The position numbers and the translations under genes are program-made. Under the pieces are notes generated by a model that was not told where the DNA came from, did not search any database, and saw nothing but the letters and a program-made list of their open reading frames with translations. Shown in pieces: positions 1 to 36,028 of a DNA stretch of 36,028 nt. Location: NCBI GenBank assembly GCA_023663735.1, contig JAMPGV010000025.1:1-36028 (forward strand), written 5' to 3'. Source of the stretch: Muribaculum sp. GTDB taxonomy: Bacteria > Bacillota > Clostridia > Lachnospirales > Lachnospiraceae. Within the stretch, counting starts at the first letter, position 1. Each line of letters opens with the position of its first letter.

Positions 1-54
1 ATTTTAAACTTTCTTATGATTTTAAACTTTCTTATGATTTTAAACTTTCTTATG
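1..54. repeat. Three perfect 18-bp tandem repeats upstream of the response regulator
   Basis: The unit ATTTTAAACTTTCTTATG occurs three times without a mismatch, and a fourth, degenerate copy (13 of 18 matches) follows at about 58-75. The array starts at base 1, so more copies may lie outside. It ends about 85 bases before the response regulator start. Direct repeats in this position are typical of binding sites for OmpR-type regulators that control their own operon; that role is inferred. Each unit also holds a TATGAT/TATGAA string that could act as a -10 box. The repeats may equally be why the contig ends here. Confidence 0.85.
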
Positions 55-139
55 AAGTTATTAAAGTTTCTTAGAGGATTTTTAGAGCGAAATGTGGTAT
101 GCTGTTTCTGCATGAAAAAAGCTGCCGCAGGAGGACGTT

Positions 140-853
140 ATGAAAATATTATTGGTGGAAGACGATCTGAACCTAAACCGGAATCTGACCTTTTTCTTGG
201 AGAAGGAGGGCTATCAGGTGGACTCCTGCACAAACGGGGAAGACGCCCTGTACTACGTCCGGGAGGGCAGTCCCGACCTGATTCTGCTGGATCGGATGCT
301 GCCGATTTTGGACGGCATGAGTTTCTTAAGGGAAATCCGCGGGGAACAGAACCGCACCCCCGTCTTGATGCTGACTGCGCTGGGAACACTTGCGGACAGA
401 ATAGACGGTCTCGACGGCGGCGCGGACGATTATCTGGTGAAACCGTTCGCCATGGAAGAACTGCTGGCGCGCATCCGGAGCCTCTGCCGCAGGAGCGGCC
501 TGATTCCCGTGGATACCGTCGTGGGGACGGAGGGGCCTTTATCCCTGCACTACGGGGATCTGTGGCTCGATTCCCGCCTGCATGAGTTGAAAGGACCGTC
601 CGGCACGGCTACGCTCTCCAACAGGGAATGCGCCCTGCTTCAATATTTCCTGCAAAACGGCGGACAGGCGCTCAGCCGAGGCCAGCTCCTGCTCAAAGTC
701 TGGGGACCCGACAGTGAGGTGGAGAACGGCAATCTGGACAACTATATTTTCTTCCTGCGCAGACGCCTGAAAGCCCTGCATTCCTGTCTGCACATCACCA
801 CGCTGCGGGGCGTCGGATACCGGCTGGACGGAGGTGACGCCCATGCTGTTTAG
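140..853 (+). CDS. OmpR/PhoB-family response regulator
   Basis: This 237-residue cytoplasmic DNA-binding protein is the output half of a two-component system. The receiver domain spans roughly residues 1-115, with the acidic pair D8/D9, the phosphoacceptor D51 in LILLDRML, T79 and K101 (YLVKPF). A winged-helix DNA-binding domain follows at about 135-230 and ends in the usual RGVGYRLD hairpin. The start is set by AGGAGG at 129-134, five bases before the ATG. The gene overlaps the downstream kinase start by 11 bases, which implies translational coupling. The tandem repeats at 1-54 are plausible self-regulatory sites. The signal sensed is unknown. Confidence 0.95.
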   Translation: MKILLVEDDLNLNRNLTFFLEKEGYQVDSCTNGEDALYYVREGSPDLILLDRMLPILDGMSFLREIRGEQNRTPVLMLTALGTLADRIDGLDGGADDYLVKPFAMEELLARIRSLCRRSGLIPVDTVVGTEGPLSLHYGDLWLDSRLHELKGPSGTATLSNRECALLQYFLQNGGQALSRGQLLLKVWGPDSEVENGNLDNYIFFLRRRLKALHSCLHITTLRGVGYRLDGGDAHAV

Positions 854-2192
854 ACGTCTGCACCTACAGCTCACCGCCCTGTGCGCGCTGATTACCATAA
901 CCATCCTGACGATTTTCACATTCCTGTATCTCTCCGTGTCGGAACACACGCTCCGGAACAATCTTGCGTTTTCCTTCGCCCACGATTTCGACACGCTTGT
1001 AAACAGTCTGGAACAGCAGCCCACGCTCACTTACTCGTTTCTCCTGCGCATGGAACAGACCAATGACTACATGATCTTCCTGTGGGACAACGGCAATCCT
1101 CTGGCCTTCAACCGCATCGATTCCCATGCCCCCTATGCGGCTCTGGCGCAGAATCTTTACGCGGACTATCTTGCGGACGCGGCTTCCCCGGAAAGCGCAT
1201 CTTCCTCCGTTCTGCTCTCGCTGGACGCCAACTGGAATGCAGGGATCGGTTATCTCTACACCGGGCAGATGAACGCGGTGGAGAAAAACCTCGCCCGGCA
1301 GAAGAAGTCTGGACTGGTACTTCTGCTGCTCTCGCCCAACACCGCCTTCCGCACACGCATCCTACAGCAGCGCATCCTCTTTTTCCTGCTCTCGCTGGCG
1401 GGCGGTCTCTTTCTCACGCTGGCCGCCTGGCTCTTCACCGGCAGAATGCTCCGTCCCCTGCAGGAGAATCAGGAACGGCAGCTCGCCTTTATCTCCGGCG
1501 CATCCCACGAACTGCGCACGCCGCTCGCCGTGATCCTCTCCTCCGTGGAGGCGCGGCCGCCCCATTTTGAGGAGACGGTCAAATCCGAGGCGCTGCGCAT
1601 GGGACGGCTGGTGGAAGATCTTCTGACCATCAGCCGGCTGGACAGTCTGCGTCTGACAAAGCGCGGAAACGCTGCGAGAAATGCGCTGACAGAATTAAAA
1701 CGACCGGAATCAGCATTGCCGGAATCGGAATTGCTGGAACCGGACACCTTCCTCACGACCTTCTACGAACAGACGGAGACCTATGCAACGTCCTGCGGCC
1801 GCAAACTGCGTCTGGAACTCCCCGACGAAACCGTTCCCCGGATCCGCGCCGACAGGGACAGACTCTGGCAGCTCTTTGAGATTCTGCTGCAAAACGCTTT
1901 GAACTATACCGAACCGGACGGCGTCATCACCCTCTCCCTGCGGACGGATTCCCGTTCCGGAACCGTCTGCCTGCGGATTGCGGACAACGGAACCGGCATT
2001 CCCGACGCGGAAAAAGACAAAATTTTTGAGCGCTTCTACCGGGTAGACAGCGCTCATCATTCCAAGAATCATTTCGGTCTGGGACTCTCCATCGCGCGGG
2101 AGATCATGCACCTGCACCGCGGACAGATTCATGTGACAGACACGCCCGGAGGCGGAGCCACCTTCACATGCATCTTCCCTGCCTGCCGCTAA
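843..2192 (+). CDS. Sensor histidine kinase
   Basis: This is the membrane-bound kinase partner of the preceding regulator, 449 residues from the ATG at 843. GGAGG at 830-834 supports that ATG over the in-frame GTG at 834. A transmembrane helix lies at about residues 10-32, then a roughly 140-residue extracytoplasmic sensor, then a second helix near 177-203. The H-box SHELRTP carries the phosphorylated histidine at about residue 222. The HATPase domain shows an N-box (LLQNALNY), DNGTGIP, FERFYR and GLGLSIA. The linker after the second helix is short for a HAMP domain. The extracellular region gives no clue to the ligand. Its stop codon overlaps that of proA on the other strand. Confidence 0.95.
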
Positions 2193-3436
2193 CCGCGCAC
2201 CTGACCGCTTCCCTCCACAGTGTATTTGTAGGAAGTGAGCGCTTTGAGTCCCATGGGTCCTCTTGCATGGAGCTTCTGGGTGCTGATGCCGATCTCCGCG
2301 CCGAAACCGAACTCAAATCCGTCCGTAAACCGCGTGGAAGCGTTGACATACACACAGGCGGCGTCCACTTCGTTCAAGAAGCGCGCGGCGGCCTCTCTGT
2401 CCTTTGTGACAATACATTCGGAATGTTTGGTGCCATAGCGGTTGATATGGGCAACCGCCTCCTCCAGACTGTCCACCGTCTTCACGGAGAGGATGTAATC
2501 CAGATACTCCGTTCCATAGTCCTCCTCCGTGGCGGGAACGCAGTCCGGAATGACGCCGCAGACCGTCTCATCCCCCCGGATCTCCACCTTATATTCCCGG
2601 AGTGCCTCCGCCAGAATGGGCAGAAACGCATCCTTGACCTCCCGGTGAACCACAAGGCTCTCGCAGGCGTTGCACACGCCGATGCGCTGGGTCTTTGCGT
2701 TGACGATAATCTTGGCCGCCATGTCCAAATCCGCCTCTTGATCCACATACACATGACAGTTGCCCGTTCCGGTCTCAATGACGGGAATGGTACTGTTCTC
2801 CACCACGCTGCGGATCAATCCCGCGCCCCCTCTGGGAATCAGCACGTCCACATAGCGGTTCAATTTCATAAATTCCGCCGCAACACTCCGATCGGTGTCC
2901 TCAATCAGCTGTACCGCGTCCTCCGGGAGGCCGTATGTACGCAGTGCCTCTCGGAGTACCGCGGTGACGGCAATATTCGAGTGGATCGCATCGCTTCCGC
3001 CCTTTAAGATCACGGCATTTCCCGCCTTAAAGCACAGCCCGAAAGCGTCCGCCGTCACATTGGGACGGGATTCATAGATGATGCCGATCACGCCTAACGG
3101 CACCCGGCGCTTCTCAATGTGCAGTCCGTTCGGCCTGTCAAACCGCTCCAAAACTTCCCCAATACAGCCGGGAAGCGCCGCAATCTGCATAAGCCCTTCC
3201 GCCATGGCGTCGATGCGCTCATCGTCAAGCCGCAGCCTGTCCAAAAGCCCCTGCCGCATACCGCCCGCCTCTCCCGCCGCCAGATCCTGCGCATTGGCCG
3301 CAAGAATCTCTTCCCGACGCGCTTTCAACAGTGCTGCCGCCTTCTCCAGCACAAGGTTTTTCCGATCCTCCGCAATTTTCTGCAGTTCGTATTTTGCAGC
3401 CTGTGCGCGCTGCCCCATTTGAATCAAATCTGTCAT
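2189..3436 (-). CDS. proA: Glutamate-5-semialdehyde dehydrogenase (gamma-glutamyl phosphate reductase)
   Basis: This cytoplasmic enzyme makes the second step of proline synthesis: NADPH-dependent reduction of glutamyl-5-phosphate to glutamate semialdehyde. At 415 residues it is full length for ProA. Family hallmarks include [32 protein letters not shown], the catalytic cysteine in GVCNACESL and the C-terminal [13 protein letters not shown] stretch. GAGGGAGG seven bases before the ATG supports the start. It is the last gene of the minus-strand cluster, 281 bases after the 5-formyltetrahydrofolate cyclo-ligase gene, and it shares the cluster with proB about 1.2 kb upstream. The proB-proA pair is therefore split by two unrelated small genes. 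Confidence 0.97.
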
Positions 3437-3717
3437 ATCTGCCTCCCTCTAAAACTTATTCCTCTGCACTATCCTGTAAGTTGTTCCCTATTTCTCTGTT
3501 TGATCGGCTTACTCTGGCCATATACTTCTCCTGTCATCTATACTCCAATCATACTCTGTTTCTGGATATCCTGTTTCCGAATATCCTGCACCGGAACTCA
3601 ATAATATGTAGTCGTCAAACGAGCTGAGCGCATCTGGCAAACACGCAACATCCTTCTAAGAATATGCCGGAATCTCGAGATCTTGACTTGCTGATACGGT
3701 TCTTCCCGCAGCCAAAA
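3437..3717. other. Intergenic stretch between the cyclo-ligase gene and proA
   Basis: No convincing gene, terminator or riboswitch is visible here. The only structure noted is a short imperfect tandem repeat on the minus strand, GGATATTCGGAAACA followed by GGATATCCAGAAACA (13 of 15 matches, about 3556-3586). The stretch could carry a separate proA promoter, but no clear -35/-10 pair stands out. A T-box would be one possibility for proline control, but I could not identify its conserved sequences. Confidence 0.5.
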
Positions 3718-4371
3718 TCACACGCAGATTACTTGGTACGGCCGGATATCTTCCTCTCCGTGGGGGATCTCCTCCAGCAGCTGACAGGCAAATCCCACGC
3801 CGACCGTGCGTAGCTGCAGCCTTGGCTTATCCGCCAGAAACCGGTCGTAAAATCCCTTGCCGTATCCCATGCGGTTGCGCTCTCTGTCAAAAGCCGTCCC
3901 CGGCATCAGCATCAAAGTACCCGCCGCCTGCGCCTCGTCGTATACATACCGCTGCGCATCCGCCGACGGTTCCCGGATTCCCTTGTATCCGGGACATAGT
4001 TCTTCCAACGTTCCCACTCTGTAAAAATGCATCTCCTCCCCTTCCACCCGGGGAAGGTAGAGCGCCTTTCCCTGACGAAGAGTCTCCCGCAGGATCTCAT
4101 CTGCGTCAATCTCGCTTCCGTATGCTGCAAATCCCAGCACCGTATGGGAGAGATAGTACCATTGATGCCCCAGCATCCGCTCCGCCAGCAGCAGCGCCGC
4201 CCGCTCGCGCTCTTTCGTCGTCAACGCCTCCCTGCGCTGCAGGATCTGCGCCCGCAGGATGCGCTTTTTCGATCTTAGATTATTTTCGCTTAGGCCATTT
4301 TCCTTCAGACTATTTTCTTTCAGGCTATTTTCTTTTAGGCTATTTTCCTTCAGGCTATTTCCCGCCGCCAT
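3718..4371 (-). CDS. 5-formyltetrahydrofolate cyclo-ligase with a pentapeptide-repeat N-terminus
   Basis: This cytoplasmic enzyme uses ATP to convert 5-formyl-THF to 5,10-methenyl-THF and belongs to the YgfA/MTHFS family. The conserved NRMGYGKGFYDRFL segment (phosphate and folate site) and the RxxILRAQILQRR-like start of the fold support this. The ATG at 4371 is preceded by GGGAG at good spacing; an in-frame TTG at 4392 lacks a site. The 217-residue protein carries an unusual N-terminal extension of about 30 residues made of NSLKE-type repeats before the canonical fold begins near residue 35. The start lies inside the 3' end of the DUF896 gene (17-bp overlap), indicating coupled translation. 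Confidence 0.9.
   Translation of the reverse strand: MAAGNSLKENSLKENSLKENSLKENGLSENNLRSKKRILRAQILQRREALTTKERERAALLLAERMLGHQWYYLSHTVLGFAAYGSEIDADEILRETLRQGKALYLPRVEGEEMHFYRVGTLEELCPGYKGIREPSADAQRYVYDEAQAAGTLMLMPGTAFDRERNRMGYGKGFYDRFLADKPRLQLRTVGVGFACQLLEEIPHGEEDIRPYQVICV
4270..4359 (-). repeat. 15-bp coding tandem repeat, (NSLKE)n
   Basis: Six 15-bp units lie at the 5' end of the cyclo-ligase gene. The first four encode NSLKE exactly and the last two have drifted to NGLSE and NNLRS. The four identical peptides use different codons (for example AAC/AAT, CTG/CTA, AAG/AAA), so the DNA has diverged while the peptide stayed the same. The repeat begins just before the DUF896 stop codon. Confidence 0.9.
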
Positions 4372-4573
4372 ATTTTTCTCCCAGATTCTCAATGGTGCCG
4401 TCTTCCCGCTGAATACTGATATTATCCAGCTGGGCTTTCAAGTTACCGCGCACACTGGCCACATATTCCTTGCGGAGCTGATCCTGCAATGCTTTTTCCT
4501 CCTCCGTCAACCCCTCTGTCTGAGATTTGTGGTAGAGTTCGTTGATTCGTTTGATACGTTCGTCCATGTTCAT
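4355..4573 (-). CDS. DUF896 (YnzC-like) small protein
   Basis: This 72-residue cytoplasmic protein matches the DUF896 family of small Firmicutes proteins. The two-helix N-terminus RIKRINELYHKSQ...LTEEEKALQ and the following RKEYVASVRGNLKAQLDNI are the family's signature, and the tail is short and glycine-rich. The B. subtilis member YnzC folds as a helical hairpin and has no assigned activity. GGAGGGGG seven bases before the ATG fixes the start. It sits between proB and the cyclo-ligase gene and overlaps the latter. Confidence 0.9.
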   Translation of the reverse strand: MNMDERIKRINELYHKSQTEGLTEEEKALQDQLRKEYVASVRGNLKAQLDNISIQREDGTIENLGEKYGGGK

Positions 4574-4608
4574 TTTGATCCCCCTCCGTGAAACATACTA
4601 ATAGACGC

Positions 4609-4634
4609 GGGAAACGCTTTCGTCAGCGTTTCCC
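4609..4634. other. Perfect 10-bp stem hairpin between proB and the DUF896 gene
   Basis: GGGAAACGCT and AGCGTTTCCC are separated by six bases, and the hairpin touches the proB stop codon. On the minus strand no T-run follows, so it is not a standard terminator. It may stabilise or mark processing of the proB 3' end; this is inference. Confidence 0.7.
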
Positions 4635-5503
4635 TAGAAATTATGCAGATGCTCCACGAAATTCGGCAGGTCAAAGCCCTCGTCCCGGTGCGCCGCAAAC
4701 AAAGTGCCTCTCTCCTCCCCCGCAAGGATCTCATGGATCACTCCGATATCCCTGCTGTTGGCGATCACCATGTCCACCTCGGACTTGGTCGCGATCCACG
4801 CCGCCGTCAGCTTGGTGTTCATGCCGCCCGTCCCCACGTCGCTGCCCGTGCTGCCCTTGCCCATCCGCATGAGTTCCTCCGTGAGTTCGTCCACCTGTCC
4901 GATGAACTCCGCCTCCGGATTCGTTCTGGGATCGTCCGTATACAGACCGTCGATGTCGGACAGAAGGATCAGCAGATCCGCATCAATCAGCGCCGCCACA
5001 ATGGCCGAGAGCGTGTCGTTGTCCCCGATCTCGATCTCGTAGGTGGCGACGGTGTCGTTCTCATTCACAATGGGAATCACCCCCATCCGCAGAAGTTCCC
5101 GGAACGTGTTGTGCGCATTGTAACGGTTTAAGCTGTCCACAACGGTATTCTTCGTCATCAGAATCTGGGCCGCCACTTGATTGTACTCTGCAAAAAGCTT
5201 CTGATAGACCGTCATCAGTCTGGCTTGTCCCACAGCGGAACAAGCCTGTTTCACCGCAAGCGCCTCCGCGTCCGTAGCCGCCTCCTGACGCGTGAGACTT
5301 ACCGCCTTTTTCCCTGCGGCAATGGCTCCGGAAGTCACCAGCACCACTTCCTTCCCCTGATTGCGCAGATCGCACAACTCCCGCACCAGTTTTTCCATCC
5401 TGATATAGTCCATGTCCCCCGTCTCCCGATGCTGCAAAGAAGAGGAACCGATCTTTACCACAATTCGTTTTTTATCCTTAATTGCCTCACGCAGCCGATT
5501 CAT
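4634..5503 (-). CDS. proB: Glutamate 5-kinase, short form without PUA domain
   Basis: This enzyme catalyses the first step of proline synthesis, the ATP-dependent phosphorylation of glutamate. The amino-acid kinase fold is evident from IVVKIGSSSL at the N-terminus, LVTSGAIAAG, IPIVNENDTVA, LLSDIDGLYT and GSDVGTGGMNTKL. The start at 5503 has AGGAGA in the right place; longer in-frame starts upstream run into lgt. The resulting 289 residues fit the kinase domain alone, without the C-terminal PUA domain of the 367-residue E. coli enzyme. Short ProB forms are known in Firmicutes. It follows lgt by 19 bases. Confidence 0.96.
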   Translation of the reverse strand: MNRLREAIKDKKRIVVKIGSSSLQHRETGDMDYIRMEKLVRELCDLRNQGKEVVLVTSGAIAAGKKAVSLTRQEAATDAEALAVKQACSAVGQARLMTVYQKLFAEYNQVAAQILMTKNTVVDSLNRYNAHNTFRELLRMGVIPIVNENDTVATYEIEIGDNDTLSAIVAALIDADLLILLSDIDGLYTDDPRTNPEAEFIGQVDELTEELMRMGKGSTGSDVGTGGMNTKLTAAWIATKSEVDMVIANSRDIGVIHEILAGEERGTLFAAHRDEGFDLPNFVEHLHNF

Positions 5504-5522
5504 TCCACTCTTTCTCCTTGTG

Positions 5523-6332
5523 TTATTGGTATGCTTCATCCTCCGAAAGCGATTCCGCGATCTCCGGCGAAGGCGCGCCGCTCCTGCTTCTCCACACAAA
5601 ACCCAGCACACCGCCGATCAGAATGAAAATCGATATAAACTGCGAGGTGGACAGCACGCCGATCTCGCCCCTGTAATCATCCCGCAGAAATTCCACGCCG
5701 AATCTGCCCACACTGTACAAAATCAAATACAGGAATCCCACGCTTCCCTGCTTTAACGTTTTTCCCCTGCGGTTCCTTGCGGCATACCAAAACAGGATCC
5801 CCGCGATGGCGAACATCCCCGCCGCCGAGAGCAGCTGAGTGGGAATCAGCTTCACGTCGTTCGGCGCAAACTGCGAGTTGTGGAACGCAATGCCGAATAC
5901 GGATTCGGTTCTTTGCCCATAACAGCAGCCCGCCAGAAAACATCCCAATCGTCCGAAGCCCTGCGCCACGGCCACCGAGGGCAGCACAATGTCAAAATAA
6001 TCCCAAAAGACCAGTTTCCGGATGCGGCACCAGCCATATCCCGCCAGCACGCCCGCAATGATCCCTCCGTAGACCACAAACCCGTTGGAGCTTAAGATGC
6101 TCCAAGGATTTTGCAGAAAATCCCGCCATTCTATGATACAGAACAAGAGCTTGGCTCCCAGAAATCCCAACACTGCACAGCACAAAGTCAGATTATAGAT
6201 CTCGTCCGAATTCATCCCGCGCCGTCTGGCTCTGCTCTCTCCGATAAACAGCGCCGCCAGCACACCGATGGCGATCATCAGGCCATATCCGTGTATCGTA
6301 AACGGCCCTATGGTCAAAATGTCATTATACAT
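5523..6332 (-). CDS. lgt: Prolipoprotein diacylglyceryl transferase
   Basis: This integral membrane enzyme transfers diacylglyceryl from phosphatidylglycerol to the lipobox cysteine of prolipoproteins. Seven hydrophobic segments are visible across 269 residues. Family landmarks are FTIHGYGLMIAIG near the N-terminus, NGFVVYGGIIAG, the Lgt signature region around FGRLGCFLAGCCYG, and GRFGVEFLRDDYRG near the C-terminus. GGGAG eight bases upstream of the ATG supports the start. It lies 18 bases after the COG2509 oxidoreductase gene and 19 before proB, inside the same cluster. Confidence 0.97.
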   Translation of the reverse strand: MYNDILTIGPFTIHGYGLMIAIGVLAALFIGESRARRRGMNSDEIYNLTLCCAVLGFLGAKLLFCIIEWRDFLQNPWSILSSNGFVVYGGIIAGVLAGYGWCRIRKLVFWDYFDIVLPSVAVAQGFGRLGCFLAGCCYGQRTESVFGIAFHNSQFAPNDVKLIPTQLLSAAGMFAIAGILFWYAARNRRGKTLKQGSVGFLYLILYSVGRFGVEFLRDDYRGEIGVLSTSQFISIFILIGGVLGFVWRSRSGAPSPEIAESLSEDEAYQ

Positions 6333-6350
6333 GCTCGATTCTCCCGTTTT

Positions 6351-8129
6351 TTATTTTGCCGGCATAGGATTTCCTTGTTCCGGCAAAGGATCCGCCTCCG
6401 CCATAGGCGGCGCACATACGGCGGCAATCCGCTCCGCCACCCGCAGTCCGTCCATGGCCGCCGAGGTGATGCCTCCCGCGTATCCTGCACCTTCGCCGCA
6501 GGGGTAAAGCCCACGCACCTCAGACTGCAGCGTCTCGTCCCTGCGGATCCTAATGGGCGAGGAGGTGCGGCTCTCCACGCCGGAGAGGATGGCATCCGCC
6601 CGGTCAAATCCCTGAATCTGCCGTCCGAACGCCTTCATTCCCTGCACCAGCGCCTGATTGCAGGCTTTCGGCAGAATCCTGCTCACATCCGCCCACGCAC
6701 TCAGCCCTTTGTGTTCGGGCGCAATCCCGCAGCTTGCATTATTATCCCCCAAAAACATACCCGTGTCAACCTCTATCGCCATTCCCAGCGCTTCCTGCGG
6801 CACGTCTTGCTCCACACAGGCCTGAAAGACCCCGTAGCGCTGCATGGGGATTCTGCCCCCCGCCAATGCGAACGCCCGCTCCTCCAATTTCCTCTGGAAT
6901 GCCACGCCCGCCAGCGGATGATCCGAACCGTAATCTTCCGGCGACACCGACACAATCACGGCGGAATTGGCATTTCTGCCGCTTCGACCGCTGTAGCTCA
7001 TACCGTTTACCGCAAGCCGCCCCTCCTCCGAGGAAGCGTTGACCACATATCCCCCGGGACACATACAGAACGAATAAACGCCCCTGCCGTTGTCCGCCTG
7101 CGCCGTCACTTTGTAGGCGGCCGCTCCCAGCGCCCCCGCATCAGCCGTCCCGTACTGGCTCCGGTCGATCAGCTCCTGCGGATGCTCCACCCGAAGCCCC
7201 ACCGCAAACGCTTTGGCCTCCATGGGAATCCGTTTCTCATACAGCATGGAAAACGTATCCCGCGCACTATGTCCCACCGCCAGCACCAGCCGCTCACAGG
7301 GCAGATACTCCTCTCCGTTCACATAGACGCCGCGGACTCTGCCGTCCGAGATCTCCAGATCCGTCACCAAGCTCCCAAAGCGCACCTGCCCGCCATGCGC
7401 CAGAATCTGTTCCCGCATCCTCCGCACCACCCGGCACAGCGCATCCGTCCCGATATGCGGCTTCGCCTCATAGAGAATCTCCTCCCCCGCGCCGCAGTCC
7501 ACAAACGCCTGTAGCACCGCTCTGTTCCGGCCTTCCCTGTCTTTTACCAAGGTGTTCAGTTTGCCGTCGGAAAAGGTTCCCGCGCCGCCCTCCCCAAACT
7601 GCACGTTCGACGACAGATCCAGCTGCCCCGTCCGCCAGAACCGCTCCACGTCCGCCTGCCTCTCCTCCACGCATTTCCCACGCTCCAGAAGGAGAACCGG
7701 ATACCCGTGCAGCGCCAGAAAATAAGCGCAGAAAAGCCCCGCGGGTCCTGCACCCACAATCGTCACCGGGGCGTTTAACCGCTTTGCACCGCCCTCGGGA
7801 AAGACATACGTTTGGGGATCCGCCTTCGCAATCTGCGGACCGCCCCTCCCGTTTCCATCTCTTCCGCCTCGGTCATACCGCTTGAGTATCCTCGTCTCAC
7901 AAGCCTTTTGGATCATTTCGATCTCTATCGTATAGACCAGAAAAATCTCCGGTTTCTTTCGGGCGTCCACAGACTCCCTGCAGATCGTCAGTTTCCCGAT
8001 CTCCTCCGGCCGGACGCCCAGAAGCTTCGCTGCCTGCGGCAGTAAAAGCTCCCGCAGTCCCTCCGCACCCCTCTTTCGGGCGGCACAGGCCTGTTCCCAT
8101 TTCAGTTTCATCTGACTGATACGAATCAT
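6351..8129 (-). CDS. FAD-dependent oxidoreductase, COG2509 (NAD(FAD)-utilizing dehydrogenase) type
   Basis: This 592-residue cytoplasmic flavoprotein has a roughly 100-residue N-terminal domain, then a dinucleotide-binding GAGPAGLFCAYFLA near residue 125. The segment SSNVQFGEGGAGTFSDGKLNT and the C-terminal GLYPCGEGAGYAGGITSAAMDG (FAD contact) are typical of the COG2509 family. The N-terminal domain resembles the alpha/beta module seen in these proteins. The substrate is not established for the family. AAAAGGGA precedes the ATG. It lies 13 bases after a second FAD oxidoreductase gene. Confidence 0.9.
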   Translation of the reverse strand: MIRISQMKLKWEQACAARKRGAEGLRELLLPQAAKLLGVRPEEIGKLTICRESVDARKKPEIFLVYTIEIEMIQKACETRILKRYDRGGRDGNGRGGPQIAKADPQTYVFPEGGAKRLNAPVTIVGAGPAGLFCAYFLALHGYPVLLLERGKCVEERQADVERFWRTGQLDLSSNVQFGEGGAGTFSDGKLNTLVKDREGRNRAVLQAFVDCGAGEEILYEAKPHIGTDALCRVVRRMREQILAHGGQVRFGSLVTDLEISDGRVRGVYVNGEEYLPCERLVLAVGHSARDTFSMLYEKRIPMEAKAFAVGLRVEHPQELIDRSQYGTADAGALGAAAYKVTAQADNGRGVYSFCMCPGGYVVNASSEEGRLAVNGMSYSGRSGRNANSAVIVSVSPEDYGSDHPLAGVAFQRKLEERAFALAGGRIPMQRYGVFQACVEQDVPQEALGMAIEVDTGMFLGDNNASCGIAPEHKGLSAWADVSRILPKACNQALVQGMKAFGRQIQGFDRADAILSGVESRTSSPIRIRRDETLQSEVRGLYPCGEGAGYAGGITSAAMDGLRVAERIAAVCAPPMAEADPLPEQGNPMPAK

Positions 8130-8142
8130 AGGTCATCCCTTT

Positions 8143-9435
8143 TCACTTCCGCGCATTTGCCGCGCCGCTCCCCGCCAGATAGCCGCTGCACCACGCCCAA
8201 TGGAGATTATATCCGCCGCATCTTCCGTCCACGTCCAGAATCTCCCCCGCAAAATAAAGCCCCGGCGTCCGCAGAGACTGCAGATCGGTTCCCACCTGCG
8301 CCGTGTCCACACCCCCGGCACACACCTGCGCGCTGTCGAAGGAGTTGCTCCCCGTCACGTGGAGCCGCCAGTCCCTGCACAGGGCGTAAACCCGGTCGAT
8401 CTTGGCCGGATCCGCCTCCTCCACAGGCGTCTCCCGCTTAAGCCCCGCCATCTTGATAAACAAAAGCATCAGTTTCTTGTTCAGGATGCCGGTAAAAAAC
8501 TCCTCCACCGTCCTATCCGCAAGCAGCATCCTGCGCCCCGTGCGCAAAGCCGCAAACTCTGCCCCGCTGCAGCCGGGCAGCAGATCGACGGAGACCTCTG
8601 CCTCCGCGCCGTCTCCCTGATTCTGCAGCCACACATTCACCTGCCTGCTCAACTGGAAGACCGGAATCCCGGAGATCCCGTAATCGGTGAGCTGCAGTTC
8701 CCCCTGCTCCGTGAATTCCTCCGCCGAGGTTCTCTCCGGCGGCAAGCCTGCGCCTGCGCTTTGCGCCTGTTCTTTCTCCTTTGTCAGAATGCGAACCGCC
8801 GCCTCCGCGCGCACCCCGGCCACCTCTTTCAGATACTTCTCCCGGCAGCGAAGCTGTACCAAAGCGGGTACCACCGGCACAACCGCATGTCCCAGCTGCC
8901 GTGCCAGCTCGTAACCGCTGCCGTCGGATCCGGTCTTGGGCGCCGCCTTGCCGCCACAGGCCAGTATCACGGATTGAAACAGGAAGACCCGATCCCCGGA
9001 ACGCACTTGAAAACGCCCGTCCGGCTCCATATGTACCTCCTCCACCCTGCATCGGGTCAACACCTTCACGCCGCAGGCCCGCAGTTCCGCCCGCAGCACG
9101 TCCAGCACGGCGGACGCCTGTTCGCAGACGGGATAAAGCCCGCCGTTTTTTTCTTTGACCAGAAGTCCCAGCTTTCCGAAAAACCGCAGAGTCTCCTCCG
9201 TGTCAAACCGACTCAGGCAGGCTTTGATCCACTCCTGCTCAGCTCCGTAATACTCTCGCTCGGAAAGCTGCAGATTTCCCAGATTGCATTTGCCGTTTCC
9301 CGTGGACAGGATCTTCCTGCCCACCCGGTCGCCGCCCTCTATGAGCGTCACATCCGCTCCGGCCCACGCCGCGGCTATAGCCGCAGTCATCCCGGAAGCG
9401 CCGCCCCCGATGATCCCGATTTCGCCTTGTATCAT
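8143..9435 (-). CDS. FAD-dependent oxidoreductase of the HI0933/YhiN (BaiN-like) family
   Basis: This 430-residue cytoplasmic flavoprotein starts with IGIIGGGASGMTAAIAAA, a classic Rossmann FAD site, followed by GRKILSTGNGKCNLGN, the family signature. A C-terminal FAGEILDVDGRCGGYNLHWAW segment closes the FAD site. Family members include BaiN of bile-acid-degrading Clostridium, but that activity cannot be assigned from sequence. GGGAGGAGG precedes the ATG. The insertion around residues 195-225 is low-complexity and variable. Confidence 0.92.
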   Translation of the reverse strand: MIQGEIGIIGGGASGMTAAIAAAWAGADVTLIEGGDRVGRKILSTGNGKCNLGNLQLSEREYYGAEQEWIKACLSRFDTEETLRFFGKLGLLVKEKNGGLYPVCEQASAVLDVLRAELRACGVKVLTRCRVEEVHMEPDGRFQVRSGDRVFLFQSVILACGGKAAPKTGSDGSGYELARQLGHAVVPVVPALVQLRCREKYLKEVAGVRAEAAVRILTKEKEQAQSAGAGLPPERTSAEEFTEQGELQLTDYGISGIPVFQLSRQVNVWLQNQGDGAEAEVSVDLLPGCSGAEFAALRTGRRMLLADRTVEEFFTGILNKKLMLLFIKMAGLKRETPVEEADPAKIDRVYALCRDWRLHVTGSNSFDSAQVCAGGVDTAQVGTDLQSLRTPGLYFAGEILDVDGRCGGYNLHWAWCSGYLAGSGAANARK

Positions 9436-9506
9436 GGTGTTCCTCCTCCCGGCAAGCCCTGCCGGATCTCCTGACCGGACGCTCCTATAGAGTCCTTTGG
9501 CGCATC

Positions 9507-10250
9507 CTAGCTGGAATAACTCTCCAGAAAATTATAGAGATTGCCCTCGTCCTCCACATAGAGCATTTCGATAATCTCAAGCTGCAGTTCCTCCGGCAGG
9601 GACTCTAACAGAATGCCCGTATTGATATAGACCGTCTCCTGATCCTCCAGATATACCACCACTTCATGGTTCTGCACGGCCAGATAAAACCCTTCCCCCG
9701 GCTGCACATACCGATAGTTCATCCTGACCACCACGCGCTCCCTTGAGAAAGACAGAACCTCCAGACTCACAAAACCCCGCTCCATCTCCGAGAGGGGCGG
9801 GTAATTCTCATAATTTTCCATGGCGGCCACAAACTGTTCCCGGTCAAGCCCCACATACTGATGCGGCAGTTTCCATGTGGTCTCCACTTCCGTCTCCCGA
9901 AGCACATCCGTCTCCAACAGCACATACTCCGTGTCCACGGACAATGTTTCCCTCTGTAGACTGACTTCCCGGATCTCCTCCGCATCTTCCTCCAAAAGCC
10001 CCGCGCCCCAAGCCGCCCCATCCGGGTACGCGGCGTCCGGCTGCCGCAAGGCGCTCCCTTCCAGATGTTCTCCCGAATCCTTTTGGGCGGAATAATTCGC
10101 ACCCGGATAGCTTTCGCTCGGGCTGATTGTACCCGTATCTCCCACTCCCGGATAAAAGAAACGGGTCGCCTGCACGCCGCCCCAGAATCCCGCAAGCAGC
10201 ATGACGGACGGATATACCAAGAACAAACCGATACGTTTTAACACTTTCAT
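9507..10250 (-). CDS. Membrane-anchored protein with a BofC-like C-terminal domain
   Basis: This is a 247-residue protein from the ATG at 10250; a GTG lies one codon earlier. One hydrophobic segment at about residues 6-28 would anchor or export it. A long acidic, low-complexity linker (about 30-95) follows, then a folded C-terminal domain. The end, with YLAVQNHEVVVYLE, TVYINTGILLESLPEELQ and a closing LYNFLESYSS, resembles the C-terminal domain of BofC, a forespore protein that tunes pro-sigma-K processing in Bacillus. The match is by pattern only. Its place in a cluster with yqfC and yqfD fits a sporulation role. No strong ribosome site is seen. Confidence 0.55.
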   Translation of the reverse strand: MKVLKRIGLFLVYPSVMLLAGFWGGVQATRFFYPGVGDTGTISPSESYPGANYSAQKDSGEHLEGSALRQPDAAYPDGAAWGAGLLEEDAEEIREVSLQRETLSVDTEYVLLETDVLRETEVETTWKLPHQYVGLDREQFVAAMENYENYPPLSEMERGFVSLEVLSFSRERVVVRMNYRYVQPGEGFYLAVQNHEVVVYLEDQETVYINTGILLESLPEELQLEIIEMLYVEDEGNLYNFLESYSS

Positions 10251-10419
10251 CACTATACTTTATTCCCATCTGACCGGCTATCTGATTCTAAGCCTTTTCC
10301 TGAAATAAAGTATCCGCCTTTTTTCTGTAATTTATACCGGGCGGTCATCATTTTAGCTCGATTTCAGCTCGTATGCCGGCTCACATCGGCAACGCATCCC
10401 TTAAAGTCCCGGCGCTCCG

Positions 10420-12018
10420 TCAGTAAATTTTCAGCATCTGTCCCACTTTCCGGATCAGTCCGCCGCCGGGGGTATAATTCAGTTCCTGTTCCCGGAATTG
10501 GTTCAGGAACAGCAGCGGACACCAGTAGAGAACGCCTCCCACGATCAGACACACCAAGACAGCCGTCAAATTCCCCAAATGCGGCGTGACCGCCCTGCCG
10601 ATAAAATATACCACGATCCCCACCACGCAGGCGCCCGCCGCCGGAATGGCCACCGCCTGAATCCAGTCTACGCCGAACCGCATCTGGTAAAAGAGCAGCG
10701 CCCCCGTGGCCGCCGCAAAGGCCGCGCTTGCGAACACCCCGGCGTTCACCAAGGCCATGATTCCCATTTTCCCGCCGTTTAGGAAAGCTTCCAGCGCGAT
10801 GAGAAACACAAAACCCTGCAGCGCAAGCGCACCCATCACCTGATACTTTCCCCCCAGCAGAGCCAATATCTCCGAAAAATAAAATCCGGCCATCGTAAAG
10901 AGAATGACAAACGAACCAAACCGCAGCATATTCGCCGCCGGAGCCGCCGCTTCGCCCAAAATCCCCGCAAACTGCGGCGCAAGCACGGCCACGAACACGG
11001 CGCAGAAACAGCCGTAAAGCATTCCCATATGCAGCCCGCCCGAGAAATATCCCCGCGCATACCGCGGTTCCTCCCTGCGCACACAGCCCGCCGTCTTATA
11101 ACAGTTCCCCAGCAGCATGGCGCAGCCGGGCAGTATCAAAAAACCCGTCAGAACCATATACTGTCCGTAAAAAACACCGTAGACATCCATCCCTGCAAGA
11201 TCCGCCACACTCCGCCTAAAAAGGTAAAGCCCCAGCCAGACGGGAAGCCGCTGCAGCAGCGAAATCCCCATCACCGGAAACAGGCTGCCGTACAAGATCC
11301 GTATCTGGCTGCCGAGAGTATCCGTGGTCCTCATGCCGTCCGTACCGCTCTTTTTCTCTTTCCGGCGGCTTCCCCGGTATACCAGTATCAGGAACAAAAG
11401 CACTAACAGCTCGGAGGCCAGAACCGCCCACGCGGCTCCCAGTCCCCCATACATGGCGGCAAAATTCTCCTCCCTGAGAAGCGCGCTGACCTTGCCTCCC
11501 TGCCGTCCTTCCAGCTCCACAAAAATCACCGTAAAAATCAAAATACAGATCTGGCGCATCACCCCGGCAATCACGGTGGGAAGCTCCGTCCCCTCCCCCT
11601 GAAAATAGCCCAAAAGGACGGCCGACAGGGTTCTCAAGAATATCACCGGCGCAAGCCGCCTGATGATGGCGGCGCTGTAAGCGATCCCAAACAGCCCCTC
11701 GCCGACTGCCTCGGCGCAGACAAACAAAACCACGCTACCGGCCAATCCGAGGATCCCTTCCAGTATCATGGCATTTCTGCGCAGCTTGGACGCGTTCCGG
11801 TACTGCCCCTTGGCGCTCCTCCCCCGCAGAAGCTTTCCCAGCGTATCGGCCAGCCGGCTTCCGGTGAGCGTCCAGACGAACAAAAACGTCTCCCCGGCCA
11901 CGGCGATATAAGTGATTCCGTTGTCTCCCAGAAGTTTCCCCAGCACAAACAGGGTAATGATTCCAATCATCTCGGAGACAATGGCAATCTGCCTTTTCTT
12001 GATCTCTATCTGATTCAT
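10420..12018 (-). CDS. MOP-superfamily flippase-like membrane protein
   Basis: This 532-residue polytopic membrane protein has about 13-14 hydrophobic helices, and the overall layout of the MOP exporter superfamily (MATE, MurJ, SpoVB, Wzx). It could move a lipid-linked cell-envelope precursor or a drug; the sequence does not decide. The start MNQIEIKKRQ lies 29 bases after the ybeY stop. A charged cytoplasmic loop (GSRRKEKKSGTDG) sits near residue 225. The 169-base gap to the next gene holds no clear terminator. It is not close enough to SpoVB by eye to give a symbol. Confidence 0.75.
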   Translation of the reverse strand: MNQIEIKKRQIAIVSEMIGIITLFVLGKLLGDNGITYIAVAGETFLFVWTLTGSRLADTLGKLLRGRSAKGQYRNASKLRRNAMILEGILGLAGSVVLFVCAEAVGEGLFGIAYSAAIIRRLAPVIFLRTLSAVLLGYFQGEGTELPTVIAGVMRQICILIFTVIFVELEGRQGGKVSALLREENFAAMYGGLGAAWAVLASELLVLLFLILVYRGSRRKEKKSGTDGMRTTDTLGSQIRILYGSLFPVMGISLLQRLPVWLGLYLFRRSVADLAGMDVYGVFYGQYMVLTGFLILPGCAMLLGNCYKTAGCVRREEPRYARGYFSGGLHMGMLYGCFCAVFVAVLAPQFAGILGEAAAPAANMLRFGSFVILFTMAGFYFSEILALLGGKYQVMGALALQGFVFLIALEAFLNGGKMGIMALVNAGVFASAAFAAATGALLFYQMRFGVDWIQAVAIPAAGACVVGIVVYFIGRAVTPHLGNLTAVLVCLIVGGVLYWCPLLFLNQFREQELNYTPGGGLIRKVGQMLKIY

Positions 12019-12047
12019 TCGTATACCTCACATCATTCTCTTCTGTT

Positions 12048-12554
12048 CTACTCCCTCGGAATGCCAAGCCTCGCCAAAACAGCCTCCTGTCTGGCTTCCA
12101 TGTCTGCCGCCCCGCTCTCTTCCATGTGGTCGTATCCGCACAAATGCAGCATACTGTGCGCCACCAGAAACGCAAATTCCCGCTTCCTGCCGTGTCCGTA
12201 ACAAGCCGCCTGTTCCTTTATCCGGTCTGCGGAGAGAATGATATCCCCCAGCACCAGCTCACCCGTGTCGGGATCGTAATAATCCGCCTCCCGCTCCTTC
12301 GGAATGTCAAAGTTCCCCGGCCGCTCAAAATCCAGATTGGGAAACGACAATACGTCCGTCTCCCTGTCTATGTCCCGATACTGCCGATTAAATTCCCGAA
12401 TGCCCGCATTGTCCGTCACCAGCACGTTGACGCAGACATCGCAGGGACACCCCTCCGACTCCAGCACGGCCTTGGCCACCTGCTCTGCCAAAGCCTCCGC
12501 CTCAAAATCAAAATCGGCCTCGATTCCCTCATCGAACTCAACGCAGAAAGTCAT
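12048..12554 (-). CDS. ybeY: Endoribonuclease YbeY
   Basis: This single-strand endoribonuclease acts in 16S rRNA maturation and ribosome quality control. The zinc site HSMLHLCGYDH (HxxxHxxGxDH) lies at about residues 131-141 of 168, and NRQYRDIDRETDVLSFP is the other family hallmark. The ATG at 12554 overlaps the upstream HD gene by 17 bases. AAGGAGG lies 12 bases upstream, a slightly long spacing. The gene order phoH, HD protein, ybeY is conserved across Firmicutes. Confidence 0.96.
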   Translation of the reverse strand: MTFCVEFDEGIEADFDFEAEALAEQVAKAVLESEGCPCDVCVNVLVTDNAGIREFNRQYRDIDRETDVLSFPNLDFERPGNFDIPKEREADYYDPDTGELVLGDIILSADRIKEQAACYGHGRKREFAFLVAHSMLHLCGYDHMEESGAADMEARQEAVLARLGIPRE

Positions 12555-13722
12555 AATAGAGTTTTTCCTCCTTAAAGATCTTATGCATGGCGTGATATTC
12601 CCGCAGGGAGATATCGCATTGCCGGAAGGTTCCCGCCTCCTCATAGCGCTCGAAAATGCCGTCGATCACCTTGTCGTAATCCACCTCCTGCTCCCGGTTT
12701 TCCTCCAAAAGCTGCAAGATCTCGCCAAGCACCGCCTCGGAGGCCAGAAGCACCGCCGTCTCCTTATGCCGCGGGAACTTCTTCCCGTGGAGATACTCCT
12801 CCAAAACCTCCACGGCTTCCGGCGGGAAAGAATGCGTCTCCATCAGCTCCGGCAGTTCCTCCCCCATAATATGATAGTAGCCCACACACTTGAGAAGCTC
12901 CTGATTCATGCCCAGACGCGTCCCGATTCTCTCGCAGAAATACGCCGTGTGGACGCATCGCATGTAAGCGCTCCGATCCCGCTGTTTCAAATCGGACAGC
13001 ATATCATTTTCCGTATCGTTCAAATCCAGATAATTCTCCCGATAGCGGTATACGATTTTCTTGGAGAAAAATTGAAGGAATCCGAAAAGCAGAATCCCCG
13101 AGACAATGAGATTGGCCGCGGGCAGCAGAAAATACTCAAGTTCCGGCCGCGCGTTCCGCACAAGCACCGTCCCCGCCGTCTCACAGACAAAGAGACAACT
13201 CAAGGACAGCAAAACCGGTCCCCCCGCTCGGAAACCGTTCTCCAGTTTCCGGAACAGCCAGACTCCGAAAAAACCGCTGATCAAATACATCAGGAACACT
13301 TCCGCGCCGCAGTCCGTGAGACATACGGGGATCGTCAGAAGCACCGCTCCCGCCAACACCCCCAGACTCCGGTTCCCGAACAGCCCCAGCAGCACGAACA
13401 CAGGCAGAAAAGGCCATGCTGCAGTAGGCAGGAACGCGCTGGCAAAAGCCACCGCCATCCCCGCCAGAAAACACAGCCAGAAACGCCCCGTATGTTCCTC
13501 GTTATCATAGTCCAGTTCCCCGCGGATCAGGCTCATCCGCAGTCCGAACCCCAGAATGGCGACGCCCAGCGCCACAAGCACCATATGGCAGAGCATATAA
13601 TCCGTCCCCTGCCGGATGACGCCCGTGTATTCCGTCAGAAAAATGCCCGCTGCTGAAGCGGCCATGCAGCCAGCCTCGGGAAGAATCATGGCGATCAGCT
13701 TGAGACTCTTATTTCCGGCCAT
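12538..13722 (-). CDS. PgpH/YqfF-like membrane HD-domain protein with degenerate HD motif
   Basis: The position between phoH and ybeY is that of pgpH (yqfF), a 7TM c-di-AMP phosphodiesterase. This 394-residue protein has about seven hydrophobic helices (residues ~10-240), then a cytoplasmic region of about 150 residues. It lacks the large extracellular domain of full-length PgpH, which is about 700 residues. In the HD region the expected YYHDIGK reads YYHIMGE, so the metal-binding Asp is replaced, and the later ADS/DSVEA position reads ASEAV. It is probably not an active phosphodiesterase, or it is strongly diverged. The start at 13722 has GGGAG close upstream and overlaps phoH by 14 bases; ATGs at 13758 and 13767 are possible. 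Confidence 0.75.
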   Translation of the reverse strand: MAGNKSLKLIAMILPEAGCMAASAAGIFLTEYTGVIRQGTDYMLCHMVLVALGVAILGFGLRMSLIRGELDYDNEEHTGRFWLCFLAGMAVAFASAFLPTAAWPFLPVFVLLGLFGNRSLGVLAGAVLLTIPVCLTDCGAEVFLMYLISGFFGVWLFRKLENGFRAGGPVLLSLSCLFVCETAGTVLVRNARPELEYFLLPAANLIVSGILLFGFLQFFSKKIVYRYRENYLDLNDTENDMLSDLKQRDRSAYMRCVHTAYFCERIGTRLGMNQELLKCVGYYHIMGEELPELMETHSFPPEAVEVLEEYLHGKKFPRHKETAVLLASEAVLGEILQLLEENREQEVDYDKVIDGIFERYEEAGTFRQCDISLREYHAMHKIFKEEKLYYDFLR

Positions 13723-14722
13723 ATTTCTCCCGTCCTCTGGATTTTTCTTTTGCTTCATAATCTTCATAAGCTTTCACAATCTTCTGCACCAGCGGATGGC
13801 GAACCACATCCTTGCTGGTCAGATGGCAGAAAGCAATCCCTTCGATTTTATTCAGTACCTTCGCCGCGATATCCAACCCCGATTTGCTGCCGGCGGGCAG
13901 ATCCTTCTGCGATCCGTCCCCCGTGATAATCACTTTCGAGCCGAATCCCACGCGGGTGAGAAACATCTTCATCTGCGCGGGTGTGGTATTCTGGGCTTCA
14001 TCCAGAATGATATAGGCGTTGTCCAAAGTTCGCCCGCGCATATAAGCCAGCGGAGCCACCTCGATCAGCCCCTTTTCCATATTTTTGGCAAAACTCTCCG
14101 CTCCCATGATCTGATAGAGAGCGTCGTAGAGCGGCCGCAGATAGGGATCCACCTTGCTCTGCAGGTCGCCGGGCAGAAATCCCAGCTTCTCCCCCGCTTC
14201 GATGGCGGGTCTGGTGAGAATGATCCTTCCGACTTCGTCGTTCTTAAAGGCAGTGATGGCCATCGCCATCGCCAGATACGTTTTGCCCGTCCCGGCGGGA
14301 CCCAGCCCGAACACGATCATGTGGCTGCGGATGGCGTCCACATAGGCCTTCTGCCCCAAAGTCTTGGGCTTGATGGGCTTGCCGTTTACGGTGTGGCAGA
14401 TGCAGTCCTCGTCAATCTGCGCAAGCGCCTCCTCCTGTTCCTCCCGCCCCAGCGTGATCGCATAATCCACGCTCTGTTCCTCGATCTCATTGCCTCTGCC
14501 GGACAAAATCTCCAGCTGGCTCAACACACCGGCCGCCCGCCTGACGTTCTCCTGCTCCCCCGTAATCACCACATGGCCGTTTCTGTCCACCACGGCCACC
14601 TCAAAATCCCGCTCCACCTTCTTCAAATACGCGTCCTGCATTCCGAAAATCTGCCGCATATGTTCCACGGGCATATCCAGATTCAGCGAGACGGTTCTGT
14701 CGTCCGAATGTTCACTCCTCAA
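13709..14722 (-). CDS. phoH: PhoH-family ATPase
   Basis: This cytoplasmic P-loop protein has Walker A GPAGTGKT at about residue 150, the Walker B-like IILDEAQNTTP, and GDGSQKDLP. The N-terminal KH-like segment (QIFGMQDAYLKKVERDF...VVITG) is typical. RNA-related functions are proposed for the family but its role is unsettled. A TTG at 14722, preceded by GGGGAG, gives 337 residues and places the start just before the yqfD stop (11-bp overlap). This start is my best judgement; the first in-frame ATG (14674) would cut into a conserved strand. Neighbours yqfD and the HD gene support the call. Confidence 0.93.
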   Translation of the reverse strand: MRSEHSDDRTVSLNLDMPVEHMRQIFGMQDAYLKKVERDFEVAVVDRNGHVVITGEQENVRRAAGVLSQLEILSGRGNEIEEQSVDYAITLGREEQEEALAQIDEDCICHTVNGKPIKPKTLGQKAYVDAIRSHMIVFGLGPAGTGKTYLAMAMAITAFKNDEVGRIILTRPAIEAGEKLGFLPGDLQSKVDPYLRPLYDALYQIMGAESFAKNMEKGLIEVAPLAYMRGRTLDNAYIILDEAQNTTPAQMKMFLTRVGFGSKVIITGDGSQKDLPAGSKSGLDIAAKVLNKIEGIAFCHLTSKDVVRHPLVQKIVKAYEDYEAKEKSRGREKYGRK

Positions 14723-15932
14723 TAATCTCTTCTCCCCTGTCCGTGGCAGTCCTTTGTCCGGCGGATTCCTGCACCAGAAATTCCCCGTACAGCGTCCATC
14801 CGCTGCCACTTGTATCTATTTTAACATCTTTTTCAATAATTTGTACCCCTTTTTCCTCTAAAGTTTGCAGAAATCGCATTAAATTTTCCTTAAGAAGTTC
14901 CTGCGCCTGCTCCAAGGTGTAAGTATGCTCCACATTCTGATACTCCCGATAGGTATATTCACCGCCGTAAACCGGGATATCCAGCTTCTCGAACAGCACC
15001 GGACGTCCCTGCCTCATCACCTTGTCGTACATGAGATATGGACTTTCCACGGGAATCTTCCCCTCGAAGCCGTCCCCCACGCGGACAAACTTCTGCTTCG
15101 TCTCCCGGCCCGTATACTCCCGCTCGATATAATCAAAGGGAAGCGTCGCTTGAAAGGTCTCCACATGCTCGATGACGATATCCGCATCCGCGTCCGCAAA
15201 AATATATTCCCGCAGGGTGGCGTCGTCATTGTACACCGGGATTTTGCCGTCCACCAGCACGCTCCCTCTCTCCACCGTATCCCCGATGCGCACCTTGGGT
15301 ACGCCCGTGCGCACGACGATGGCCGCCACCCGGCCGTCGAATTCGGACACCAGATCCGTTCCCCCGCTCTCCTGCGTCTCCCCCTCCTGCAAAATCGGCG
15401 CATCGTTCTCCTTGACGGAAATATAGAGTCTGGTGCCGTCCAGCCGGGCGGACGTCCACGTCACCAGAGAAAAGCGTCTCCGCAGCGACTTCTCCAGCTC
15501 CCCGATATCCAGACTGTCCCGCCGCATCCCTTCCCGGATATTCTGCTCTTTTAAAAAGCTCTCCAGCTGGTCGGTAGTGACCCGGTAATTGCCCGTGATC
15601 TCGATATCCCACACAAACCAGGTGGAGACGTACCAGCAGCTGACCGCCAGCAGAAGCCCCAGCAGGAAAATCCGTCTTTTGCGCATCGTGGAAAGAAAAA
15701 AGGGCAGTCCGCATCTCTCCAGAATGGCTACCCTTGTCCCCGTCTTTTTCACAATGGCCCTGATTCGATAGAAGCCGTACAGGCTGATGCACATGACATA
15801 GCCGTCCCCGCTCTGCTCGATATCCCACAGCAGAATGTCCCTGTTGCTGCACAGATTCATAAAACGCTCCGGGGAAAACCCCGTCACGCGGATGCGCAGA
15901 TAGCCCCTGATATATTTTAAGACGTCAAGCAT
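14712..15932 (-). CDS. yqfD: Sporulation protein YqfD
   Basis: YqfD is a conserved membrane protein needed for efficient sporulation in endospore formers. The 406 residues are close to the Bacillus length. An N-terminal cytoplasmic domain (VLKYIRGYLRIRVTGFSPE) comes first, then one transmembrane helix near 90-112 (RIFLLGLLLAVSCWYVSTWF). An extracytoplasmic part follows, with WTSARLDGTRLYISVKE and GRVAAIVVRTGVPKV motifs. The start is assigned to the ATG at 15932, with GGGGG six bases upstream; the ATG at 15938 is an alternative. It follows yqfC by 32 bases. Confidence 0.92.
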   Translation of the reverse strand: MLDVLKYIRGYLRIRVTGFSPERFMNLCSNRDILLWDIEQSGDGYVMCISLYGFYRIRAIVKKTGTRVAILERCGLPFFLSTMRKRRIFLLGLLLAVSCWYVSTWFVWDIEITGNYRVTTDQLESFLKEQNIREGMRRDSLDIGELEKSLRRRFSLVTWTSARLDGTRLYISVKENDAPILQEGETQESGGTDLVSEFDGRVAAIVVRTGVPKVRIGDTVERGSVLVDGKIPVYNDDATLREYIFADADADIVIEHVETFQATLPFDYIEREYTGRETKQKFVRVGDGFEGKIPVESPYLMYDKVMRQGRPVLFEKLDIPVYGGEYTYREYQNVEHTYTLEQAQELLKENLMRFLQTLEEKGVQIIEKDVKIDTSGSGWTLYGEFLVQESAGQRTATDRGEEIIEE

Positions 15933-15964
15933 ATCCATCCCCCATACATGCGCCGATTCTCCTG

Positions 15965-16255
15965 TCACAAATAGCGGACGTTGGTGATGCATCCGCTGAT
16001 CTTCATGTCCTCATTGGTGTAATAGTCGATGGTAAGTCCGGTTCCCTCAAAACAGACTTGACATGTCTTGCCCTGCAGGAGAATCTCCTGTTCGGAATAC
16101 GCCAGCAGTCCTCTGTAATTCTCCACCCACGCCTCCGTGCTGCCTGTCAGCGTCACGCGCAGCGCCCCGAGGCAGACGTCCCGAGGCAGCTGCAGGGACT
16201 CCAGAAATTTCACTTTTTTGGAATTTTGATTTGCGTCGTCCGTTCTCTTTTTCAT
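15965..16255 (-). CDS. yqfC: Sporulation protein YqfC (YabP/YqfC family)
   Basis: This 96-residue protein shows the YabP/YqfC fold pattern: LQLPRDVCLGALRVTLTG, then WVENYRGLLAYSEQEILLQ, and a C-terminal strand pair (GLTIDYYTNEDMKISGCI). It is a sporulation protein found only in endospore formers; in Bacillus yqfC is sigma-E controlled. The ATG at 16255 gives the normal family length. The ribosome site is weak. It is directly followed by yqfD. Confidence 0.92.
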   Translation of the reverse strand: MKKRTDDANQNSKKVKFLESLQLPRDVCLGALRVTLTGSTEAWVENYRGLLAYSEQEILLQGKTCQVCFEGTGLTIDYYTNEDMKISGCITNVRYL

Positions 16256-16308
16256 ACTAACAATGTATGAGATTCGATGGCAGGATATTCTCCCGCGCCT
16301 TTCCTGCG

Positions 16309-17616
16309 TCAGATGACCGCCTTGACGACCGAGTCCGCAAGCCCCTGCGGCGGCGCCTCGTCGAACGTGCAGGCCTTCACGAAATGCTCCGCCGCTGCCG
16401 CGCATTTCTCCCTGTCGTTGGCATGGATATAGGCAAGAGGTTCGCCCGCCTCCACCCGGTCTCCCACCTTCTTCTCCAGCACCAGTCCCACGGACAGATC
16501 GATTACACTCTCCTTCGTCTCTCTCCCACCGCCCAATAGCAGCGAACAGATCCCCACCTCATCACACGCGATATGGCGGACATACCCGCTCACCGGAGAG
16601 GGGATCGGCTCTGTGAAGGATGCCTTCGGCAGACGCTCCAGGTCATACACCGCCCCGGGATCCCCGCCCTGCGCCTCCACAAACTCAGCCAGCTTCCGCA
16701 GGGCGCTGCCGTCCGAGACGACCCTCCTCAGCATAGACTCCGCCTGCGCTGCATCCCCGGCCTTTCCCCCTGCCATGAGCATCCGGCTTCCCAGCGCCAT
16801 GCACAGCTCCGTAAAATCCGCAGGCCCCTCCCCCCGCAGGGTGGCGATGGCCTCCTTCACCTCCAGCGCGTTGCCCACCGCCCGCCCGAGGGGCTGATCC
16901 ATGTCGGAGATCACGGCGACGGTTTTCTTGCCCGCCGCCCTTCCGATGTCCACCATCTCCCGCGCCAGCGCCATGGCATCCTCCATGCTCTTCATAAAGG
17001 CACCGCTTCCCGTCTTCACGTCCAGCACGATGGCGTCCGCTCCCGCGGCCAGTTTCTTGCTCATAATGGAGCTGGCGATCAGCGAGAGATTGTCCACCGT
17101 GGCCGTCACGTCCCGCAGGGCATATAATTTCTTGTCCGCGGGAGCCAAATCCGCCGTCTGCCCCATAATGGCGATGCCGATACGGTTCACATTGGCAATA
17201 AACCGTTCCGTGGTGAGCGCCGTGGTAAACCCTGCAAAACTCTCCAGTTTATCGATAGTTCCCCCGGTATGCCCCAGCCCTCTGCCGCTCATCTTGGCCA
17301 CCGGAATCCCACAGGCCGCCACCATGGGCGTCAATGCCAGAGAAGTCTTGTCCCCCACGCCCCCGGTGCTGTGCTTGTCCACTTTGACGCCCCGGATGGC
17401 GGACAGATCCAGCATATCCCCGCTGTGTGCCATGGCCATGGTCAGCGCATGAGTCTCCGCCTTGCTCATCTTCCGGAAATAGATGGCCATCATCAGCGCT
17501 GAGACCTGATAATCCGGGATTTCGCCCCGGGTGTATCCCGACACAAAGAACTCAATTTCCTCACGGCTCAGTTCCCCGCCGTTTCTCTTCTTCATAATCA
17601 CGTCATACATTCTCAT
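16309..17616 (-). CDS. pdp: Pyrimidine-nucleoside phosphorylase
   Basis: This cytoplasmic enzyme phosphorolyses thymidine and uridine to base plus (deoxy)ribose-1-phosphate for nucleoside salvage. At 435 residues it has the family's full length. The phosphate-binding KHSTGGVGDKTSL (about 81-93), SGRGLGHTGGTIDKLES (about 110-126) and the DVKTGSGAFMKS segment are diagnostic of the thymidine/pyrimidine phosphorylase family. The C-terminal PYNP domain ends with the LAYIHAND strand. It lies 53 bases after SulP and 53 bases before yqfC. deoA would be an alternative symbol, but the Firmicutes enzymes are usually the broader Pdp type. Confidence 0.95.
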   Translation of the reverse strand: MRMYDVIMKKRNGGELSREEIEFFVSGYTRGEIPDYQVSALMMAIYFRKMSKAETHALTMAMAHSGDMLDLSAIRGVKVDKHSTGGVGDKTSLALTPMVAACGIPVAKMSGRGLGHTGGTIDKLESFAGFTTALTTERFIANVNRIGIAIMGQTADLAPADKKLYALRDVTATVDNLSLIASSIMSKKLAAGADAIVLDVKTGSGAFMKSMEDAMALAREMVDIGRAAGKKTVAVISDMDQPLGRAVGNALEVKEAIATLRGEGPADFTELCMALGSRMLMAGGKAGDAAQAESMLRRVVSDGSALRKLAEFVEAQGGDPGAVYDLERLPKASFTEPIPSPVSGYVRHIACDEVGICSLLLGGGRETKESVIDLSVGLVLEKKVGDRVEAGEPLAYIHANDREKCAAAAEHFVKACTFDEAPPQGLADSVVKAVI

Positions 17617-17669
17617 AGGCCATGCCCGCCTTTCCCGCTTGTCTTTTCTCTATTTTTCCCTATTCTTCT

Positions 17670-19829
17670 CTATTCTTCTTTCCCCTCTCCAAGGAAGGTT
17701 TCCTCCCATTCATGCAGCCGCTTTGCCGCCTCGGGATTCTGCTTCAAAAGCCGTCCCTCCAGCTTCTCCCGGTATGCTTCCAGTTTCTCTAACTCCTCCG
17801 GATCCTCCAGCAGGAGCCTCTCCCGGATCCGCTTTCTTCTATCTTCCAGAAGCTTCCACACCAGTTTTCGATTCATCCGGGTCAGCATCTCCTCCGGCAG
17901 CTCGTCCATATGCAGTTCCAGACGGCGCACCAATTCGTCCTCGTCGATGGCTCCCAGCCATTTCCATGTGTCCAGATGCCCCTCCAGCCCCTCCTGTGCC
18001 AGTTTCTCCAGCTCCGGCATCCGACGGATCTGCCCGAGGATGACGTGAACCTGCTCCTCGATCCGGCTCACCGCCTCCCCGCCGAACGCCCATGCAAATT
18101 CCTCCAACGTGTTCTCCGTCTCCGCCGAGAGGCTGTGCAGCCTCTGTCCGCCGTCCGCCGCCAGTTCCCGCAGCGGATATGGCTCCGAAATCCCCAGGTC
18201 ATTCAGCGCCGCCGTGACGGTTCTCCGCACATGCCCCTCCTCGATCAGCCGCCCGATGCCCAGCGCGCGCATCTGGTCGTTGACGCTGTCCTTGTGTTCC
18301 GTCAGATAAAAACCGATGCCCCGCCTGCGCAGATGCTCCGCAAGAAGCGCCAGCCTGTCCGCCGCCGTAATATCCAGATTGGTGACCGTACCCATATCTA
18401 CAATCACCGCCCGGGTATCCTCCTCCAGACAATTCTCGATATCCTCCTGAAAAACCTTCACATTAGCGAAAAATAAGCTCTCGCCGAACTGATAGATTTT
18501 CACCCCCTGAATCTCACAGGCATAGCGGTTTTTGTCCCTGTCATAAAAGCCGTCCCTTCCCGGGATTCTGCCCAGAAACCCTCTGGGCGGATTGGTCTCC
18601 TGCAGGATCACGGCCACAAAGGAAAGCCCGATTCCGATGATGACGCCGTAGAGGGTTCCCAGACACAGCACCCCCGCAAACGCCGCCATAAAAATAGCAA
18701 ACTCCCTTCTGCTCACCCGAAACAGCCGTTTCGCCAAATGCCATTCCACCACTTTCATCAGCGCGGATATAATGATGGCCGTCAGAACCGGAACCGGCAG
18801 ACAGCCGATGAACCCCGTCCCAAACAACAACACAAGCGCCATCGCTCCGCCCGCCACCACGGACACCGCCTGCGTCCGGCCGCCGTACTGATCGTTCATG
18901 GAAGTCCGGGAAATACTGCCGTTCACCGGACAGCATCCCACCAGCGCCGCGGCGATATTGCCGGCGGCACAGGCCAAAACCTCGCGGTTGTCCTCGATTT
19001 TGTAACCGTTGCGGAAGGCAAAATTGTTCTCCGAAAGCAGCGTCTCCGCCATGACCACCACCGCCACGATCAGGCTGCGTCCCGCCACCTGACTGATATC
19101 CGCCTGTGAGAATGCCGGGAGTACCAATTCTGGAAGTCCCGGTTCCACCTGTGCCAGAAGTCGCACTCCATACGCGTCCACATGAAAGGCTTTGGTCAGA
19201 ACGACGCCCAGCCCCATCACCACGATGGCCATGGGAAACTTCGGGATGAATCTGCCGGAAAGCACGATAATCAATAGAGACGCCGTCCCCATCGCCACGG
19301 AGAGGGGATGAATCTGCCGGAGCGCCTGAACAATATGCCGCATCAGTTCCGGCAGTTCTCCGGAACCTGACCCGCTCCCCAAAATCTTCGGAATCTGCAT
19401 GAGAATGATGGTCACGGCGATGCCGCTGATAAATCCGCCCATGACTGGCGTGGAAATGTAATCCACCATTCTTCCCGCCTTTAGAAAGTAAAACAACAGA
19501 AGCCAAAGCCCCGTAAACAGCGCAATCATCGGCACATAGACAAGCGCCTCGCCGGAACCCGACGCAATCCCCATGGAGGACAGCGCCGCCCCCACAATCG
19601 CCGCAGGCGCGGCGTCCACGCCAAAAATAAACTGCGGGGAGGTGGAGAACAGAGCGAACAGCAAAATGGGAAAAACGGATCCGTACAGCCCGTAGATGGC
19701 GGGAATCCCCGACACCTCCGCATACCCCATGGAGATGGGAATGGAAACTGCCGCGATCACGATCCCCGCCAGCAGATCCTTGGCCGCATATTCTTTCCGA
19801 TATCCCTGCAACGTCTTAAAAACTCTCAT
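17670..19829 (-). CDS. SulP-family anion transporter with STAS domain and long C-terminal extension
   Basis: This 719-residue inner-membrane transporter starts at the ATG at 19829, with GGAGG seven bases upstream. The SulP core (residues ~15-420) shows GIVIAAVSIPISMGYAEVSGIPAIYGLY and the NGSISRTSMNDQYGGRTQ helix-break region. A STAS domain spans about 445-545, with TNLDITA at its regulatory loop. A further 170 or so residues follow, highly charged and helical, ending in repeated RERLLLEDPEELEKLE-type helices that are not part of a standard SulP. The substrate could be sulfate, bicarbonate or another anion and cannot be told. It is the first gene after its own promoter. Confidence 0.92.
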   Translation of the reverse strand: MRVFKTLQGYRKEYAAKDLLAGIVIAAVSIPISMGYAEVSGIPAIYGLYGSVFPILLFALFSTSPQFIFGVDAAPAAIVGAALSSMGIASGSGEALVYVPMIALFTGLWLLLFYFLKAGRMVDYISTPVMGGFISGIAVTIILMQIPKILGSGSGSGELPELMRHIVQALRQIHPLSVAMGTASLLIIVLSGRFIPKFPMAIVVMGLGVVLTKAFHVDAYGVRLLAQVEPGLPELVLPAFSQADISQVAGRSLIVAVVVMAETLLSENNFAFRNGYKIEDNREVLACAAGNIAAALVGCCPVNGSISRTSMNDQYGGRTQAVSVVAGGAMALVLLFGTGFIGCLPVPVLTAIIISALMKVVEWHLAKRLFRVSRREFAIFMAAFAGVLCLGTLYGVIIGIGLSFVAVILQETNPPRGFLGRIPGRDGFYDRDKNRYACEIQGVKIYQFGESLFFANVKVFQEDIENCLEEDTRAVIVDMGTVTNLDITAADRLALLAEHLRRRGIGFYLTEHKDSVNDQMRALGIGRLIEEGHVRRTVTAALNDLGISEPYPLRELAADGGQRLHSLSAETENTLEEFAWAFGGEAVSRIEEQVHVILGQIRRMPELEKLAQEGLEGHLDTWKWLGAIDEDELVRRLELHMDELPEEMLTRMNRKLVWKLLEDRRKRIRERLLLEDPEELEKLEAYREKLEGRLLKQNPEAAKRLHEWEETFLGEGKEE

Positions 19830-19870
19830 CCGGCCGCCTCCTGCCATTTTCCGCCATTGTATTCATTTTT

Positions 19871-19900
19871 ATTTTAGCATAGGTCCCGCATCCGGTACAA
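19871..19900 (-). promoter_or_regulatory. Sigma-A-type promoter for the SulP gene
   Basis: On the minus strand TTGTAC (19900-19895) and TAAAAT (19876-19871) are separated by 18 bases, 41 bases before the SulP start. It could serve the downstream cluster as well, since no terminator is seen between SulP and pdp. Confidence 0.6.
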
Positions 19901-19934
19901 GGAATATTTCCCAGTGCAGACGATGCGGACGCGC

Positions 19935-20384
19935 TTACGGCGTCTTGCCGATGTAAAAATGATCCGCAAGCAGCAGCCAGTTCGCCAGAAACCACTGCAT
20001 AATCTGCCAGTAACCGCATCCCCGGAGGCCATATTCCCGGATCAAGTCAAACTTGGCCTGCAGGCTGCGCACATCCTCAAACCACACCTCATGCTCCATC
20101 CCCGTCTGCCGGTCCGTATATCGGAAATAGGGACTCTGCGCCAGCTCGTCGAACTCGATGACAGCGCCTTGGTAAATCGCGATGCGCACCGCTTCCACAT
20201 TCCCGATGGTCACGGCCTTGGTCGTCCCCCTCTCATAGGGCAGCGGCCAGTTGTAGCCGTAATTGGGAATGCCCAGATCAATCTTCTCCGCGGGGATTTC
20301 CGTCAAGGCATACTCCACCACCCGGCGCACCTGATTGAGGGGAGCAACCGCCATGGGCGGGCCGTAGGTATAGCCCCATGGATG
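19935..20384 (-). pseudogene. 3' fragment of a GH18 (YaaH/SleL-type spore cortex lysin) gene, cut by the prophage
   Basis: The reading frame gives the last part of a glycoside hydrolase 18 domain: WGYTYGPPMAVAPLNQVRRV, IPAEKIDLGIPNYGYNW, HEVWFEDVRSL and YGLRGCGYWQIMQW are the family's C-terminal landmarks. Upstream of the conserved W (codon 20378-20376) the frame reads only H-P and then hits a stop at 20387-20385. Family members normally read Y-E-W here, and the catalytic DxxDxE motif and any LysM domains are missing. SleL/YaaH proteins trim spore cortex peptidoglycan during germination. The ATG at 20354 could start a 139-residue peptide, but without the active site. The rest of the gene should lie on the far side of the prophage. 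Confidence 0.85.
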
Positions 20385-20387
20385 TCA
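20376..20387. other. Prophage/host attachment junction inside the GH18 gene
   Basis: The boundary is placed between the conserved host TGG codon (20378-20376) and the non-homologous codons before it, with an in-frame stop at 20387-20385. The exact core cannot be defined without the other junction. The position is accurate to perhaps ten bases. Confidence 0.7.
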
Positions 20388-20437
20388 TATGTAACAGCAA
20401 ACCATTCTAGCTTTGCTGTTTAATAGCCTTTTGCCTT

Positions 20438-20611
20438 TTATTTTAACTCGCCTTTCAATTTTTTAATTCCTCTTCGTATTCCCTCTGTCTTTGTGATTTG
20501 CTCCTGACTGCAATAGCGTTCAAGAAGATCCTTTGTTTCATCGTCAAGTCGCACATGTATAGGATTCGATTTGGGATTGTCCGATTTAGGACGTCCTGTC
20601 TTGGAACTCAT
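20438..20611 (-). CDS. Small ribbon-helix-helix (CopG/Arc-like) regulator
   Basis: This 57-residue basic protein lies at the attachment end of the prophage. The N-terminus SSKTGRPKSDNPKSN is a flexible basic arm, IHVRLDDETKDLLERYC is the beta-strand and first helix of a ribbon-helix-helix, and TKTEGIRRGIKKLK is the second helix. Such proteins bind DNA as dimers and are common beside integrases, in plasmid copy control and in antitoxins. AGGTG lies 12 bases before the ATG. It has its own promoter with an overlapping palindrome, which suggests self-repression. The coding strand is the same as the late genes, but the operon terminator at 20702-20744 separates it from them. Confidence 0.75.
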   Translation of the reverse strand: MSSKTGRPKSDNPKSNPIHVRLDDETKDLLERYCSQEQITKTEGIRRGIKKLKGELK

Positions 20612-20647
20612 CTTCTTGTTTCACCTCACTTTTTGTAGCCCATCCCT

Positions 20648-20676
20648 AGTATATTTGATATACCCCAAAAAGACAA
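20648..20676 (-). promoter_or_regulatory. Promoter of the RHH gene with a palindromic operator
   Basis: On the minus strand TTGTCT (20676-20671) and TATACT (20653-20648) are 17 bases apart, a good sigma-A arrangement, 36 bases before the gene. The palindrome GTATAT-CAA-ATATAC (20649-20663) covers the -10 box, an expected place for an RHH dimer to block its own transcription. Confidence 0.65.
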
Positions 20677-20701
20677 TGCATAATTTCCAAATTTATTCCC
20701 C

Positions 20702-20744
20702 AAAAAAGGAAGGCATGAACTTCAATCCATGCTCTTCCTTTTTT
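20702..20744. terminator. Bidirectional Rho-independent terminator at the end of the late operon
   Basis: The sequence folds into a long hairpin with AAAAAAGGAAG paired to CTTCCTTTTTT and an inner GCATG/CATGC extension with one bulge. Both strands end in a T-run. It closes the endolysin transcript and isolates the RHH gene. Confidence 0.9.
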
Positions 20745-20745
20745 G

Positions 20746-20779
20746 CTTAGGCTTTTGCAAACTTAAAAGGTTCTCAAAC
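20746..20779 (-). repeat. Diverged copy of the CRISPR-repeat-like 36-mer
   Basis: The minus strand starts GTTTGAGAACCTT and continues TTAAGTTTGCAAAAGCCTAAG. It matches the copy at 34657-34692 at about 29 positions with one small gap. It lies 13 bases after the endolysin stop and just before the terminator. A short internal dyad (CTTTT/AAAAG) is present. Confidence 0.6.
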
Positions 20780-20791
20780 CCGGTGCAACTC

Positions 20792-21766
20792 TCAAACTTT
20801 GAGTGCTGTTCTGTACGATTTCTTCCCTGCTGTCCATTCACGGTCCGGCACGTGCAGACCGACAATCTGTGCCTGATACAGATAGGAAGCTTTGGCCATT
20901 CCATTGCCAAATATGGGCTTCTTATTCTTGTCAGCCTCTATTTCCCCATGGTAATACCCATATGCCTGCAACAGCCTTTCCAGCGCCGTCACGGATGCGT
21001 GATTGCGGTTCTTGGATGTGCTGATTGTCACCGTCCGCCGCAGAATGTCCTCAGAACTGCTTTCGGCATCCATCCCCAGCGACACGGCCAGCTCCCGGCG
21101 GAAGGCATCCGCCGCATCAATTACAGGATCCTGCCTCTGATGTTTTGCTTCGACGGCCACAAACCACTCATTCAGATCTACCCGCCCGGGAATGCCGTCC
21201 ACAATGCCATTACTGGAATACTGCCACCCTTCCAGCTCCTGCCCTACATTGGGCATCCTGTTAAGACTGGGAATCTCGTCATTATCCATGGCACGGGAAG
21301 AAGGATATCTGGCCATCCACCACGAATACTGCCGCAGTTCATCGGCATATTTTTTGAGATTGGCATTGTAAAATGCCTGATAACTGTATATTCCGAAGTC
21401 CAAACCTGCTGCCTGAATCACCTCGGCATAGGCGTGAATCCCATCCACCAGCGTCCTTCCGGACAGCGTTGCAAGCCTATTCCATTCCACATCCAGCCAA
21501 ACCTTTGTCTTCCGCCCTGCCAGCACTTCAATGACACGCTGTGCGTCGCCTACAAACTTCTCTCTGTTTGTGGCGTATGTATAGTTGTAAACGCCTTCTA
21601 TGGGTACTCCCTGTTGCTCAAATCCCGCCCAATGCGTCTCGAAAAGCTTGTCCGGCTGCAGATCCTTGCGAATGATCTTTAAAATTACAAAGTCCACATC
21701 CCTGCCCGCCGCAGCATAATCATTGACTGGATTATATCCGCTCAAATCGATTCCCTTAATCCTCAT
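20792..21766 (-). CDS. Phage endolysin, GH25 muramidase with C-terminal peptidoglycan-binding domain
   Basis: This 324-residue lysis enzyme would cut the MurNAc-GlcNAc bond of the host wall. The GH25 barrel (residues ~1-200) starts with KGIDLSGYN, which contains the first catalytic-face aspartate. It also shows KVWLDVEW (the acidic D-x-E pair) and the closing EGWQYSS strand. The C-terminal part (about 255-324, VTALERLLQAYGYYHGEIE) resembles the PG_binding_1 fold, and a linker of about 50 residues lies between. No signal peptide is seen, so release depends on the holin. The ATG at 21766 overlaps the holin stop by 11 bases and has AAGGA upstream. Confidence 0.93.
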   Translation of the reverse strand: MRIKGIDLSGYNPVNDYAAAGRDVDFVILKIIRKDLQPDKLFETHWAGFEQQGVPIEGVYNYTYATNREKFVGDAQRVIEVLAGRKTKVWLDVEWNRLATLSGRTLVDGIHAYAEVIQAAGLDFGIYSYQAFYNANLKKYADELRQYSWWMARYPSSRAMDNDEIPSLNRMPNVGQELEGWQYSSNGIVDGIPGRVDLNEWFVAVEAKHQRQDPVIDAADAFRRELAVSLGMDAESSSEDILRRTVTISTSKNRNHASVTALERLLQAYGYYHGEIEADKNKKPIFGNGMAKASYLYQAQIVGLHVPDREWTAGKKSYRTALKV

Positions 21767-22232
21767 ACCGCCAATCCTTCTCCTTTTCCTCTTGAACGAC
21801 ATCCGCCACTTCTTCTACTTGCTTCTTGATGTATTTTACGGCCGGTAATAGGAACGGCGGCAGCTTTACTCCTATGTCAATGATGTTTTCCAGAATGCTG
21901 ATAATCTCGTTGACCACCAGCCATACGGCTACCACTGTCGCTACGACAAAGGGCAGATCAATCTGGACACCGGCAACCTCCACCGCATACTGTATCAGGA
22001 TATCAACCCACGCCCCAATCAACACCAAAATCCACATGCACACTTTCTTGTAAATTCCCCGTATTCCTTTGTAACTGCTGACCTGTTCGGTTCTGTATGG
22101 TGCGGCGGCCAGTCCTGTTAAGTAATCGATCACATTACACCCTACCAGCAAAAAGACCGGCACCGCCAGAATCCCCAGACAGCTCATGATTGCCGAGATG
22201 ACCGCCGTCATTGTCACTTTGATTTTTTCCAT
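21756..22232 (-). CDS. Phage holin (toxin-secretion/phage-lysis holin family)
   Basis: This 158-residue membrane protein is the likely trigger of lysis. Hydrophobic segments are at about 8-40, 70-90 and 100-120. The pattern CNVIDYLTGLAAAPYRTEQVSSYKGIRGIYKKV is the signature of the Phage_holin_4 (Cph1/TcdE-like) family. The C-terminus is charged (VEEVADVVQEEKEKDW). The ATG at 22232 has GAGGG upstream; the GTG at 22247 lacks a ribosome site. It overlaps the endolysin gene. Confidence 0.93.
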   Translation of the reverse strand: MEKIKVTMTAVISAIMSCLGILAVPVFLLVGCNVIDYLTGLAAAPYRTEQVSSYKGIRGIYKKVCMWILVLIGAWVDILIQYAVEVAGVQIDLPFVVATVVAVWLVVNEIISILENIIDIGVKLPPFLLPAVKYIKKQVEEVADVVQEEKEKDWRYED

Positions 22233-22273
22233 AAATATTGCCCTCACTTTCTTTTTTTGATTTTAAAATTAAA

Positions 22274-22308
22274 TTCAAAAGCCGGAAAACACCTGTGTGT
22301 CTCCGGCT
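22274..22308 (-). terminator. Rho-independent terminator or attenuator before the lysis genes
   Basis: On the minus strand a hairpin with stem AGCCGGA/TCCGGCT, extended by ACAC/TGTG-like pairs, is followed by TTTTG and an AT-rich stretch. It sits between the last tail gene and the holin, so it may reduce read-through into the lysis cassette. Confidence 0.6.
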
Positions 22309-22358
22309 CTTGGCTCTGGTTTAAGACTTATTAAATTGTTACTGCAGCTGACAGTCCT

Positions 22359-22502
22359 TTAGTCTTTACAGGCCGCCACGATCTCCTGATACTGCTCCGA
22401 ATCCAGCCGCCCGGCCGCATAATATACGTCCGCCATTTTCAATATCTCCGCCGTGGTTTTCTTCCCGCTGGCAATCAGGCTCCTTAAAATTTTGTATGCC
22501 AC
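22359..22502 (-). CDS. XkdX-like small phage tail-region protein
   Basis: This is a 47-residue protein with a GTG start; GGAGGG is embedded in the end of the preceding gene. The C-terminal pattern VYYAAGRLDSEQYQEI resembles the small XkdX-type proteins found between fibre and holin genes in many Firmicutes prophages. Its role is unknown. Confidence 0.75.
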   Translation of the reverse strand: MAYKILRSLIASGKKTTAEILKMADVYYAAGRLDSEQYQEIVAACKD

Positions 22503-22504
22503 GT

Positions 22505-22885
22505 TTATCCCTCCATTCCGATTCCAAGCCTCATCAGGCTTGTCTCATACATCAGTTCCGCAACGCACTCCGTCAGCTCTTCATTGGTCAGCGGCTCCTC
22601 TTCCACCTGATCGATGCTGCTGACATTCCATTTTTCGGTCTGCACCATGTCTGCCTGATCGGTGTAATGAACGGCATCAGGATTATCCTCTAAAATGTCG
22701 TATCGGTACCGGAAGCCGGAGCAGTCCCGGAATACGGTACCGTCCGGGGCGTATAAGACAAATCCGGACAGGTTGACCGCGATATCCGGGCCATACAGGG
22801 AGACGATATGATCCTGTATGCCTACGCCGTTTAGCTCAATCAGGCCGTCGGAATTGTTATATTTCGCTTTATATTTTTCCTTCAT
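22505..22885 (-). CDS. Conserved phage protein after the tail fibre gene
   Basis: This 126-residue protein has no recognised domain. It begins with a beta-rich section (YNNSDGLIELNGVGIQDHIVS...FVLYAPDGTVFRDC) and ends with a helical section (PLTNEELTECVAELMYETSL). The ATG at 22885 has GGGAGG upstream. It lies 14 bases after the fibre gene. Small proteins in this position sometimes act as fibre chaperones or accessory fibre tips; neither can be claimed here. Confidence 0.7.
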   Translation of the reverse strand: MKEKYKAKYNNSDGLIELNGVGIQDHIVSLYGPDIAVNLSGFVLYAPDGTVFRDCSGFRYRYDILEDNPDAVHYTDQADMVQTEKWNVSSIDQVEEEPLTNEELTECVAELMYETSLMRLGIGMEG

Positions 22886-22899
22886 TAACCCGCCTCCCG

Positions 22900-24987
22900 T
22901 CATTGATGTTTCAACCTGTATAAAGCAGCATCTATAAAAGCACCCTTATTTACCTTAATTGTTACATTCGTGGCCGTCTTATCGACGGAAAACCTTGCTG
23001 TGCTGCCGCTGTAATAGGTCGCTAAATTCGTTGTGATCCAGCAATCGTCGCTGTTGGATCCGTTCCCTGTCAAAAGAATCACCCGCCCATAATCACAGTA
23101 ACCAGATTTGGACAAACCACCTTCGCATAAAAGTATATAGTTGCAACTGGATCCCATTCCCGCAAATGTGACGGTCTGGGCAGCGTCCGCCGCGTCGTAC
23201 ATCTGATGTCCTGCCCACTCCATCGTTATGTCCGTCTTCTTCGCATAGGTGCCGGCAATATTGTTCCCGTTGCCGTCCTGCACCGCTTTTGTGGCTGTTC
23301 CTGCAGTTGTCGCCGCCGCAACCGTATCCGTCATCCTTGCAAGCCTGACCCAGCTGCTCCACTCCCCGCCGTCGTCACCCTCTCCAGCACAATACCGGAC
23401 ATAGACCTCCGTCGTCCCTTCCTTCACGGCGATCTGCTCCACATAATACTCTTCCGCGTCACTGTTTAACACGATCAGACCCCAGTAATTCCCGGAGGCA
23501 GGCTGGTTTTTCGTGCCGGATCCCCTCATCGTGTAGACTCCCGGGGCTGTGATGTTGTTAAAATCACCGCTCTCTGCCAGCCCGTCCACCGCCGCCCCGA
23601 TGTTCGCCGCGGTGATCCCCAGAGCAGCCCTTGCGGCCGCAGCGTTTGCCGCCCCCGTTCCCCCATTTTTCAGCGGCAGGACGCCTGTCACGCCGGGAGT
23701 AACGTCTTTCGTCCCGTCGAATGCCTCCGGGTTTTGGGATGCAAGATTGATCTGGATAGTTCTTGCCGTGGCCAGCTTGGCGGCTGACGCGGTGCCGTCC
23801 GACTGAGGGATGTCCGACACATGGGCCAGCTCCTGCCACGCTTCCCATGTGTCCGTGTCTCCCACGCGGTGGAAGAGCTTCCCACTGCCATCAAACGCAA
23901 GCTCGTGCGCCTTGCCGCCGCTGGAGTCCGTCCAGCCCCTTATCCCGACCAGCGCTGCATAGGTTCCCCCGCCCGGGATGCCCGTTGCCGTGCGCTGCTT
24001 GATTCCTACCGGCAGGAGCTTGGCGTTGTAATCATTGGGCTTTGTCGCGGCAGACCGGGTATCCTCCCACCCGGCCAGCATCCCGGCAGCTGACGCCTGT
24101 GAGGCGGAGGAGGCATTGCCGTCAAAAGCGGCAGCCTTTACGGTTCCCTGCGCCTCCAGCGAGCCGACCTTCACTTTGCCGTTTGGCTTGTTATAGGCTT
24201 CGCCCATGTAATAATATCCGCCGGACGCAGTCGTGTAGCCGATGCAGGCCAGCAATCCTCCTGCTTTAAAGTAGTTTAGTCCGCCCGCGAACCCATTTGC
24301 GGGCAAATGGAAGGCGATCCCCCCGTTGTCTAAAGCCAGCGTCCGGCCGTCCGCCGATTCGCCGCCTGTTATCACGCCTCCATCGCTTGTGAACAGCTCT
24401 TCCCAGCTGATTGCTCCGTTGTTCAGCTTCCCGAGCCAGACGCGGCTGCCGTGAATCGGAAGAAACAGCACGGTGCCGCGGTCTGCATAAGCCTTGTTGT
24501 AGATCAGCTGCGCCGCGCCCTCATTTGCCGGAAAAGATCCGGAATAGACCGTCTGCTGGGAATTGCTGGTGATAAACGCCGTCGTCCAGTCGGGCAGCTT
24601 CCCGAAGACTTCCAGTACCGTCAGCCCATTGCTGATTTCCATCGCCTCCAGCTCGCTGCTTGTCCCGTTCCCGCTGATCTCTGCCCCGGCGATGATCCGT
24701 CGGTTGATACGCTCGTCCAGCTCCTCCTTCGTCACGTCTCCGATGTGTGCAAACTCTTTTACCGTGCCGTCACCGTGCCGGATGCACAGCCTGCTGTCTG
24801 CGGCGGCGTAAAGAACCTCTACAACAGCCTCATTATGATTCTGTTCCACCTCATTATTCAGTTCTATCACCCGGTCATCAATGGTGTTGACGGCGGTGCT
24901 GATCTTATTCATGTTGGTTTCGTTCAAAGCGGGACGACGCTTGTTGCGAAACTTGATTAATTCAAACGCTTTTTCCATTTCAGCCAT
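22900..24987 (-). CDS. Phage tail fibre / receptor-binding protein
   Basis: This is a 695-residue protein starting at the ATG at 24987, with AGGAGG upstream; it overlaps no gene at this start. The N-terminus (EKAFELIKFRNKRRPALNETNMNKIS) is helical and likely joins the baseplate. The middle is rich in Ala, Gly, Thr and Ser, with short repeats such as VTGVLPLKNGGTGAANAAAARAAL, a motif frequent in fibre shafts. A pyocin-knob-like region follows at roughly 485-575 (of the type ASGNYWGLIVLN...EQIAV...VYVRY...WSSWVRL). The C-terminal 100 or so residues form a beta-rich tip. It probably sets host range. Confidence 0.85.
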   Translation of the reverse strand: MAEMEKAFELIKFRNKRRPALNETNMNKISTAVNTIDDRVIELNNEVEQNHNEAVVEVLYAAADSRLCIRHGDGTVKEFAHIGDVTKEELDERINRRIIAGAEISGNGTSSELEAMEISNGLTVLEVFGKLPDWTTAFITSNSQQTVYSGSFPANEGAAQLIYNKAYADRGTVLFLPIHGSRVWLGKLNNGAISWEELFTSDGGVITGGESADGRTLALDNGGIAFHLPANGFAGGLNYFKAGGLLACIGYTTASGGYYYMGEAYNKPNGKVKVGSLEAQGTVKAAAFDGNASSASQASAAGMLAGWEDTRSAATKPNDYNAKLLPVGIKQRTATGIPGGGTYAALVGIRGWTDSSGGKAHELAFDGSGKLFHRVGDTDTWEAWQELAHVSDIPQSDGTASAAKLATARTIQINLASQNPEAFDGTKDVTPGVTGVLPLKNGGTGAANAAAARAALGITAANIGAAVDGLAESGDFNNITAPGVYTMRGSGTKNQPASGNYWGLIVLNSDAEEYYVEQIAVKEGTTEVYVRYCAGEGDDGGEWSSWVRLARMTDTVAAATTAGTATKAVQDGNGNNIAGTYAKKTDITMEWAGHQMYDAADAAQTVTFAGMGSSCNYILLCEGGLSKSGYCDYGRVILLTGNGSNSDDCWITTNLATYYSGSTARFSVDKTATNVTIKVNKGAFIDAALYRLKHQ

Positions 24988-25003
24988 CTGCATTCTCCTC
25001 CTG

Positions 25004-26728
25004 CTAATTTCCGGTGTTGGTTTCCTCCCCGCTGGCCTCAATTTCGTCCACCAGCCCGAGGATCCCCGTCAGCGTCCGCTGCATTATGTAGGTCCGCAGC
25101 GGCTCTTCCCCGGTCTCCACCTCGATCCGGTCCCCCGCCTCCAGATAAGGCATCCCGGCGCACTCCAGCTGCATCGGCACATATCCCACTGACGGCAGGT
25201 TTGGCACCAGCATCTGGTCCAGCATCTCCCTGACTTCCTCCTCGATATAGGATCCGGACAGCAGGATGAGGTTGTCGTCCATGTAATAGGTATTCGGCCT
25301 GTCCGGGTCAAACCGGTAATCATACTCCACGGTTTCCCCGTCCGTGTTCCTGTACTTCGCCACAATCCGGCCAAACGGCTGGATCTCGTACTCGTCGTAC
25401 CATAAATCATAATAGACCGACTTCCCGGCCTCCTCATCCCACCCGTCATCAGGATACAGGTCATCGTCCGGGTACAGGTCTTCCGCGGGCAGGAGTCCGT
25501 CCAGACAGCCCAGCGCCACAAGCTGGTAACTGCCGTCCCGGCCGCTGCGCCCGAACAGGCCGGAAAGCTCCAGATAAGAGTTGATGATGGAGGCATAACG
25601 GACCTCCGGATCCGCAATGTATTTCTTTCCGTTTTTCTTCCTCGGGAAGGAGACATACGGCCCACCGTTTAGGTTGTACTGCGTCAGCCGGAATCCCTCT
25701 TCCAGCATCCGCGGCACCCTCAGGATGGTTCTGTCCCCGTCCTTCACGGTCACGCTTTCCATGAATTCGATGCAAACCGCATAGTCCTTGTAATAGCCCA
25801 TGTCCGGATACACCACATAGGCCGGATCCAGCGGCACCCGGATGACGCTTTCGTATTCGTTTTCCGTCTGATCTGCGCTGGTTTTGGTGCGCCGCTCCAG
25901 CCAGACCTGTACAGGATACCGGTACCTGCCGTCCATGGGCAGCTCCGAGTCCTGATAGATTTGATCGTATAAGTCAAATCCCTGTTGATCCACCGTGGCG
26001 GCCGCCCGGTAAACGCTTTGGAAGTCCTCGTAGTTGGTTTTGTCCGAATCCAGCTGGATCCGGTAATACTTCATTTGGTAGGTAAACGTCCAGCCGGATC
26101 CGCCCTCGTCGTCAATGATGGATGTCCGGGATTTCAGGGCAATCTCTCTTGTCGGATAGCTCTCCCACAACCCGAAGGACTCCAGATCCGGATGCTGGAT
26201 GTTGGCTGCTGCGAACAGGCCGGAATCCACCTTGTACGGCACGTTTTCCGGAATGCCGTACTGCTGTTTCGCCAGCTCCACGGGGGACAGGGCTGTTTCG
26301 GCGTGGTAGGCTTCAGTGTAGGCGGTGATCTGCCGTCTGGCGAAGTCCTTTTGCCGTTTGCAGGAATCGACTACAAACCGCCCATAGGGTATCCGATAGA
26401 CCGGATAGTCCAGATCTTCCGGACAACATTCATAATCCTTCCTTTCCGCCGCATCAATCTCCGATATGTCTACCTCCAACGCTGCCTCGATTGTACACCC
26501 TTTGATATTGCCCACATCAATGGATGTAAACTCCAGACAGGACGCCTCACAAAGCCCGAACTTCAGATTCTGATCGCTGCACAAGGATTCGGAAAACGAT
26601 ACGCTTTCAGACTCCAGTTCATGCTTGGTGATATCCTCCCGTTCACCGTTGGGGAACCGAATCCTGAAATTTCTGCGGCCTTTCCCGCTTCGTATGATCT
26701 CCTGTACTTCATAGGGAATATCCAGCAT
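25004..26728 (-). CDS. Baseplate / tail-associated structural protein
   Basis: This is a 574-residue protein from the ATG at 26728, with GGAGG eight bases upstream. The N-terminal half shows a beta-rich domain starting ITKHELESESVSFSESLCSDQNLKFGLCEASCLEF. That pattern is seen in Firmicutes phage baseplate hub or Tal-like proteins that follow the distal tail protein. A short direct repeat (DLYPDDDLYPDDG) is near residue 420. There is no peptidase motif. Position after the tape measure and DUF6711-like protein supports a baseplate hub role. Confidence 0.7.
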   Translation of the reverse strand: MLDIPYEVQEIIRSGKGRRNFRIRFPNGEREDITKHELESESVSFSESLCSDQNLKFGLCEASCLEFTSIDVGNIKGCTIEAALEVDISEIDAAERKDYECCPEDLDYPVYRIPYGRFVVDSCKRQKDFARRQITAYTEAYHAETALSPVELAKQQYGIPENVPYKVDSGLFAAANIQHPDLESFGLWESYPTREIALKSRTSIIDDEGGSGWTFTYQMKYYRIQLDSDKTNYEDFQSVYRAAATVDQQGFDLYDQIYQDSELPMDGRYRYPVQVWLERRTKTSADQTENEYESVIRVPLDPAYVVYPDMGYYKDYAVCIEFMESVTVKDGDRTILRVPRMLEEGFRLTQYNLNGGPYVSFPRKKNGKKYIADPEVRYASIINSYLELSGLFGRSGRDGSYQLVALGCLDGLLPAEDLYPDDDLYPDDGWDEEAGKSVYYDLWYDEYEIQPFGRIVAKYRNTDGETVEYDYRFDPDRPNTYYMDDNLILLSGSYIEEEVREMLDQMLVPNLPSVGYVPMQLECAGMPYLEAGDRIEVETGEEPLRTYIMQRTLTGILGLVDEIEASGEETNTGN

Positions 26729-26747
26729 GACTGCTGCCTCCATTCCT

Positions 26748-27173
26748 TTAATATTCGGTCAGAGTCACAGTAAATGAATTGTATTCAATATTCTTCCTGT
26801 CCTCGTCCACGTAATGGATACAATACTTTGTATCGCTGAAATAGAATACTCCGCTCTTGTAATCCAGATCCTCGTCATTCCAATAGGTGATTCTTACGCG
26901 CCTCTGCCGCCGCTCATCCGCCGGAAGCTCCGCCAGCCCGACCACAGCATCGAATGCCATCCGTTCCTCAAGGGTCATCTCTCGGATATTCAATTTGAGC
27001 TGTGTTTTATAGTCCTCTGCCGTCACTCTATGCAGCAATGCCGCCGCATCCCGATAGGCATCTATTTCCAGCCTCTGATTGGGCGTGGATTCCCATCCGT
27101 CCGCCAGCAGAAAAGAGTTCGGCAATTCCACTCCGCCAAATTTAATCAGCCAGCCTTGAAACTTCCCCGCCAT
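26748..27173 (-). CDS. Distal tail-type protein (DUF6711-like)
   Basis: This 141-residue protein sits between the tape measure and the baseplate hub, the usual place of a distal tail protein. The opening KFQGWLIKFGGVELPNSFLL and DGWESTPNQRLEIDAYRDAAALLHR resemble the short DUF6711 family of Firmicutes phages. The ATG at 27173 has GAGGAG upstream; a GTG two codons earlier is possible. A function in joining the tail tube to the baseplate is inferred from position. Confidence 0.65.
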   Translation of the reverse strand: MAGKFQGWLIKFGGVELPNSFLLADGWESTPNQRLEIDAYRDAAALLHRVTAEDYKTQLKLNIREMTLEERMAFDAVVGLAELPADERRQRRVRITYWNDEDLDYKSGVFYFSDTKYCIHYVDEDRKNIEYNSFTVTLTEY

Positions 27174-27185
27174 GGACACTCCTCT

Positions 27186-29108
27186 CTATGCATATGCACT
27201 CTTTCCCGTCCTCTTTTTATGCATCTGATTCCGCTTTACGGTCTCTCTGAATATGGTTCTCCCGTCTACTTGTGCCACGAACGTATAGCTGGCGTCCCCG
27301 TCGGCCTCCTTCATCGCCGTCTTCACTCCCTCCACGATCGTATCAAGGGGAGCCTCGATATTCGTCTGGCCAAACCGTTGATCTCCCAGTATGGCCGCGA
27401 AAGGCCGCCCGCCTTGGATGACCGCACCGTCCGCCAGCTCCGGCACCTTCTGTCTGGGCAGGGATACCTCCGGTATCTTCTTCAGCTCAATACTGAATTC
27501 TTTTCCCCCGATTCCCGGAACCCAGTCCGGTATCTTTATGTTGGACAGCAGGGAATTGATCTTGTCAATCATCCAGTTGATTCCTTTGATCAGCACATTG
27601 ATGAAGGACTCAAATATTGCAATCTGCACATTCACGAAATTACTCATCACCCTGTAGATATCACCAAATGCTGCTTTGAAATCGCCGGCAAATACATGTT
27701 TGAAAAAATCACCCAGCGCTTGGAACCCTGCCTTTAAGGAAGCCAGACATTCTTCGCCGCTTCCAGCCCATGCTACCACCGCCGCTATAATCCCAACAAA
27801 TGCCATGACTGCTGCCACCACCAGCGTCACTGTCCCTCCAAACGCTAAAAATACGCCGGCCAGAATCCCGACTGCACCGATGATCAGCAGCACCACATTT
27901 TCCGCGGTGATTCCATTCTCATTCATGTCCTTGATCGCCAGCACGACAGCAGCCACTCCGAACGCAATCAGCGCCAGCCCGGCCACAAGCGGTCCAAATA
28001 TGATCAGCAGTCCCCCCACCACCAGCGCCACTCCCTTTACATATCCTTGGATTCCTTCCCAATCCACACCATTCTCCCACATGTCCAGATAGTTCTTGAC
28101 GCTTTCTACCGACCCTATCAGGATGGCGATCCATCCGATCAGGCCTATCAGCCCGCCCCCAAGCGCCTCATTAATTTTCCAAGCCGCAAATCCCAGCGCA
28201 ATGTCATCCACAAAAGGAGCCAGCTGCTCCAGAATACTTCTCAGCCGCTCTGCTGCCGCCGCGATGCCTTCATCAATCTCCACAGTCTCAAAAGCGTCCG
28301 CCCCTGTCTGTTCCCCATCGCCGCTTCCGGAGGCATCATTTGAGGACAACACGTTTAATTCGTCAAACGGAGCCAACGCCTTCTTGGCGGATTTTCCTGC
28401 GGCATCAACCGCCTTGGCGTAGTCTATGACCTGTTTTTTCGCTTTTGTATAGGTGTTTTTCCCGGTGAGCGCCGCAATAAACTGCCCTACTGCGTCAATG
28501 GCTCTGTTCAGCCAGTTGACCAGCTGTGAAATGTAGGGGATCGCCATGGTCACGATCGGCTCAAAAGCCGCTGCCAGCGCATTCTGCAGCTGCACACACT
28601 CAGACCGCAGCGTGGACATAGCCCCGTTATAATCTGACGAATACTGTGCAAGATTCCGAAATCCCCGCTGCATGACAGATACCATGGCGCTGAACCCCTT
28701 GCTGATCAGGTTGAGTGCAAGCAGTCCGGCTCCGAGTTTCCCTACTGTGAGTCCCAACGCCTTTACCGCGGCCCTCGCTTTTCCGGTTCCCTTTTGTATG
28801 GTACGGTGGAAGCGCTCCGCAGCAGACTTCGCTTCTCCAAATCCATCACTCACTTTTTTGACGCCTTGGAGTTCTTTCATTCGACAGGAGACATTTCCCA
28901 ACGCCGCCTCCGTGTTCGCGACATCGGCCGATACTCTCCTCCAGTGATCACTCTGCTCGCTCCATCCATCACCTTTCGCTTTTTCCAGCTCAGCCTTCAG
29001 TTTTTCCACTCTGGACGTGAGCCTGTCAAATTCCTTCTGGGCGCTCTGTAGATCCGAGTTGTCCATATTCACGCCCACCCGGACTTCCGCATCATACTGA
29101 TTTCCCAT
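27186..29108 (-). CDS. Tail tape measure protein
   Basis: This 640-residue protein sets tail length. The N-terminus is a coiled coil (about 15-100, SAQKEFDRLTSRVEKLKAELEKAK). A hydrophobic region lies near 115-150, and at least three strongly hydrophobic segments span about 300-440, as expected for a protein that helps DNA cross the membrane. The C-terminal part is soluble. No lytic motif is evident. The ribosome site is weak (GGGCGG). Using the known ratio of about 0.15 nm per residue, the tail would be near 95 nm. Confidence 0.93.
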   Translation of the reverse strand: MGNQYDAEVRVGVNMDNSDLQSAQKEFDRLTSRVEKLKAELEKAKGDGWSEQSDHWRRVSADVANTEAALGNVSCRMKELQGVKKVSDGFGEAKSAAERFHRTIQKGTGKARAAVKALGLTVGKLGAGLLALNLISKGFSAMVSVMQRGFRNLAQYSSDYNGAMSTLRSECVQLQNALAAAFEPIVTMAIPYISQLVNWLNRAIDAVGQFIAALTGKNTYTKAKKQVIDYAKAVDAAGKSAKKALAPFDELNVLSSNDASGSGDGEQTGADAFETVEIDEGIAAAAERLRSILEQLAPFVDDIALGFAAWKINEALGGGLIGLIGWIAILIGSVESVKNYLDMWENGVDWEGIQGYVKGVALVVGGLLIIFGPLVAGLALIAFGVAAVVLAIKDMNENGITAENVVLLIIGAVGILAGVFLAFGGTVTLVVAAVMAFVGIIAAVVAWAGSGEECLASLKAGFQALGDFFKHVFAGDFKAAFGDIYRVMSNFVNVQIAIFESFINVLIKGINWMIDKINSLLSNIKIPDWVPGIGGKEFSIELKKIPEVSLPRQKVPELADGAVIQGGRPFAAILGDQRFGQTNIEAPLDTIVEGVKTAMKEADGDASYTFVAQVDGRTIFRETVKRNQMHKKRTGKSAYA

Positions 29109-29117
29109 TCCGCCCGT

Positions 29118-29702
29118 TTACCCCGTTTCCTCTTTCCGCCGATTGGCATATTTCATGAACTCATCCACTCTTTTCTGCTCGCTGGCACTTAAAACCCTCT
29201 CCGGCGCTTTGATCGCGAAAATTTTCTTGGCTCTCTTTAACGCCCTCCGCTCCTGCTGTGACATCTTTGCATCGATCTCTTTCTCCCGGATATTCATAAC
29301 ACGCACAAAAGCACATTCCTCCAAATTTGCCAAAAGGCCCATGAAGACAAACCAGTGCATCCGCCTACGGCTGCTCAAATCAATGTGATACTGCTGCCAA
29401 AACGCCGCGAAAATCCTCCACTGGTCAATATCCCAGTCCATCACGATCACATTTGCTTTTTCATTCCCTGCATGGTTGTCATGGTCATATTCCGTCAGGA
29501 ACCACTTGAGCGCCTTCGCTATTTCTTCCGGAGGCGGCTGTTTCCACGGAAAAAGCAAACTCGCAGCACATGCAAACCTTTCGTATTGATTTAGTGATTC
29601 GTCTGCCATGCACTGCGATATAAGGATCCCTGTCTGGTAATCCGTGTCCATCTTTATCCCATTCCAGCTACAGGGCAGAGGATCCACCAGCACGTTAAAC
29701 AT
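29118..29702 (-). CDS. Bacteriophage Gp15-family protein (tail assembly)
   Basis: This 194-residue protein matches the phage Gp15 family (A118-type). FNVLVDPLPCSWNGIKMDTDYQTGILI at the start and DWDIDQWRIFAAFWQQYHIDL and the MHWFVFMGLLANL stretch are typical. The C-terminus is basic and helical. The ATG at 29702 has AAGGAGAA upstream and overlaps the preceding chaperone gene by eight bases. Position just before the tape measure suggests a tail assembly chaperone role. Confidence 0.88.
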   Translation of the reverse strand: MFNVLVDPLPCSWNGIKMDTDYQTGILISQCMADESLNQYERFACAASLLFPWKQPPPEEIAKALKWFLTEYDHDNHAGNEKANVIVMDWDIDQWRIFAAFWQQYHIDLSSRRRMHWFVFMGLLANLEECAFVRVMNIREKEIDAKMSQQERRALKRAKKIFAIKAPERVLSASEQKRVDEFMKYANRRKEETG

Positions 29703-30183
29703 CCGCATTCTCCTTCGCATCCTGTATCAGCTCGTCCCTGCCTCTCTGTCTGTTCCGCTTGTCATTCCTGTGTCTGCTGCGGTTCCGGGCTTCCTTCCGG
29801 TTCCTGCCATACCGCTGTTCGATTTCCCGCCGCCGTTCTCCCATGTACTTTTCCGCAATGGGATCAATCTGCCGGAAGAAATCTGCGATCAGGTACATAT
29901 TAGGCACTATATCGCCGAACACCTTCTTGCAGGATTTTTCGCCAAAGATAACGTCCATCTCTCCCATGATCTCCCGGGTGAGCCTGATGGATTCTTTCAG
30001 TTGTTCATGCTCCGTCATTTCTTTTACTTCCGGGGATTTAAGATAATCCTCCGCCGCAGAGAGCCGCTCCAGCAGACTATAAAAGCGTTCCGAAAACTGC
30101 TGATCCTCCACATTTAAAGTAATTGTATCGCCCTGTTCGTTGACCTTCACCTTGACGCCCTGCCTCAGCCTGATTTCGTCCAT
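29695..30183 (-). CDS. Putative tail assembly chaperone
   Basis: This 162-residue protein lies between the tail tube and Gp15 genes. It begins DEIRLRQGVKVKVNEQGDTITL, a small beta-rich segment, followed by helices and a very basic tail (RRREIEQRYGRNRKEARNRSRHRNDKRNRQRGR). Position and size fit the first tail assembly chaperone. The ATG at 30183 has AAGGAGG upstream. I see no convincing slippery heptamer for the G/GT-type frameshift, and the next gene has its own ribosome site. Confidence 0.7.
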   Translation of the reverse strand: MDEIRLRQGVKVKVNEQGDTITLNVEDQQFSERFYSLLERLSAAEDYLKSPEVKEMTEHEQLKESIRLTREIMGEMDVIFGEKSCKKVFGDIVPNMYLIADFFRQIDPIAEKYMGERRREIEQRYGRNRKEARNRSRHRNDKRNRQRGRDELIQDAKENADV

Positions 30184-30219
30184 TCCTGATCCTCCTTTTT
30201 TCACTTGGACAGTCTGCCG

Positions 30220-30699
30220 CTACTCCGCCGCCGTAAATGTTTTACTGGCCACGTCAAACGTCCCCTGTTTACCGTCGCCCGCGCTGCTCAATGTCATGCT
30301 GTTTACCAGCACTCCTCCCCCTTCTCCGCCGACGGAATCAAATTGGTAGGTGCATTTTCTTCTGACGGCCGGATATACCCCGTCAACACCCTCCTCCATG
30401 ATATTGATCCGCACATAGTCGGACATAGCCTCCGCCCCGGTGGGCAGCGTTTTGATCTTCTGGTCTATCCAGTTCTGGAAGTCCTCCCCTTTGATATATT
30501 CCTTTTCCACGGAAATAGACGGCGAATAGGATTTAATGTTATTCGTGCCATCTTTCTGGTGGATGTAATGTTTCTGCTCCGTCTCCGGGTTAAATTCCTC
30601 CGTGAGACTGGTAATGCCGTCACCCAGCAGCACATACTCCGGCGCCTTTGCCGTGCCAATGTTAAAATAGTGTCTCAGGTTATCTCTTGTCTCCGACAT
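30220..30699 (-). CDS. Major tail (tube) protein
   Basis: This 159-residue beta-rich protein has the size and position of a siphovirus tail tube subunit. Features are YVLLGDGITSLTEEFNPETEQKHYIHQ and SYSPSISVEKEYIKGEDFQNWI, both recurrent in Firmicutes tail tube proteins. AAAGGAGCGG lies before the ATG. It lies two bases after the preceding minor capsid/terminator gene. Confidence 0.85.
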   Translation of the reverse strand: MSETRDNLRHYFNIGTAKAPEYVLLGDGITSLTEEFNPETEQKHYIHQKDGTNNIKSYSPSISVEKEYIKGEDFQNWIDQKIKTLPTGAEAMSDYVRINIMEEGVDGVYPAVRRKCTYQFDSVGGEGGGVLVNSMTLSSAGDGKQGTFDVASKTFTAAE

Positions 30700-30701
30700 G
30701 T

Positions 30702-31121
30702 CTACCGCTCCTTTTCATATTTGACTGACACCGTCATTTCATAGATACAGTTGTGATCCGCCGTCATGCCGCAGTAAAAAGGTGTCGTTACACTTACACC
30801 TTTCACTGTTGCATGAGGGATCTGCGGGTAGTTCTTCTTCTGATCCTGCTCCTCCAACCAGTCCTCCAGCGCCTCGCCGAATCCGTGGTTCTCGATCCTG
30901 TCCGCATTTTCCTCCGCGGACAGCCTCGCCCGCAGGGTATAATGGTCTGTATATTCCTTTTTCCCCGAAATATAGGACTTCACATTCCGTATAGGCTCCT
31001 TGACCAGCGCATAAGAGTCTACCTTCGCACTCTGGATGTCCGTATCGATCTTTTTCATCTTCCGCACATCTGCCTGATTAAAGGTTAAAAGCCATGTGAT
31101 AACTGCCTCCGATACCGTCAT
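30702..31121 (-). CDS. Tail terminator / minor capsid-type protein
   Basis: This is a 139-residue protein starting at an ATG that overlaps the previous stop by four bases (ATGA), so translation is coupled. TVSEAVITWLLTFN at the start, the central KEPIRNVKSYISGKKEYTDHYTLRARL and the C-terminal beta strands fit the fold of phage tail terminator or minor capsid 3 proteins. The evidence is position plus general pattern. Confidence 0.7.
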   Translation of the reverse strand: MTVSEAVITWLLTFNQADVRKMKKIDTDIQSAKVDSYALVKEPIRNVKSYISGKKEYTDHYTLRARLSAEENADRIENHGFGEALEDWLEEQDQKKNYPQIPHATVKGVSVTTPFYCGMTADHNCIYEMTVSVKYEKER

Positions 31122-31555
31122 TTCCCCGCTTCCTTTCTGGCCGCTTTTTCTATCAGCTGCCTGCCGCCGTCCTGCAGCATCCGGAATACCCACCGGGCGC
31201 CGCGCTTGATGCCTTCTCCATACTCTAAAGATCTCGCCGTCGGCACCTTCTTGACGCCCTTTCGAGATCTCCAGCCGTTTTCTGTCTTGAATCCGGCGCA
31301 ATGGAGTTCCGGATCCTCATACACAATGCCATTCCACATGTAGACTGCATAGGGCGTATTCCACACCACTTCGGAATTGTTCTCAATCCTGCCGCTGTCC
31401 CTGAGCGTTCCTTCATCCAACGGAACATATTCGTCAGACAAACGCCTTACCTCTTCGGCCACAAAACGCTGAACCCTTCCCCCGTCATCCAGCCCCAGAC
31501 GCTTGATGCAGTCTTTCAGGTTAAAATCACAGGATGTCTTTACGAGGATTTTCAT
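31118..31555 (-). CDS. HK97 gp10-like / minor capsid protein
   Basis: This is a 145-residue protein, coupled to both neighbours by ATGA overlaps. The features RVQRFVAEEVRRLSDEYVPLDEGTLRDSG and TPYAVYMWNGIVYEDPE are typical of the minor capsid / gp10-like tail completion family. A longer in-frame start exists (31636) but would overlap the preceding gene without a ribosome site. It probably joins head and tail. Confidence 0.8.
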   Translation of the reverse strand: MKILVKTSCDFNLKDCIKRLGLDDGGRVQRFVAEEVRRLSDEYVPLDEGTLRDSGRIENNSEVVWNTPYAVYMWNGIVYEDPELHCAGFKTENGWRSRKGVKKVPTARSLEYGEGIKRGARWVFRMLQDGGRQLIEKAARKEAGK

Positions 31556-32004
31556 GATCTTACCGCCTCCAGCCGGATGTGCTGCAGCATCGGACGTCTG
31601 CGGTTGTCGGATGTACTCTTTACTATGCCCGCGCACAGGCCGCCGTTTAGGATATCCTTCATGCGCAGGTTTCCTCCGATCTCCTCCTCACAAACGCCAA
31701 GCACTACAATATCTTTGTGATCCCTTGCATTCAGTGTCCATTTGCCGGCTCGCTCCCCGTCATCCGCAATCCGCCCATACTCTTCCGGGGGGACATATTG
31801 GGGATTCCCGTAATCCCCCACACAGTCTACCGTGATGCTTTCCACAATGCTCTCCGTAACTGCGCCGTTTTGGATGGATGTACTCTTTTTCCCGTGCCGC
31901 CACTGGATTCCGTGGATGACGCTTCTGTTCCAGCGCTCTTCCCCGGTCTCCGGATCCTCATAATAGTTGTATACGGTCATGCAGTCCGTGAACAACACAC
32001 TCAT
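31552..32004 (-). CDS. Phage head closure-position protein, function unknown
   Basis: This is a 150-residue beta-rich protein beginning MSVLFTDCMTVYNYYEDPETG. It overlaps the connector gene by four bases (ATGA) and the gp10-like gene by four more. The position corresponds to head closure or minor capsid 1 genes in A118-like phages. I do not recognise a diagnostic motif. Confidence 0.65.
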   Translation of the reverse strand: MSVLFTDCMTVYNYYEDPETGEERWNRSVIHGIQWRHGKKSTSIQNGAVTESIVESITVDCVGDYGNPQYVPPEEYGRIADDGERAGKWTLNARDHKDIVVLGVCEEEIGGNLRMKDILNGGLCAGIVKSTSDNRRRPMLQHIRLEAVRS

Positions 32005-32378
32005 AGCGCACCTGCCAATCCGGTACCAGACAGACCTCTCCGCACAATGCTCTCAAGCTGTGCCTCCTTCTCAGCAGCCGTTGCAACCTTGTAGCTCTCG
32101 GAATACCCGTCGTTGCTCACGGATGAGATCCCACTTCCCATACCGGTGCGATCCTGCGTCTGTAGGCATCTGATCAGTTCACACACCGTCTGCCGGATCT
32201 GTTCGCATACCTTCCGCTGGCAAGGAGTGGCGGATTCTCCGGAATACTGCTCCAGAAAAAGCTCCGCCCGTCCATGCGTCAACGCGGCTATTTTTGCCGC
32301 CGCACGGATGCGGTAGCGGTCAAATTCCGCTTCGCTGATCTCGCCGTAAAGCTTCCTGTAATATTCCCTGTCCAGCAT
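32001..32378 (-). CDS. Head-tail connector protein, gp6-like
   Basis: This is a 125-residue helical protein. LDREYYRKLYGEISEAEFDRYRIRAAAKI is the typical start of Firmicutes phage gp6-like adaptors, and ISSVSNDGYSESY is the conserved loop before the last helix. GAAAGGAG precedes the ATG. It follows the coiled-coil protein and precedes the closure gene. Confidence 0.85.
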   Translation of the reverse strand: MLDREYYRKLYGEISEAEFDRYRIRAAAKIAALTHGRAELFLEQYSGESATPCQRKVCEQIRQTVCELIRCLQTQDRTGMGSGISSVSNDGYSESYKVATAAEKEAQLESIVRRGLSGTGLAGAL

Positions 32379-32403
32379 GGCCGCCGCTCCTTTCCGCCTG
32401 TTC

Positions 32404-32670
32404 TTATTTCGTATTCCCGGGATTTTTCTTGGCTCCGCTCACGCTTTCAACGTCTGCTGCCTGTTCCGCCGCTCTCCCGGATGCATCCTGACTTTTCAGG
32501 TCTTTCAGGGCTGCATTTTCTTCGTGCAGGACAGCGTTCTCCTTGTCCAGCGCCTCAATCTCCTTTCGCAGGACGGCGTTCTCCTTTTTCAGTTTATTGA
32601 CCTCATTCTGGAGTTTTTCAGATTTGGCATTCCCAGTCTCTTTGACAGCTCCTAATCCAACCGTTCTCAT
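32404..32670 (-). CDS. Small coiled-coil phage protein
   Basis: This is an 88-residue protein with a clear heptad coiled coil at about 16-58 (LQNEVNKLKKENAVLRKEIEALDKENAVLHEE), then a disordered tail rich in Ala, Ser and Lys. AGGAGGAG precedes the ATG. It directly follows the major capsid gene. Its role is unknown; a fibre-like or decoration role on the head is possible. Confidence 0.8.
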   Translation of the reverse strand: MRTVGLGAVKETGNAKSEKLQNEVNKLKKENAVLRKEIEALDKENAVLHEENAALKDLKSQDASGRAAEQAADVESVSGAKKNPGNTK

Positions 32671-32680
32671 ATTGCTCCTC

Positions 32681-33547
32681 CTATTTGCTCTGCAGGTAAA
32701 TGCCCGCGCGCTTGTTCTGGTATGCGTCCACCAGCCCGTATTTGCGATATTTCACGATGTCCGCATCTGCATTTGTGTTCTGTGCGCCCGGAATAATATT
32801 GTTTGCCACATGCTTGTCAAACTTGATGACAGCAGGTTTGTGCAGGATCATGAAGTTGATCTCTCTGCCAATCTCCGACTTTTGATAGTGTCCTAACTCC
32901 TCACCGGTGGTCTTGCCATCCAACAGGTCAATCGCAGTGTAAAACCGTGCCTGCGGCACCGTCTTCTTAACAGGAAACTTGTCAAGAATCTCCCGGGACT
33001 TGGTGGTGTCCAGACTCATGACGCTGTTTAACAGCGTGGACGTGGCATACAGCATCCGTCCCTCCTGCGGCACTTCGTCTTCATCCATCTTGGACCATGC
33101 GGCCAGCAGCGCCTCCAGAAACTGCGCAGGAGTGTCAATCGTTCCGGTATCCTTGGAGATGTTTTCCAGTGATGCCAGCGTTGCAAAAGTAAAAGCGTCC
33201 TGCTCCGGGGCAACCTTTTCCCTCATCAATGTGGCTCCAGCCATCCCGAAGGCCAGATTCCGGGACTCTTCGTTATCCATCACATCCACGGAAATTCTGG
33301 TTCCCCGGTCGTAGTTGAATTTTGCCGTCTGCCATTTGAAATCTACCGCGCCTGTGGTATATCCCGAATTTCTGTCATAATCGCCCAGACCGGTGACGCT
33401 GATCTGGGGATAGATGATCTCGTTGGCGTTTGCTCCCGCTCTTGTCATTTCGCTGGGCGAAATAAGATCCGTCGTCACGGATGCGGATCGGTACACCTCA
33501 TCCAGCAAGCTTGTGTAATTTTTTGCCAATGCAATCGTGTTGGGCAT
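32681..33547 (-). CDS. Major capsid protein
   Basis: This 288-residue protein follows the scaffold. IALAKNYTSLLDEVYRSASVTTDL, YDRNSGYTTGAVDFKWQTAKFNYDRG and FSVDVMDNEES-like segments are characteristic of the A118/TP901-like major capsid proteins of Firmicutes phages, which take the HK97 fold. AAGGAGG precedes the ATG. There is no prohead-protease site, in line with a separate scaffold. Confidence 0.92.
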   Translation of the reverse strand: MPNTIALAKNYTSLLDEVYRSASVTTDLISPSEMTRAGANANEIIYPQISVTGLGDYDRNSGYTTGAVDFKWQTAKFNYDRGTRISVDVMDNEESRNLAFGMAGATLMREKVAPEQDAFTFATLASLENISKDTGTIDTPAQFLEALLAAWSKMDEDEVPQEGRMLYATSTLLNSVMSLDTTKSREILDKFPVKKTVPQARFYTAIDLLDGKTTGEELGHYQKSEIGREINFMILHKPAVIKFDKHVANNIIPGAQNTNADADIVKYRKYGLVDAYQNKRAGIYLQSK

Positions 33548-33559
33548 TTCTTATCCTCC

Positions 33560-34135
33560 TTATTTGTCCTGTGCTGTGATCGGCGGCAGCCCCATCGCCG
33601 CCCGGAGCGCCGCATCATCTGCATCTCCGGAAGACTGCTGTACCGCTCCGATCAAATTGCCGGTTCCTACCGGATTCGGGGCCAGTTCCCCAAAGAGCAT
33701 CTTGCTGTCCTCGGCCGTGGTCAGCGTCTTGATGGCCGCCTCCACATCTGCCTTCTGGTTCTTGGAAGCTTTCAGCGTCTCCATGTCCAGAAGTGCGGCA
33801 ATCGCCTTGGGATTCACGCCCTTTGCCTCCCTGATGCAGGAGTTTACCAGTTCATTAAAATCCCTGTCCGCAATCTCCTGCGCATGTTCTGCATCCTTTC
33901 TCTCCAGCTCCTCCTTCAGCTCTTTCAACTGAGTCTGAAGCTTGTCTGGATCCACTCCCTCGAACTTTTTCAGCGCTTCCTGCGAAAGGGCGTTCTTGTC
34001 CTCCGCGGCTGTCAAGTCCTTCTTGGTTTTCTCAAGCTCTTCCTTTGCCGGATCCAGCTCCGCATGATGCAGATCCAGTACCTTGCTGATCTGCTCCTCG
34101 TCCAGTCCCAGCGCCTTCAGTTCCTCTCTCTTCAC
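33560..34135 (-). CDS. Capsid scaffolding protein (phage minor structural protein GP20 family)
   Basis: This is a 191-residue protein from the GTG at 34135, with AAAGGAGG upstream; an ATG at 34168 has no ribosome site. It is almost all helical and very charged. KREELKALGLDEEQISKVLDLHHAE, then a long coiled coil (about 30-90) and the conserved central NSCIREAKGVNPKAIAALLDME, identify the GP20 scaffold family. It guides procapsid assembly. It lies 12 bases before the major capsid gene. Confidence 0.92.
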   Translation of the reverse strand: MKREELKALGLDEEQISKVLDLHHAELDPAKEELEKTKKDLTAAEDKNALSQEALKKFEGVDPDKLQTQLKELKEELERKDAEHAQEIADRDFNELVNSCIREAKGVNPKAIAALLDMETLKASKNQKADVEAAIKTLTTAEDSKMLFGELAPNPVGTGNLIGAVQQSSGDADDAALRAAMGLPPITAQDK

Positions 34136-34199
34136 CTTGCTGCCTCCTTTTACGATGATTTGTTTCACATGGCGGTATCAGCCACAGGCAAACGCAATT

Positions 34200-34248
34200 A
34201 AAAAAGAGCCATCGCATGAATCATATCACTGATTCACGTTTTGGCTCT
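34200..34248 (-). terminator. Rho-independent terminator of the KTR gene
   Basis: On the minus strand AGAGCCA pairs with TGGCTCT around an inner GAATCA/TGATTC stem and is followed by six T residues. The hairpin includes the last codons of the zinc-ribbon gene. Confidence 0.85.
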
Positions 34249-34388
34249 CTGGCTCTGATTGATATATTGATTTCTGACTTGCAGCCTTTGCAGTAGGCCG
34301 GAAAGTTTATCAACACGGTGTTTTTATGCCGCTTGATAAAGTGCGGATATCCGCATTTGGGACACGCCACCCATATCGACTGACTCAT
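34221..34388 (-). CDS. Small cysteine-rich KTR-type zinc-ribbon protein (moron)
   Basis: This 55-residue protein has two CxxC pairs (C9-P-K-C12 and C33-K-G-C36) around a beta hairpin (VLINFPAYC), the pattern of the cysteine-rich KTR family found on Firmicutes mobile elements. It probably binds zinc; no function is established for the family. AAGGAAGG lies nine bases before the ATG. It has its own promoter and terminator and is inserted between two structural genes, so it can be expressed apart from the late operon, the classic moron arrangement. Confidence 0.8.
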   Translation of the reverse strand: MSQSIWVACPKCGYPHFIKRHKNTVLINFPAYCKGCKSEINISIRAREPKRESVI

Positions 34389-34431
34389 GCAGCACCGCCT
34401 TCCTTAAGTGCTGTTTGCCTGTTATGGGAAT

Positions 34432-34460
34432 ATTATAGCATTAGGTATTAGGGGTTGCAA
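34432..34460 (-). promoter_or_regulatory. Near-consensus sigma-A promoter of the KTR gene
   Basis: On the minus strand TTGCAA (34460-34455) and a perfect TATAAT (34437-34432) are separated by 17 bases, 43 bases before the KTR start. The -35 box is part of the palindrome GTTGCAAC, which echoes the half-sites of the 28-bp palindrome next to it. Confidence 0.8.
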
Positions 34461-34464
34461 CATA

Positions 34465-34492
34465 TTTTTAGTTGCACCGGTGCAACTAAAAA
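34465..34492. promoter_or_regulatory. 28-bp perfect palindrome upstream of the moron promoter
   Basis: TTTTTAGTTGCACC is followed directly by its exact complement GGTGCAACTAAAAA. It lies five bases upstream of the -35 box. The half-site GTTGCA recurs inside the -35 box. It could be an operator for a dimeric regulator; it also supplies the T-run of the adjoining terminator. Confidence 0.75.
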
Positions 34493-34516
34493 ATCTCCGG
34501 AACTATGTCCGGAGAT
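34488..34516 (-). terminator. Rho-independent terminator after the structured element
   Basis: On the minus strand ATCTCCGG pairs with CCGGAGAT across an eight-base loop and is followed by six T residues. It ends the transcript that carries the minor head gene and the structured element. Confidence 0.85.
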
Positions 34517-34536
34517 GAGCTGATTGTAATGCTAAA

Positions 34537-34645
34537 CCAGATAATTATTCGGCAGGCGTCGCCTCTCCTGCATCCCTCGGGTTGCCCCTGTCATACCATC
34601 GGCGTGTGGTCGCAACGAATTTTACCACCTCGAATAATTATCTGG
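34537..34645 (-). ncRNA. Candidate structured RNA element, unclassified
   Basis: A perfect 15-bp inverted repeat (CCAGATAATTATTCG and its complement) closes a 79-base interior. Inside, on the minus strand, GTGGT/ACCAC forms one hairpin and GCAGG/CCTGC (or AGGC/GCCT) another. The loop string GTTGC of the first hairpin can pair with GCAAC in the joining strand, a possible pseudoknot. No reading frame is present. It lies about 65 bases after the small overlapping gene and 21 bases before a terminator. It does not match any RNA family I can name. A small inverted-repeat mobile element is the alternative. Confidence 0.55.
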
Positions 34646-34656
34646 ATTGAGCCTAT

Positions 34657-34692
34657 TCTTAGCACCTTTACAAACTTACAAGGTTCTCAAAC
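34657..34692 (-). repeat. CRISPR-repeat-like 36-mer, solitary copy
   Basis: The minus strand begins GTTTGAGAACCTTGTAAG and ends AAAGGTGCTAAGA. It has the length, the GTTTGAGA start and a short dyad (ACCTT/AAGGT) seen in many type II CRISPR repeats, but stands alone, without spacers. It starts about 18 bases after the stop of the small gene, following a GGTTT run. A second copy is at 20746-20779. Confidence 0.5.
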
Positions 34693-34710
34693 CAAACCAA
34701 ACCAAACAAA

Positions 34711-34908
34711 CTAAATCCCAGCCTTTCGCCTCAATTCCTCAATACGCCTATTCCTCTCCTCCCGTATATACTGAAAATCCTCCGCATTTCCGTCCAAACC
34801 AGATATATACCTATTTTCTGCTTTCAGTCGAGCCGTCAGCTTTCGTCCCTCTTCAATTTCCCACTTCATTATCGCCTGCCACTCCTGTTCAATCTGTTCC
34901 TGAGTCAC
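34711..34908 (-). CDS. Small helical protein overlapping the minor head gene
   Basis: This is a 65-residue protein from the GTG at 34908, which has GGAGG seven bases upstream. It overlaps the end of the minor head gene by 20 bases and is thus translationally coupled to it. It is almost wholly helical and acidic/basic mixed (QEQIEQEWQAIMKWEIEEG ... REERNRRIEELRRKAGI). There is no recognised family. Its tight coupling to a gene with an accessory C-terminal domain makes a partner or inhibitor role worth testing. Confidence 0.65.
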   Translation of the reverse strand: MTQEQIEQEWQAIMKWEIEEGRKLTARLKAENRYISGLDGNAEDFQYIREERNRRIEELRRKAGI

Positions 34909-36013
34909 GCAGCCACCTCCTGTATCCAATCTGCAATGATCTTGCCAGTTCTAATATTATACTGTGTCTTAAATCATACTCTGTTGCTTCAGAAAAGTAA
35001 ATAGGTTCGTCAATATCATCTGCGTTTCTTGTCAATTCATATATATACTTTTCATCTATTCCCCGCAATACCTCTAAATCATAATCAATAAATAAATTAA
35101 TATCATCATCACTAAAAGAATATTCGTTATTTGAACCTAGTGGATGATTGTGCGTGACATAAGATCCGCGAAGTCTGTCTCCCAGATCCACTCCCAGATA
35201 TACTCTGTTTAAATCCCCAAAACATTGTGTGATGGTTCCGTCTTTCTCTATGACAAGTGCATTTTCAACGGTTTCATCCACAATAAGTTTTTCATACTCC
35301 TCAAGTTTAGATTTTATGCTGTCTGGCGTTCTGTCCGTCAATATGCCAATTTCTTCCGGAGCCTTATGCACAGGAACACCATCCATTATCCCTGCTGCCA
35401 GACCACCGTTCATCCCTTCATATCGCTTCCATGCCTTGGTCTTCGTCAGATCCGACGTGCCGCTCTCATATCTCATGCGGTTCGATTTGGGTTTTATACC
35501 TGCTGCCTCGCAGAATTTCTCATATTCCTTTATCTTGCTTCTGATCTTGGCTGTGACAGTCTTCGCGTCTTCCTCCATGCCAAGGGCTTTCAGCGCCTCC
35601 CGCTCCCGCTTCAACGCCCGGACTGCGCGTTCCATGGAACGCATCCTCTGGGTTGCGGCGTAATAATCATATTCTTTCCCATCGATTACCACCGGATCAG
35701 GATCCGGCTCCGACGGCAGTATCTCCGATACGCCCTCAAACCATGCGTAATGTTTGTGTCGGCAGTTGTATCCATACAGCCCCAGCGGATCATTCTCCTG
35801 TGTACCGTCCGCACTGTAGCCGGTGGCCTCCCAGAGAGACTCTATGGACTCCTGCCCGATCCGCGCGGCTTCCTCCGCATAGTCTTTTCCCTCAATCTCT
35901 TTGATGTAATAGACCTTCCCCTGCCACTTTTTATGATTGGCGTGTCCTGTGCCGGTGTTCCGTGCGCCGATATGCTGTAACGCGGCGAAATAAAGTACCC
36001 ACCTACTGCAGTT
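34889..36013 (-). CDS. Phage minor head protein with C-terminal JAMM-like domain (5' end missing)
   Basis: The reading frame is open from the right part of the window to 34889, about 374 codons. The first part (ALQHIGARNTGTG, WQGKVYYI, GYNCRHKHYAWFEGVS) is the C-terminal core of phage minor capsid 2 / MuF-type proteins, which join the portal and stabilise the head. A linker of about 120 residues follows. An extra domain then has THNHPLG and YSFSDDD, which together fit the JAMM/MPN metal-site pattern HxH, eight residues, SxxD (35152-35108). This domain's DNA (about 34930-35330) is AT-rich compared with the rest. In the same frame a TAA stands at 36016-36014, so the 5' end is frameshifted or wrong there. 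JAMM assignment is by motif only. Confidence 0.75.
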   Translation of the reverse strand, partial: NCSRWVLYFAALQHIGARNTGTGHANHKKWQGKVYYIKEIEGKDYAEEAARIGQESIESLWEATGYSADGTQENDPLGLYGYNCRHKHYAWFEGVSEILPSEPDPDPVVIDGKEYDYYAATQRMRSMERAVRALKREREALKALGMEEDAKTVTAKIRSKIKEYEKFCEAAGIKPKSNRMRYESGTSDLTKTKAWKRYEGMNGGLAAGIMDGVPVHKAPEEIGILTDRTPDSIKSKLEEYEKLIVDETVENALVIEKDGTITQCFGDLNRVYLGVDLGDRLRGSYVTHNHPLGSNNEYSFSDDDINLFIDYDLEVLRGIDEKYIYELTRNADDIDEPIYFSEATEYDLRHSIILELARSLQIGYRRWLRDSGTD

Positions 36014-36028
36014 TTACCGCAGATTAAA

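What the first reader, a model, noticed from the sequence alone, without database searches (positions are those of the whole stretch)
34889..35330. JAMM-like domain fused to a phage minor head protein, in AT-rich DNA
The head-protein tail has an HNHP and SFSD motif with the exact JAMM spacing (HxH, 8, SxxD). Minor head (MuF) proteins are known to carry swapped C-terminal effector domains. The clear drop in GC suggests a recently gained cassette. A metal-dependent isopeptidase or effector delivered with the head would be novel.
Basis: partly seen in the sequence, partly recalled or inferred. Interest (0 to 1): 0.7.

Follow-up and report, generated by a model that had tools for sequence, protein, structure and literature searches.

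The report
JAMM-like effector on phage head protein
A virus lodged in a bacterial genome carries, on the tail of a protein that goes into its head, a swappable metal-enzyme-like domain with a tiny partner gene behind it, most likely a poison-and-antidote type module used against bacteria.

Summary
On the minus strand a prophage minor head protein (Phage_min_cap2) ends in an AT-rich domain (GC 0.38 against 0.54 upstream) with a JAMM-type metal-site pattern. In 27 aligned rows (window included) E42, H80, H82 and D96 are invariant. Profile comparison with RadC gives 75% (column shuffles at most 0.8%; positive control RadC against Prok-JAB 71%); against Prok-JAB it is no better than shuffles. No Pfam or NCBIfam match reached significance above a curated cut-off, and no PDB sequence matched. 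Eight same-genus orthologues with 62-70% identical backbones carry different C-termini (ADP-ribosyltransferase, PBECR2 RNase, this domain, four unassigned). An overlapping small gene follows in 30 of 30 loci counted (control 11 of 106), but is short or not overlapping in three remote members. Best reading: a new effector family of the MuF/minor-capsid polymorphic toxin kind, the small gene being its probable immunity partner. In passing: solitary repeats matching the host's type II-A CRISPR, candidate RNA anti-CRISPRs.

The parts
34889..36013 (-). minor head protein gene (Phage_min_cap2), 5' part missing at the contig end; last 374 codons and stop present
   Evidence: open frame and PF06152/PHROG 581 matches; contig ends at 36028; the 8 close orthologues align from residue 12 or 13 on
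34892..35389 (-).
   Evidence: conserved in the 20 rows of A2, window included; profile match to RadC; no family match above a curated cut-off seen and no PDB sequence match
35264..35266 (-). E42, candidate catalytic Glu
   Evidence: E in 27 of 27 rows; forced low-confidence hhalign alignments put it on the conserved Glu of RadC and Prok-JAB
35144..35152 (-). H80-N81-H82, candidate metal ligands H80 and H82
   Evidence: H80 and H82 in 27 of 27 rows; N81 in 28 of 28
35102..35113 (-). S93-x-x-D96, candidate Ser and metal-ligand Asp
   Evidence: S in 25 of 27, D in 27 of 27 rows; aligned with the Ser and Asp of RadC
34711..34908 (-). small overlapping gene, 65 aa from GTG with AGGAGG 7 nt upstream (72 aa if from TTG at 34929); candidate immunity or cognate partner
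   Evidence: sequence; overlapping ORF in 30 of 30 loci, control 11 of 106; partner profile's three strong hits in 382 genomes, the window's own included, lie directly behind the JAMM domain
34544..34638 (-). skipping-rope RNA (RF02924) behind the module
   Evidence: 49.2 bits against gathering 36.7; also in 2 of 13 genus loci scanned, L154 and L157; in 0 of 20 other JAMM loci scanned

Best explanation
The last ~150 residues of this prophage minor head protein are a JAMM-superfamily metal hydrolase domain that sits in an exchangeable effector slot, and the overlapping 65-aa gene is its cognate, probably inhibitory, partner. Shown here: the domain, its conserved E/HxH/SxxD set, the exchange of the slot with known toxin-type domains in close relatives, and the small gene behind it in nearly all members. 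Inferred: a metal ion (zinc by analogy) held by H80, H82 and D96 with E42 as general base; the small protein keeps the enzyme silent in the lysogen and during assembly; the enzyme acts inside bacteria, on entry with phage DNA or on release. I lean to a RadC-like nucleic-acid or nucleotide substrate (about 0.5) over a peptide or isopeptide (about 0.4).
For: Homologues by patterns and tblastn. E42, H80, H82, D96 in 27 of 27 rows. hhalign against RadC: 31% with 20 rows, 62% with 28 rows, 75% with 27 rows after leaving out L151, which had been picked by eye; column shuffles at most 1.0%, 0.76% and 0.81%; RadC against Prok-JAB as positive control 71%. Fusion partners: Phage_Mu_F in 7, Phage_min_cap2 in 2 and no Pfam match in 1 of 10 proteins scanned; free-standing in L049. 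Slot exchange: 8 same-genus orthologues at 62-70% identity: PF03496 in L152, PBECR2 in L154 and L157, this domain in L156 (C-part 99 of 186 identical), four C-parts without a Pfam match. C-part lower in GC than N-part in 9 of 9 of these, window included, and in 16 of 19 other loci, mean difference -0.065. Overlapping small ORF in 30 of 30, control 11 of 106. Partner profile: 3 strong hits, each directly behind the domain. MuF toxins Apk2 and Bxa are toxic and neutralised by adjacent genes (PMC12226406, PMC11699363, passages).
Against: No structure was computed. No JAMM model matched significantly: RadC in 1 of 20 members at E 0.16. Stray Pfam matches exist: PF12217 in 3 of 20 members, best E 3.3e-4, 20.1 bits, below its cut-off of 24. 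Prok-JAB comparison is at shuffle level. In 3 of 19 loci the domain is not poorer in GC. Of the 7 JAMM genomes only 3 gave a strong partner-profile hit, and one of those is the window itself. In the remote members L175, L176, L177 the next ORF is 48, 50 and 52 aa and in L176 does not overlap. Of the 8 slot orthologues, 5 had an overlapping ORF of 45 aa or more; L153 and L157 none, L154 only one 15 nt downstream. No toxicity or packaging data.
Confidence: 0.66

Rival explanations
1. Counter-defence enzyme: the domain is delivered with the head to strip ubiquitin-like or similar tags placed by host defence systems, and is not a toxin. The small gene would keep it from acting on the phage's own proteins.
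For: JAMM peptidases with shown function act on ubiquitin-like tails (stated in PMC5512222 and PMC3482391, passages). The slot is on a head protein, the right place to arrive early (inference).
Against: The profile match is to RadC, for which PMC5512222 argues that the groove for the ubiquitin tail is unlikely (passage). The window's own genome has no Prok-JAB match (genome 87% complete). Three of 8 slot orthologues carry known toxin-type enzymes.
Confidence: 0.12
2. Structural or maturation role: the domain is a head-maturation peptidase or an inactive JAMM fold that helps head assembly.
For: It is part of a head protein; two PHROGs that match some of these proteins are labelled head maturation protease (phrog_595 and phrog_16493).
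Against: Sister phages with 62-70% identical backbones carry unrelated enzymes in its place, so assembly should not need it; the catalytic set is kept; it also occurs free-standing. The 7 matches to those two PHROGs end before the HxH.
Confidence: 0.1
3. Convergent HNH-type nuclease or another fold rather than JAMM: the HNH string belongs elsewhere.
For: Literal HNH tripeptide; no JAMM model matches significantly.
Against: The upstream Glu and the S-x-x-D that follow are kept as in JAMM, and the profile aligns to the HNHP and S..D of RadC with shuffles far lower. None of the 12 Pfam families listed for the 20 members is an HNH endonuclease.
Confidence: 0.07

Closest known systems
MuF polymorphic toxins of temperate phages (PMC5576092; Apk2 in PMC12226406; Bxa in PMC11699363)
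   Same: Minor head protein with a variable C-terminal enzyme and, in most, a small gene directly behind; the window's slot also carries ART and PBECR2 in sister phages.
   Different: The window's backbone is Phage_min_cap2. 'JAB' and 'JAMM' do not occur in the main text of PMC5576092, nor 'JAB' in the two other papers. PMC5576092 reports a metallopeptidase domain in 20% of its 191 MuF toxins (section 7) without naming it there; its tables could not be opened, so overlap is not excluded.
Tox-JAB-1 and Tox-JAB-2 (DUF4329) toxin domains (PMC3482391, passages)
   Same: JAMM-type E, HxH, S, D set used as the toxin tip of polymorphic toxins, with immunity partners.
   Different: Listed there with T2SS, T6SS, T7SS and TcdB/TcaC delivery; Tox-JAB-2 is also listed in Caudovirales and described as secreted in Xanthomonas phages, not as a head-protein tip in the passages read. 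DUF4329 was not among the Pfam matches of the 20 members up to E 10.
RadC-like JAB domain (PF04002), also in polyvalent proteins of prophages (PMC5512222, passage)
   Same: Best profile match, HNHP and the S..D that follows.
   Different: Only 1 of 20 members matches the Pfam model, E 0.16; longer, variable loop between HxH and SxxD; an added C-terminal segment with conserved Y and R.
PBECR2 and ADP-ribosyltransferase tips of phage head proteins (PF18810, PF03496)
   Same: Occupy the same slot on 66-70% identical backbones.
   Different: Other Pfam families and chemistry.

Membership tests
JAMM/MPN metal hydrolases | Glu before the first core strand plus HxH...SxxD (pattern recalled and as listed for JAB toxins) | tested here: met
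   E42, H80, H82, D96 27/27, S93 25/27
JAMM/MPN metal hydrolases | sequence-profile relationship to an accepted JAMM family | tested here: inconclusive
   RadC 75% (shuffles at most 0.81%), Prok-JAB 2.8% (shuffles up to 3.8%); RadC HMM only E 0.16 in 1 of 20
JAMM/MPN metal hydrolases | MPN fold | not testable with these tools
   Structure prediction switched off
RadC (PF04002) | significant match to the curated model | tested here: not met
   1 of 20 members at E 0.16
MuF/minor-capsid polymorphic toxins | head-morphogenesis backbone with exchangeable C-terminal domains | tested here: met
   8 same-genus orthologues, at least three kinds of C-terminus by Pfam or family
MuF/minor-capsid polymorphic toxins | small gene directly downstream | tested here: met
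   30 of 30 loci, control 11 of 106; weaker in L175-L177
MuF/minor-capsid polymorphic toxins | C-terminal domain is toxic and the small protein neutralises it | not testable with these tools
   needs expression in a laboratory strain

The most novel reading that the evidence does not exclude
A virion-borne deconjugating metalloenzyme: the phage head carries a JAMM enzyme that, after entry, removes ubiquitin-like or other isopeptide tags that bacterial defence puts on phage or host proteins, held inactive during assembly by its small overlapping-gene partner.
Probability: 0.1. Interest if true: 0.85.

Novelty: new variant of a known kind. Interest (0 to 1): 0.52.

Why it matters
It adds an apparently unnamed JAMM-like clade, with a partner gene, to the enzymes that temperate phages hang on their heads. 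It bears on two open questions: what RadC-like JAMM domains cleave, and whether minor-capsid tips are injected. The natural series in one genus, with the same backbone and different tips, makes both directly testable.

Tried and rejected
Structure prediction was planned and could not be run. A profile search of PDB sequences found nothing up to E 10. PADLOC models found nothing up to E 1 for 6 proteins. NCBIfam's best match among 20 members was E 0.054; PHROG matches to the domain alone were weak (best E 0.0055). L050 alone had a stray match to Epsilon_antitox, E 0.0041, below its cut-off. For the solitary CRISPR repeats I looked for a self-targeting spacer: at E 1 no spacer of the 28 (27 different) matches the window over more than 12 bases. 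The 20 nt before each repeat had no match longer than 11 bases, other than to themselves, in the window or in the 30 kb around the cas genes; the rest of the genome was not searched with them. A scan of viral contigs with a repeat pattern found 0. L151's C-terminus looked like a second JAMM domain, but no relatives were found in viral contigs or phages and it has E in the D96 column; it stays an impression. An extended alignment held one wrongly framed row (L172); it was dropped and the work repeated (whose printed label says 29 rows but which used 28) and again without L151.

Rows dropped: of the 24 loci, A2 left out L017 (same protein as L009), L029 and L030 (near copies of L012 and L020), L023 (frame broken) and L025 (fragment); 19 of 24 plus the window make its 20 rows. 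The count of 30 includes L017, L029, L030 and L031 as near copies, so about 26 are independent; L048/L051 (one locus, frame broken by stops) were left out, and L156 and L170-L177 were found later and are not in it.

Full report
Where it is. The window is contig C17 of the held genome and ends at 36028. From about 20.8 kb onward it holds what I read as a prophage on the minus strand: a glycosyl hydrolase 25 lysin (20795-21802), a Gp15 protein (29118-29720), a major head protein (32681-33547), a scaffold (33560-34168) and, cut by the contig end, a minor head protein (34889-36013). A stop codon precedes that frame at the contig edge, and the 8 close orthologues align only from residue 12 or 13 on, so the edge is probably an assembly artefact.

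The observation. The frame ends in 166 residues (34892-35389) of low GC (0.376, against 0.542 for the rest of the frame and 0.548 for the window). HNHP and SFSD are there. The pattern in the window is E-x(37)-HxH-x(10)-SxxD, with a gap from H82 to S93 of 6 to 11 in the 29 loci that hold it.

Is it JAMM? For the 20 members of A2, Pfam, NCBIfam and PHROGs gave only weak matches; RadC appears once at E 0.16, and PF12217 in three members at up to 20.1 bits, under its cut-off of 24. The PDB sequence search was empty. PHROG minor-head families do extend over the region in L019 and L032, so the domain sits inside known phage proteins without a name of its own. Profile-profile comparison with a RadC alignment made here from 20 loci gives 31% with 20 rows, 62% with 28 and 75% with 27, L151 left out; reversed or column-shuffled versions stay at or below 1.0%, and two accepted JAMM families compared in the same way (RadC, Prok-JAB) give 71%. 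Against Prok-JAB it gives 1.0% (8 shuffles up to 0.4%), 2.9% (30 shuffles up to 3.0%) and 2.8% (30 up to 3.8%), so no support there. The confident part of the alignment is HNHP and the S..D that follows; forced alignments of low confidence also place E42 on the conserved Glu of both families, though the fully global one with Prok-JAB failed. I put JAMM homology at about 0.85. The fold was not tested: the predictor is switched off.

Who carries it. Relatives: 14 loci in species genomes, 8 in viral contigs, 2 significant phage records of 50,697 (a third at E 0.6 not counted), 7 of 391 genomes sampled in the class and 10 of 138 in the genus, the window's own counted in both. Ten full-length proteins scanned: 7 Phage_Mu_F, 2 Phage_min_cap2, 1 without a Pfam match, this last (L022) with weak minor-head PHROG matches. 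Free-standing forms exist: in L049 the domain gene and a small overlapping gene lie between genes that I judge by eye to be terminase and portal; L050, L176 and L177 are short proteins with MGGRGS near the start. L018 (titled Acetatifactor muris) and L171 of the window's genus are identical over 1437 bases, so the host is probably of that GTDB genus (inference).

The slot. Searching 138 genus genomes with the backbone alone found matches in 18; 8 other genomes hold orthologues at 62-70% identity. Their C-termini differ: ADP-ribosyltransferase PF03496 at 1.1e-24 (L152), PBECR2 at 1e-15 and 2.5e-10 (L154, L157), this domain (L156, 99 of 186 identical in the C-part), and four without a Pfam match at E 0.01 (L151, L153, L155, L158), of which L153 shows a HEIGH string by eye. 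In all nine proteins, window included, the C-part is poorer in GC than the N-part; in 19 other JAMM loci it is so in 16, with domain borders set by hand. This is the signature of an exchangeable effector tip, as described for MuF toxins (PMC5576092, section 7 and passages).

The partner. Behind the domain, overlapping it, lies a small gene: here 34711-34908, 65 aa from GTG with AGGAGG 7 nt upstream. All 30 loci counted have an overlapping ORF of 57-104 aa, against 11 of 106 other mechanical ATG ORFs of 150 aa or more on the same strand of the same DNA (about 26 of the 30 are independent). The proteins are charged and weakly alike, with a GLD motif in many. A profile of nine of them, the window's included, has three strong hits in 382 genomes, each directly behind a JAMM domain; hits in the other 35 genomes are at E 0.0017 or weaker. 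Against this: 4 of the 7 JAMM genomes gave no strong hit, so the partner diverges fast or differs. In L175, L176 and L177 the next ORF is 48 to 52 aa and in L176 does not overlap. Of the 8 slot orthologues 5 have an overlapping ORF of 45 aa or more; the two PBECR2 forms and L153 do not (L153's gene ends near the end of the fetched DNA). The Fusobacterium phage FNU_1P record does not annotate its small gene.

How it works. Shown: domain, motif, slot, partner. From established families: JAMM enzymes use a metal ion held by HxH and Asp with Glu as base (recalled); MuF toxins Apk2 and Bxa are toxic in bacteria and neutralised by adjacent genes (passages). Inferred: this is a metal hydrolase effector kept silent by its small partner. 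The substrate is open; PMC3482391 and PMC5512222 argue for nucleic acids in toxin JABs and RadC (passages).

Novelty. Searches for MuF, minor head protein or phage toxin with JAB or JAMM listed no title or abstract that describes this domain on a minor head protein; the library holds open-access papers only, and I read passages of five of them. PMC5576092 mentions metallopeptidase domains that it does not name in the section read, and its tables could not be opened. I file the find as a new variant of a known kind.

A second finding beside it. The 30 bases at 34663-34692 match the host's CRISPR repeat with 1 mismatch to 27 of its 29 repeats and none to one end repeat. The host has a type II-A system (Cas9, Cas1, Csn2) with a tracrRNA-like antirepeat beside cas9, recognised by eye. 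The prophage copy keeps the tracr-pairing part (duplex -25.9 kcal/mol; true repeat -25.0; 300 shuffled repeats mean -15.5, lowest -25.2) and departs at the 3' end. A second, weaker copy at 20745-20779 follows the lysin gene and shares CTAAG; its duplex energy (-19.0) is not far from shuffles (mean -15.0, sd 3.1). In the genus 4 of 138 genomes, the window's included, hold this repeat type within 3 mismatches. RNA anti-CRISPRs made of solitary repeats are known (PMC10651486, abstract and passages). Between the first copy and a terminator-like hairpin lies a skipping-rope RNA, which also follows the PBECR2 modules in L154 and L157 (2 of 13 loci) but is absent from 20 other JAMM loci scanned.

Noticed in passing
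window 34658-34692 (-): Solitary CRISPR repeat, 1 mismatch over 30 nt to 27 of the 29 repeats of the host's own type II-A array and 0 to one end repeat, just behind the small gene; keeps the tracr-pairing part. Candidate RNA anti-CRISPR.
   Followed up: partly
window 20745-20779 (-): Second repeat-like element, 2 mismatches over 23 nt, directly behind the GH25 lysin gene and before a terminator-like hairpin seen by eye; shares CTAAG with the first. Its pairing with the tracr-like RNA is weak.
   Followed up: partly
window 34544-34638 (-); L154 2540-2636; L157 2538-2621: Skipping-rope RNA (RF02924) directly behind the exchangeable head-protein tip in three prophages of the genus, but not in 20 other JAMM loci; it may mark a swap boundary.
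   Followed up: partly
L151 (C-terminal part): Sister prophage tip with an HNH and S-x-x-D at a different spacing, perhaps a second JAMM clade in the same slot; E in the D96 column, no relatives found.
   Followed up: partly
L176, L177: Free-standing MGGRGS proteins with a distant JAMM-like domain beside a similar 209-213 aa gene.
   Followed up: no
L010 4735-4992: Fusobacterium phage FNU_1P has an unannotated 85-aa ORF overlapping the end of its minor capsid gene.
   Followed up: no
G000:C23 15904-16038: Relic of a similar minor head gene with stops elsewhere in the same genome.
   Followed up: no
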